The translations under genes were made by a program, and so were the position numbers. Shown piece after piece: positions 1 to 41,906 of a stretch of DNA of 41,906 nt; the stretch's first letter is position 1; every line of letters begins with the position of its first letter. Source of the stretch: Deltaproteobacteria bacterium (lineage in GTDB: Bacteria; UBA10199; SBBF01); contig JACPFC010000026.1 of assembly GCA_016183175.1 (NCBI GenBank), positions 1 through 41,906 on the forward strand, read 5' to 3'. The notes beneath the pieces are model-generated. The model ran no database searches. It was not told where the DNA came from and saw only the letters and a list, made by a program, of their open reading frames with translations.

Positions 1-913
1 ACAGGATTCTGGCCAATTCGGTTTTGCCCGCGCCAACCAGACCGGTTATTGCTACTATTTCCCCTGCCTGTAGATCGAAGGAAACATTGTGGAGAGTATT
101 TTTTTTAGTCACCCCCTCGACTTTGAGCACCGTCTGCCGTTTTTTATCCGGAGAGGTTTTGATTTCTTCTCGTGTGACCCGGGATTCACCCGCCATGAGC
201 CGGATGACTTCATCTATTGTCGTGTCTGGAACATTAGCGGTCTGGACTTTTTTACCATCCCTCAACACTGAAATCCGGTCCGCTACACGAAATACCTCTT
301 CGAACTTATGGGTGATATAAAAAACAGCCGCTTGATTGGATTTTAAATCCTCGATGATTTTAAGCAAGTGATTGATCTCTTGCTTCTGTAATGAGTCCGT
401 CGGTTCATCCATGATAAGAATTCGGGATTCCCTCACTAGCGCCTTCATTATCTCAACGAGTTTCTTTTTAACGATACTGAGACGGGAAACTATTTGGTCC
501 GGATCCATAACGATTCTCAAAAGGTTACAGGTCTCAAAGAATTTTTTCCGCATTTTGTTTTCATCAATGAGGTTTGCGACATTGAGCGGTTCTACCCCAA
601 GAAAGATATTTTCTAAAACCGTCATTTGAGAAATAAGACTGGTCTCTTGGTAGATCACGCCAATGCCGTCATGGCAGGCCTGCTCGGGCGACAAATAATT
701 TTTCGTTTCCCCATTAAGCATTATCTCTCCGGAGTCTCTTTTAAGACCTCCAACAATCAACTTGATGAGGGTCGACTTGCCGGCGCCATTTTGTCCTACC
801 AAGGCGTGTACCTCTCCCGCATAAAGTTCCAAGTCAACGCCGTCCAAAACCGTGACCCCGGAAAAAGATTTACGGAGCCCCTTGATATCCAGAAGAGGAG
901 GGGGAGGCCTCAT
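1..913 (-). CDS. Sugar ABC transporter ATP-binding protein (RbsA/MglA type), 3' end beyond window
   Basis: This is the tandem ATPase subunit of a CUT2-type monosaccharide importer, which would energise uptake together with the binding protein just upstream and a permease presumably beyond the left edge. I translated 304 codons of the minus strand. The first nucleotide-binding domain has Walker A GQNGAGKST near residue 40 and Walker B ILIMDEPT near residue 168, followed by the switch histidine in YITHK. A second domain begins near residue 265 and has the relaxed Walker A GLVGAGKTEL usual for the C-terminal half of RbsA-like proteins. The ATG overlaps the TGA of the binding-protein gene (ATGA), so the two are translationally coupled. 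An oddity is that the ABC signature of domain 1 reads LSIVKKKLVEI, where this family usually has LSxGxQQMVEI. The frame stays open to base 1, so the gene is partial in this window. The family call is firm; the substrate is unknown. Confidence 0.93.
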   Translation of the reverse strand, partial: MRPPPPLLDIKGLRKSFSGVTVLDGVDLELYAGEVHALVGQNGAGKSTLIKLIVGGLKRDSGEIMLNGETKNYLSPEQACHDGIGVIYQETSLISQMTVLENIFLGVEPLNVANLIDENKMRKKFFETCNLLRIVMDPDQIVSRLSIVKKKLVEIMKALVRESRILIMDEPTDSLQKQEINHLLKIIEDLKSNQAAVFYITHKFEEVFRVADRISVLRDGKKVQTANVPDTTIDEVIRLMAGESRVTREEIKTSPDKKRQTVLKVEGVTKKNTLHNVSFDLQAGEIVAITGLVGAGKTELARIL

Positions 914-1866
914 AATTCAGGCTGGAACCGGTCGACATTCTCCGCGGTGACCCAAACCGGGACAATCTCGACAAATTGGGGAACTTCCTCCTTCTTAAGA
1001 AATCGTGCCGCGGTCTCCACGGCCTTAAATCCCTCTTCCGCGATAGAAAAATAGGTCGAAGAACTGACCTGCTTGGATCGGATATAGGAAGCCAGTTCCC
1101 CGGAAAATTCCAAGCCGACTATTTTTGTTCCGAGCGTCCCTTTCTCACGAAGCGCCATCGCCGCGGAAACAGACGCGGTCCACCATTGGGTCACGATAAT
1201 ATCCGCCTCTTTGGCCGTTTGTAAAAAATCTTCCATGGCGTTGAGGGCCCCCTCCTTAGTCCATCCAGAAACGTACTGGTTGTAAACGATTTTCCAATTC
1301 GCGTGCTGCTTGACAACGGCCTCAAAACCCTCTTCCCGCATTCTTTGGGCAGATGTACCGGGAGTCCCTTGGATAAAAACTATCCTCGCGGCTTGATCTC
1401 CAAATAACTGTTCCACCATTTGTCCCAACAGTCCGCCCCCTTTGACTTCATCTCTACCAACGTGGGTAATCACTCCTTTATAATGTCCATGGCGATCTCC
1501 ACCGATGGTGTTTGAAAAGGTGATCAGAGGGATTTTTGCCCGTTGCACCAAGGGAATAGCAGATTGCAAAGCCAGGTTATCTACCGAACAGATAAGGATC
1601 AAATCAACACCCTGTGAAATAAAATGTTCGACTTGAGAGAGCTGTTTGGCCGCTTCCCATTCTGCATCGGCGTAAATAAGGTTCAGCCCGTATTCCCGGG
1701 CGGCTTGATCCATTCCCTTTCTCTGTACGGCGAAAAATTCGACACTGCCGGGGATGAGAACGGCGACTACGGGATTTTGATGATTCTTCACAACGCGCAA
1801 CTGGACGAAAAAAAACACCGAAAATAAAACACCTAAAACAAGCAATCCAATAAGAGGTTTTTTCAT
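910..1866 (-). CDS. Sugar ABC transporter substrate-binding protein (RbsB/LacI periplasmic-binding fold)
   Basis: This 318-residue protein resembles the periplasmic sugar-binding proteins of CUT2 importers (Peripla_BP_4 family). An N-terminal hydrophobic segment (about residues 4-22, after MKKP) can act as a signal peptide or membrane anchor. There is no lipobox cysteine and no clear A-x-A cleavage site, so it may remain membrane-tethered. The mature part begins with VVAVLIPGS, the typical first beta strand of the fold, and continues with DLILICSVDN, IPLITFSNT and IVFIQGTPGTSA, matching the alternating strands of a two-lobed binding protein. It is flanked by a TIM-barrel hydrolase-like gene upstream and the ABC ATPase downstream, with 4-base overlaps on both sides. 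The ligand is probably a sugar released from, or used in, this glycan, but that is inference. Confidence 0.9.
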   Translation of the reverse strand: MKKPLIGLLVLGVLFSVFFFVQLRVVKNHQNPVVAVLIPGSVEFFAVQRKGMDQAAREYGLNLIYADAEWEAAKQLSQVEHFISQGVDLILICSVDNLALQSAIPLVQRAKIPLITFSNTIGGDRHGHYKGVITHVGRDEVKGGGLLGQMVEQLFGDQAARIVFIQGTPGTSAQRMREEGFEAVVKQHANWKIVYNQYVSGWTKEGALNAMEDFLQTAKEADIIVTQWWTASVSAAMALREKGTLGTKIVGLEFSGELASYIRSKQVSSSTYFSIAEEGFKAVETAARFLKKEEVPQFVEIVPVWVTAENVDRFQPEL

Positions 1867-3095
1867 CCGTTATGTTTTTCCAATTGCTCCTTGGCAATTC
1901 TCAAGTGTGAAAAGGGGATGAGCGAATAGTCCCACGACAATATTAGGCCATCGGCGCCGCTCATCATGGCGTGTTTAATTCCCTCTTTGATTTTGTCCTC
2001 CGGTTCCGAGGCGAGACAATTAATGCCGGGAAATATCGGTTTTCCCGATAAAGTCTTGGCCAATCGTACGCCGTCACCTATCTCCTGAGGACTCAACGGT
2101 TCATCGTACGTACAGGAATAGAACATCGGCTTGATCCAATCGCAATACGCTGCCAGCTTGTGAAATCGCGTTTGATATTTCCAGTCATCTTTGGCTCCAT
2201 AGATATCAAGGCCCACGGTGTAATGTTTCTCTTTTTCCTTAATATATTCATATAGTTCCCGATGGAGCCTTTCCATAATGGAAGATCGAAATCTAAGCCA
2301 CTCGAGATATTGCGGAACATCGAGCAAGAATCGGATGGCCTCATCCGCCGTAGTCATTTTTTCCACCTGACCGGGAATAGAACCCGACTTCACGCCCCTC
2401 ATCAGTCCCCTTTTAATCTTTTCCACGTTTATTCCCTGTTGGGCCGCTTCAGCGGCGCAGACATCACAAAAGCAGCTCAACCCCATTTCCGGATTGGCAA
2501 ATCTTTTGATGCCGAGGGTATTTGCAAGCTCATCCGTCAGGGTCTGAAAGCCGAATAAGGAGTAGTGATCGAGAAGGGCATAGCAAAAACCATCCAGGTT
2601 ATATTCAGCATCCAGATGGTCGACGAGACATTTATAGAACTGCCGCACTTCGGGGTGATTGTGACAAAGAATGGCGGGAATTATCTCTCCGTTGACAGCC
2701 CGCATATTCATTTCTTTGTATCTCTCCACATTGGGAAATCGATGTAATATCAGCGCATAAACCTGAATCCCTTTTTTCTTAGCCGCTCGTGCCACTTCAG
2801 AAAATAAATCCCTGGAGGCTAGCTCCGTAGTTTTTGATTTAGTCGGTTTAATTTGAGTGTCTTCATAATATTTTAGATCTACGTCACAATTGAATCCTTC
2901 ACACTCAAAAAAATCCCTGTTGGCATGAGTTAATTTTCCCCAATCACGGGTCGATTGAAAATCAATATGCGTGGAAAGCAGGAGAGTATTGACCCCTCCC
3001 TCCCCGATCATTTTTTCCAATTCGGCCTCGACCCCGTGTTCGAGGAACTGCTCCAGATAAAAGGATTGTATTCCCACCACGAAAGGGGAGGTCAA
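1863..3095 (-). CDS. Putative TIM-barrel glycoside-hydrolase-like protein, function unknown
   Basis: The product is 410 residues with no signal peptide, so it is probably cytoplasmic. The pattern of strand-like hydrophobic segments ending in charged residues (GVNTLLLSTH, GIQVYALILHR, LDGFCYALLDH, YTVGLDIYGA, CDWIKPMFYS, GADGLILSWDY) looks like a TIM barrel of the glycoside-hydrolase superfamily. The CFCDVCAAEA stretch near residue 208 resembles the Cys-rich loop seen in several uncharacterised family-10-like hydrolases. I cannot identify the catalytic acids with confidence. The start codon is TTG, overlapping the TGA of the upstream GT4 gene and supported by a strong GAGGAG ribosome-binding site. 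Parts of this gene are very AT-rich (the 60 bases at 2821-2880 contain 18 G+C). Its place before the binding protein and ATPase suggests it acts on an imported or recycled glycan fragment; this is inference. Confidence 0.7.
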   Translation of the reverse strand: MTSPFVVGIQSFYLEQFLEHGVEAELEKMIGEGGVNTLLLSTHIDFQSTRDWGKLTHANRDFFECEGFNCDVDLKYYEDTQIKPTKSKTTELASRDLFSEVARAAKKKGIQVYALILHRFPNVERYKEMNMRAVNGEIIPAILCHNHPEVRQFYKCLVDHLDAEYNLDGFCYALLDHYSLFGFQTLTDELANTLGIKRFANPEMGLSCFCDVCAAEAAQQGINVEKIKRGLMRGVKSGSIPGQVEKMTTADEAIRFLLDVPQYLEWLRFRSSIMERLHRELYEYIKEKEKHYTVGLDIYGAKDDWKYQTRFHKLAAYCDWIKPMFYSCTYDEPLSPQEIGDGVRLAKTLSGKPIFPGINCLASEPEDKIKEGIKHAMMSGADGLILSWDYSLIPFSHLRIAKEQLEKHNG

Positions 3096-4282
3096 GCCGT
3101 CTCCTCAATGAGGCCCAGGAAGAGCCGCTCCATGTTCATCACAGATATCTGAAGCGAGAATTTTTTTATTACCCGATCCCTTCCGTTATTTCCCATGGTT
3201 TTTCTTAGTTCAGGGCTGTCGTACAAAGTCCTGATAGCTCCGGCAAGAGAGACAACGTCGCCAGGGGGGACCAAAATCCCGGTCTCGCCATCCGATACCA
3301 CCTCGGGGATTCCGCCGACGCGTGTTGCGACGACAGGGACCCGCATAGACATGGCCTCAATGGCGGCCATGGAAAAGGACTCCCTCGTCTGGGGGGTGAG
3401 CACGAGGATATCGGTTGTTTTCAACAGGCTCGGAATATCAGAACGGTGACCAAGAAAGCGAACTTCGAGTTTTTTCGAGTGCGCCAACTTTCGAAGATCG
3501 GCATCATCAGGCCCCGTACCGCAAATAAGGCAGGTCATGTTATTGACCCCCTCTGCATTCAGTAACGACAGGGCTTTCAGCAAATACCTCTGCCCTTTGT
3601 CCGTTTCCAGAGCTCCAATACTCCCCACAACGACGGTATCGGACGACAATTTCAATTCCTTCCTTGCATCGGCGACACGTTCCGGGTCAAACAGGTCGGT
3701 GTCGACCCCGTTGTACACGGTTTCCACCTTCGAGGGGATTTTTCCCCTTCGCGTGAAAAACCGCCTCACCTTTTCCGACACCGTACAGATTCTGTCGAGA
3801 AGCAGAAAATAAAAAAATCTCATCACCTTGCCCAGGATGTCCTCCTTGAAATCGTCGTGGCAGTGAGCGATCGTCCTTATCCCCGACATTTTTCCAGCAA
3901 GGCCGCCGATCAACTTTGACAAATTATCGGCGCAATAGATCAAACGGATCTTGTGTGCTTTAAGCAGTTTGCGTATTTTCCAAACGGCCCCGCCGGATAA
4001 AAACTCCCAGGCAAAAGGAAAGAAAAAAAAAGGACTTAGGAGGCTGATCTTCCTCGGATGGACTTTTGTCATTCTATCGCCCATGGGCACATGAATGGCC
4101 ATGATATCCGCCTTCTTGATTTCCCGAACCACGGGTCCATCACAGGCATAGGCTGTGATGGGATGGAAGATGTCTCTCCTCAAATGCGTGATCAGGCTAA
4201 GAAATTGAAATTCACCCCCTCGGGGAGATTTAGCCCCATTCACCAGGAAGAGAATATTATATTTCCCGCCCTCGACTTTCAT
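3092..4282 (-). CDS. Glycosyltransferase family 4 (GT-B fold)
   Basis: This 396-residue protein is a retaining GT-B glycosyltransferase that would add a sugar from a nucleotide donor to the growing lipid-linked glycan at the cytoplasmic face. The N-terminal half opens with NILFLVNGA and contains the HCHDDF and VYNGVDTDLF segments typical of family 4. The C-terminal nucleotide-binding half starts at VVGSIGALETDKGQ. It holds the family signature ESFSMAAIEAMSMRVPVVAT followed by GGIPEVV and GILVPPGD, including the two glutamates of the E-x7-E motif. It starts at ATG 4282 with AAGG about nine bases upstream, ten bases after the stop of the GT2 gene. Donor and acceptor cannot be read from the sequence. 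Confidence 0.93.
   Translation of the reverse strand: MKVEGGKYNILFLVNGAKSPRGGEFQFLSLITHLRRDIFHPITAYACDGPVVREIKKADIMAIHVPMGDRMTKVHPRKISLLSPFFFFPFAWEFLSGGAVWKIRKLLKAHKIRLIYCADNLSKLIGGLAGKMSGIRTIAHCHDDFKEDILGKVMRFFYFLLLDRICTVSEKVRRFFTRRGKIPSKVETVYNGVDTDLFDPERVADARKELKLSSDTVVVGSIGALETDKGQRYLLKALSLLNAEGVNNMTCLICGTGPDDADLRKLAHSKKLEVRFLGHRSDIPSLLKTTDILVLTPQTRESFSMAAIEAMSMRVPVVATRVGGIPEVVSDGETGILVPPGDVVSLAGAIRTLYDSPELRKTMGNNGRDRVIKKFSLQISVMNMERLFLGLIEETA
3101..3106 (-). promoter_or_regulatory. Strong ribosome-binding site (GAGGAG) supporting a TTG start
   Basis: On the minus strand GAGGAG lies five bases upstream of the TTG at 3095-3093. It sits inside the end of the GT4 coding sequence. It supports the unusual TTG start of the TIM-barrel gene, which also overlaps the upstream stop codon (TTGA). 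Confidence 0.7.
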
Positions 4283-4292
4283 CCGGCAAGCC

Positions 4293-5396
4293 TTAAGTGA
4301 GTGAGAGACGCGTTGTCATCTCCCGCCATTTCTCGAAAAGATACGGCAGGCGCCTTGATAATCTCGCTCCGGAAAAAGTGATCAGGAAAATCAGGGCAGG
4401 CATCCAGTGGAAGCCGTATCGCCTCCGATATTCGGAAACGATCCGGCGCGTCTCTTTTGGGCTTTTTGCCGTTTGTGAGGCGGCAAGTTTGCAGTAAGGT
4501 TTTAACATCTCATGACGAATGACGCGCCGGATAAAATCTTCAGACACCCTCCACTCCTTTTTGAGATTTGCATAGATACTTTCAAAGTTCCTTTGCGCCT
4601 GTTCAAATTGACCCGGATTGAGGTCCATCGGATGATAAAACAGCTTGCAGATGCGGGTTGCTTCCTCATGGGTCAAGGCAAGATCGGTGAGGGCCTGAAT
4701 ATTGCGAAATATTGTTTCTGACTTCTCTGCAAGGCCTTTTTTGTCCGCCTCAATTGAACCGATCGAATTTTTATGAACGCGATAGGATACGAGAACGTCC
4801 GGGATGTTTGACAGGGCGAAATTATTCCTGATCAGCGACGACCAGAGTTCGTAATCCTGGGTGATTCTGAAGTCTTCGTCATAACCGCCGTTTTTTAAAA
4901 TCAGGTCTCTCTGCAGGAGGACGCTTACATGATTCATGGGCGGGGCAAAGAAGATGCGGAAGATTATTTCATGCCGCTTCAGGGGCATCCTCCTGATCTC
5001 CTTCTTGTTTCCCTTGTCATTCACCACAAAGGCGGCGGAGCCGACAACCGCATATTCAGGATGTTTTGCGGCGTATTTCAGAAGCCTCTCCAACCAGGCG
5101 GGGTTGCTTGCGATGTCATCCGCATCCATCCTGGCGACATATTGACCCTGGGCCTTCCGCAGACCGATATTCAAGGATTTCGTCTGACCGAGATTTTCAG
5201 GGTTCGTGTGAACCACTATCCGTGAATCTCTGAAAGATTGTATTGTGTCCATGGAGTTGTCGGTACTGCAATCGTTGACAATCAACAGCTCAAAATCCTT
5301 GTGGGATTGCGAAAGGATGCTTTGAATGGCGAGCGAAAGGTACTCCCCGCCATTATAGACAGGCATTAAAACAGTGACTAGGTTGTCGGTTGACAC
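4293..5396 (-). CDS. Glycosyltransferase family 2 (GT-A fold)
   Basis: This 367-residue inverting GT-A transferase begins almost at once with the family-2 strand VTVLMPVYNGG, followed by LLIVNDCSTD near residue 38 and the metal-binding motif ARMDADD near residues 88-94 (DxD at D91 and D93). FRITQDYELW near residue 178 supplies the usual acceptor-side E/D region. The C-terminal third includes a hydrophobic stretch (MPALIFLITF) that may touch the membrane. The start codon is GTG at 5396, overlapping the end of the upstream ligase/polymerase gene by 19 bases; no later methionine fits the fold as well. It probably extends the same repeat unit as the GT4 downstream. Confidence 0.92.
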   Translation of the reverse strand: MSTDNLVTVLMPVYNGGEYLSLAIQSILSQSHKDFELLIVNDCSTDNSMDTIQSFRDSRIVVHTNPENLGQTKSLNIGLRKAQGQYVARMDADDIASNPAWLERLLKYAAKHPEYAVVGSAAFVVNDKGNKKEIRRMPLKRHEIIFRIFFAPPMNHVSVLLQRDLILKNGGYDEDFRITQDYELWSSLIRNNFALSNIPDVLVSYRVHKNSIGSIEADKKGLAEKSETIFRNIQALTDLALTHEEATRICKLFYHPMDLNPGQFEQAQRNFESIYANLKKEWRVSEDFIRRVIRHEMLKPYCKLAASQTAKSPKETRRIVSEYRRRYGFHWMPALIFLITFSGARLSRRLPYLFEKWREMTTRLSLT

Positions 5397-6763
5397 GTCG
5401 AATGAAAGGCCCGATCAGTGTTGCGTAGCCATGAGGCGGCAAGGCCGAACCAGATCCAGTGGTAGGGGTAAATAGTTGCGGAAAAGTTCATGTCAATCAG
5501 GCTACCGATCACCCCTGTGGCCATGAGGATGCCAAGATTCCTGGTCCGGGTGTCCATGGATCGTCTTTTTTTCATCAACCTGTTTATCAGAAAAAAAATG
5601 GCGAGAATGGTCAATATATAAGGGAGCGCGGTAGCCGCTCCCGCCTCCCCAAACATGGCCCACATATGATTATGTTCTATTGACGAATATTCCGTTAATT
5701 CCTCCTTTACGGGATCCCACAAGGCCGGTATTTCGGATGTTTGAATCTCGATAAACCGGGTAAATCCGACGCCGAAGATCGGCTTGCCAAGAAAAAGAGA
5801 CAGGGTGGAACCAAGAGTATAGAGTCGGGGATTGAATACCGTGGTGGTCAGGGCGGAGCCAAATACCGTCATGCCGTCCAGGGAAGAAAAATAGGGAGTC
5901 AACGTTGAAAGCAGGCGGAAGATGATTGTTTGGGTTTTCAGGATAAGCCCCCCAAAAACAAGGAGCCCAAAGAACAATTCCGTCCTGGTAAACCACTTCT
6001 TGACGGTAAGATAGAGCAGTGCCGCGGCCAATGAGACCATTGCAGATCGCGTGCCGGTTTCCAAAAGTGTGTACATTAAAAAGACCAGGGCCGCGGTATA
6101 AAAGTGTCTGTGTCTTCCTTTGGCTTGTCTGAAAAAGTATAATCCGGTCAGCACAAGGAGCAGGAGCATCGAGGCATACTCGATGGAAGAGATTCCCGGA
6201 ACGGTTTGCCTGGTGAAAGCGCCCGAAACGCCTCCCGCGACATACTGAACGCCTTCAAACTCAATGTGGCCGGGACGGAGGGCATGCGTTGCCGAGAGAT
6301 AGTTGGAATAGACCGCAAAGATCAGCCCCAGGATAAAAAGGAACTTTAAAGTCGTGTCAATTCTTGCATTATCTTTATAGAGGCCAAGCAGGGTCAGGTA
6401 GATAAGAATCGGCGTGAAAAGATAGATGAAGTAGGAGTGGAAATCCGGCTCATTCACAACCAGCGAGATAGAGCCAAAAACAAGGTAGAGCATCGTGACA
6501 AAGAGAACCTTGTTGATTTCTTCTCTTCCCACGCGAAGTCGGAAAATATTCGGGAGGTTGTGAATAATACTGACAAGCAAGAGGATGAACAGGGGCGCCA
6601 CATTGAGCCTCAATAAATTTGTACCCATGAGGCTCACGAGCCAATAATGCGAATAGATTTCGAAGAACAGTATCGCGACAAGGGCCGAGATCAGAACAAC
6701 ACCGGGGTGTTGGCCCACCGGTCGCGCACTAGTCTCTTGTGCGGGGAGAGGTGTATTTGCCAT
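5378..6763 (-). CDS. O-antigen polymerase/ligase-like membrane protein (Wzy/WaaL family)
   Basis: The product is about 461 residues with roughly 11-12 hydrophobic segments and resembles the Wzy_C/O-antigen ligase superfamily, whose members join or polymerise glycan chains in the periplasm using undecaprenyl-linked donors. Supporting motifs are TGTRSAMVSLAAALLYL in the middle of the protein and EHNHMWAMFGEAG in a large loop, which matches the His/Glu loop characteristic of the family. I chose the ATG at 6763 because GAAGGA stands four bases upstream. An earlier in-frame start at 6835 would add 24 non-membrane residues and overlap the deacetylase gene by more than 100 bases. Whether it polymerises repeats or ligates to lipid A core cannot be decided. 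Confidence 0.85.
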   Translation of the reverse strand: MANTPLPAQETSARPVGQHPGVVLISALVAILFFEIYSHYWLVSLMGTNLLRLNVAPLFILLLVSIIHNLPNIFRLRVGREEINKVLFVTMLYLVFGSISLVVNEPDFHSYFIYLFTPILIYLTLLGLYKDNARIDTTLKFLFILGLIFAVYSNYLSATHALRPGHIEFEGVQYVAGGVSGAFTRQTVPGISSIEYASMLLLLVLTGLYFFRQAKGRHRHFYTAALVFLMYTLLETGTRSAMVSLAAALLYLTVKKWFTRTELFFGLLVFGGLILKTQTIIFRLLSTLTPYFSSLDGMTVFGSALTTTVFNPRLYTLGSTLSLFLGKPIFGVGFTRFIEIQTSEIPALWDPVKEELTEYSSIEHNHMWAMFGEAGAATALPYILTILAIFFLINRLMKKRRSMDTRTRNLGILMATGVIGSLIDMNFSATIYPYHWIWFGLAASWLRNTDRAFHSTCQPTT

Positions 6764-7718
6764 AAAATCCTTCTTTGATAAACCGGTCAATGTGAGAACG
6801 GGTCGTTTCCCAATGAAGACGGCTTGATCGGTCATCCCAGGAGGTAATGTGAATTCGTCCCAGGACCTTCGGCAGAGGCGGATAGGAGTTCACCCTGTTG
6901 GAACTCGTATAAATTCTCGAGGCCCCGTTCTTGAGTAAAAATTCAGGCTGGTGTTTTAAATAGGCCCCAAAGGTAAATGCGAAATCCCTGGTTCCGGACC
7001 GGAGTTTATCCAGCTTCCGCTGGTTTTTTATAAAGGCGCTCTCCAACTCCTCATGGGTGAGGTTGACCGCATTCCAGTGGTTGTAAAGGTGATTGCCGTA
7101 AAAGACAAGAGGATGACCGTCCCACTCAAGGACATTCCGCCAGTCGGCAAACCGTCCCTGATAGCCGGAGACGGCCGCTTTATCGACCGGTCTTCTCTCC
7201 AGTTCCCATTGCGCAAGAAGACGGGGGGTCAATTTTAGGGCGGGACGCGATGCGGCATCGCCATTGTGACGAGATATCCATTCCGTGAATCCGGCCTCGT
7301 GCGTTTCGAGCCAGAAGGCAATAGCGGCCCAAAGAAGGGCCCCCTCCATCGGTTCGATATTCAAAAAAAGAAGCGCAGGCGCCGACTCCCGTTCCAGGAT
7401 GGGAAGGGCGAATTCAAAAGTTCCCGCCCACCCGTCATCGAAGGTGATCAGACAGGCGTCATGAGGAAGCGGAATATTGCCGTCCAGATCCGTGGGACGG
7501 ACAGGCGTATAATGCCTCAAAATCCAGAGAAGTTGCCGCCTGAAAAGATCCGGAGTAACCGACATGTCGAAGGATTGTTCAAACAAGCCGGGCTTCGGGG
7601 TCACCGAATGAAAGACAAAGACGGACAAGCCCCGGCTTTTCGACAAACGGACGCGCGGCATGCGCGCAAGAGACGCCCCGATCGCTGAACGCAGGAAGTT
7701 GGAGACGGGTTTCGGCAT
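6729..7718 (-). CDS. Polysaccharide deacetylase family protein (NodB homology domain)
   Basis: This 329-residue protein has the carbohydrate esterase 4 pattern. VFHSVTP near residue 35 leads the first strand, CLITFDDGW near residue 93 is the catalytic/metal motif with the double aspartate, and HLYNHWNAVNLTHEEL near residue 210 matches the second His-containing motif. FAFTFGAYL may supply the later substrate-binding strand. Family members remove N- or O-acetyl groups from sugars. There is no signal peptide, so it would act in the cytoplasm, for example on a lipid-linked or nucleotide sugar. It lies between a GNAT acyltransferase and the ligase/polymerase, so acetyl groups on this glycan may be both added and removed. 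It overlaps the downstream gene by 35 bases. Confidence 0.85.
   Translation of the reverse strand: MPKPVSNFLRSAIGASLARMPRVRLSKSRGLSVFVFHSVTPKPGLFEQSFDMSVTPDLFRRQLLWILRHYTPVRPTDLDGNIPLPHDACLITFDDGWAGTFEFALPILERESAPALLFLNIEPMEGALLWAAIAFWLETHEAGFTEWISRHNGDAASRPALKLTPRLLAQWELERRPVDKAAVSGYQGRFADWRNVLEWDGHPLVFYGNHLYNHWNAVNLTHEELESAFIKNQRKLDKLRSGTRDFAFTFGAYLKHQPEFLLKNGASRIYTSSNRVNSYPPLPKVLGRIHITSWDDRSSRLHWETTRSHIDRFIKEGFYGKYTSPRTRD
6768..6773 (-). promoter_or_regulatory. Ribosome-binding site (GAAGGA) deciding the start of the Wzy/WaaL-like gene
   Basis: GAAGGA on the minus strand is four bases upstream of ATG 6763-6761. It fixes the start inside the 3' end of the deacetylase gene and argues against the longer reading from 6835. 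Confidence 0.7.
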
Positions 7719-7727
7719 GTAAGGCGA

Positions 7728-8822
7728 TTACACGTTGTCGGAATCGGACAAGGTGAAGTGCCAGCGTTGTGTGTGGGACAACAGTTCCCTGCCCGGCTGA
7801 TTTTTATAGATGATCAAAGGTTGGTCTTTTCGAATCACAAAGCCGGAAACCATGAATAACCATTTCTCAATACGCGAACGATTAACCCACGTGGAATAAA
7901 GATCGGGTTGCTGATTCAAGCCTTCCTGGACGGCCCGATTGAGCAGAGCGAGAAAAACAATGGGATGTCGTCTCTCATAAAACCAATCGGCTATCATGAC
8001 GCAACGCCGATTGTTGTTTTTTTGTTTTTTACAGACAAGGTAGCCCTGAAGAGTTTTGTTTACCCTTGCTTCGTAAAAGCGGTATCGGGCCAGGGGATGC
8101 GCAAAGAATCGGAACTCCAGATACTTTTTGTCGCGAACGAGCGACACATCGCTCTGGCCCTTGCATCTTTCCCAAAGGTCATTGTATTCCTCACCAAGGC
8201 CCTGAACCTCCCGAACGGAGACGCCCGATATTTTTCCCCACAGAAGCCAGAACATGCGAAGACCCTTCAGGGAGAGGTTTATCAAAGATGCCAGAAGGAT
8301 CAGAATAATTCTGAAAGGGCGAGAGCGCTTTTGACCGATAATTTTGACGGCGTTGAAAAGACAGGTGGCGTTGGCCAACTGAAGAGCGGGATGAGCCAAA
8401 AAATCGCATTTTTTCTCGTACCCCGGTCGTGAATTCTCATTCGGCAGACCGTAGATAAGAGAGCAACCGGATTCATCCGCCCTCACCTTGATATCATTGA
8501 TCAGGGCCGCAAAAATTCCCCGGCGTTGAAAGCGGATGTCCGTGTAGGTGTCGCCGATCTCGGCGGCCTGGATTTTTTTTCCCCTGTGCCAGATGAATTT
8601 GGGGGTTACGGAAACGGAACTGACGATATCACCTCCGTTGACGGCAAGGCTGATAAAACCCGTCCGCACGGGGTTGTTTTTGGTCTTCCACCGATAGTAG
8701 GAAGCCGACCAGACCGGGTCGTCTCCCGGGGATTTAAAGGATTCGAGAAAACGGGCCAGCTTCTCATCCATGCCGTCGGCCAGATCGTCGGCGTGAACGA
8801 TTCTCCATTCCTGTTCGGACAT
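7728..8822 (-). CDS. GNAT-family N-acetyltransferase-like protein
   Basis: The 364-residue product has a GNAT fold in its N-terminal half. The acetyl-CoA loop is readable as IRFQRRGIFAALINDI near residues 95-110 (Q/R-x-x-G-x-A pattern), preceded by the strand AAEIGDTYTD. The C-terminal half (GYLVCKKQKNNNRRCVMIADW) looks like a second, partly degenerate GNAT lobe, as in double-GNAT or FemAB-like enzymes. It probably transfers an acyl or aminoacyl group to an amino sugar of the glycan. The ATG follows the aldolase stop directly (TAAATG), indicating coupled translation. Substrate and acyl donor are not determinable. Confidence 0.75.
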   Translation of the reverse strand: MSEQEWRIVHADDLADGMDEKLARFLESFKSPGDDPVWSASYYRWKTKNNPVRTGFISLAVNGGDIVSSVSVTPKFIWHRGKKIQAAEIGDTYTDIRFQRRGIFAALINDIKVRADESGCSLIYGLPNENSRPGYEKKCDFLAHPALQLANATCLFNAVKIIGQKRSRPFRIILILLASLINLSLKGLRMFWLLWGKISGVSVREVQGLGEEYNDLWERCKGQSDVSLVRDKKYLEFRFFAHPLARYRFYEARVNKTLQGYLVCKKQKNNNRRCVMIADWFYERRHPIVFLALLNRAVQEGLNQQPDLYSTWVNRSRIEKWLFMVSGFVIRKDQPLIIYKNQPGRELLSHTQRWHFTLSDSDNV

Positions 8823-9596
8823 TTATTTTTCGAGGGCTGTTTTTTTGGCGAAGGCCAGCGTTGATTTTGCGGCCTGGTCGAGAAAGATCATATCCACTCC
8901 CAAAGCCAGGAAAGTGTGATCCTCCCGAAGGGCCTTTTGGATCGCCTCTTCGGTCGGATGGACCACGTGCAAACCATACCCGATTTTCCGTTGCCGCGCC
9001 GCGTTTTGCACCTTCTTTTTCGCCTCATCGAGATCGGGATGATGAAGCTCCCCTATGGGACCAAGGGATCCTGAAAGATCATAGGGCCCGACCAGCACCC
9101 CGTCGATTCCAGGCGTCCCGGCTATCGCCTCCGCATTTTCCGCCCCCGCTTTTGTTTCAATCATGGCGATGACAATCAGTTCTTTGTCGCTTCTCTCGCA
9201 ATATTCTTTGAAACCGGCCCCGTAGGCCTGGGCCCGTCCAAGACCGACTCCCCTTTTACCCCTGGGGGGATAATAGGCGGCGTCAACCGCCTTTCGCGCC
9301 TGTTCCGCAGATTCGATGGTCGGGACCATGATGCCGGCGGCGCCGGCGTCCAGGACATTTTTGGCAAGATTCGAATCATTGGAGGGAAGGCGGCAAATAG
9401 CCGGCAATCCGGCGAGGTCAATGATCCGGATAAGACGCGCCGCCTCTTCAACGCCCAAGGGAGCGTGTTCCATGTCGAGAACCAGCCATTCAAAGCCGGT
9501 GCGCGCCAGTATCTCCGCAGAGGCCTCGCACGGGAAGGTGATCCAGCAACCGAAGGAGAGGGACCGTGATTTCAGTTTCTGTTTAAAGATGTTCAT
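8823..9596 (-). CDS. HpcH/HpaI-family aldolase (pyruvate-type class II)
   Basis: This 257-residue TIM-barrel enzyme belongs to the HpcH/HpaI aldolase/citrate lyase family, which condenses or cleaves pyruvate with an aldehyde to give a 2-keto-3-deoxy acid. Key residues are visible: DMEHAPLG with the catalytic Asp/His pair (D41, H44), CRLP with the active-site Arg (R69), IAMIETKAG with metal ligand E147, and VGPYDLSGSLG with metal ligand D173. Length and motif spacing match HpaI/GarL-type enzymes. In a glycan locus with a KdsB-like cytidylyltransferase and a phosphatase, it may build the 2-keto-3-deoxy skeleton of a ulosonic acid sugar; that role is inference. Its start overlaps the upstream IMPase stop by four bases. 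Confidence 0.93.
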   Translation of the reverse strand: MNIFKQKLKSRSLSFGCWITFPCEASAEILARTGFEWLVLDMEHAPLGVEEAARLIRIIDLAGLPAICRLPSNDSNLAKNVLDAGAAGIMVPTIESAEQARKAVDAAYYPPRGKRGVGLGRAQAYGAGFKEYCERSDKELIVIAMIETKAGAENAEAIAGTPGIDGVLVGPYDLSGSLGPIGELHHPDLDEAKKKVQNAARQRKIGYGLHVVHPTEEAIQKALREDHTFLALGVDMIFLDQAAKSTLAFAKKTALEK

Positions 9597-10345
9597 ACCA
9601 GAAAGGCATTTCCCGCCCTGACACGCAGTAGTGCAGATTTTTGGCCCGGTTGGAAGTCAATTTTTCCGCCGGCCCCGACAACCAGCGCCAGGCCGGCCGC
9701 CACATCCCAAAGCGCGATATCGTTTTCCTGATACATATCCGCCCTTCCGGAGGCCACATAGGCAAGAGAAAGGGCGGCCGAGCCGAACAGACGGACCTTT
9801 TTATAAATCCTGATCTTGTGAACAAACTGCGTGAGTCCCTCTTCCGTAAAATCAGTCCCGACCGGGAAGCCGGTACAGAGGACCGCCTGCGATTTTTCCC
9901 TGACATTGCCGACGCAAATCGGTTGTCCATTGAGCCATGCCCCATGACCGGGAATGGCGCTAAACATCTCCGACTTGTTGAAATCATATACGATTCCTGA
10001 GAGGGGCGCCTGATCCTGCCACAAGGCGATCGAGATGCCGTATAAAGGGATTTGGCGGGAATAGTTCAGGCTCCCGTCCAGGGGATCGACGATCCAAAAG
10101 GGACCCTGGATCCGGGACGGACCGGTTTTCTCTTGAGCCTCTTCGGAATAGACGGGAAAGGGGCTTTCCTTCGAAAGTTGTTCGGTGATGAACATGTGCA
10201 GTTTGCGATCGGCCCCGATTTTCACATCCCTCTCCAGATCCGCGAGGACCCTTTGGTCCTCCGGGAATGACAGACGACCGGCCGCCTGTTGCGCCGTGGC
10301 CACGGCAAGGTTCAGATAAACGGAAATTTCGGATGAGGAAGGCAT
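9593..10345 (-). CDS. Inositol-monophosphatase-family sugar phosphatase
   Basis: This 250-residue Mg-dependent phosphatase has the IMPase superfamily residues in order: E68/E69 in YSEEAQ, WIVDPLDGSLNY (D87, D90, G91) as the metal and phosphate site, and ALWDVAAG with D214. Relatives include SuhB, CysQ and histidinol or sugar phosphatases. Between a D-2-hydroxyacid dehydrogenase and an aldolase it most likely dephosphorylates a sugar or sugar-acid intermediate, as KdsC does in KDO synthesis; this is inference. The ATG at 10345 is preferred. A TTG directly before it (10348) would add one residue. The upstream gene ends seven bases away. Confidence 0.9.
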   Translation of the reverse strand: MPSSSEISVYLNLAVATAQQAAGRLSFPEDQRVLADLERDVKIGADRKLHMFITEQLSKESPFPVYSEEAQEKTGPSRIQGPFWIVDPLDGSLNYSRQIPLYGISIALWQDQAPLSGIVYDFNKSEMFSAIPGHGAWLNGQPICVGNVREKSQAVLCTGFPVGTDFTEEGLTQFVHKIRIYKKVRLFGSAALSLAYVASGRADMYQENDIALWDVAAGLALVVGAGGKIDFQPGQKSALLRVRAGNAFLV

Positions 10346-10352
10346 CAAGGGA

Positions 10353-11267
10353 TCAGAACGCCTGCAACAGGTTATCCACCGCCTCCAGTTCCATGGCGCG
10401 CCTGCACTCCGCAGTATAGGATCCGATATGAGACGTCAGGAGAACCCGGCTCGAACGACAGAGGGGACCCTGATAGGGTTCCTCCCGGAAGGCATCCAGC
10501 CAGGCCCCGGCAACCTTTCCCTTTTCCAGCGCCTCAAGGAGCGCTTCTTCACTGATCAGACCGCCTCGAGCCGCATTGAGTATAATGACGCCGTTCTTCA
10601 TGAGATCAAATTCTTTTCTTCCAAGAATGACCTGATTGCCGCTACAGTGCAGGGTGATGATATCCGCCGACCGAAGCGCCTCCGTCAATTCGGCCTTCCG
10701 GATCCCGGGGTTGTCATTTCGATAAAGGGGATCGACAGCGATGACCTCAACGCCGAAAGCCAGCAGGAGTTGCCCGACTTGCCGTCCGATGCGTCCAAAG
10801 CCGATGAGGACCGCTCTCTTCCCAAGGAGTTGCCGACCCATCGGTTTGAACCATCTTTCCTGGTGCATCGAACTGTTTGAAAGATGAATACCGCGCAAGA
10901 GACAAAGGAGAGAACCGATCGTAAGCTCGGCCACCGCCGTGACGGGGCCCAGCGGCGTGGAATAAACCCGAATCCCTTTCTTACGGGCCGTTTCGAGGTC
11001 TACGTTGGACATGCCGGAACCGCAACGGGAGATGACCTTCAGCTGTGATCTTTCCAGGACCTCCCGGTCCAGGGGCTCAAGCCCTGCGATGATGCCGATC
11101 ACATCCTTGTCCAGGAGGTTGAGCAGTTCTTCCCTCGTCAGTTTCCTTTTGAAGGGGTTAGGGATGACTTCCAATCCGCTGGCCGAGAGACGCTCCAGGG
11201 GGGCGCGGTCGGTCTCCGCAAAAGAGGAGGGGCCGATGAGAACCTTGGCGCCTTCCCGGGAGATCAT
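10353..11267 (-). CDS. D-isomer-specific 2-hydroxyacid dehydrogenase
   Basis: The 304-residue product has the split-domain architecture of the D-2-hydroxyacid dehydrogenase family (SerA, GyaR, PdxB relatives). The NAD-binding Rossmann motif is VLIGFGRIGRQVG near residues 153-165, with an acidic residue at the end of the second strand (AVDP) favouring NAD. The catalytic triad is readable as R234 in NAARGG, E263 in REEP and H280 in SHIG. There is no ACT domain, so it is not a full-length regulatory SerA. It may oxidise or reduce a 2-hydroxy or 2-keto acid feeding the adjacent aldolase. The start overlaps the upstream SIS gene stop (ATGA). Confidence 0.92.
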   Translation of the reverse strand: MISREGAKVLIGPSSFAETDRAPLERLSASGLEVIPNPFKRKLTREELLNLLDKDVIGIIAGLEPLDREVLERSQLKVISRCGSGMSNVDLETARKKGIRVYSTPLGPVTAVAELTIGSLLCLLRGIHLSNSSMHQERWFKPMGRQLLGKRAVLIGFGRIGRQVGQLLLAFGVEVIAVDPLYRNDNPGIRKAELTEALRSADIITLHCSGNQVILGRKEFDLMKNGVIILNAARGGLISEEALLEALEKGKVAGAWLDAFREEPYQGPLCRSSRVLLTSHIGSYTAECRRAMELEAVDNLLQAF

Positions 11268-11896
11268 CGCCCCTTCGCAGTCTCCTCCATGACTTTACCG
11301 CAAAGGTAATTGGCGACGAGATGATCCATGACCATGTGAATGTCCTCAACCGGACCATATTCGCCTTTCCGGGTTTTGACATGAATGGCAACGTCACAGA
11401 GCCCCTTTAATTTTCCCCCGTCAAAACCGACCAGTCCGATCACGGCGCCCCCCTGTTTTTTGACCCATTCGACCGCGGTAATAATGTTGGGAGAATTACC
11501 GCTCGCCGAAATGGCGATTAACTTGTCCCCCGGCCGGTAGTGTATTTTGAGCTGGTATAAGAATATGTTTTCGTAGCCGTCGTCGTTGCCGATCGCCGTC
11601 AGGACAGGAACGTTGTCGCTCAAGGCAAGGACACGGAAGGGAAGAGTCGTGCCGCTTTTTTTCAGGACATCGAGACCGATATCATTGGCCATGTGCGAAG
11701 AGGTGGCGGCCGACCCGCCATTGCCGATGGTAAAGACGGTGGTTCCTCTCCTTCTTGCATCTTCGAGTTCGGCGATAAATTGCGCGATCGCTTCCGTATC
11801 CAGCCCTCCGAGGAGTTCAATCAAATAACTCAAGTATCCCCTGGCGAATTCCGCCGGACTCCCCGTCTCCTTGAAAAGTTGCACGATCTTGTTCAT
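11264..11896 (-). CDS. gmhA: SIS-domain phosphoheptose-isomerase-like protein (GmhA family)
   Basis: This 210-residue sugar isomerase resembles GmhA, which converts sedoheptulose 7-phosphate to D-glycero-D-manno-heptose 7-phosphate. The phosphosugar-binding loop is FTIGNGGSAATSSHMANDI near residues 56-74. A second phosphate-binding loop is ISASGNSPNI near residue 129. The C-terminal GPVEDIHMVMDHL carries the Glu/His pair used in catalysis by GmhA. I chose ATG 11896 because a GGA lies four to five bases upstream and the length then fits the family. ATG 11920, sharing a base with the upstream stop (TGATG), is an alternative that adds eight residues. A second SIS gene lies at 34.05 kb, so substrates may differ. 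Confidence 0.88.
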   Translation of the reverse strand: MNKIVQLFKETGSPAEFARGYLSYLIELLGGLDTEAIAQFIAELEDARRRGTTVFTIGNGGSAATSSHMANDIGLDVLKKSGTTLPFRVLALSDNVPVLTAIGNDDGYENIFLYQLKIHYRPGDKLIAISASGNSPNIITAVEWVKKQGGAVIGLVGFDGGKLKGLCDVAIHVKTRKGEYGPVEDIHMVMDHLVANYLCGKVMEETAKGR

Positions 11897-11919
11897 AAAA
11901 TCCGTCTTCCCGCTTCTCA

Positions 11920-12963
11920 TCAGGCCTGGCCGGGATCCTCGATGTTGTAAGCCTTCCGCCATTCGGGGTCCGCATGATAAATACGATAAACGAGCTTCAT
12001 GGTTTTTAAGGCATCCGAGCTCCGTCCATTGAGTATTTCTCCCTTTTTTAAAATTGCATCGGCAAATTCGTTGATCTCCAGCCCCCAGGAATCGTCCTCC
12101 AGGTATTTCGTACATTCCTCGCGGGTGGTTCCCACGTCCGATTCATCCCAGCGGCCGACCGCCAACTCCTCCTGTCCATAGCTCTTGCTCCCCGAGAGAA
12201 TCCCGCGGAGCACGAGGAACCCCTTGGTGAGCGAGATATCGAGCGAAAAACGATGTTGCCACTGGGTGGCGCTGGAATGGAGCATGGCGACGCGGCCCTG
12301 CCGGTCGCGCATCAGGGCATACGCATTATCCTCGATGTCGTGCTTCCAAAAACTGTTGGAGATGAAGCTTTTTACCTCAACGAACTCGCCGCAGAAGAGT
12401 TGCATGAGATCAACGAGATGGATCCCCTGATCGAGAAGGATGCCGCCTCCCGCGTACTGTCGGTCGGCTCGCCACCCGCCTGCGAAGTAGATGATCTTGC
12501 TTTTGCCATAGACGCCGCGCATGTTGATGATCTCTCCCAACTCCCCGGACTTGATCAATCTCAAGGCCTCGCGCACCGAATGATGATAGCGGTGGTTAAA
12601 TCCGTACTTGAGCAACAAGCCGGGCTTGGTCTTTTCAACGGCGATGACCCGCATCACATCCCCCACGTCCCGGCCGGGCGGCTTCTCGCAAAAGACGTGC
12701 ATGTCTCGCGACAAGCCCGCTATCGTGGCATCGGGGGCCAGATAGTTCGGCAGACAGACAAAGAGTACGTCCAGGGGCTGTTCGATGAGTTCCTGATAGG
12801 TTGTGAAACATTTGACGCCGTCGGACATGATGCCTGCGGAGGCGAATTTTTGGTCGCAGATCGCGATCGTCTTGAGCTGTGGATGACGGTCAATGAAGTG
12901 CCTTCTCCTCTGGCCGACGATGCCGTAACCGGCGATGCCTATTTTTAATCGGGATTCTTTCAA
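11920..12963 (-). CDS. Gfo/Idh/MocA-family NAD(P)-dependent sugar oxidoreductase
   Basis: The 347-residue product has an N-terminal Rossmann strand IGIAGYGIVGQRRR, the family motif FCEKPPGRDV near residue 93 (catalytic Lys in EKP), and a C-terminal alpha/beta domain with GFNHRYHHS and GGGILLDQGIHLVDLM, where the conserved Asp and His of the active site fall. Such enzymes oxidise or reduce a hydroxyl of nucleotide- or phospho-sugars. The only available start is TTG at 12963, without a clear ribosome-binding site, about 50 bases after the upstream radical SAM gene. A related but distinct family member lies at 28.9-29.8 kb. Confidence 0.9.
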   Translation of the reverse strand: MKESRLKIGIAGYGIVGQRRRHFIDRHPQLKTIAICDQKFASAGIMSDGVKCFTTYQELIEQPLDVLFVCLPNYLAPDATIAGLSRDMHVFCEKPPGRDVGDVMRVIAVEKTKPGLLLKYGFNHRYHHSVREALRLIKSGELGEIINMRGVYGKSKIIYFAGGWRADRQYAGGGILLDQGIHLVDLMQLFCGEFVEVKSFISNSFWKHDIEDNAYALMRDRQGRVAMLHSSATQWQHRFSLDISLTKGFLVLRGILSGSKSYGQEELAVGRWDESDVGTTREECTKYLEDDSWGLEINEFADAILKKGEILNGRSSDALKTMKLVYRIYHADPEWRKAYNIEDPGQA

Positions 12964-13012
12964 AATTTGATGCAGGGCTTGCCTTGTTTTTTTTCAGGCG
13001 GCGAGATCCATG

Positions 13013-14518
13013 CTAACATTCGTTATAAAAGTACTTTTGCTTGTAGAGCTGGCCCAATTCCGCGAAAACCCTGTTGCCCTCATCGTCAAATTTTTCGGCT
13101 TTTCTGATGACCGGCCAATACTCTTTGGGCAGTTTCGCGTAAAGGGCAAAAGTCCGATGCAATGACTTGATTTCATTCCGCGACAACTGGGGCATGTTCA
13201 AAGGGGCATCCACGTTGATCGAGCCGAAGATAAAATCCTCCTCAACGTAACCCTTCTCCACGGCGATCTTTTGCAAAGGGGTGCCGTGGAAGGGGGCGAA
13301 GATGGAACAGTTTGTGGTATCCGTGATCAACTTCCGGTTCAACTCGATCGTGTCAAAAATAAGCTCACGCGTCTCGTCGGGAAACCCGATGATATTATTG
13401 ACGGTAACCGGAATTCCTTCATCCGCAAGAATCCGCGTGCATTCGATGATTTTTTGATCGTCAAAATCCTTCCGGATCACCCGTCTCCGAAACTCGGCGT
13501 TTCCATGTTCCAGCCCCAGGGAAATCCGGTGCAATCCCGCCTCCCGGAGTTTTTTGGCCTTGTACCGATTGATCGTTTCAGGTCTTGTCTGAATCCAGAA
13601 GGGGAGTCTGAAATCCTTGTAAATTTCGATAAACTGATCGAATTCGGCATCCGATATGGCGAGGAAGGTATCGGAGGTGAAATAAACATACTCGGCATTC
13701 CACCGCTTGATCTGCCGCTTCAATTCTTCATGCAGGGCGGGGACGGTTTTCTTTCTGTAAAAATTCTCCGAATTATTTTCTTTGTACAGCGACACCATCG
13801 AGGGGGAGTTGCAAAAGGTGCAGAGGAAGGGGCATCCCCGGTTCGATTCGACCGGGACGGTCCGATAGACCTTGCCCGCCATCGGGCGGTAGAGCCGCTC
13901 GACCTCAAAGAGGCTGAAATCGGGGATCGGGAGCTTGCTGATGTCCACCAGGTGCCGCGTGTTGTTCTTGATGATCCCGCCGTTTCGCCGAATCCACAGG
14001 TTGCCGATTCCGGAGTAGTCCTCGCCGGCGGCCATCTTGCGAACCACCTCGACAAGCACATCCTCTCCCTCTCCAATGGCAACCATGCCGACATTTTTGT
14101 TCCGAAAGACGAGATGGGGGGCGTGTGTCGCGAACACCCCTCCCACCAACACCGGGATATCATAGGGTTCAATCGCCTTGAGCATCCGCAGGCACTCCGC
14201 ATAGGTGCACTCAAGAACCGAAACCGCAATCAGGTCCGGCTGGAAGGCCTCCACCTTCTCGACGAGGTCCTCCTCCATGCGGGTGGTTTTCAGCCGTACC
14301 CCCTTTTCTCCCCAGTCAAAAGGGCGCACCTGCAGGGAATCCTGCTTGGATTTATCGGAACTTACCTTCTTGTCCGGATCGGGATAGAGAGTGGAATCGA
14401 AAAGATCGACTTCGCATCCCTCCTGCTTCAAGAGGGCGGTAAAAATCCCGATCGAAATCGGTGCGGGATTCATCATTTCACTGTTGGGATAAAGGAAAAG
14501 TATCTTAAAAGGTCTCAT
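13013..14518 (-). CDS. B12-binding-domain radical SAM protein
   Basis: This 501-residue enzyme has an N-terminal cobalamin-binding-type Rossmann domain (ILFLYPNSE near residue 6, DLIAVSVLE near 95, VLVGGVFATHAP near 123). It is followed by a radical SAM core with the 4Fe-4S motif CPFLCTFC (C229, C233, C236) and later strands GLHRISLGLEHGN and NNIIGFPDE. This is the layout of the BchE/methyltransferase/cyclase group. Many members methylate unactivated carbons, but the classic DxHxxG B12-ligand motif is not obvious, so cobalamin use is uncertain. The product could tailor a sugar or the lipid carrier. It follows the largest intergenic gap of the operon (77 bases). Confidence 0.9.
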   Translation of the reverse strand: MRPFKILFLYPNSEMMNPAPISIGIFTALLKQEGCEVDLFDSTLYPDPDKKVSSDKSKQDSLQVRPFDWGEKGVRLKTTRMEEDLVEKVEAFQPDLIAVSVLECTYAECLRMLKAIEPYDIPVLVGGVFATHAPHLVFRNKNVGMVAIGEGEDVLVEVVRKMAAGEDYSGIGNLWIRRNGGIIKNNTRHLVDISKLPIPDFSLFEVERLYRPMAGKVYRTVPVESNRGCPFLCTFCNSPSMVSLYKENNSENFYRKKTVPALHEELKRQIKRWNAEYVYFTSDTFLAISDAEFDQFIEIYKDFRLPFWIQTRPETINRYKAKKLREAGLHRISLGLEHGNAEFRRRVIRKDFDDQKIIECTRILADEGIPVTVNNIIGFPDETRELIFDTIELNRKLITDTTNCSIFAPFHGTPLQKIAVEKGYVEEDFIFGSINVDAPLNMPQLSRNEIKSLHRTFALYAKLPKEYWPVIRKAEKFDDEGNRVFAELGQLYKQKYFYNEC

Positions 14519-14577
14519 GGGTTGGATATCACCCCTTGAAAACGAAAACGATAATCCATCGAATACACCACAAACGA

Positions 14578-14586
14578 CTTATAGCA
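14578..14586 (-). promoter_or_regulatory. Possible internal promoter (extended -10) ahead of the B12 radical SAM gene
   Basis: On the minus strand the gap between the genes at 14596 and 14518 contains TGcTATAAG, an extended -10-like element with five of six bases matching TATAAT. No good -35 stands 16-18 bases upstream. Transcription would start near 14571 and give a leader of about 50 bases. This gap is the longest in the otherwise tightly packed operon, which makes an internal promoter reasonable but unproven. Confidence 0.25.
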
Positions 14587-14595
14587 TTAAATAAC

Positions 14596-16503
14596 TCAAT
14601 GGGGCATGTCAAGCGTCATGTGGGTTTGAACTTTTCCGTAAAACGGACCGAAACCATCTTCATCTTCAATGAAGACGTCCATCGTCTCGCCGGTCGGTTC
14701 TGTAAAGTAGTCCTGTAAAACCTGTTCCCCGATTTTCCGAAAACACTCCGGGTCGTCTTTCAGCCTTGAATTGATTGTGAGCAATTGATCCCTCATTTCT
14801 TCAGGAGTATTAATCGGGGCCAGGGGATAAGCGGTTGCCGCCATCGGATCGAAAAAGAAGGAGTTGTCGGGAATGACCCGCAGGACAGGTATTCCCATGG
14901 CGGCCCCCTCGAGCACAGTGATTGAAAGGCCGATGGTGATGAGGGCATGGGCCCCTGGAAGCCAGTCCTGGATTTTGCCTTCATCCGCGAATTCATAGCG
15001 GTTCATCCCTGTTCTCCGGAGAAACTCGATCACTTTTTTCCGGGGGAGAACAGGATGGTTTCGGAAATACACCTTGTATTCGGCGAGCGGCTTGAAGGCG
15101 CGGCTCGTTTTATCGATCAGCTCAAACGCCTTGCTCGGATTCGGTTCTCCCGGCAGGGAGACCAGAAGCATTTTCTCTTTCATTGTGCTTCCCTTCGGGG
15201 CGGGTGGTTCGGTTGCGGAGGCGGTTCGGTATCTTAAACTGGGTCCCTTGAAGAGCATGTCGGGAGGGAAGCCGGCATTTCGAAACAATCGGGAGTAGGC
15301 GGGTCCGCTGCAGATAATCTTGTCGGGAAGGGGATGGCGCCGCCATTCCCGGGGTGCAAGATGATAGGCCAGCTGGTTTGGAAAAAACGTCGTATGCTGG
15401 AAGGCGATAATCCTGGAATCCGGAAAATATTTGCGGCACGAGAGAATAAACGGTTTCTCCGGGGCGTTGTTTTCAAAGGCGTAGAAAAACCGGTCGATCT
15501 CACAGTTTTGCTCCTTCAATTTTTTTAAAAGCGGCGAACAAAGATTCATGACGAGAAGAGAGGGTGAAAGATCGCCCTTCAGGGCCTCATTGTAGAGCGG
15601 CGCGATGTCGGTCTTGTCCAATTCCGCTCTTTTGACGGTTTTCCCTGTCTCCCGCAACGCCCTCCAAAGGGCCTCGAGGTAATCCACGAATCCCAGGTAA
15701 TGGTAAGGCACCAAAAATTTATCATTTTGGCCGCCGAGTAGCATGAGAAGTTTCTTTTTTCCCATCGGGATGTTGAAGAACATGGGGAGAGTCCAGACCT
15801 CAAAGCCTTTTGAGCGCAACCACGCCGGCAGGGAACCGAAATTTCGATCCGAAAAACGGCCGTCTTTGCCGAAATTTCCCAGGGTAACCCAGCTTCTTAA
15901 CAGGATCCTTTTTCCATCCGATTTCTTCCGGATCGGGAGCGGTCGAAGGAATTTTTTTGTGGCCCGGTGAAATCGAAAGCATTCCCATAGATAATAAGCG
16001 CACTTCGCCAGGTTGTTGAGTCGGGGCTGTGCCCGAGCCCATATCTTGTCGGCCCAGCCCCACTCGTTTTCAACTTCATATCCCCTTGCCCTTGCAAACT
16101 TCTCTATGCCCATCGAAAGGGAGAGGCTTTTGGTGATAAAGATGAGATTGGAGGAAGACATCCCGAGAATTTTTTTGGCGGCGAAAAGAAAAACCACATT
16201 CAAAATGAGGGGAGTCGATGCGACATTTCTTGAAGAAACATTATTGCTCCACCAGTCTTGAGAGCCGAATTCAATGTTAATTTGAGCGAGCAACTCAAGC
16301 AAAGGTTCTTTTATTTCCTGCAGGGTCTGATCGAAGATTCCGGAGAGATTTCTTGGCTGAATTTTGCTTCCAATCCCGTCTCTCAACTTCGTCCACCGGA
16401 CATAATCATCAACTAGGAAATAACACAGGGCCTCTTCGTGACGGCCCCTTTTGAGGAATGACAAGGCCTTTCCAAGGGGTATGATCGTCAGATTCCTGGG
16501 CAT
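14596..16503 (-). CDS. Large GT-B-like glycan transferase, unassigned
   Basis: The product is 635 residues and I do not recognise a characterised homologue. The C-terminal 300 residues look like a GT-B/CDP-glycerol-transferase-like fold. FFYAFENNAPEKPF and IIAFQHTTFFPNQ resemble the mid-protein segments of surface-carbohydrate transferases, and VYFRNHPVLPRK leads to ALITIGLSITVLEGAAMGIPVLRV, the phosphate-binding helix region where such enzymes hold a Ser/Thr-rich turn and a conserved Glu. The N-terminal part (residues 1-230) has no recognisable motif and includes a hydrophobic stretch near residues 115-125. It lacks a signal peptide. It follows the SDR by 13 bases. A role in transferring a sugar or sugar-phosphate to the glycan is inferred. 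Confidence 0.75.
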   Translation of the reverse strand: MPRNLTIIPLGKALSFLKRGRHEEALCYFLVDDYVRWTKLRDGIGSKIQPRNLSGIFDQTLQEIKEPLLELLAQINIEFGSQDWWSNNVSSRNVASTPLILNVVFLFAAKKILGMSSSNLIFITKSLSLSMGIEKFARARGYEVENEWGWADKIWARAQPRLNNLAKCAYYLWECFRFHRATKKFLRPLPIRKKSDGKRILLRSWVTLGNFGKDGRFSDRNFGSLPAWLRSKGFEVWTLPMFFNIPMGKKKLLMLLGGQNDKFLVPYHYLGFVDYLEALWRALRETGKTVKRAELDKTDIAPLYNEALKGDLSPSLLVMNLCSPLLKKLKEQNCEIDRFFYAFENNAPEKPFILSCRKYFPDSRIIAFQHTTFFPNQLAYHLAPREWRRHPLPDKIICSGPAYSRLFRNAGFPPDMLFKGPSLRYRTASATEPPAPKGSTMKEKMLLVSLPGEPNPSKAFELIDKTSRAFKPLAEYKVYFRNHPVLPRKKVIEFLRRTGMNRYEFADEGKIQDWLPGAHALITIGLSITVLEGAAMGIPVLRVIPDNSFFFDPMAATAYPLAPINTPEEMRDQLLTINSRLKDDPECFRKIGEQVLQDYFTEPTGETMDVFIEDEDGFGPFYGKVQTHMTLDMPH

Positions 16504-16516
16504 CTTTTTGGTGATT

Positions 16517-17239
16517 TTATTCTCCCCCCGCCGCTGTCAGGGTTGAACCCGCAATGTAGCCGCTTTTTTCGGCGATCAGGAAGAGTATCGCATGGGCGAT
16601 CTCGTCCGGCTCCGCCATCCGTTTGAGGGGAATCAGATTGATCCGTTCCTCCAGATTCTTTTTTGGAACGGAGGTGTGCATCTTGGTGTTTGTCACTCCG
16701 GCGCGCAGGGAATTCACGGTGATGTGATAAGGAGATCCGGCGCGTTGCAGGGTCCGGGTCAGCGCCTCCAGGGCCGCCTTGGAAATGGCGTAGTGGGCCG
16801 TTTGCGAGCCGCCCCCGAATTTGATGCCGATGCTGGAGATGTTGATAATCCGGCCCCAGCGCCGTTCCATCATTCCCGGCAGGACCCTTTGCGCCAAAAG
16901 GAACGGGACCTTCAGATTGACGCGCAGGACATCGTCAAGGGCCTTTTCCGTGAGGGAGACAAGGGGGGCCGGATCCGGAATGACGGCGGCATTGTTGATC
17001 AGGATGTCGATCCCATGGCCGATCTTTTCAACCTCTCTCCAGAGCTCGGCGGCGCTCCCGGGCGCCAGAAAATCCTTCCGGATCAAAAAAAGGCGCTCCG
17101 GATGCTCTTCCTTTTGTTGAAGGAGTTCCGGCGAGGAACTATGGTAATGAGCGATCACCCGATAACCTTCTTTAAGAAGTTGCCGGACCGAAGCGAGTCC
17201 GATTCCCGAACCCGCGCCCGTAATGAGCACCGTTTTCAT
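16517..17239 (-). CDS. Short-chain dehydrogenase/reductase (SDR)
   Basis: This classical 240-residue SDR has the NAD(P)-binding motif TGAGSGIG (residues 7-14), the NNAA structural motif near 82, a catalytic Ser in INISSIG near 135, and the Y-x-x-x-K pair Y150/K154 in HYAISKAAL. It would reduce a keto group or oxidise an alcohol, possibly on a nucleotide sugar or a fatty acyl intermediate. The ATG overlaps the stop of the upstream radical SAM/SPASM gene by four bases. The preference for NADH or NADPH and the substrate are not clear. Confidence 0.92.
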   Translation of the reverse strand: MKTVLITGAGSGIGLASVRQLLKEGYRVIAHYHSSSPELLQQKEEHPERLFLIRKDFLAPGSAAELWREVEKIGHGIDILINNAAVIPDPAPLVSLTEKALDDVLRVNLKVPFLLAQRVLPGMMERRWGRIINISSIGIKFGGGSQTAHYAISKAALEALTRTLQRAGSPYHITVNSLRAGVTNTKMHTSVPKKNLEERINLIPLKRMAEPDEIAHAILFLIAEKSGYIAGSTLTAAGGE

Positions 17240-18132
17240 TTTTGGCGGTTATGGAAATGATCCCAGGCGAGGTAATTTTCTTCACCCATGATCGTGCCGA
17301 TGACATCACATTTGTTGCAGGGATTAAAACTGCGGTCGCTCTTGCCGAGGGTTTCCCGAATCACTTCAAGGCGGCGGCTGCGCCAAAGATCCCAAAAAGA
17401 CGACCGGGTCAGATTGCCGACGACAACGGACTTCGACCAGTCGTGTGTGCAGAGGAGCATGTTGCCGTTATGGTCTATGAGAGAGAGATAGTGGGGGTAA
17501 AAGCAGGGATGCGCCAGGGGAAGGGGGGTCCTTTTATCTTCTTCCGATTTGTACTCTTCGATATCAGCCAGCCCCGCCCGGTTTGAAAAAGTAATGCCCA
17601 TATTCCCGTTTTCCCTATAGCGGCGTCGCAGAATGAACTGTTCATCCCGCAAACGGCAGGCCTCTTTCAGACGCAGGAATTTTTCTATTTGATGGGGGCC
17701 GTCATACATACTGACGCTCAAAAGGTCGAGGCCGGCGGCAAAGATTGAATGGAGGCGCTCCCCGGTCAAACGATCGCCGTTGGTAACGACTTCGACGCCT
17801 GCCCTCACATGGCGTTTGGCCGTGGAGATCAGCTCCTCCAGTTTCTTGTGAAGGAGCGGTTCACTGAAAGCCGAAAAGACAATCCGCGAGTCAAAATCGA
17901 TCTCGGCCAGATCCCTCATGATCTTTTCAAAAAGGGGGACTTCCAGAAATTCGTTGGTATTTGGGAACACTTGGGGATCGGAACGGGGGCAGAAACCGCA
18001 TGTCCTGTTGCAGAGGCCCGTCAGATTGAACTCAACGATGGCGGGCTTGGGAAAGCCATCCACCGTTTTCACGTTTTTCCTGACGATCTCTTTCTTGCGG
18101 TCAATATGCGGATCGAGAAAACGTTCCATCAT
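17236..18132 (-). CDS. Radical SAM/SPASM-like protein
   Basis: The 298-residue product carries the radical SAM cluster motif CNRTCGFC (C41, C45, C48) directly after the strand AIVEFNLTGL. Its C-terminal region has further cysteines in PCFYPHY, LLCTHDW and NPCNKC, in the spacing of a SPASM or twitch auxiliary-cluster domain, with the usual GN-L-x-x-S-F-x-D-L-W motif between them. SPASM enzymes include peptide modifiers but also aminosugar dehydrogenases such as BtrN-like proteins. In this locus a carbohydrate or lipid substrate is likelier than a peptide, as no precursor peptide is present. It starts at the double ATG 18132/18129, overlapping the upstream stop. Confidence 0.9.
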   Translation of the reverse strand: MMERFLDPHIDRKKEIVRKNVKTVDGFPKPAIVEFNLTGLCNRTCGFCPRSDPQVFPNTNEFLEVPLFEKIMRDLAEIDFDSRIVFSAFSEPLLHKKLEELISTAKRHVRAGVEVVTNGDRLTGERLHSIFAAGLDLLSVSMYDGPHQIEKFLRLKEACRLRDEQFILRRRYRENGNMGITFSNRAGLADIEEYKSEEDKRTPLPLAHPCFYPHYLSLIDHNGNMLLCTHDWSKSVVVGNLTRSSFWDLWRSRRLEVIRETLGKSDRSFNPCNKCDVIGTIMGEENYLAWDHFHNRQK

Positions 18133-18830
18133 ATCGCTTTTAATCGGGACATAATCACGTCATTGGTCTTGCTTCCGATCCAGACCTGATTCGGTGATTT
18201 TTGAAAGGGATACCATGATCCCGTCGGGATAAACATCCGGAACGGGAAAGACTCCAATCCCACCTGGTAATGTTCCTTATGGGCATCGTGAAGAATCACG
18301 ACCCCGTTATCCCGAACAATTTCCCTGGCTGTCTGAAGGCATCTCCTTCTGAAGCGGGCGTCGATGAAGACGACATTAAAATCCCTTTTAAGCTGTTTCG
18401 GAAAATCGATGTAGGATTTTTCGGAATCCGATTGCGGGGCAAAGGCTCCACTGGCGAGGGGCAATCTTCCCCAACCCGATTTTTCCCAAAAAGGCTGAAA
18501 CTCTTTCAGATATAACTTGACGCAGGAATCGAGCCCCCTGGCCTTTACTATTTTCTTGATCTCTTCATGCCAAATCCGGTTGCTGTCAATCGAATGCCAC
18601 TCAAAGGGAATGCCTTTTTTCCTCAAATAGTCGGCGTAATAGATGCTGCTGAACCCGCTTCCCCATTCGAAGATCGACAGGACATCGACGTTGAGATGAT
18701 CGAGTATTTTTTTGAACAACCGGCGATCCTGTTTCGTTTGTGCCGGAAGCTTTAGCCGTCCGTAGACAAACAGTTTGAGGCCAAAGTACAGTTCCTGTAA
18801 TTTTCTTCCAAGTCGGTTTAGGCGATTCAT
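18129..18830 (-). CDS. Class I methyltransferase-like protein
   Basis: The 233-residue product appears to have a Rossmann-like methyltransferase fold. VLSIFEWGSGFSSIYYADYL (from about residue 50) fits the SAM-binding motif I, with GSG as the loop. FEWHSIDSN would end in the acidic residue of strand 2, and FNVVFIDARFRR and GVVILHDAHKEHY are strands 4 and 5. The last segment resembles cephalosporin-hydroxylase/TylF-like or DUF-type sugar methyltransferases that have a metal-binding Asp-His pair. The substrate is unknown. It is coupled to the CMP-sugar synthetase upstream and the SPASM protein downstream by 4-base overlaps. Confidence 0.7.
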   Translation of the reverse strand: MNRLNRLGRKLQELYFGLKLFVYGRLKLPAQTKQDRRLFKKILDHLNVDVLSIFEWGSGFSSIYYADYLRKKGIPFEWHSIDSNRIWHEEIKKIVKARGLDSCVKLYLKEFQPFWEKSGWGRLPLASGAFAPQSDSEKSYIDFPKQLKRDFNVVFIDARFRRRCLQTAREIVRDNGVVILHDAHKEHYQVGLESFPFRMFIPTGSWYPFQKSPNQVWIGSKTNDVIMSRLKAI

Positions 18831-19594
18831 TTTTGATATCTCAAAAAAAGCGCATCCTTCTCCATAACGGCGCAGACGACTTCACGATCGCTTGGTGTGT
18901 CCACCGCATAGGTCTTGAATGGCGAGAGGACGGCCTTGATCGGGACACGATGCTCGATAAAACGCATCATGTCAACGGATTCGGCGATCTCAAGGGGGGT
19001 CTGTTTCATCTTCGAATATTTCACGACAACCTCTTTCCTTAACCCGTAAATTCCCAGTTGCTTGTAATGTTGACGGGTCGCTCCATCGGGAATGGGAAGC
19101 CTGGAAAAATAGAGGACAAAGTTGTCGGGATCGGAAACCGTCTTGACGTTATTTCTGTTCCGGATCTCATCTTCGCTCTCCAACAGTTCGATTAAATTGA
19201 CGCAGGAGACCTGTTCATCCTCTGAAAACGGTTGGATCAGGAGATCGAGCGCCGCCGGGTTCAAGAGGGGTTCATCCCCCTGAATCACCAGGACGACGTC
19301 AAATTCTTTTCCCTCATCGAGGAGCTTCCCGCATGCCTCCGCAATCCGCTCGGTGCATCTCTCATGTTTGTCGGAGGTCATAACGACGTCCGCGCCGAAA
19401 TTCATGGCCGTTTCCCGGATCTCCCGGTCGCAGGTCACGATAAAAACCGAGGCGACCTTCTTGTTCATCCTCGTCCTTTGCCAAACGTGTTCGATCATGG
19501 TTTTACCACAGATATCGGCCAGGGGTTTGCCCGGAAAGCGTGTCGAGGCCATACGGGCGGGAATCATGGCGATGACCTGTTTTTCTTTGCTCAT
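18827..19594 (-). CDS. kdsB: CMP-KDO synthetase-like cytidylyltransferase
   Basis: The 255-residue product matches the KdsB family (3-deoxy-manno-octulosonate cytidylyltransferase), which activates KDO or related 2-keto-3-deoxy sugars with CTP. The N-terminal nucleotide-binding loop is IPARMASTRFPGKPLADI (residues 11-28), then VTCDREI, VVMTSDKHERCTERIAE (KdsB usually has H-x-S-G-T-D-R here) and VIQGDEPL near residues 103-110. The C-terminal YFSRLPIP and YGLRKEVV fit the family. The divergence in the HxSGTDR segment and the location inside this variable locus suggest a dedicated paralogue for a modified ulosonic acid rather than the housekeeping enzyme. This is inference. Confidence 0.88.
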   Translation of the reverse strand: MSKEKQVIAMIPARMASTRFPGKPLADICGKTMIEHVWQRTRMNKKVASVFIVTCDREIRETAMNFGADVVMTSDKHERCTERIAEACGKLLDEGKEFDVVLVIQGDEPLLNPAALDLLIQPFSEDEQVSCVNLIELLESEDEIRNRNNVKTVSDPDNFVLYFSRLPIPDGATRQHYKQLGIYGLRKEVVVKYSKMKQTPLEIAESVDMMRFIEHRVPIKAVLSPFKTYAVDTPSDREVVCAVMEKDALFLRYQK

Positions 19595-21720
19595 ACCGCA
19601 GGGCCGCAGATCACCGCCGGCGTGTCCCCATCCAGTTTCACTTTTCCCTCGTTTCTCCGTTTCCGATTGGTTCCAAAGGAAACATAGGAAACTTCAAGGG
19701 CCCCGGGGACCAATGTTTGGAACGAGACCGTCCGCCCTGCATCCAGGGTGCCGTAGATTCCAAAGTCATCCGGGGACTCGCTCTGCAGATCGTGTCCGAC
19801 GTTTCCTATCCAATAACGGCACGGCATTCCGGCAGTGGTGAGCGAAACCGGAGTTCCCTTGATCCGCCCTGCCTCCCTCGCGCCACGTGTTGGTTCCGGC
19901 ATTCCATCCGCTTCCACTTCTATCAGCTCCAGTCGGGTTCCGGACCCGTGAAAGGAGACGCTCAAATCGTTAACCGGGGAGAGGTCGTTGGTTTCGAATA
20001 CGGTCCTGCCTTCGCCCGCATCGGGGAAAGCATGCATTGTAACGGTGCGTCCCCCGTAAAATACCTGATCGACGTTCTGAAGCTTTCCCTTGAAGGTCAG
20101 GGAAAATACAAGTCTGCCGTCTCCGAGCCACGACAGATCGGGAAAATGTAGCGTCCATCTCCCCTGGGATGCATAGGGGATGACGGAGGCCCGCAGAATT
20201 GTGCCGTGATGAGGTTCGGGGAAAATCCGGGAGAAAAGATTCTCTCCCTTGACCAAAAATGCCGTTTCACCCTCTTCCCCCCGCGTGAAGAAGGGGCGGA
20301 AAGCGCCAAACGGCCGGCCTTCCACATTGCCGTAGAATTCCATGTTCATATTCTTGAAGAGAAGCTGTCTGTATTGAGGATACATCCACAATCCCGGTTC
20401 CTTGTGATAGATCTTGTTCCCCATCCAAAAAGCCATCGGGTGCATGAGGGGTTCGGCCTCCGGAAGCCGGACAACGACGATTCTGTCCGTCGCCTCGTTC
20501 AAGGCGCGATAGGCGGCCTGGGATGATTCGAAGGGACGCCTGTAGTACTTTTCGGCCCTGTCAAAAGGTCGAACGGCCTCATTGAGTACGGCAAACATCA
20601 TGATCAACGCCACCGCTGTTTTTATGGAGGCCTTTTGAGAGAGGAGATCCGCCAGCACCATGCAGAGAATGGTCCCGGGGAGGGTCCACATCCCCGGTTC
20701 TGCGCGGCCCGTGTACATCACGCAGGCGAGCATGGAGAAAAAACCGAGCAAAAGAATTTTTCCTGTCGGGGAGAGAGAGGGCAAACCACGGCGCCGGACC
20801 CGAGCCAATCCCCAGACGATCGCCGTCAGCGTCACGGCCCCGGCCGCGACCTGGATCGCCGGTGACCGCTTTGCCACAAACTCGGCGATGCCGAAACACC
20901 AGATCGACATTTGATAAGCCGCTATTTTTGCATAATGGAGGGCATGGGTAGCCCACCCTCCGGTTGCGACCAGCCCCGCCCGCGACGACGGGATTGGCGT
21001 CCCGTATAACCAAATGTGCGTCATGAGGTAAGGGAGAAACAAAACCGTCATCAGGCCTGCGATCCGCGCCAATTCCTTTATCTTCTTCGGACGGGAGATT
21101 TCTTTTTTCCAAATCATGCACAACGCGTAGAGGGCGAGCAACGGCATCGCCACGAACGCGCTCTCAAAGGAAAAAGTCAGCAGGAGATAACAGATTGCAA
21201 AACCCGATAAATCGACTTTCCGTTCTCCTTTAAGAAACCGATGCAGGAAAAATAAAGACCACAGGGGCGCCATCATATGAAGAGTGGGAGCTCCGGGGAG
21301 GATCATGTTCCGCCAGGTCATCGAAAGATCGAAGGTCACAAGGAGGAAGAAGAACAAAAGGACCCGCCTGCTTTTCCAAAGGGAGCCTACCACTATCAGA
21401 CTGCTCATTACAAAGGCGAGATAGAGAAGCTTGGCCGCGACATTCAAAACGACTGTAGGATCCGGGGAAAACAATGCGCACAGGTAGCCGAATAAATTGT
21501 TGAGAGGGGAGAGGTGATCCTCTCCCAGAAAACCGGCAACAAGCGCCGTCGCGAATCCGCCAGGGGAGGCTTGGGCCATAAACCTCCCAACCGGCCAGAG
21601 GTAGACGACGCCATCGTCTCCCAAAGGAAGAAGGTATTGAGAGGCGCGCCATAGGTAGAAGATCTGAAAGAGGGCAATGACGGCGAAGAGGCTTCGATAG
21701 CGTGCTTGAGGACCGATCAC
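19591..21720 (-). CDS. GT-C-type membrane glycosyltransferase-like protein (GT39/ArnT-like)
   Basis: This 709-residue protein has about 10-12 transmembrane segments in its first 430 residues and a C-terminal soluble domain of about 270 residues. The first periplasmic loop has LPLGDDGVVYLWP, with the acidic pair that characterises GT-C enzymes using polyprenyl-phosphate sugars. The soluble part is beta-rich (LHFPDLSWLGDGRLVFSL, VYGTLDAGRTV-like segments) and could be a carbohydrate-binding domain in the periplasm. It starts with GTG at 21720, overlapping the stop of the LPG-synthase-like gene. With the DPM-like GT2 at 24 kb it would form a module that transfers a lipid-linked monosaccharide to the glycan outside the membrane. 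Confidence 0.75.
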   Translation of the reverse strand: MIGPQARYRSLFAVIALFQIFYLWRASQYLLPLGDDGVVYLWPVGRFMAQASPGGFATALVAGFLGEDHLSPLNNLFGYLCALFSPDPTVVLNVAAKLLYLAFVMSSLIVVGSLWKSRRVLLFFFLLVTFDLSMTWRNMILPGAPTLHMMAPLWSLFFLHRFLKGERKVDLSGFAICYLLLTFSFESAFVAMPLLALYALCMIWKKEISRPKKIKELARIAGLMTVLFLPYLMTHIWLYGTPIPSSRAGLVATGGWATHALHYAKIAAYQMSIWCFGIAEFVAKRSPAIQVAAGAVTLTAIVWGLARVRRRGLPSLSPTGKILLLGFFSMLACVMYTGRAEPGMWTLPGTILCMVLADLLSQKASIKTAVALIMMFAVLNEAVRPFDRAEKYYRRPFESSQAAYRALNEATDRIVVVRLPEAEPLMHPMAFWMGNKIYHKEPGLWMYPQYRQLLFKNMNMEFYGNVEGRPFGAFRPFFTRGEEGETAFLVKGENLFSRIFPEPHHGTILRASVIPYASQGRWTLHFPDLSWLGDGRLVFSLTFKGKLQNVDQVFYGGRTVTMHAFPDAGEGRTVFETNDLSPVNDLSVSFHGSGTRLELIEVEADGMPEPTRGAREAGRIKGTPVSLTTAGMPCRYWIGNVGHDLQSESPDDFGIYGTLDAGRTVSFQTLVPGALEVSYVSFGTNRKRRNEGKVKLDGDTPAVICGPAV

Positions 21721-22670
21721 GCCGCCTCTCTTAACCGGAAGGATTTGATTCCAAGACCCGTTCTCATCATAATCAAGAGTGCGCCCAGCGTTGAGGGAAT
21801 GTATTGGATCATATGGAGGACGATCGCCGCCGCCAGGGCCTCTTCTTTGTCAATTCCGAAATGGGTCAAAGGGGCCACGATGGAAGCCTCGTAAACTCCA
21901 ATGGCTCCCGGGGAAGAGGGAAGGGCCATGCCGAGGGAAGAAATTAAGACGACCGTCAAAATTTGTCCGAAATCGAGGTCCAGCCCCGCAATTCCCCATA
22001 AAACGAGGTAAGGCACACTCACAAAAAAAACCCAGACAAAGAGGGCATAGACAAAAAGGGATAATAGAAACCTGAGATGAAAATGAGTTTGGACCTGCTT
22101 TAGGAATTCGGTGATGAATGAAGTCAGAAACTTGGGCTTGATCACTTTAAGAAATCTGATGGAGGCATCAGGCCATCTTTTATTCAAGATTAAGAGGCAC
22201 CAAATGCCGGCCATGGGGCCAAGAAGGGTCAAAGCGATCCGGACGTCCCGAATGAAGAAGGCGGCATGAATCGTGGCGAGAAGAAAAATGGAGTGCAGAT
22301 CAGAAAACCGCTCCCAGAAAACGATATTCAGGCCGCGGCTGATCGGGATCCCAACTTCTCTTTTCAGATAGACTCCCTTTGCCAATTCTCCAAGTCTTGC
22401 GGGAAGGATATTGTTCATGCCAAGACCCAGCATGACTGTTTTGAAGGAGTGGAGAAAACCGGCTTTTTTCTGACTCAAAAAATTGATCCGAAGGGCAGGC
22501 AGGGAGAGGACCCCCAAGAGATACACTTGGGCCGCCACCAGAAAAACCGGATTGAAATTTCCAAAGACGATCCCAAGACGACCCAGATCGACCTTCCAAA
22601 AGGCATAGAGGAGGCAGAGGACAACCAGGGAGAGGCGTAGCAGGAGTCCAAGAACCTTTTTGGGAATCAT
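21717..22670 (-). CDS. YbhN/LPG-synthase-type integral membrane protein (UPF0104), putative flippase
   Basis: The 317-residue product has about eight transmembrane segments and the family motif MNNILPARLGELAKGVYL near residues 90-107, followed by GLNIVFWERFSDL, as in the LPG_synthase_TM (UPF0104) family. SSLGMALPSSPGAIGVYEA near residue 255 is the second characteristic motif. Family members are the membrane half of MprF or stand-alone proteins linked to lipid or isoprenoid-glycan transport. Between a GT-C-like transferase and the winged-helix membrane pair, it may help to move a polyprenyl-phosphate sugar across the inner membrane; this is inference. Confidence 0.9.
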   Translation of the reverse strand: MIPKKVLGLLLRLSLVVLCLLYAFWKVDLGRLGIVFGNFNPVFLVAAQVYLLGVLSLPALRINFLSQKKAGFLHSFKTVMLGLGMNNILPARLGELAKGVYLKREVGIPISRGLNIVFWERFSDLHSIFLLATIHAAFFIRDVRIALTLLGPMAGIWCLLILNKRWPDASIRFLKVIKPKFLTSFITEFLKQVQTHFHLRFLLSLFVYALFVWVFFVSVPYLVLWGIAGLDLDFGQILTVVLISSLGMALPSSPGAIGVYEASIVAPLTHFGIDKEEALAAAIVLHMIQYIPSTLGALLIMMRTGLGIKSFRLREAA

Positions 22671-22671
22671 T

Positions 22672-23166
22672 TTATCCGCCCGACCCCAGCTTCCAAAGAT
22701 TTTTTAAAAAAAGAAAACAGCGTGCGACAAACCGCCCTTTCGATGAAAGCAGATAGTGTCCATTCTCTTCGGTAAGATAGCCATTCGCTCTCATGGTATG
22801 GAGCCGGCCTCCGACAAGGTTTTTCGAGACGAACCGCTCTCGCAACTGATTGACAGGATACCGTTGTTCCGGAGCGGTCTGGACCAGGATCAACGATTGG
22901 AGCGACAGGGAGGTATCCATGGCGTAGTAAAACGGCATGTAGAGTATGAAAAGACACAGAATCGTCAGCCACCCCCAGAGGAGCGGCATCACGAGGTCGC
23001 TTTGAAGAAGCAACATCGTTGAAGCTAAATGGCCAAGCAGGGCAATGAGAAGAAGACCGATGATGAACTTGGCGCGCGGGACCGCAGGATTGATATTAAA
23101 ATAGATCAGGTGCCCCATGAAAAATATCGCAAACCAGATGAGGGCCGACGCCAGAGCCGACGTCAT
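22672..23166 (-). CDS. Small membrane protein with C-terminal winged-helix-like domain (copy 1)
   Basis: The 164-residue product has about three to four transmembrane segments in residues 1-82, then a soluble tail that looks like a winged helix. SLSLQSLILVQTAP is helix 1. LRERFVSKNLVGGRLHTMRANGYL would be helices 2-3 including the recognition helix, and the wing and final helix are YLLSSKGRFVARCF. The tail aligns by eye with that of the next gene. The start at ATG 23166 overlaps the upstream stop (ATGA); an earlier in-frame start at 23205 would overlap further. No function is known to me. The pair may sense or assemble the neighbouring GT2/flippase machinery. Confidence 0.8.
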   Translation of the reverse strand: MTSALASALIWFAIFFMGHLIYFNINPAVPRAKFIIGLLLIALLGHLASTMLLLQSDLVMPLLWGWLTILCLFILYMPFYYAMDTSLSLQSLILVQTAPEQRYPVNQLRERFVSKNLVGGRLHTMRANGYLTEENGHYLLSSKGRFVARCFLFLKNLWKLGSGG

Positions 23167-23717
23167 GCGTGACCTGCCGGAGAAACCGCAGGGAATTTGA
23201 ACCAACGGCGTAGTCGGCTGAAAAGGACAGCGGCCCTTTTTCCCTTTTCCGTGTTGGAAACGGATCCGTCTCCAAGGAGCAGGAGGCCCTGGGATACCAT
23301 TCCCTGAATTCTTTTTTTATACATCCAATCAATTCCCCGACCTTGACTGTAACCGGTCATGATCTCGTCGAGACTCATCCTCCCCGAGGGGTTCTCGTAC
23401 AGGTCAATCAAGATGCGAAGCGAAAACCCCCGATCCGCAAGATTGTATAATTGGAGAATACCGCCAAAAAAACCGGCGCTGTACAGAAAGATTGAAAATG
23501 CAACGGCAATCCAGTGATCCATGGGAATCATGCTGAAAGGCAGGACACACAGGTCAGGCGAAATTAAATAATAAAGAGCCGGAACGAGAGGCAAGAGGGC
23601 GAGATGGCTGAATGTCATCATCCGGGCCCTCTTCCCGGTCGGAAAGAGGCGTAGGCGAATGGTAATGACGGCAAAACAGACGATTTCCGCCGCGAGTGCG
23701 GCAACAATAGGGCGCAT
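23163..23717 (-). CDS. Small membrane protein with C-terminal winged-helix-like domain (copy 2)
   Basis: The 184-residue product has about three transmembrane segments (around residues 5-20, 38-54 and 68-90), then a soluble tail SLRILIDLYENPSGRMSLDEI and RIQGMVSQGLLLL, ending in TEKGKRAAVLFSRLRRW. This is the same order of helix, turn-helix, wing and KG-x-x-A-x-x-F helix as in the neighbouring 164-residue protein. The two seem to be diverged paralogues. The tail is predicted cytoplasmic if its basic flanks obey the positive-inside rule. It starts 13 bases after the DPM-like GT2 stop. It could bind DNA, or the fold may serve protein-protein contact; I cannot tell. Confidence 0.8.
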   Translation of the reverse strand: MRPIVAALAAEIVCFAVITIRLRLFPTGKRARMMTFSHLALLPLVPALYYLISPDLCVLPFSMIPMDHWIAVAFSIFLYSAGFFGGILQLYNLADRGFSLRILIDLYENPSGRMSLDEIMTGYSQGRGIDWMYKKRIQGMVSQGLLLLGDGSVSNTEKGKRAAVLFSRLRRWFKFPAVSPAGHA

Positions 23718-23730
23718 GGTTTACGGCAGT

Positions 23731-24468
23731 CTAATCCGGCGTGGAGGCAATTCCATTCTGAAAGCGCCTCAAAACCTGCAATTCAAAAAAGAGGCGGATG
23801 ACGGTGGCCAGAACGTTTTGGATATTTTTCACGCTGACTGCCTTCGACGAACGGGCGGTCTGCTCGTCAATCGGAAGCTTGAGCTGAATGACGGAAAAAT
23901 CCTGGAACAAGGCCTTGAGCATCAATTCTGCCTGAAATGCAAATCCGGTCGAGTTCACCCTGGTCGTCCGCAGAAACTCGATAGGATAGATCGTCAGACC
24001 GTTGAAGTACTTCATCCGTCTGTTGAATAGAAAATTGAGCGCCAGGGTAAATAGTCGCGAAATAATCCGTCGTCCCCAGCCGCGGACCTCTGGATTGCTG
24101 GCATAGGATGTCACGATATCGGCCTTGGCCATGCTTCCAAAAAGCGCCAACAGGGATTCATACGGCCAGGAGTTATCCGCGGGGATGTAGACCAGATAAT
24201 CCTTGGAGGCCTGAAGAATCCCCCGTGTGTAGCTGGCTCCCAGCCCCAGATTGCCGGGATTGTCGAATGAGCGGACGCATGGATCCGAGCCGCCCAAGCC
24301 TCGCGCCACTTCGTCCGTCCCATCCGTGCTCCCGTCATTAATGATAATGACCTCGTAGTCGGTGAGCGATGCGGCGGCCAGAGCCTTCTTTAACCGATCC
24401 ACCGTGGCGGCGAGATGCCGGCGCTCGTTTAACGCCGGCACAACGATGGAAAGCGATTGCTGTCTCAT
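23731..24468 (-). CDS. DPM1/GtrB-like glycosyltransferase family 2
   Basis: The 245-residue GT-A protein resembles dolichol-phosphate-mannose synthase and its bacterial relatives, which charge polyprenyl phosphate with a monosaccharide. Motifs are LSIVVPALNERRHL at the N-terminus, VIIINDGSTDGTDEV near residue 40, NLGLGASYTRGI near 73, and YIPADNSWP near 94 where the DxD usually sits. Only a single Asp is retained there (PADN). Further on, KYFNGLTIYPIEFL and GFAFQAELMLKAL are typical of the family. There are no C-terminal membrane helices, so it would be membrane-associated only. It starts at ATG 24468, overlapping the methyltransferase stop. Confidence 0.9.
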   Translation of the reverse strand: MRQQSLSIVVPALNERRHLAATVDRLKKALAAASLTDYEVIIINDGSTDGTDEVARGLGGSDPCVRSFDNPGNLGLGASYTRGILQASKDYLVYIPADNSWPYESLLALFGSMAKADIVTSYASNPEVRGWGRRIISRLFTLALNFLFNRRMKYFNGLTIYPIEFLRTTRVNSTGFAFQAELMLKALFQDFSVIQLKLPIDEQTARSSKAVSVKNIQNVLATVIRLFFELQVLRRFQNGIASTPD

Positions 24469-25361
24469 AACGGGCGGCGAGCCACGATGCCGATGTTCCC
24501 CAAAGGGATCGTCAACGGGACCCTTCCCAGACCGGATGTTTTCAGGACCCCCGCCGCCATGCGTCGAACAACCTGGGGAACCCCGGGGGCTCGACTGGCA
24601 AAAAAATCAAGCGAATAGCAATTAGAGGTGGAAACAACCTTCAAGACCTCAAAACCGTGATTGGCAAAGAGGGCCCCCAATGTCCGCTTCGAGAAATAAT
24701 AGAAATGATAGAGGTTGAATGGCGGAAAGCGCCCACCCAGGATCCGCCCCAAAAGCGATTCAACATTGTGCACCACGGCCATCATCACCCCGCCCGGTTT
24801 CAAGTCACACAGCGCCTTGGCCAGCACCACCCGGGGGTCGACCAGGTGATCGAGCACGTGGATCATCACCATAAAATCGAAAGAGGACGACGGGTAGGAC
24901 GTCTGTTCGTAAAACTGGTCAGAGAGGACTGCATCCTTTATATGGGCGGCCAGCTGGCGCGCCGCCGGATTTGGTTCCAGGCCATGAACCTCCTTGAAAC
25001 CGTCCTTGGCCGCTTCCTCCAGGATGAAGCCCCGATCACAACCGACGTCCAACATCCGGTGGCGACCGTCGAGAAAGGGTTGGGCCAAACGGTAATACCG
25101 CCGCATGGTACGTTGAACATTGGTCTCTTCACCCGGCGCGATGTTCGTTTCAGAAGAATCCCGATAGAGCTTGACAACTCCTTCCTCATCAAGGATCGGA
25201 CTGGCCCTCAGTAACCCACAGTGAGTGCAACGATTGATCTGATAGTGAGCTGAATAGGGGTTAAACGAGGCCATGCTTGACGGATTCTGCTGGAGAGTGG
25301 AGTTGTAAACCACCTCGCAGTGCTCTTTTCCACAGGTCGGACACGATGGAATATCTCGCAT
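24465..25361 (-). CDS. Zinc-ribbon class I SAM-dependent methyltransferase
   Basis: This 298-residue protein starts with a zinc-ribbon-like element (C7-x2-C10 and C45-x2-C48), as in many sugar C- and O-methyltransferases of glycan clusters. A Rossmann domain follows, with motif I MLDVGCDRGFILEEA, HGLEPNP as strand 2, FMVMIHVLDHL as the motif after strand 4, and LKPGGVMMAVV as the strand 5 region. The C-terminal YYFSKRTLGALFANHGF fits the Methyltransf_11/23 family. It may methylate a sugar of the repeat, but the substrate is not known. It is separated by only ten bases from the E1 beta gene. Confidence 0.9.
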   Translation of the reverse strand: MRDIPSCPTCGKEHCEVVYNSTLQQNPSSMASFNPYSAHYQINRCTHCGLLRASPILDEEGVVKLYRDSSETNIAPGEETNVQRTMRRYYRLAQPFLDGRHRMLDVGCDRGFILEEAAKDGFKEVHGLEPNPAARQLAAHIKDAVLSDQFYEQTSYPSSSFDFMVMIHVLDHLVDPRVVLAKALCDLKPGGVMMAVVHNVESLLGRILGGRFPPFNLYHFYYFSKRTLGALFANHGFEVLKVVSTSNCYSLDFFASRAPGVPQVVRRMAAGVLKTSGLGRVPLTIPLGNIGIVARRPL

Positions 25362-25371
25362 AGGGGGTAAC

Positions 25372-26349
25372 TTATTCTAAAGATGCCTTTCGTACAACTT
25401 GTACCATGCGGGCTTCATCGGGGTAATACTCCTTCTCCAGAGGGGCGCTCATCGGCGTATGGCTGTCCGGGAAGCAGATTCTCTGCGGGTTGGCGAGCAA
25501 TTTGTCGCCGAGCCGTTCCGAGACCAGAGCGATGATTTCCGCCGCGACACTGACCGATCTCCAGGCCGGGTCGGCGACCACCAACCTTTTCGTCTTCGAC
25601 ACAGACTCACAAACGGTGCCGTCGTCCAAGGGAGAAAGCGTCCTCAAATCAACGACCTCGACGTCAATGGATTCCGATGCAAGCTGGTCCGCAGCCCGGA
25701 GCGCCATTGGGACCATCGACCCGATGGCAACGAGAGTGACATCCTTTCCCCTCCGCCTCACGTGGGCATGACCGAATCGCACACGGTAGGGCGCCTCCGG
25801 GACATCTTCCGTCATGCTGTAGAGCGATCGGTGTTCGATAATCATGACGGGATCCTCGCCAAAGATGCTTTCGAGCAACAGTCCTTTGGCGTCGTAAGCG
25901 GTTGCCGGGACGGCAACCTTCAGGCCCGGAAGATGGGCGAACCAGGCATGGAGACTTTTGGAATGTTGCGGACCCTGTCCCCACCCCTTGCCGACGATGG
26001 CACGGATGGTGACGGGCAGATTTGAATGTCCGTTGGATTTAAAGCGCATGAGTGACAACCAATTCACAATGGCATCCAGCGAGTACATCATGAAATCGAT
26101 GCGCTGGTGGACAATGACCGGACGCATCCCGACCAGAGCCGCGCCAATGGCCGCCGAGGTCATCAACCCCTCGGAGACCGGGAAATCCTGAACCCGCTCG
26201 GGCCCAAAACGTTCGACCAAACCGGTTGTTGTTCCGAAAACTCCCGATTTGTAGTCAACGAGCTGACCGAGCACCATGACATCGGGGCTTAGCTCCATCG
26301 CCTGAGTCAGGGCCTGATTGATCGCTTTACCGAAGGTTTGTGGAGGCAT
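25372..26349 (-). CDS. TPP-dependent dehydrogenase/transketolase E1 beta subunit
   Basis: This 325-residue protein matches the beta subunit of branched-chain/pyruvate E1 enzymes and split transketolases. VQDFPVSEGLMTSAAIGAALVG contains the conserved Glu that activates thiamine pyrophosphate, and VPATAYDAKGLLLESI and HRSLY are family segments. The C-terminal half has VVDLRTLSPLDDGTV and KTKRLVVADPAW, the transketolase C-domain. It pairs with the E1 alpha gene immediately upstream (five-base gap). No lipoyl E2 or E3 is nearby, so the pair more likely works as a carboligase or a two-carbon-transferring enzyme on a sugar than as a standard dehydrogenase; this is inference. Confidence 0.92.
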   Translation of the reverse strand: MPPQTFGKAINQALTQAMELSPDVMVLGQLVDYKSGVFGTTTGLVERFGPERVQDFPVSEGLMTSAAIGAALVGMRPVIVHQRIDFMMYSLDAIVNWLSLMRFKSNGHSNLPVTIRAIVGKGWGQGPQHSKSLHAWFAHLPGLKVAVPATAYDAKGLLLESIFGEDPVMIIEHRSLYSMTEDVPEAPYRVRFGHAHVRRRGKDVTLVAIGSMVPMALRAADQLASESIDVEVVDLRTLSPLDDGTVCESVSKTKRLVVADPAWRSVSVAAEIIALVSERLGDKLLANPQRICFPDSHTPMSAPLEKEYYPDEARMVQVVRKASLE

Positions 26350-26354
26350 TTTAA

Positions 26355-27470
26355 TTAATAAGGTCCCGGAATTGTGTCGGCCTGATTCTGATTAAATTCC
26401 TTTAATTCACAATCCTTCAGAAGTTGATCCGCAAGCGGGCTTCCCCGGCTGTAATTGAGTTTTGACCATTCGGCATTTCCGGGAAATGGGCTCTTCTTTG
26501 CAAATTCAAAGGATGCCGCAATCTCGCTATTGATCTTCTTAAGGATTTTCTCCTTCTCGGGGGCCGACAAGAGATTCTGTTCAACCATCCTCTCTTCGAG
26601 AAGGGAGATCGGACAATTTTGTTGCCAAAAATCGAATTCTTCCTTCGGGCGGTAACCCACGTAGCTGTCATCCTCCGGACCGACATGGCTGTTCATCCGG
26701 TAGGTAAAAGCCTCCAAAAAATAGGGGCCGCGGCCAGCGCGCGCCCCTTCGACCATCTCCCTGAGCATGGAGGTGCAGGCCATCACGTCGTTGCCGAAGA
26801 CTGTCCGGGCGGTGACGCCAAAGGTAGCCACCCGCTCACTGATATTTTCACTGGCCATCCGTTTGAATTGCGGGGAATAGGTGGAGTAGCGATTGTTTTC
26901 GCAGACGAAAACAATCGGCAGTTTGTGAAGGGCGGCGTAATTCAGGCCCTCCCAAAAGACTCCTTCGTCTGAGGCGCCGTCCCCGAAACCGGCCACCGCA
27001 ACATGCTTCTTCTTCTGCCGCTGGAAGCCCAAAGCGGCGCCGACCGCCAACGCGGTTGCCCCGGAAAGAATTGCGCCGCTGCAAAAATTGACCGACGGCA
27101 TGGAGAGATCCTGAGAACCGGCCAGTCCGCCGCTTGCGCCGGTGGCCTTGCCGTACATCTCGGCAAAGAGGGAATTCATCGGCCCCCCCTTTGCCAGATA
27201 GAACCCGTGGGTTCGATGATGGCTGAAAAGATAGTCTTCAGGTTTTATAACCACGGAGAGGGCCGCCGGAACGGCCTCCTGCCCGATACAGAAATGAATG
27301 GGGCATTTCATTTCATCGGCGGGATGATATTCCGCGATGAGGGCCTCCTCGCACCGTCGAAGGCGAAGCATGAAACGATGCAGGTTCTTCACAACCCCCG
27401 GATCGGCGTCTTTGAGGGAGAGCTCGCGATAGCGGCCCATTTTCAAAATTGTTTCGTGATTCATCGTCAT
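26355..27470 (-). CDS. TPP-dependent dehydrogenase/transketolase E1 alpha subunit
   Basis: This 371-residue protein has the thiamine-pyrophosphate motif GDGASDEG starting at residue 163 and ending at ENN (about 191-193), with the usual 27-30 residue spacing of GDG-Xn-NN. The preceding HFCIGQEAVPAA, YLFSHHRTHGFYLAKG and GSQDLS segments are characteristic of E1 alpha of pyruvate, branched-chain and acetoin dehydrogenases. The C-terminal 40 residues (SPLADQLLKDCELKEFNQN) are not typical. The ATG at 27470 follows AAGGA by nine bases. With the E1 beta downstream it would form an alpha2beta2 enzyme. There is no E2/E3 or lipoylation gene in the window. Confidence 0.92.
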   Translation of the reverse strand: MTMNHETILKMGRYRELSLKDADPGVVKNLHRFMLRLRRCEEALIAEYHPADEMKCPIHFCIGQEAVPAALSVVIKPEDYLFSHHRTHGFYLAKGGPMNSLFAEMYGKATGASGGLAGSQDLSMPSVNFCSGAILSGATALAVGAALGFQRQKKKHVAVAGFGDGASDEGVFWEGLNYAALHKLPIVFVCENNRYSTYSPQFKRMASENISERVATFGVTARTVFGNDVMACTSMLREMVEGARAGRGPYFLEAFTYRMNSHVGPEDDSYVGYRPKEEFDFWQQNCPISLLEERMVEQNLLSAPEKEKILKKINSEIAASFEFAKKSPFPGNAEWSKLNYSRGSPLADQLLKDCELKEFNQNQADTIPGPY

Positions 27471-27479
27471 GACCGGAGA

Positions 27480-27484
27480 TCCTT
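27480..27484 (-). promoter_or_regulatory. Ribosome-binding site (AAGGA) of the E1 alpha gene
   Basis: AAGGA on the minus strand lies nine bases upstream of ATG 27470-27468. It favours this codon over the second ATG two codons later, where the spacing would be fifteen bases. Confidence 0.55.
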
Positions 27485-27485
27485 G

Positions 27486-28040
27486 TTAATTCAACTGAAC
27501 AGTACGGTATTCTTGACGTTCGATTGATTGAATCGTTGTAACGGCGACTTTAATGTCCTTGACCCGGTGGGTGACCTTAACATCCTTATTGTAGCTACCG
27601 TCAATCAAAATCGTCCTGCAACCCGCGGCCTTACCGGCTTCCATGTCCTTCCAATTGTCGCCTATGAGATAGGATCTGTCCAAACCGACCGCCCACCGAT
27701 GAGCCAGATCCAGCAACATCCCCGGTTTGGGTTTTCGGCAGAGACAGTGGTGACTGTCGTCGTGCGGACATATGAGGATTTCCCGGATGGGGAGGGAATC
27801 CATGATTTTTTTGTTCATCTTCTCGACCATGACAGCCTTCACGCGCCCTTTGGCGATATCAGGCTGGTTGGAGACGACGAAGAGGAGATACCCCATCTGG
27901 GACAATTCTCTGAGCGGTTTCTCGATCCCGGGAATGAATTTGAACTCCTCCAGGCTCCAGGGCGCAATCGGCTTCGAACTCCCCCGGAATACCACCTCGT
28001 TAATGACCCCGTCCCGGTCAAGAAATACGGCCCTGTTCAT
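27486..28040 (-). CDS. gmhB: D-glycero-D-manno-heptose 1,7-bisphosphate 7-phosphatase-like (GmhB family)
   Basis: This 184-residue HAD-superfamily phosphatase matches GmhB, which removes the 7-phosphate in nucleotide-heptose synthesis. The catalytic motif FLDRDGVIN stands at residues 6-14 with both Asp residues. VVSNQPDIAKG is motif II, and CPHDDSHHCLCRKPKPGML contains the zinc-binding Cys/His loop typical of GmhB and histidinol-phosphatases and the motif III Lys. YLIGDNWKDMEAGKAAG is motif IV. It directly follows the SDR (TAAATG). Together with the HldE-like fusion and the SIS isomerase it supports a nucleotide-heptose-type pathway in this operon. Confidence 0.92.
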   Translation of the reverse strand: MNRAVFLDRDGVINEVVFRGSSKPIAPWSLEEFKFIPGIEKPLRELSQMGYLLFVVSNQPDIAKGRVKAVMVEKMNKKIMDSLPIREILICPHDDSHHCLCRKPKPGMLLDLAHRWAVGLDRSYLIGDNWKDMEAGKAAGCRTILIDGSYNKDVKVTHRVKDIKVAVTTIQSIERQEYRTVQLN

Positions 28041-28910
28041 TTAGAGATCCGTCAACCTGACGCGCAACTCGTCCTTCGGATCCAAATTGACAAGATTCAT
28101 CCGTCGCAGGGTATACAAGTCCGAATTCATGATTTCCTTGATGGAGGCCCTGAAAACATCGGCGCCCCATTTGTCGAAGCTGGCGCTGATTGTTTTTCCG
28201 CTGAGTCCATTGGATTCCGGTGATATGAGAAACAGGATGCACTTTACGACCAGATCCAGGGGGACGGATCCCTTCTTCATCTTTTCCCGGGTAAAACGGT
28301 AATAGCCCTCGCCGACGACCTCCTCGCCGGCTTCTAATGTCGCCCGGTGAATGTCTGTTGCCACAAAACCCGGTGCAACACAGTTTATCTGGACGCCCAG
28401 GCCCGCCAGTTCCTCGGCACTATTTTCCGTAAAACGCACGACGGCGGCCTTGGAAATGGCATAAGCGCTGTAATTGGGAAAATTGCCAAAGGCCCCGCCT
28501 CCCGCAAAATTCAGAATTTTTTTAATTTTTGATTTAAGGAGAAGGGGGAGGAGATGTTTTGTGACAAGATAGGTGCCATACACATTGATCTCAAACGTTT
28601 CCTTCCATTTTTTCGAATCGGTCCTGTCAAACCGTCCGATTTCCCCCTGAAGTCCGGCGCAGTTGATGAGGACATCAAGCGCATCAAACTGCTTGCCGAC
28701 AAAATCGGCAAAAGTGGCGACGCTGTTTTCATTCGAAACATCGCAAACATGGTGGCGGATGCCGCTGTTCGTTGAGGCGACCTGCTCCAGTCGTTCTCTC
28801 CTTCGACCGCAGATGATCACGGAATGGCCGAGGGTGCTGAGATGCTTGGCCAGAGCGGCTCCAATGCCGGAGCCGCCTCCCGTGATCAGTATTTTAAGGG
28901 TTTGAAGCAA
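28041..28910 (-). CDS. Short-chain dehydrogenase/reductase lacking the usual catalytic Ser
   Basis: The 289-residue product has the SDR cofactor motif TGGGSGIG (residues 10-17), RRRER after the second strand favouring NADPH, NCAG near 84, and Y150-x3-K154 in AYAISKAAV. The strand where the catalytic Ser normally stands reads ILNFAGGGAFGN (about 132-143), with no serine. Some sugar-locus SDRs have SGGGA here. The C-terminal extension of about 40 residues after the core is unusual. The apparent start is TTG at 28910, overlapping the Gfo/Idh stop by 17 bases. It may reduce a nucleotide sugar, but with an altered active site. Confidence 0.85.
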   Translation of the reverse strand: MLQTLKILITGGGSGIGAALAKHLSTLGHSVIICGRRRERLEQVASTNSGIRHHVCDVSNENSVATFADFVGKQFDALDVLINCAGLQGEIGRFDRTDSKKWKETFEINVYGTYLVTKHLLPLLLKSKIKKILNFAGGGAFGNFPNYSAYAISKAAVVRFTENSAEELAGLGVQINCVAPGFVATDIHRATLEAGEEVVGEGYYRFTREKMKKGSVPLDLVVKCILFLISPESNGLSGKTISASFDKWGADVFRASIKEIMNSDLYTLRRMNLVNLDPKDELRVRLTDL

Positions 28911-29796
28911 GTGATCGGATCGATTCGGAGATATAGAGATCGTTGTGATAGGACGATCTTCCGAGGGCAGTCATCTCTTCAAAAAACTCAATGTCTCTCT
29001 TCCAGGTTTCATCGGGACCGGAAAAAGAAAAAGTTTCCTCCCTCGGAACGCCGCTTGGAAATATCCGCTCTCTCCGAATGACCCGGCTTCCGCCCCATTT
29101 GTTCAGGCCGGCAACATGGAGCGAGCCTTTGCTTCCAAAGATGTCGATCTCAAAAGTGTTCTTCCACATGAGGGTGCTACAGAGAAAGTGGAGGCGGCCG
29201 TCCCGGCTGACAAACGAGCACGAATCCCACGTTTTGGCTTCACAGTGAATTCCTGAAGTGATCCGGTATTGAAGAGGATTTCCCGCGAAAAAAAAGGCGG
29301 CAAAATCGAGCAGATGGCAGCCGAGATCCTCCAAAACTCCGCAATCGACGTCTCTCCATGTATTGGCGATGTTTTGAACCGTTCCGTTCCCATAGACAAA
29401 CCTGGCGAAATAGAACTCACCAAGGGTTTTTTCCTCAAGAAGCTGTTTTAATTTCATCACGGAAGGTTCAAAACGGTGATTATAGGAGGTATACCAGACA
29501 ACGTTGTTGGCAATCGCCTGGGCATGCAGTTTTTTTGCCATCGACTCGTTTTTGAACAGGAGGGGCTTTTCCAGAAGAACGTGCTTCTTTTTTCCCAGGA
29601 GATATTCAAGAATTTCCATTTTTACCGCGTTCGGAACGGCGAGAACGGCCGCGTCAAAGGTGTCCGGAGGAACATCCTTGCAGGACTTGTAATCCGCGTC
29701 CTTTTCAAAAGGATCAACCACGGCGGCGCACTTATCCTTGAGCGCCTGTCTTCTTTTTTTGCCGATGTTTCCGTTGCCGACAACGATGTATTTCAT
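28894..29796 (-). CDS. Gfo/Idh/MocA-family oxidoreductase (second copy)
   Basis: This 300-residue protein opens with the Rossmann motif YIVVGNGNIGKKRR, carries the family EKP motif in VLLEKPLLFKN near residue 75, and has SYNHRFEPSV and DLGCHLLDFAAF in the second domain with the Asp/His that orient the sugar substrate. It is only distantly like the 347-residue copy at 11.9-13.0 kb. I place the start at ATG 29796, one base after the stop of the HldE-like gene, because the Rossmann strand then begins at residue 2. An upstream in-frame start at 29874 would add 26 residues inside the preceding gene. The role is presumably oxidation or reduction of an activated sugar. Confidence 0.88.
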   Translation of the reverse strand: MKYIVVGNGNIGKKRRQALKDKCAAVVDPFEKDADYKSCKDVPPDTFDAAVLAVPNAVKMEILEYLLGKKKHVLLEKPLLFKNESMAKKLHAQAIANNVVWYTSYNHRFEPSVMKLKQLLEEKTLGEFYFARFVYGNGTVQNIANTWRDVDCGVLEDLGCHLLDFAAFFFAGNPLQYRITSGIHCEAKTWDSCSFVSRDGRLHFLCSTLMWKNTFEIDIFGSKGSLHVAGLNKWGGSRVIRRERIFPSGVPREETFSFSGPDETWKRDIEFFEEMTALGRSSYHNDLYISESIRSLASNP

Positions 29797-29797
29797 T

Positions 29798-31339
29798 TTA
29801 TTCAAACTTTTGATTTTTGACGGCGTCAATTTTCTTTTCGATGGCCTCAACGGAAATGGGATTATTTCCCTCAATTTCGCACGCGACGGCCGCGGCGAGA
29901 TTGCCCAGGATGGAACTGATCAGGATATTTTTGGAGGATTTATAGGCGAGCGTGCTCGCGGCCAGCATCGCATCGCCGGCCCCCAGCCCGTCCACCATGT
30001 CCTGGACGAAACTGTCGATAAAGAAAAAGTCCCGGGGACTTTCACTCAAGTCCCGATAGACCAGAATCCCTTTTTCACCCAGCTTGAGAATCAGATATTT
30101 TGCCTCCGAGCGTTTATAAAGCTCCGCGCCAAGGGGTCGGATGCCGGTATCCTGATCACCCAGCGAAAAACGGGCTTCTTTTTCATTGGGGAAGATCAGG
30201 TCAAACTGTTTGAAGTCCAGAATGTTGCCCCATCGGTTGCTGACCTGGCTGTCGGCCACCATGATCGAGGCGGGATTTCTCACGTTTGTCAGGGCCTTGA
30301 TCGTTTCTTTCTGGAAAATGCCGTGACGGAAATCGCTGAAGATGGTGACTTCCGCGTCGACACCGGTCACATGATGACACAACTCCCCCAATATCTTCTC
30401 GGAGACGACGCTGTTGTCGACCGTATCGACCTGAAGCAACTTGTAGCCGTCGGCCCAAAACCTCTCCTTCTGGGTTGTCGGTCGGGAGTGATCGATGATG
30501 GCGTTGGTCTTGATGCTCCACTCTCTCAGACTCCCTAAAACGTAATCTTTGAGGGGGTCATCGCCGATGACGGTGGTGAGGGTCACGTCCGCCCCCAGGC
30601 TTTTCAGATGTTTGGCCACGATCCCGGCCCCCCCCACAAAACTTTTGGCCGATTCGAGTTTGATGCTGAACGTCGGCGTCTTGGTCGTCGGCCCCAAAAC
30701 CGAACAGTAGGAATACTTGTCGACGATCGTGTCCCCCACGACGTGGACCTTGATGTCCCTGAAACTGTGCAGGGTGTCGGTTAGATCTTTGAAGCCGATC
30801 TTTTCCGCATCCATGAGGGCCAAAAGCCTGTCGATGGAAATCCTGGGCCTGTGGATGGTTAAAAGATGCGTTGAAGAGTAGACAAAATCTCCCGGACTGA
30901 AGATGACCTCTCCTCCGTAAGAGGAGACGGCCTGAATCTCTTCTTTCGTCTTGGGATGTATGCCGTCCTTGCCGTAATCGAAACCCTTGATGAAATAATC
31001 CGGCTTGATCATGAGAATGTTGTCTATGGGGGTTTCATGGTAGTCGATGACGACGTAGTTCACCATTTCGAGAGCCGCCAAATTTCTCGCGCGCAAATCC
31101 TGGGGCACGTAGGGCCTGTCCTGTCCCTTATAAATATATTTGTCCGCAGTGACGCTGGCCACCAGAATGGCCCCCTTTTCTTTCGCATAAAAGAGGTGGC
31201 GGATATGGCCCGGGTGAACAATGTCAAAAGTCCCATGGCACATCACGACCGATTTTTTGCGGGGAGGGGATCCCAATATCTTGACAAGCTCTTCGGCGGT
31301 TTTGATCTTATCGGCGATCCTGTTTTTGTTTGGTTTCAT
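29798..31339 (-). CDS. Bifunctional nucleotidyltransferase-PfkB kinase, HldE-like with swapped domains
   Basis: This 513-residue protein joins two domains known from HldE/RfaE, which makes heptose 1,7-bisphosphate and then ADP-heptose. Residues about 30-165 are a cytidylyltransferase-type domain with CHGTFDIVHPGHIRHL (residues 34-49) and IKPDYFIKGFDYGKD. Residues about 195-505 are a ribokinase-type (PfkB) domain with VVGDTIVDKY, FVGGAGIVAKHLKSLGA (about 234-250, close to the PGGAANVA motif of HldE) and GLGAGDAMLA (451-460) as the catalytic anion-hole motif. In E. coli HldE the kinase is N-terminal and the transferase C-terminal, so the order here is reversed. It is surrounded by epimerases, a GmhB-like phosphatase and an SIS isomerase. 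Confidence 0.9.
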   Translation of the reverse strand: MKPNKNRIADKIKTAEELVKILGSPPRKKSVVMCHGTFDIVHPGHIRHLFYAKEKGAILVASVTADKYIYKGQDRPYVPQDLRARNLAALEMVNYVVIDYHETPIDNILMIKPDYFIKGFDYGKDGIHPKTKEEIQAVSSYGGEVIFSPGDFVYSSTHLLTIHRPRISIDRLLALMDAEKIGFKDLTDTLHSFRDIKVHVVGDTIVDKYSYCSVLGPTTKTPTFSIKLESAKSFVGGAGIVAKHLKSLGADVTLTTVIGDDPLKDYVLGSLREWSIKTNAIIDHSRPTTQKERFWADGYKLLQVDTVDNSVVSEKILGELCHHVTGVDAEVTIFSDFRHGIFQKETIKALTNVRNPASIMVADSQVSNRWGNILDFKQFDLIFPNEKEARFSLGDQDTGIRPLGAELYKRSEAKYLILKLGEKGILVYRDLSESPRDFFFIDSFVQDMVDGLGAGDAMLAASTLAYKSSKNILISSILGNLAAAVACEIEGNNPISVEAIEKKIDAVKNQKFE

Positions 31340-32346
31340 TGGATTCCTCCCTGATCATTTCCGAGATATTTGAACCAGTCCCTTGTTGCCTCTTCAATCT
31401 TTTCCGGCGACCAAAGAGGCGCCTTTTTCCAATAGGAAATATTCTCGAGCATGATTTTGACCCCCTCTTCGAAGCGGACGGAAGGTTCCCACCCAAGCAC
31501 CCTTCGTATCTTTGAAATATCCGCAAAGGTGCAATCGGGTTCGCCGGGTCGTTTGGGTATGTGCACGACCTCACCGCCCAGAAGACCGACCAACTGATTG
31601 ACGCTGTAAGTGCCGCCGCTCCCCACGTTGAAAACTTCATTGTGCACGCCGGATTTCGCCGCCATCACACAGGCATTGACGACGTCCGTAACAAAGGTGA
31701 AATCCCTTGTCTGCCGTCCGTCCCCCACGACGGTATAGGGATGGCCGTTGAGTTTCTGTGCGAGGAAAACCCCGAAGGCGGCCCCGTAGGTCCCCGATGT
31801 CCTGGACCTTGGTCCGTAAACATTAAAAAATCTCATCGAAACAACCGGTAGCTTGTAGACTTTTCCCCAATGGAGGACCAGCCTCTCGCCCAGAAACTTT
31901 GCCAACGCATAAGGATACTCGGTGCGGATTTCCGCGTCTTCCTTTGTGGGGTACTCGTCCGGGATTCCATAACAGGAGGACGAGGCGGCATAAATGAAAC
32001 GCCCTATTTTTTCTTTTCTTGACGCCTCCAGGACGTTGAATGTTCCCGTGACGTTCGCATGATAATATTCTGCAGGCTTGTTGATGGAAGGAACGATATC
32101 TCCCAATGCCGCAAAATGAAAAACCCAGTCCACTCCCTTGAAGAATTCGATCAGGGAATCAAGCCGCGACACGTCGGCTTCAATCAGGGTGAGGTTTCGC
32201 TCGTTTTTGCAATGATTGAGATTCTCACGGCGGCCCGTGCTGAAGTTGTCGATTACAGTGACTTGATGGCCCTCCGCCAGAAGCCGATCGACCATGTGGC
32301 TTCCGATAAATCCGGCTCCTCCGGTGACAACCGCTTTTTGGGTCAT
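31336..32346 (-). CDS. NAD-dependent nucleotide-sugar epimerase/dehydratase (GalE-like extended SDR)
   Basis: This 336-residue extended SDR has GGAGFIGSHMVDRL as the NAD motif at residues 8-21, DNFSTGRRENL after strand 2, FHFAALGDI near 73, ASSSCYGIP near 117 for the catalytic Ser/Thr and Y-x3-K in YPYALAK near 142. VVGDGRQTRDFTFVTDV near 207 is the sugar-nucleotide-binding segment of UDP-glucose 4-epimerase and dTDP-glucose dehydratase families. I chose ATG 32346, which overlaps the upstream stop (ATGA), rather than a start 90 bases earlier inside the neighbour. It could act as the final epimerase of the heptose-type pathway; this is inference. Confidence 0.92.
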   Translation of the reverse strand: MTQKAVVTGGAGFIGSHMVDRLLAEGHQVTVIDNFSTGRRENLNHCKNERNLTLIEADVSRLDSLIEFFKGVDWVFHFAALGDIVPSINKPAEYYHANVTGTFNVLEASRKEKIGRFIYAASSSCYGIPDEYPTKEDAEIRTEYPYALAKFLGERLVLHWGKVYKLPVVSMRFFNVYGPRSRTSGTYGAAFGVFLAQKLNGHPYTVVGDGRQTRDFTFVTDVVNACVMAAKSGVHNEVFNVGSGGTYSVNQLVGLLGGEVVHIPKRPGEPDCTFADISKIRRVLGWEPSVRFEEGVKIMLENISYWKKAPLWSPEKIEEATRDWFKYLGNDQGGIQ

Positions 32347-33341
32347 GTTAATCGGGACGCCTGAATGGCCTTGACGTTGTAATAACGGATGTTTTCCATC
32401 GAATTGGGGATTTTCCCGTTGCGAAAAGCCCCGCAAAGATCCACGACCGCTTCCTCCAGGGTATGTTTCGGCGCCCAGCCCAGCTCCGCCAAAATCTTTT
32501 TGGAAGAGACGTGGTAGGAGCGGAGATCGTTGGAGGGGGCGGTTTCAACGGCAATGGGGTTTAAATGAGGCATCTCCCGGGAGACGATTTTTTGAACCAT
32601 CCGGGCGAGTTCAGCCACCGTGAAGTTTTCATAGCCGGCGTTGAAGATTTTCCCCGCAATTTTATCGGCAGGCATCTCCAAAAGCTCCCCATAAAGATCG
32701 GAGATATCCTCGATATGAATATTCGGTCGTTTTTGACTCCCCCCCAGGACAAGGATTTTACGGTTGGTGACGGCATGATTGGCAAGAATGTTGACCGTCA
32801 AATCGAGACGAAGGCGCGGGGAATAACCGCAGACCGTCGCGGGGCGGATGACGACGGTGGTGAAGTCGGGCGACTGGTATTTGAGAAGATGAGGCTCGCA
32901 CATCCCCTTGTATTTGTTGTAGTCGGTGAGCGGGACAAGGGGATGATCCTCCGTGACCTCCAGGGCGTCGCTGATACCGTAAACGCTGGATGTGGAGGCA
33001 TAAATGAAACGTTTGGCCCCGCTTTCTTTCGCCATACGGACCATCGGTTCAAAACACTCATAGTTGATGGAGCGGCTTAAGTCGGGATTCAGTTCAAAAC
33101 TGGGATCGTTTGAAATGCAGGCCAGGTGAATGACCGAATCCACTCCATACAGCGCCTCTTGGAGGAGTGACCGGTTTCGGATATCTCCTTCAACGCATTC
33201 CAAAGACCGGTGGGTCGGCAAGACGTCTTTCCCAAAGAGAAAAAGATCGATCACACGAACCTGATATCCCTGCCGAAGGAGTTTGGGGACCAGCACGGCC
33301 CCCACATAACCGGCCCCGCCTGTTACAAGGACTCTTTTCAT
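32343..33341 (-). CDS. NAD-dependent nucleotide-sugar epimerase/dehydratase (second extended SDR)
   Basis: This 332-residue protein starts with KRVLVTGGAGYVGAVL and has VIHLACISNDPSF near 75, YASTSSVYGI near 117 and a Tyr/Lys pair in DYNKYKGMCE near 142. RPATVCGYSPRLRLDL and RPNIHIEDI belong to the family region that binds the sugar nucleotide. It resembles the CDP-paratose/GDP-sugar epimerase-like branch. The start ATG 33341 overlaps the transaldolase stop by four bases; the earlier in-frame ATG at 33476 lies within that gene and is unlikely. Two neighbouring epimerases suggest two stereochemical changes or two different sugars. Confidence 0.92.
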   Translation of the reverse strand: MKRVLVTGGAGYVGAVLVPKLLRQGYQVRVIDLFLFGKDVLPTHRSLECVEGDIRNRSLLQEALYGVDSVIHLACISNDPSFELNPDLSRSINYECFEPMVRMAKESGAKRFIYASTSSVYGISDALEVTEDHPLVPLTDYNKYKGMCEPHLLKYQSPDFTTVVIRPATVCGYSPRLRLDLTVNILANHAVTNRKILVLGGSQKRPNIHIEDISDLYGELLEMPADKIAGKIFNAGYENFTVAELARMVQKIVSREMPHLNPIAVETAPSNDLRSYHVSSKKILAELGWAPKHTLEEAVVDLCGAFRNGKIPNSMENIRYYNVKAIQASRLT

Positions 33342-34030
33342 TTTGATTGAACGGCCTCGAATTTCGCCCCGTCCTTCAAAAACATCTGGACCGTCTCCTT
33401 GGAATAGGGATGAACAAGCATTCCTTCGAGGAGACCCGGCGTCGCCGTTACGATGTGGGCGCCCGCATCGAGCCATTCAATAACGTTCAGAACCTCGCGG
33501 GTTGAACCCACGATGATTTGGGCCTTGAGCCTGAAGGCGTCGAGGAGTTTGCGAAGTCGGGAAATCTCCCCGCAGGCATCGTAGCCCATGTTATTCACGC
33601 GGCCCCCGAAAATCGAGACATAGGTTGCGCCCGCCATGGCCGCCAGAAAGCACTGTTGCGCGCTCATCATGGCGGTCACGTTGATCCGGATATTACGCTT
33701 CTCTTCCAGCTCATGAATCAGTTTGAGATTATCCAGCTCGCCGTTCGGACCGTGGATGGTGATTTTGACGTTTATGTTGGGGGCCCACTGGCTGAAATCC
33801 AGCGCCTGTTCGAGCATGCGTCCCGGGTCATTATTGGTGACCTCGACGGAGAGGGGGAGGGGGGAGATCAGTTTCGCAATTTCGATGCAACTGCGTTTCA
33901 CACCGGCCAACCCGCCCGTGACCCCCTCTTTGGCAAGAATGGTCGGATTTGTCGTAACGCCGCGAACGATGCCCATGGCGTGATATTTCCTGATTTCTCC
34001 CAGATTGCCGGTGTCCAGAAAAATAGCCAT
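33338..34030 (-). CDS. Transaldolase/fructose-6-phosphate aldolase-like protein (TalC/FSA family)
   Basis: This 230-residue TIM-barrel enzyme begins with IFLDTGNLGEIRKY and RGVTTNPTILAKEG, the characteristic start of the short transaldolase family, and has NVKITI at residues 87-92 where K89 should form the Schiff base. INVTAMMSAQQCFLAAMAGATYVSIFGGRVNNMG is the next conserved region, and IIVGSTRE (with the Ser/Arg phosphate contact) and HIVTATPGLLEGML close the barrel. It could supply sedoheptulose 7-phosphate, or a different aldol product, to the sugar pathway. AAAGGA stands six bases upstream of the ATG. Confidence 0.92.
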   Translation of the reverse strand: MAIFLDTGNLGEIRKYHAMGIVRGVTTNPTILAKEGVTGGLAGVKRSCIEIAKLISPLPLSVEVTNNDPGRMLEQALDFSQWAPNINVKITIHGPNGELDNLKLIHELEEKRNIRINVTAMMSAQQCFLAAMAGATYVSIFGGRVNNMGYDACGEISRLRKLLDAFRLKAQIIVGSTREVLNVIEWLDAGAHIVTATPGLLEGMLVHPYSKETVQMFLKDGAKFEAVQSK

Positions 34031-34036
34031 GGGGTA

Positions 34037-34042
34037 TCCTTT
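34037..34042 (-). promoter_or_regulatory. Ribosome-binding site (AAAGGA) of the transaldolase-like gene
   Basis: AAAGGA on the minus strand is six bases upstream of ATG 34030-34028, in the 19-base gap after the SIS gene. It gives this gene its own initiation signal rather than the stop-start overlap used by most of its neighbours. Confidence 0.6.
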
Positions 34043-34049
34043 CTTTGTC

Positions 34050-34646
34050 TTATCGGGTGCTTTCCCACTTCATTTCGTTCTGTTTGAGACGCGGGTGTGA
34101 GACCAGCAGATGCCAGATCACCGCCTGAAATCCCTCGGTGTGTGCGGTGACTGTTTCGGCGTTGACCGGGGGGATAATCACGCAACTGTCAGCCACCTGC
34201 GCGGTATACCCCCCGTCCCGCCCCACAACCCCGCAAATTTTTGCGCCCATTTCTTTCGCATAACGGAGTGAATTGACAATGTTGACGCTGATATTTCTTT
34301 TGATGTCGCCCCCCCCGACCGAGAAAACGAAAATGACGTCGTTTTTCTTGAGTTTGTTGACTCTTAGCCAATTCAAATAGGATGTGTCCCAACCTTCATC
34401 ATTGACGCGCGCGGTAAGTTCGGAAACATTATCCGTCGGGGTATAGGATTCAATGCCGCAGATCTTCCTGAAATCGTTTACGGCATGAGAGGCGTGGCCT
34501 GCGCCGCCCCCAACGCCCAGAAAGAAAATTCGCCCCCCCTGCTTTCGGGCCTCCGCCAACAGATCAACCATCCGCGTTATCCGGCCCCTGTCGAGTTTGC
34601 TCACGATCTCTTTGATCTCCTCAATGTAGTTCTCGATAAATTCCAT
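34050..34646 (-). CDS. SIS-domain phosphosugar isomerase (second GmhA-like)
   Basis: This 198-residue protein is an SIS-fold sugar isomerase. The first phosphate loop is FLGVGGGAGHASHAVNDF near residues 41-58, corresponding to GNGGSAxxxxH in GmhA but with GVGGGAG instead. VFSVGGGDIKRNISVNI near 107 is the second loop (Ser-x-Gly-Gly-Gly instead of SxSGxS). The C-terminal NAETVTAHTEGFQAVIWHLL has the Glu-His region used for catalysis. It differs from the 11.3 kb SIS protein in both loops, so it may recognise another aldose/ketose phosphate. It is placed directly upstream of the transaldolase-like gene. Confidence 0.87.
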   Translation of the reverse strand: MEFIENYIEEIKEIVSKLDRGRITRMVDLLAEARKQGGRIFFLGVGGGAGHASHAVNDFRKICGIESYTPTDNVSELTARVNDEGWDTSYLNWLRVNKLKKNDVIFVFSVGGGDIKRNISVNIVNSLRYAKEMGAKICGVVGRDGGYTAQVADSCVIIPPVNAETVTAHTEGFQAVIWHLLVSHPRLKQNEMKWESTR

Positions 34647-34650
34647 TGTA

Positions 34651-34657
34651 TCCCTTT
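34651..34657 (-). promoter_or_regulatory. Ribosome-binding site (AAAGGGA) of the SIS-domain gene
   Basis: AAAGGGA on the minus strand lies four bases upstream of ATG 34646-34644, in the 37-base gap after the pyruvate-kinase-like gene. Confidence 0.55.
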
Positions 34658-34683
34658 AATATCCTGATTGTAGCGTTCGTCAA

Positions 34684-36159
34684 TTAAATAGTATTGCCGC
34701 GTACAGGGATGATTTCCATGCCGAGTTTCCCGGCGTCATCCTTCCAAGGCGTCGTTTGTTCAACCAACCAGTGGGTGCACCCGTAACGCTTCAGTTCCCT
34801 CCCGACCTCTATCATGTCTTCCGTCCCTGGTTCCTTCGGGGCCGCCCCCATCACCATGAGAAGAGTGCGCGCCGGAGGGCAATGGTCGCGAAGAAGTCTT
34901 TCGAAGGAACGAATAACGGCATCCGTCTCCGTGTCGGCTTTCACCCCCACGAGGAGGCTGTCGCAATTGAGTTCTTCAAAGGCCCGGACGACAATTCTCT
35001 CCGCCTGGCGATCGGCCGGTTTCGCAGTGACATAAGCCGCCACCTTCCGCCATTTTTTCTGCGCGGCGATCTCCGCGAATTGTTCCGGGGCCAGCTCGTA
35101 GGGATGCTTTCGAATCTCCCGGCGCGCGGGTGTTTCTTTGTCTCCCCATAACGGCGCCTGCGACACAGGTTTTCCCGTCATCGCATTCTGGTCTATCAGG
35201 GAACGAATGAAAGCCACGCACGCAACCGGGTATCGGCCAATGGCGGTTTCAGCGGCCAGAACAAGGCCATCCGCTCCATCCAGGAGCGTGTTGACCACGT
35301 CGTTGACCTCCGCCCGCGTCGGAAGCGGTTCGTTCACCATCGATTCCAGAAGATTGGTGGCTACATAGACGGGGGTTCCTGCCCGATTGGCCCGCGCAAT
35401 CACCCATTTCTGGATCCTTGGAATGAATTCGACGGGAACCTCTCGGGAAAGGTCGCCGCGGTCGATGAGGATGGCATCGGCGGCCTTGAGAATGGCGTCC
35501 AGATCTTCCAGGGCCCGGCGATTTTCCACCTTGGCGATAATTTTGGACCCGGGAGGCGCCATACTCCGAAGCGCCTCAACGTCGGCGCGACAACCGGCAA
35601 AGGAAAGGGCATAGTCATGTATTCCCAGTGCCACGCCCAGACGTATCGCGCGACGGTCGAAGGGCGTGAAGGGTTCCAGGGATATTTCCCGGTCCACGGC
35701 GACCCCTTTGTTCGATCCGATCTTTCCTCCCATCAAGACCCGGGCGCGGCAATGTCCCGCTTCGGCCATGATCACCTGCAGGATGACGGAATTGAAATCC
35801 ACACTGACCAGATCGCCCGGCCGCAATTGATTGACCGCGCCTGCGGGGTAAAGAGCCGCTTTTTGCGGGGTCCCGCGCATTTCTTCTCCCACCAGTTCAA
35901 TTTCGGAATACTCCTCCAAAACACAACTGCCTCCCCGAATCGCCCCCGTTCTTATTTGCGCCCCTTGCGTGTCAAAACATATAGGGACCCGCGCATGATC
36001 CCTGATCATTTTTACGGCCGGCGCGATCGCGTCATCGGCGGTGTGGGAAAGATTGATTCTGAACAAATCGGCGCCCAGCTCTTCCAGGCGTCTGATGACA
36101 AGGGGGTTAAGGGAGGCCGGTCCCAGCGTGCAAAGAATTTTACGGGTTCGACTGTTCAT
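34684..36159 (-). CDS. Pyruvate-kinase-like protein fused to a C-terminal ATP-sulfurylase-like domain
   Basis: This 491-residue protein begins as a pyruvate kinase: RKILCTLGPAS (6-16), LFRINLSHT (32-40), CFDTQGAQIRTG (61-72, usually DTKGPEIRTG), ALSFAGCRADV, IIAKVEN (207-213 with the catalytic Lys), LIDRGDLS (usually MVARGDLG), YVATNLLESM and LAAETAIGRYP (usually GETAxGxYP). Most catalytic residues survive. The normal pyruvate-kinase C domain is absent. In its place residues about 345-475 follow the pattern of ATP sulfurylase: YELAPEQFAEI, WRKVAAYVTAKPADRQAER (where sulfurylase has FQTRNPxHRAH) and GCTHWLV (compare GxTHFIVGRDH). The nucleotide-binding histidines are missing. The ATG overlaps the Wzx stop by four bases. 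Both its reaction and its role in this glycan are unknown. Confidence 0.88.
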   Translation of the reverse strand: MNSRTRKILCTLGPASLNPLVIRRLEELGADLFRINLSHTADDAIAPAVKMIRDHARVPICFDTQGAQIRTGAIRGGSCVLEEYSEIELVGEEMRGTPQKAALYPAGAVNQLRPGDLVSVDFNSVILQVIMAEAGHCRARVLMGGKIGSNKGVAVDREISLEPFTPFDRRAIRLGVALGIHDYALSFAGCRADVEALRSMAPPGSKIIAKVENRRALEDLDAILKAADAILIDRGDLSREVPVEFIPRIQKWVIARANRAGTPVYVATNLLESMVNEPLPTRAEVNDVVNTLLDGADGLVLAAETAIGRYPVACVAFIRSLIDQNAMTGKPVSQAPLWGDKETPARREIRKHPYELAPEQFAEIAAQKKWRKVAAYVTAKPADRQAERIVVRAFEELNCDSLLVGVKADTETDAVIRSFERLLRDHCPPARTLLMVMGAAPKEPGTEDMIEVGRELKRYGCTHWLVEQTTPWKDDAGKLGMEIIPVRGNTI

Positions 36160-37646
36160 AGGGATCGGGATCCATGGTCTCCCGCCCAATTTAATTTTCC
36201 GGGCAACAATCCCCTCAATAAATTGAAATTTTCCACCGTGATGACCCTTAGTTGAACCCCGAGATAAACATAAATCCCCGCCAGGGCCGTTTTGAGCGTC
36301 ACCCGAACCGGATACTCGGCCGATGTCACGTTCAAGATCAGGGCCGCGAAGGAAGCGGCAAAAAATATCAGGAATATTGCGGCCATTTTTCCATACTCCC
36401 ATCGAATGGGGTAATAACGCTGGGCCACCAGAAGGCTGATTGTCCCTGAAATAATGCCTGACGCCAAAAGGGCCCATGCCGCCCCGATGGCGCCCCACTT
36501 CATGATGAAGGGGATATTCAGGGCTATCGTAAGGCCCGTGGTGACAAAGGACAAGAGTGTCGTCATGTAGGTTTTTTTCGTAAAGAGAAACCGGGGTCCC
36601 GTGAGTTTCCCGAAGAAGAGGAAGCCGTAGTACATGGAAAGAACGATGACGATGCGGATCGCCCCATGATAGGCAGGAGGGGTCAAGAGCGTTATCATTT
36701 CTTCGGAGAATAAGGAAACCAGCAGGGCCGGACCGAGGCAGACAAAGGCAAAGGGGGTTATGTACCGTCCGATCGACTCGCCGCCCTTTTCCCCCGGATC
36801 AAACATTTTCCGGTAGAATCGGGGCGTGAAGACATTCTCGACAGCCGTCATGAAGGTGAAAACCGTGGAGGCGATCTTCTGGCCGATATTATAAACGCCG
36901 ACGCCTCCAATGGTCCCCATGAGGCCGATCATATATTTGTCGAACTGGTTATTCACAATTCCAAGGAAAAGCCGGGGGGTCAGCGGGAGGCTGATTTTCA
37001 GTGATTCCCGGAGCATTGTTTTATTGAAAGAAATCGGAAGGAGCCTGAAAAACTTCCATCCCAGAACGAAAAAGATGATTATGCCGGATAAAAGTTGCGA
37101 CCAGACGAGACCCGTAACTCCCACCCGGAGATAGACCACCATCAGGAAGGAGAAGAGGAACCAGAGCCCGCTTTCGGCAATTGTATACCGGGTGAAGTCG
37201 CCGGCCTTCTCGCTGTTTTTGAAATAAGTGAGATAATGGGTTTTCAGGGTTGCCGTCCCAGTCGCGCAAAAGGCCCAGAACAAAAGATCGGCATGAAGGC
37301 GGGAACCCATAATCCATTCGGCAAGTTGCGGTTTGAAGAGCCAGGTCAGTGTGATTCCGCACCCCAGGGCGATGATTGAGAAGAGCAGAATTGAATAGAG
37401 AAGCCGGGCCGCCTCTTCTTTGCCCCGGTATTGGAAAAAATTGCGCTCATAGGCGAGGTTTAGCCCCAAATTGACGAGTCCCGAGGCCGGAAGGGCGTAG
37501 ATTTGCGCAAGGGCCAGGTGACCATAGTCTTCCGTCGTCAGGATGCGGGTGAAGATGGGGAGTGAAAGGAGGGGAAAGAGGCTCGCAACGGCGACCGGAA
37601 GGAGGTAGAGGAAACTGTTCCGGATTGTTTTTTTCCTGGTTTCCAC
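36156..37646 (-). CDS. Wzx-like polysaccharide flippase (MATE/MVF superfamily)
   Basis: This 496-residue protein has about 12-14 hydrophobic helices spread over its whole length and begins with the family-typical FLYLLPVAVASLFPLLSLPIFTRILTTEDYG (residues about 12-42), closely resembling RfbX/Wzx proteins that flip undecaprenyl-pyrophosphate-linked repeat units. The central loop VYNIGQKIAST and the C-terminal hydrophobic pairs fit the 14-helix plan. It begins with GTG at 37646, nine bases after the upstream stop. The gene provides the export step for a Wzy-type pathway, consistent with the polymerase/ligase-like gene at 5.4 kb. Confidence 0.92.
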   Translation of the reverse strand: METRKKTIRNSFLYLLPVAVASLFPLLSLPIFTRILTTEDYGHLALAQIYALPASGLVNLGLNLAYERNFFQYRGKEEAARLLYSILLFSIIALGCGITLTWLFKPQLAEWIMGSRLHADLLFWAFCATGTATLKTHYLTYFKNSEKAGDFTRYTIAESGLWFLFSFLMVVYLRVGVTGLVWSQLLSGIIIFFVLGWKFFRLLPISFNKTMLRESLKISLPLTPRLFLGIVNNQFDKYMIGLMGTIGGVGVYNIGQKIASTVFTFMTAVENVFTPRFYRKMFDPGEKGGESIGRYITPFAFVCLGPALLVSLFSEEMITLLTPPAYHGAIRIVIVLSMYYGFLFFGKLTGPRFLFTKKTYMTTLLSFVTTGLTIALNIPFIMKWGAIGAAWALLASGIISGTISLLVAQRYYPIRWEYGKMAAIFLIFFAASFAALILNVTSAEYPVRVTLKTALAGIYVYLGVQLRVITVENFNLLRGLLPGKLNWAGDHGSRSL

Positions 37647-37655
37647 GGCTTTTAC

Positions 37656-39608
37656 CTAAAGAAGAGGGGTTTCATTTTTTGAGGTCAGGAATCGCCGAAA
37701 TCGGGTGAATGCCAGGCCGTCCAGATAAGGCTCCACTTTCCCTTTGACGTGCCGATCGAGATATTCCGAATATTCCTCATCCGTGACGCCGTACAAGAGG
37801 CGGTGGACGTTCTCCCGCATGGCCGCGTAACCGTGGGACACAAGACCGGGAATCTTGTCGTAGACGTTATTCCCCCTGTGCTTGTCGCCCGACTCGTACC
37901 AGATGGCTTTTTTTCCCGCTCCCAGGGCTTCTGCCGTGGGGGAGGACATGCAGTGGGTCACCACAAGATCGCTTACAGCCATCATTTGAGGGCTGTCTCC
38001 CCCCGGACCCGCCCAGAAGACCCTTGGGTCCGATTTTAATCTTTCCCACAATTTAATGATCCGCCTTCCCCGAACCGGAGAAGACCATTGAAACGAGGGA
38101 GAGACAAACCATTCTTCTCCCTTGGCCGGTTTGACGATCATGAGAAAGTCTTTGCCGGAATTCAGGAGCGTGAGAATATCCTCGTAGAATGAAATGGCGT
38201 CTTCGAAAGAGCTGGGACAATTCTCGGCGTCGATGAAGGAGGTGTCATAAAAGGCGATGACCCTTGTTCGGGCGGTTGACTTCCGCCCAAAAAGCCCTGA
38301 CAGCGCCTCATCTCTCCGGAGATTCCCCTGTTTGATTCGGACCAGTTCGGAAAAAAGACAACCGATGGAAACGTAATTTTTTGTGCTTTGATGGTGAAGC
38401 TTGTAATAGTTCGTGGCGTCGCCGTTGACGACAAAGAGGGTGTCGGGATTCAGAAACGACCACATGATATTCTGACAACTTCGAAAATCGCCGTTTCTTG
38501 CATGAGTAAAAGCGCCTCCAAGAAAGAGGGGATAGTTCCATGTCCTGCAACCCTGCTTCTTAAGCAGGATATTGAGCGCTATCTGGTCGGCGCCCTCCTC
38601 ATTGGCGTAGAGGTAGTGAAGAATCGGCAGATCGCGCAGGACCAGATGCCAATGGATCAGCGTATTGAGGCTCACGTAAAAGGCCCTGATGAAAACCGGG
38701 GGTGAGTTCCAGCAGGCCGGCATCCGAACAAGAGCCTCCACCGTTCCGAAGGGAAAGGAAGCCCTGCCGCAAATCTCCGAACTTTGGAGAATGTGGTATC
38801 CCTTTTTTTTAAGAGACTCAAGGGCATTAACATTGATGGGGAACCGGAAAAGGAAAAGAGTATTGTCCTGACGGATTTCAACGCCGTCAAAAAACAGATC
38901 GAGATCCCTCCCGTTCGTAAACTTCACCTGGGAGCCGTAATTCATGGCGACAACGTGTTTGAAAGGGGCCGTTTTTTCCCCTTTTCCCGCTGAAAGTTTC
39001 CTTAAGCTTAAGGCAAGGCCCCTCCAGAGGATAAAGACCGCCGAAGCGGAAAGATATTTCATCTTGTCCAGGGCTCCAACGATCGATGCGATGAGCCGCC
39101 CCCATCGGAATAACCCGATCCCCGGCGGCAGATCGACCCGACGGCAACCGTAAGACTTAAGCAGGTTCCGGTAGAACTCGAATGTTTCGGGGACGAAACA
39201 GATTCGCAGGAGCGGATTCGGCGGTTGGAGCTCTTTTTCCAGATAGCGGCTTGTGTAAACAAGTTTAAAAATCTCCTTCACCAGAAGTTTTTTAAAGATA
39301 TCGTCCGTTCCCTCCGCCTGATAGAGTGAGGAGACGATTCTTGGAGGCCTCTGATCTTTCAGGTGTTCAAAGAGGCGATGGGTCTCGTCGATCGCGTCGG
39401 CATGCTCCTTGTTGTAAGGATGAATGTAGATCCGTTTTATCTTCCCGTCGTTAATGAGACGCCGCAACCATTTTTTCCTTTTCAGATTATAGTGGAAATC
39501 GAAGACGCGTATTTCGTTTCCACGCCACAGATGATATGCTATGAAAGGGTAGTGCAACGCCCGAAGATTTTCAAAAAAAATGACGGTTTTCAACGGCTTT
39601 CTCCGCAT
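37656..39608 (-). CDS. Large GT-B-like surface-polysaccharide transferase, unassigned (first gene of the operon)
   Basis: This 650-residue protein has a start that reads TVIFFENLRALHYPFIAYHL, then an unassigned middle. Its C-terminal region contains FLMIVKPAKGEEW, the paired strands RVFWAGPGGDSPQMMAVSDLVVTHCMSSPTAEALGAGKKAIWYES, and DKIPGLVSHGY. This resembles the GT-B phosphate-binding fold of surface-polysaccharide transferases (Ser/Ser-Pro-Thr-x-E motif). It is similar in layout to the 635-residue protein at 14.6 kb but not obviously a close paralogue. The start is given as ATG 39608, but a TTG five codons later with GGAG seven bases upstream is a good alternative. It is the first gene of the leftward operon and overlaps the divergent phosphatase reading frame. 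Confidence 0.75.
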   Translation of the reverse strand: MRRKPLKTVIFFENLRALHYPFIAYHLWRGNEIRVFDFHYNLKRKKWLRRLINDGKIKRIYIHPYNKEHADAIDETHRLFEHLKDQRPPRIVSSLYQAEGTDDIFKKLLVKEIFKLVYTSRYLEKELQPPNPLLRICFVPETFEFYRNLLKSYGCRRVDLPPGIGLFRWGRLIASIVGALDKMKYLSASAVFILWRGLALSLRKLSAGKGEKTAPFKHVVAMNYGSQVKFTNGRDLDLFFDGVEIRQDNTLFLFRFPINVNALESLKKKGYHILQSSEICGRASFPFGTVEALVRMPACWNSPPVFIRAFYVSLNTLIHWHLVLRDLPILHYLYANEEGADQIALNILLKKQGCRTWNYPLFLGGAFTHARNGDFRSCQNIMWSFLNPDTLFVVNGDATNYYKLHHQSTKNYVSIGCLFSELVRIKQGNLRRDEALSGLFGRKSTARTRVIAFYDTSFIDAENCPSSFEDAISFYEDILTLLNSGKDFLMIVKPAKGEEWFVSPSFQWSSPVRGRRIIKLWERLKSDPRVFWAGPGGDSPQMMAVSDLVVTHCMSSPTAEALGAGKKAIWYESGDKHRGNNVYDKIPGLVSHGYAAMRENVHRLLYGVTDEEYSEYLDRHVKGKVEPYLDGLAFTRFRRFLTSKNETPLL

Positions 39609-41045
39609 GATGCAGGATGGATTATCGGGATCGTGTTCTTAAGTCTTTCACCGGGCGCCGGCGCGACTTCCGTGATCCGGGGCCCATACCTGCAACAACT
39701 CACTCCCACATCCGTTGTCATCGTTTGGCGCACCGATTCGGCTTCGGACAGCCTCGTTCACTATGGCACGGATCCGGGCAACCTTTCCGGAACGGTGGAA
39801 AAAGATCCTGCCGTGACACAGCATGAGGTTCAAATCGCCGATCTTTGGCCAGAGACGAGATATTACTATTCAATCGGCGCCTCGGACAAAATATTGGCCG
39901 GTGGAAATTCCGACTATTTCTTTACGACGGCTCCCCCTGTCGGAAAACGCGCCGCCGTTCGCATTTGGGTCCTCGGGGATTCGGGAACAGGAGCTTGTCC
40001 CGCGTGCTGGAGCGGCAAGGATGACGCGCCCGCCGTTCGCGATGCCATGCTGAATGAAATGTCGAAAAGCGGAGATATTCATCTTTGGCTCATGCTGGGT
40101 GACAATGCCTACATGGGGGGCACGGACGAGGAATACGAAGCCTCCGTCTTCGAGATGTATCCGACTTTCTTGAGAAACTACCCCCTCTGGCCGACTCTCG
40201 GAAACCATGATGGATATCTGGCGGATTCAGAGGACCAGACCGGAGCCTATTTCGAGGCATTTGTATTGCCGACCCTTGGAGAGGCAGGCGGCGTTGCATC
40301 CGGAACCGAGGACTACTATTCATTTGATTACGCCAACATTCATTTTATCTGCCTGAATTCCATGGCCGGTCCATTGACAAAAGATTCCATGCTCGCCTGG
40401 TTGGGGGCGGATCTTGCCGAGACACAACAGGATTGGCTGATTGCCTACTGGCATCATCCTCCCTACTCAAAGGGAACAATCGACTCCGACTCGGAAACAA
40501 CATCAACATGGATACGGCAGGAGGTTCTCCCCATCCTTGAAAGCGGAGGCGTCGATCTTGTCTTGAATGGGCACAGCCACGTCTACGAGCGCTCTTTCCT
40601 TGTCAACGGCTATTATGGCGCATCAAGCACCCTGTCAGCCGGGATGGTGCGCAGTACCGGCATCGAAAGCGATATTACAAATAGTGAGAATGCTCTTTTC
40701 CAGAAAGCGGGAGGTCCGAATCAGGGGACGGTGTACGTCGTTGCGGGAACCAGTGGAGTCGTTATTGCCGAGAATCATGATTCCCATCCCGTGATGGCGG
40801 TAACCAGCTTTGCTTTGGGGTCGTTGATTCTCGATGTCAACGGCGACCGCCTGGACATGATGTTCCTCCGCGAAACCGGGGGAGTCGATGACTCTTTTAC
40901 CATCTTGAAAAGCGGCGAATCCAAACTCCCGGCCGCGGCGGGATGCGCTTTAAAACGGCCAAAGAGAGGGGTTGATCTCACAAGAGAGGGCTTTTGTCGA
41001 GGAGGGCCCTGTAGACCTCGGGGAAGAGAAAGCACCGCTCAATGA
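39531..41045 (+). CDS. Purple-acid-phosphatase-like metallophosphoesterase, 5' end uncertain
   Basis: This is the only rightward gene. Its core is a calcineurin-like phosphoesterase: LGDSGTG, LGDNAYMGG, LGNHDG, WHHPPYSKG and NGHSHVYERS are the five metal-ligand blocks in order. An N-terminal Fn3-like domain (SVIRGPYLQQLTPTSVVIVWRT and following) is typical of purple acid phosphatases. A hydrophobic stretch ending in GAGA (39618-39656) should be the signal peptide. The start is unclear: ATG 39531 and GTG 39552 are in frame but overlap the 5' end of the divergent transferase gene, and neither has a well-spaced ribosome-binding site. The 3' end overlaps the sulfotransferase by 68 bases. It may be cut or rearranged at its ends. 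Confidence 0.8.
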   Translation: MICYERVVQRPKIFKKNDGFQRLSPHDAGWIIGIVFLSLSPGAGATSVIRGPYLQQLTPTSVVIVWRTDSASDSLVHYGTDPGNLSGTVEKDPAVTQHEVQIADLWPETRYYYSIGASDKILAGGNSDYFFTTAPPVGKRAAVRIWVLGDSGTGACPACWSGKDDAPAVRDAMLNEMSKSGDIHLWLMLGDNAYMGGTDEEYEASVFEMYPTFLRNYPLWPTLGNHDGYLADSEDQTGAYFEAFVLPTLGEAGGVASGTEDYYSFDYANIHFICLNSMAGPLTKDSMLAWLGADLAETQQDWLIAYWHHPPYSKGTIDSDSETTSTWIRQEVLPILESGGVDLVLNGHSHVYERSFLVNGYYGASSTLSAGMVRSTGIESDITNSENALFQKAGGPNQGTVYVVAGTSGVVIAENHDSHPVMAVTSFALGSLILDVNGDRLDMMFLRETGGVDDSFTILKSGESKLPAAAGCALKRPKRGVDLTREGFCRGGPCRPRGRESTAQ

Positions 41046-41906
41046 GTTTAGCCTCATCGGTTCGATGGTCCAGACAGCTTTGACGCAACAGTTCCAGTCC
41101 AAAGTCGACCTCGGCATTCCGGTTGTCGGTGCGCCATCCCTGGCATTCCCGGCTGTCCCTGACATGGCATCGGTAGGCCTCTTCATAAAAACCGTTGTTC
41201 TGAAGACCTTCGGCAAGGGTATATCCGGCCATCGCCAGATCCGGGGCGGTCACGAACTCGATCAATCGCAGGATGTCCCGATCCAGTGATCTCTTCCAGC
41301 GATCCACCGTGTCCTGGAATATGCCCTGTTGGGGCACTCCCTCCTGATTACTGTTGGGAAGCCAGGCCCCACCGTCCGGCGCGACGAAATTCTTCGTATC
41401 AATCATCCCGGACCGGTAGTCGATCTCCAGGAAATCACACAGGCGACGTGTTGCCTTTTCGGGATCCTTGACCAGTTGTTCATAGGTCAGGATATGGAGA
41501 CGTCCCTTGAATAGATCCATCCCCTGATAATGACGCGCGAAGGCGACCTGTTTGCGCCAGCAACGGGCGAACGAAAGGATCAGGGCGACAAGCGACCTGT
41601 CCTTGGGATATTGATAGAGGGGGTTGGTGTGGACCGCCTGCATGAGACGCAGATGCGAGGAAATACAGGCGCGGACATCGCGCAAAATCACCATGAAGCG
41701 GGCCTCGGGAAAACTCCTTGCGATCGGCGCAAAGAACTCGATGGCCCAATTATCATTGAAGCCGACCCAGGCCGCCTCGGGGCGCTGATGGGCAAGGCGA
41801 ATCATCCGGAGACCTGAATCCAGAAGTTGTCGGTACGTCTCTCCCTTCAGGTGGTCAATCAGCGGGATTAGGCGAGGTGATGAGAAACTCATCCGCTTCA
41901 CCTGGG
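40978..41906 (-). CDS. Sulfotransferase-family protein, 5' end beyond window
   Basis: The visible part matches the Sulfotransfer_1/3 superfamily. The 3'-phosphate-binding segment FMVILRDVRACISSHLRL (R-D-x-R-x5-S pattern) is followed by ILTYEQLVKDPEKATRRLCDFLEI, the strongly conserved region after it. The N-terminal 5'-PSB loop (RSGTT type) is missing, and the frame stays open to the right edge with a possible GTG at 41901 that is probably internal, so the gene is partial here. A substrate such as a glycan hydroxyl, with PAPS as donor, is expected for the family. It lies convergent to and overlaps the phosphatase, and it may belong to a neighbouring unit rather than the polysaccharide operon. 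Confidence 0.82.
   Translation of the reverse strand, partial: QVKRMSFSSPRLIPLIDHLKGETYRQLLDSGLRMIRLAHQRPEAAWVGFNDNWAIEFFAPIARSFPEARFMVILRDVRACISSHLRLMQAVHTNPLYQYPKDRSLVALILSFARCWRKQVAFARHYQGMDLFKGRLHILTYEQLVKDPEKATRRLCDFLEIDYRSGMIDTKNFVAPDGGAWLPNSNQEGVPQQGIFQDTVDRWKRSLDRDILRLIEFVTAPDLAMAGYTLAEGLQNNGFYEEAYRCHVRDSRECQGWRTDNRNAEVDFGLELLRQSCLDHRTDEAKLIERCFLFPEVYRALLDKSPLL

Follow-up and report, generated by a model that had tools for sequence, protein, structure and literature searches.

The N-terminal part of the protein studied here is related to pyruvate kinase (PK; PF00224; EC 2.7.1.40), with which it shares the barrel, the B domain, and all core catalytic residues. Canonical PKs, however, carry a PF02887 C domain and lie outside the clade of PK-like proteins described below. 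The C-terminal part is homologous, by sequence and predicted fold, to ATP sulfurylase (ATPS) of the Sat/MET3 type (PF01747). It differs from these enzymes in being truncated and in lacking the PUA-like domain and the QXRN, HxxH, and GRD motifs, whereas intact members of its family have HXRN. PAPS synthases, which are fusions of ATPS and APS kinase, link the same two activities as this family does, in one chain at two Flavobacterium loci (L091 and L093). The family differs from PAPS synthases in adding a PK-like barrel in front and in having changed sulfate and APS contacts, and the copy studied here appears to lack both activities.

Two further systems are instructive. Structurally, the C domain is matched best by PDB 3cr8, a hexameric APS kinase from Thiobacillus denitrificans that includes an ATPS-like domain. 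The T. denitrificans protein joins this domain to APS kinase, whereas the protein studied here joins it to PK. The T. denitrificans ATPS-like domain is reportedly inactive yet structurally kept. In Campylobacter jejuni, Cj1415-Cj1418 make CDP-phosphoramidate 3'-phosphate (PMC11800397), and this capsule decoration pathway thus offers a precedent for the activity of an APS-kinase-family enzyme on a nucleotide conjugate that carries no sulfate. It is unlike the family described here in that it begins with a PPDK-type glutamine kinase, has a nucleotidyltransferase of the NTP_transf_3 type, and uses CTP as its nucleotide.

The window, by which we mean the whole 41,906-nucleotide stretch of deltaproteobacterial DNA analyzed (contig JACPFC010000026.1), encodes the protein studied here (Table 1).

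Table 1. Features of the PK-like gene and its surroundings in the window
Feature	Coordinates	Strand	Remarks
CDS, 491 aa, PK-like barrel plus degenerate ATP sulfurylase domain	34684..36159	-	starts MNSRTRKILC
PK-like (beta/alpha)8 barrel with B domain, residues 4-315	35215..36150	-	PF00224; model pLDDT mostly >90
Linker, residues 331-353	35101..35169	-	pLDDT <50 at residues 333-347; alignment with L040
Truncated ATP sulfurylase catalytic domain, residues 354-466	34762..35100	-	PF01747; lacks QXRN, HxxH, and GRD motif residues
Flippase (Wzx-like)	36156..37646	-	ORF; family name from the initial annotation and sequence reading
SIS-domain isomerase, next downstream	34050..34646	-	GmhA (D-sedoheptulose 7-phosphate isomerase) is the top match but falls below cut-off
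Small transaldolase/fructose-6-phosphate aldolase-like protein	33338..34030	-	
HldE-like protein, reversed order (nucleotidyltransferase, then PfkB kinase)	29798..31339	-	
GmhB-like heptose bisphosphate phosphatase	27486..28040	-	
Sulfotransferase-family protein (PF13469/PF00685)	40978..41906	-	cut at window end; continues in L126:1-402

A PK-like barrel joined to a predicted ATPS remnant

The PK-like gene and the flippase gene upstream of it share bases, the ATG of the former overlapping the TGA of the latter. GC content by codon position is uniform across the barrel (0.655/0.448/0.636) and the C domain (0.652/0.432/0.682), so the frame is coding throughout. The initial annotation had described the N-terminal part of this minus-strand gene product as PK-like with its catalytic residues kept. 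A Pfam search bears this out, with residues 4 to 315 matching PF00224 (E = 5.5e-67; 226.6 bits against a cut-off of 30), and in the alignment the PK catalytic Arg, Asn, Asp, Lys, Glu, Asp, and Thr are all present. The score against the NCBI equivalog model TIGR01064 (264.9) lies below the cut-off of 306.4.

The catalytic core is conserved across the 84 PK-like barrels aligned: R34, N36, D63, R70, K210, E212, D236, and T268 are kept in 83 or 84 of them (the remainder being gaps), K151 in 83, and S38 in 81. Around these residues the family has its own signatures. Canonical PKs have ARGDLG, DLxGPKIR, ATQMLESM, and LSGETA, where the PK-like family has DRGDLS, DTEGAQIR, ATNLLESM, and LAAETA; the window protein reads DTQGAQIR, DRGDLS, ATNLLESM, and LAAETA. 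Near the catalytic motifs, Asp233 (84/84) and Ser238 (83/84) occur only in the family and replace Ala and Gly of canonical PKs, and Ala302 (78/84) takes the place of Ser. In rabbit PK, the positions of the Ala (233) and the Ser (302) presumably lie near C3 of PEP. At the position that governs K+ dependence (position rule from PMC10338316), the PK-like protein has Gln, whereas PKs have Glu or Lys.

The C domain, residues 354 to 466, matches PF01747 (E = 3e-10; 40.3 bits against a cut-off of 24.3) over profile positions 3 to 119 of 212 only, which indicates that the ATPS part is truncated. The PK C domain, PF02887, is absent from the Pfam search of the window protein even at E ≤ 10. An AlphaFold2 model of the whole protein, built with 39 family members as input, has a mean pLDDT of 88.9 and a disordered linker at residues 333 to 347. 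In a Foldseek search with this model, full-length PKs align over both domains at about 15 to 16 Å rmsd, a result that misleads if taken alone because both types of C domain are alpha/beta. The C domain was therefore modeled on its own (mean pLDDT of 85.5), and Foldseek ranks 1 to 31 were then all solved ATP sulfurylases (E from 9.5e-9; TM of about 0.7 to 0.78), with no PK C domain among the matches listed. An ordinary PK C domain is rejected on the absence of PF02887 and on the predicted ATPS fold, and the earlier description of this domain as following ATPS is upheld.

The nucleotide-binding motifs had been called degenerate, and they are: in an alignment that includes 11 ATPSs, canonical ones or others taken for comparison, the window protein reads V, A, D, and A at the Q, R, H, and H positions, and gaps fall at the GRD positions. 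The pre-catalytic (PUA-like) domain of intact fusions is missing between residues 330 and 354. With its motifs lost and its fold predicted to be kept, the ATPS part appears to be catalytically dead in cis. The earlier idea of a PEP/pyruvate enzyme joined to a nucleotide-binding fold needs qualifying, as the C domain of this copy is such a fold by descent only, its active-site residues having been lost.

The locus and its genome

The GmhA-like, transaldolase-like, HldE-like, and GmhB-like proteins encoded near the PK-like gene suggest a heptose pathway. The initial annotation had assigned the protein to a sugar pathway rather than to glycolysis, pointing to the flippase, isomerase, and transaldolase next to it. 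The polysaccharide and heptose setting is confirmed, but the isomerase and the transaldolase appear to belong to a heptose-type pathway that shares the locus. A role as a sugar-phosphate enzyme is conceivable for the window protein, with nothing specific in its favor. Judged by gene content across the family, the relevant partners appear to be APS-kinase-like and sulfotransferase-family genes. The sulfotransferase-family gene of the window lies about 4.5 kb from the PK-like gene, and no APS-kinase-like gene was found in the window. The genome has two APS-kinase-family genes, one canonical and one of the Cj1415 type about 25 kb from the PK-like gene; a kinase with the partner signature of the family was not found in it.

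Several other genes deserve mention. By eye, the reversed HldE-like order recurs at L047 (4036-5622), beside a similar epimerase pair. A transketolase or E1 alpha-beta-like gene pair, also recognized by eye, occupies positions 25372 to 27470 of the polysaccharide cluster. The protein at 9593 to 10348 belongs to the inositol-monophosphatase family, matches CysQ below the cut-off, and could recycle PAP. Radical-SAM-type proteins that resemble each other by eye are encoded at 17236 to 18132 of the window and at L036 (7343-8299), both in polysaccharide clusters. Homologues of Cj1415-Cj1418, with a methyltransferase gene and a sulfotransferase-family gene beside them, occur on the same contig about 14 to 20 kb beyond the window (L126:13353-19539; about 55.2 to 61.3 kb on contig C26 of genome G000). 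This complete-looking set, of O-methyl-phosphoramidate type and in a non-Campylobacter genome, comprises a gamma-glutamyl-CDP-amidate hydrolase, a PRK05849 protein, an NTP transferase, a methyltransferase, and an APS-kinase-family enzyme.

A family spread over many phyla

A scan of GTDB genomes with two barrels as queries returned 106 relatives, of which 80 were kept. Their hosts include Mesorhizobium, Sinorhizobium, SAR11, Flavobacterium, CPR bacteria, Omnitrophota, Elusimicrobia, Chloroflexi, Thermoplasmata, and Micrarchaeota, among others. Most fused loci encode a PK plus full-length ATPS fusion of about 725 amino acids, often with an APS-kinase-like gene next after it, and SAR11 members consist of the barrel alone. 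G019, a genome of the same class, is the sole other clear carrier among the 46 genomes that searches at class level and at phylum level alike returned. In a polysaccharide cluster, G019 encodes a 724-amino-acid PK with a complete ATPS, and genes for an APS kinase and a sulfotransferase-family protein come next. In Flavobacterium, L091:10004-12781 and L093:10004-12781 each encode PK, ATPS, and APS kinase as a single chain of 925 amino acids, with a sulfotransferase-like gene directly upstream.

The PK-like barrels form one clade separate from canonical PKs (82 rows; SH-aLRT of 99%). Within it, the window barrel groups with the intact fusions L043 and L044 (support of 95%), and this nesting indicates that the decay of its ATPS is secondary. 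Degenerate ATPS domains sit on three separate branches (the window, L065, and L047), the decay having taken place at least three separate times. The window protein has the PK signature of the family and belongs to its clade; the HXRN motif of the ATPS is absent, with Val at the His position. L036 and L038 are long-branch, barrel-only proteins that fall outside the main clade, and their placement is unsure. The divergent barrel of L036 (9282-11869) lies in an operon with APS kinase and a Gln-type ATPS. Phage matches are stretches that resemble ordinary PK at 32 to 35% identity.

About 40 independent fusions have the same domain order, so an assembly chimera is rejected. The initial annotation knew of no described example of the fusion. 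We found no description in the full text of open PMC papers, and the PK-ATPS(-APSK) family is seemingly undescribed as well as widespread. A singleton architecture is rejected by the genome scan, in which the window protein is a decayed member of a family found in many phyla.

Changed contacts and conserved neighbors

The Gln of the ATPS motif contacts sulfate (PMC3779200). It is Gln in all 11 comparison ATPSs. Of 45 PK-linked ATPS domains, the 41 intact ones all have His instead, and the four exceptions are those of the window protein, L065, L047, and L083, the last of which is split. Such a Gln-to-His ATPS might nonetheless bind sulfate. The kinases adjoining PK-like genes are altered as well. 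In CysC of Mycobacterium tuberculosis, an Arg contacts sulfate and adenine, and a Phe stacks on adenine (PMC4373884). In 30 of 41 partner kinases this Arg is replaced by Ile or Val, and in 37 of 41 the Phe is replaced by Leu, Met, or Val; the canonical DRxxNI plus FTG pair is found in only one. Ten rhizobial-type partner kinases retain the Arg and differ elsewhere.

At least 32 of 84 loci have a sulfotransferase-family gene no more than 4 kb away, often abutting the PK-like gene, a count that stands without a matched control of other polysaccharide loci; the family identity was examined in ten examples. At L047 (16363-20649), an XRE-NTP transferase fusion, an XRE/cupin protein, a probable alcohol dehydrogenase, and a Cj1415-type kinase are encoded consecutively, a row that by eye resembles a set of genes for decoration with phosphonate or phosphoramidate.

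In SAR11, L096:9111-11002 encodes an APS-kinase-like protein, a 118-amino-acid NMNAT-like nucleotidyltransferase, and the PK-like protein with gaps of a few bases, and at L111 (5530-7259) and L120 a P-loop kinase fused to an NMNAT-like nucleotidyltransferase adjoins the PK-like gene. Among 25 SAR11 genomes with Pelagibacter-type barrel-only loci, all incomplete single-cell genomes, ATPS was found in none and a full-length CysD-type match in only one, so that 24 yielded no known sulfate-activating enzyme. The other CysD-type matches span 70 to 80 N-terminal positions in frames of about 520 amino acids and are probably GMP synthase. A long APS-kinase-family match is present in at least 11 of the 25.

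A proposed donor module and its alternatives

We favor, at slightly better than even confidence, the view that the window protein belongs to the PK-ATPS family as a secondarily reduced form and that this family, with APS-kinase-like and sulfotransferase-family proteins, forms a module that supplies a PAPS-like donor for surface polysaccharides. The PK-like barrel would catalyze phosphoryl transfer, the two partners being a nucleotide and a small phospho-2-oxy-acid, either PEP or a related compound. The resulting oxyanion would then be coupled to a nucleotide by an HxxH nucleotidyltransferase, which is the fused Gln-to-His ATPS or, in SAR11, the NMNAT-like enzyme; F420 biosynthesis (PMC6450877) provides a precedent for nucleotide addition to PEP. 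The 3'-OH would be phosphorylated by the APS-kinase-like enzyme, as in APS kinase and Cj1415, and the group would be moved onto a glycan by the sulfotransferase-family enzyme, whose gene is linked to the module. The window copy, whose place in the module we infer, is probably limited to the PK-like step, because its own nucleotidyltransferase seems to be dead and a search of its genome found no family-type partner for the 3'-phosphorylation; the ATPS remnant would serve as a structural module.

More specifically, we propose, tentatively and at somewhat less than even confidence, a new route to a PAPS analogue, in which a 3'-phosphonucleotide carries a phospho-hydroxy- or enol-acid, or another non-sulfate group, and serves to decorate the surface glycans of many phyla, SAR11 among them. 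This route would run through the PK-like barrel, a Gln-to-His ATPS or NMNAT-like enzyme, a 3'-kinase, and a sulfotransferase-family enzyme, the window enzyme having lost its built-in nucleotidyltransferase. A non-sulfate group is favored by the Gln-to-His change, the altered kinase pocket, and the swap to an NMNAT-like enzyme in SAR11, and the acceptor used by the family may well be something other than sulfate.

The main rival is ordinary sulfation coupled to an energy supply. Here the fused ATPS would make APS, the APS kinase would convert it to PAPS, and the barrel would regenerate ATP from PEP and ADP, pulling the unfavorable synthesis of APS; the window copy would be the ATP-regenerating barrel only, relying on chromosomal ATPS and APS kinase. 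Sulfotransferase-family enzymes are normal users of PAPS, and the adjoining position of their genes, together with the PK-like gene of L036 beside a Gln-type ATPS and an APS kinase, keeps an ordinary supply of PAPS alive as an explanation. It is also consistent with the full retention of PK catalytic residues, with the presence, on contig C21 of the host genome, of a canonical ATPS, a PAPS reductase, and an APS kinase apart from the window protein, and with the ATPS part of L040, which exceeds the NCBI sulfate adenylyltransferase cut-off (407.8 versus 387). We nevertheless consider ordinary sulfation somewhat unlikely, given that the sulfate-contacting Gln is invariably lost and the APS-contacting Arg and Phe are frequently lost in the partners, that SAR11 operons pair PK-like and kinase genes without known sulfate activation, and that D233 and A302, near the catalytic motifs, are absent from canonical PKs. 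A simpler scheme, in which the barrel is a stand-alone kinase for a sugar acid or a hydroxy acid that is built straight into the glycan without nucleotide activation, would suit a window copy that has neither nucleotidyltransferase motifs nor a matching 3'-kinase, as well as the existence of barrel-only family members and of sugar-acid and heptose genes nearby. Many barrel-only members also adjoin a kinase or nucleotidyltransferase gene, however, and we regard this scheme as improbable.

The remaining readings concern the window copy itself. The truncated, motif-less ATPS part and a host genome without a kinase of the partner signature could mean that the entire gene is a relic turning into a pseudogene. 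This is very improbable in view of its intact frame, translational overlap, untouched barrel active site, uniform codon-position GC, and well-folding predicted C domain, and of similar ATPS loss with the frame kept in two other lineages. It is very unlikely that the protein is the glycolytic PK of the organism, even though it retains the catalytic residues and is the only PF00224 protein in a 96%-complete genome. It falls in a polysaccharide-linked clade outside canonical PKs, has no allosteric C domain, and is encoded by a gene that overlaps a flippase gene; moreover, PK seems to be dispensable in this taxonomic family, whose two other genomes yield no match to PK at all.

Implications

Database labels such as "pyruvate kinase" or "sulfate adenylyltransferase" for members of this family would mislead models of glycolysis and sulfur assimilation in many uncultured lineages and in SAR11. 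If the PAPS-like donor does carry a non-sulfate group, some "sulfotransferases" of polysaccharide clusters may transfer another group. The single protein of the window is a reduced variant, and the bigger surprise is the widespread PK-ATPS-APSK family to which it belongs.
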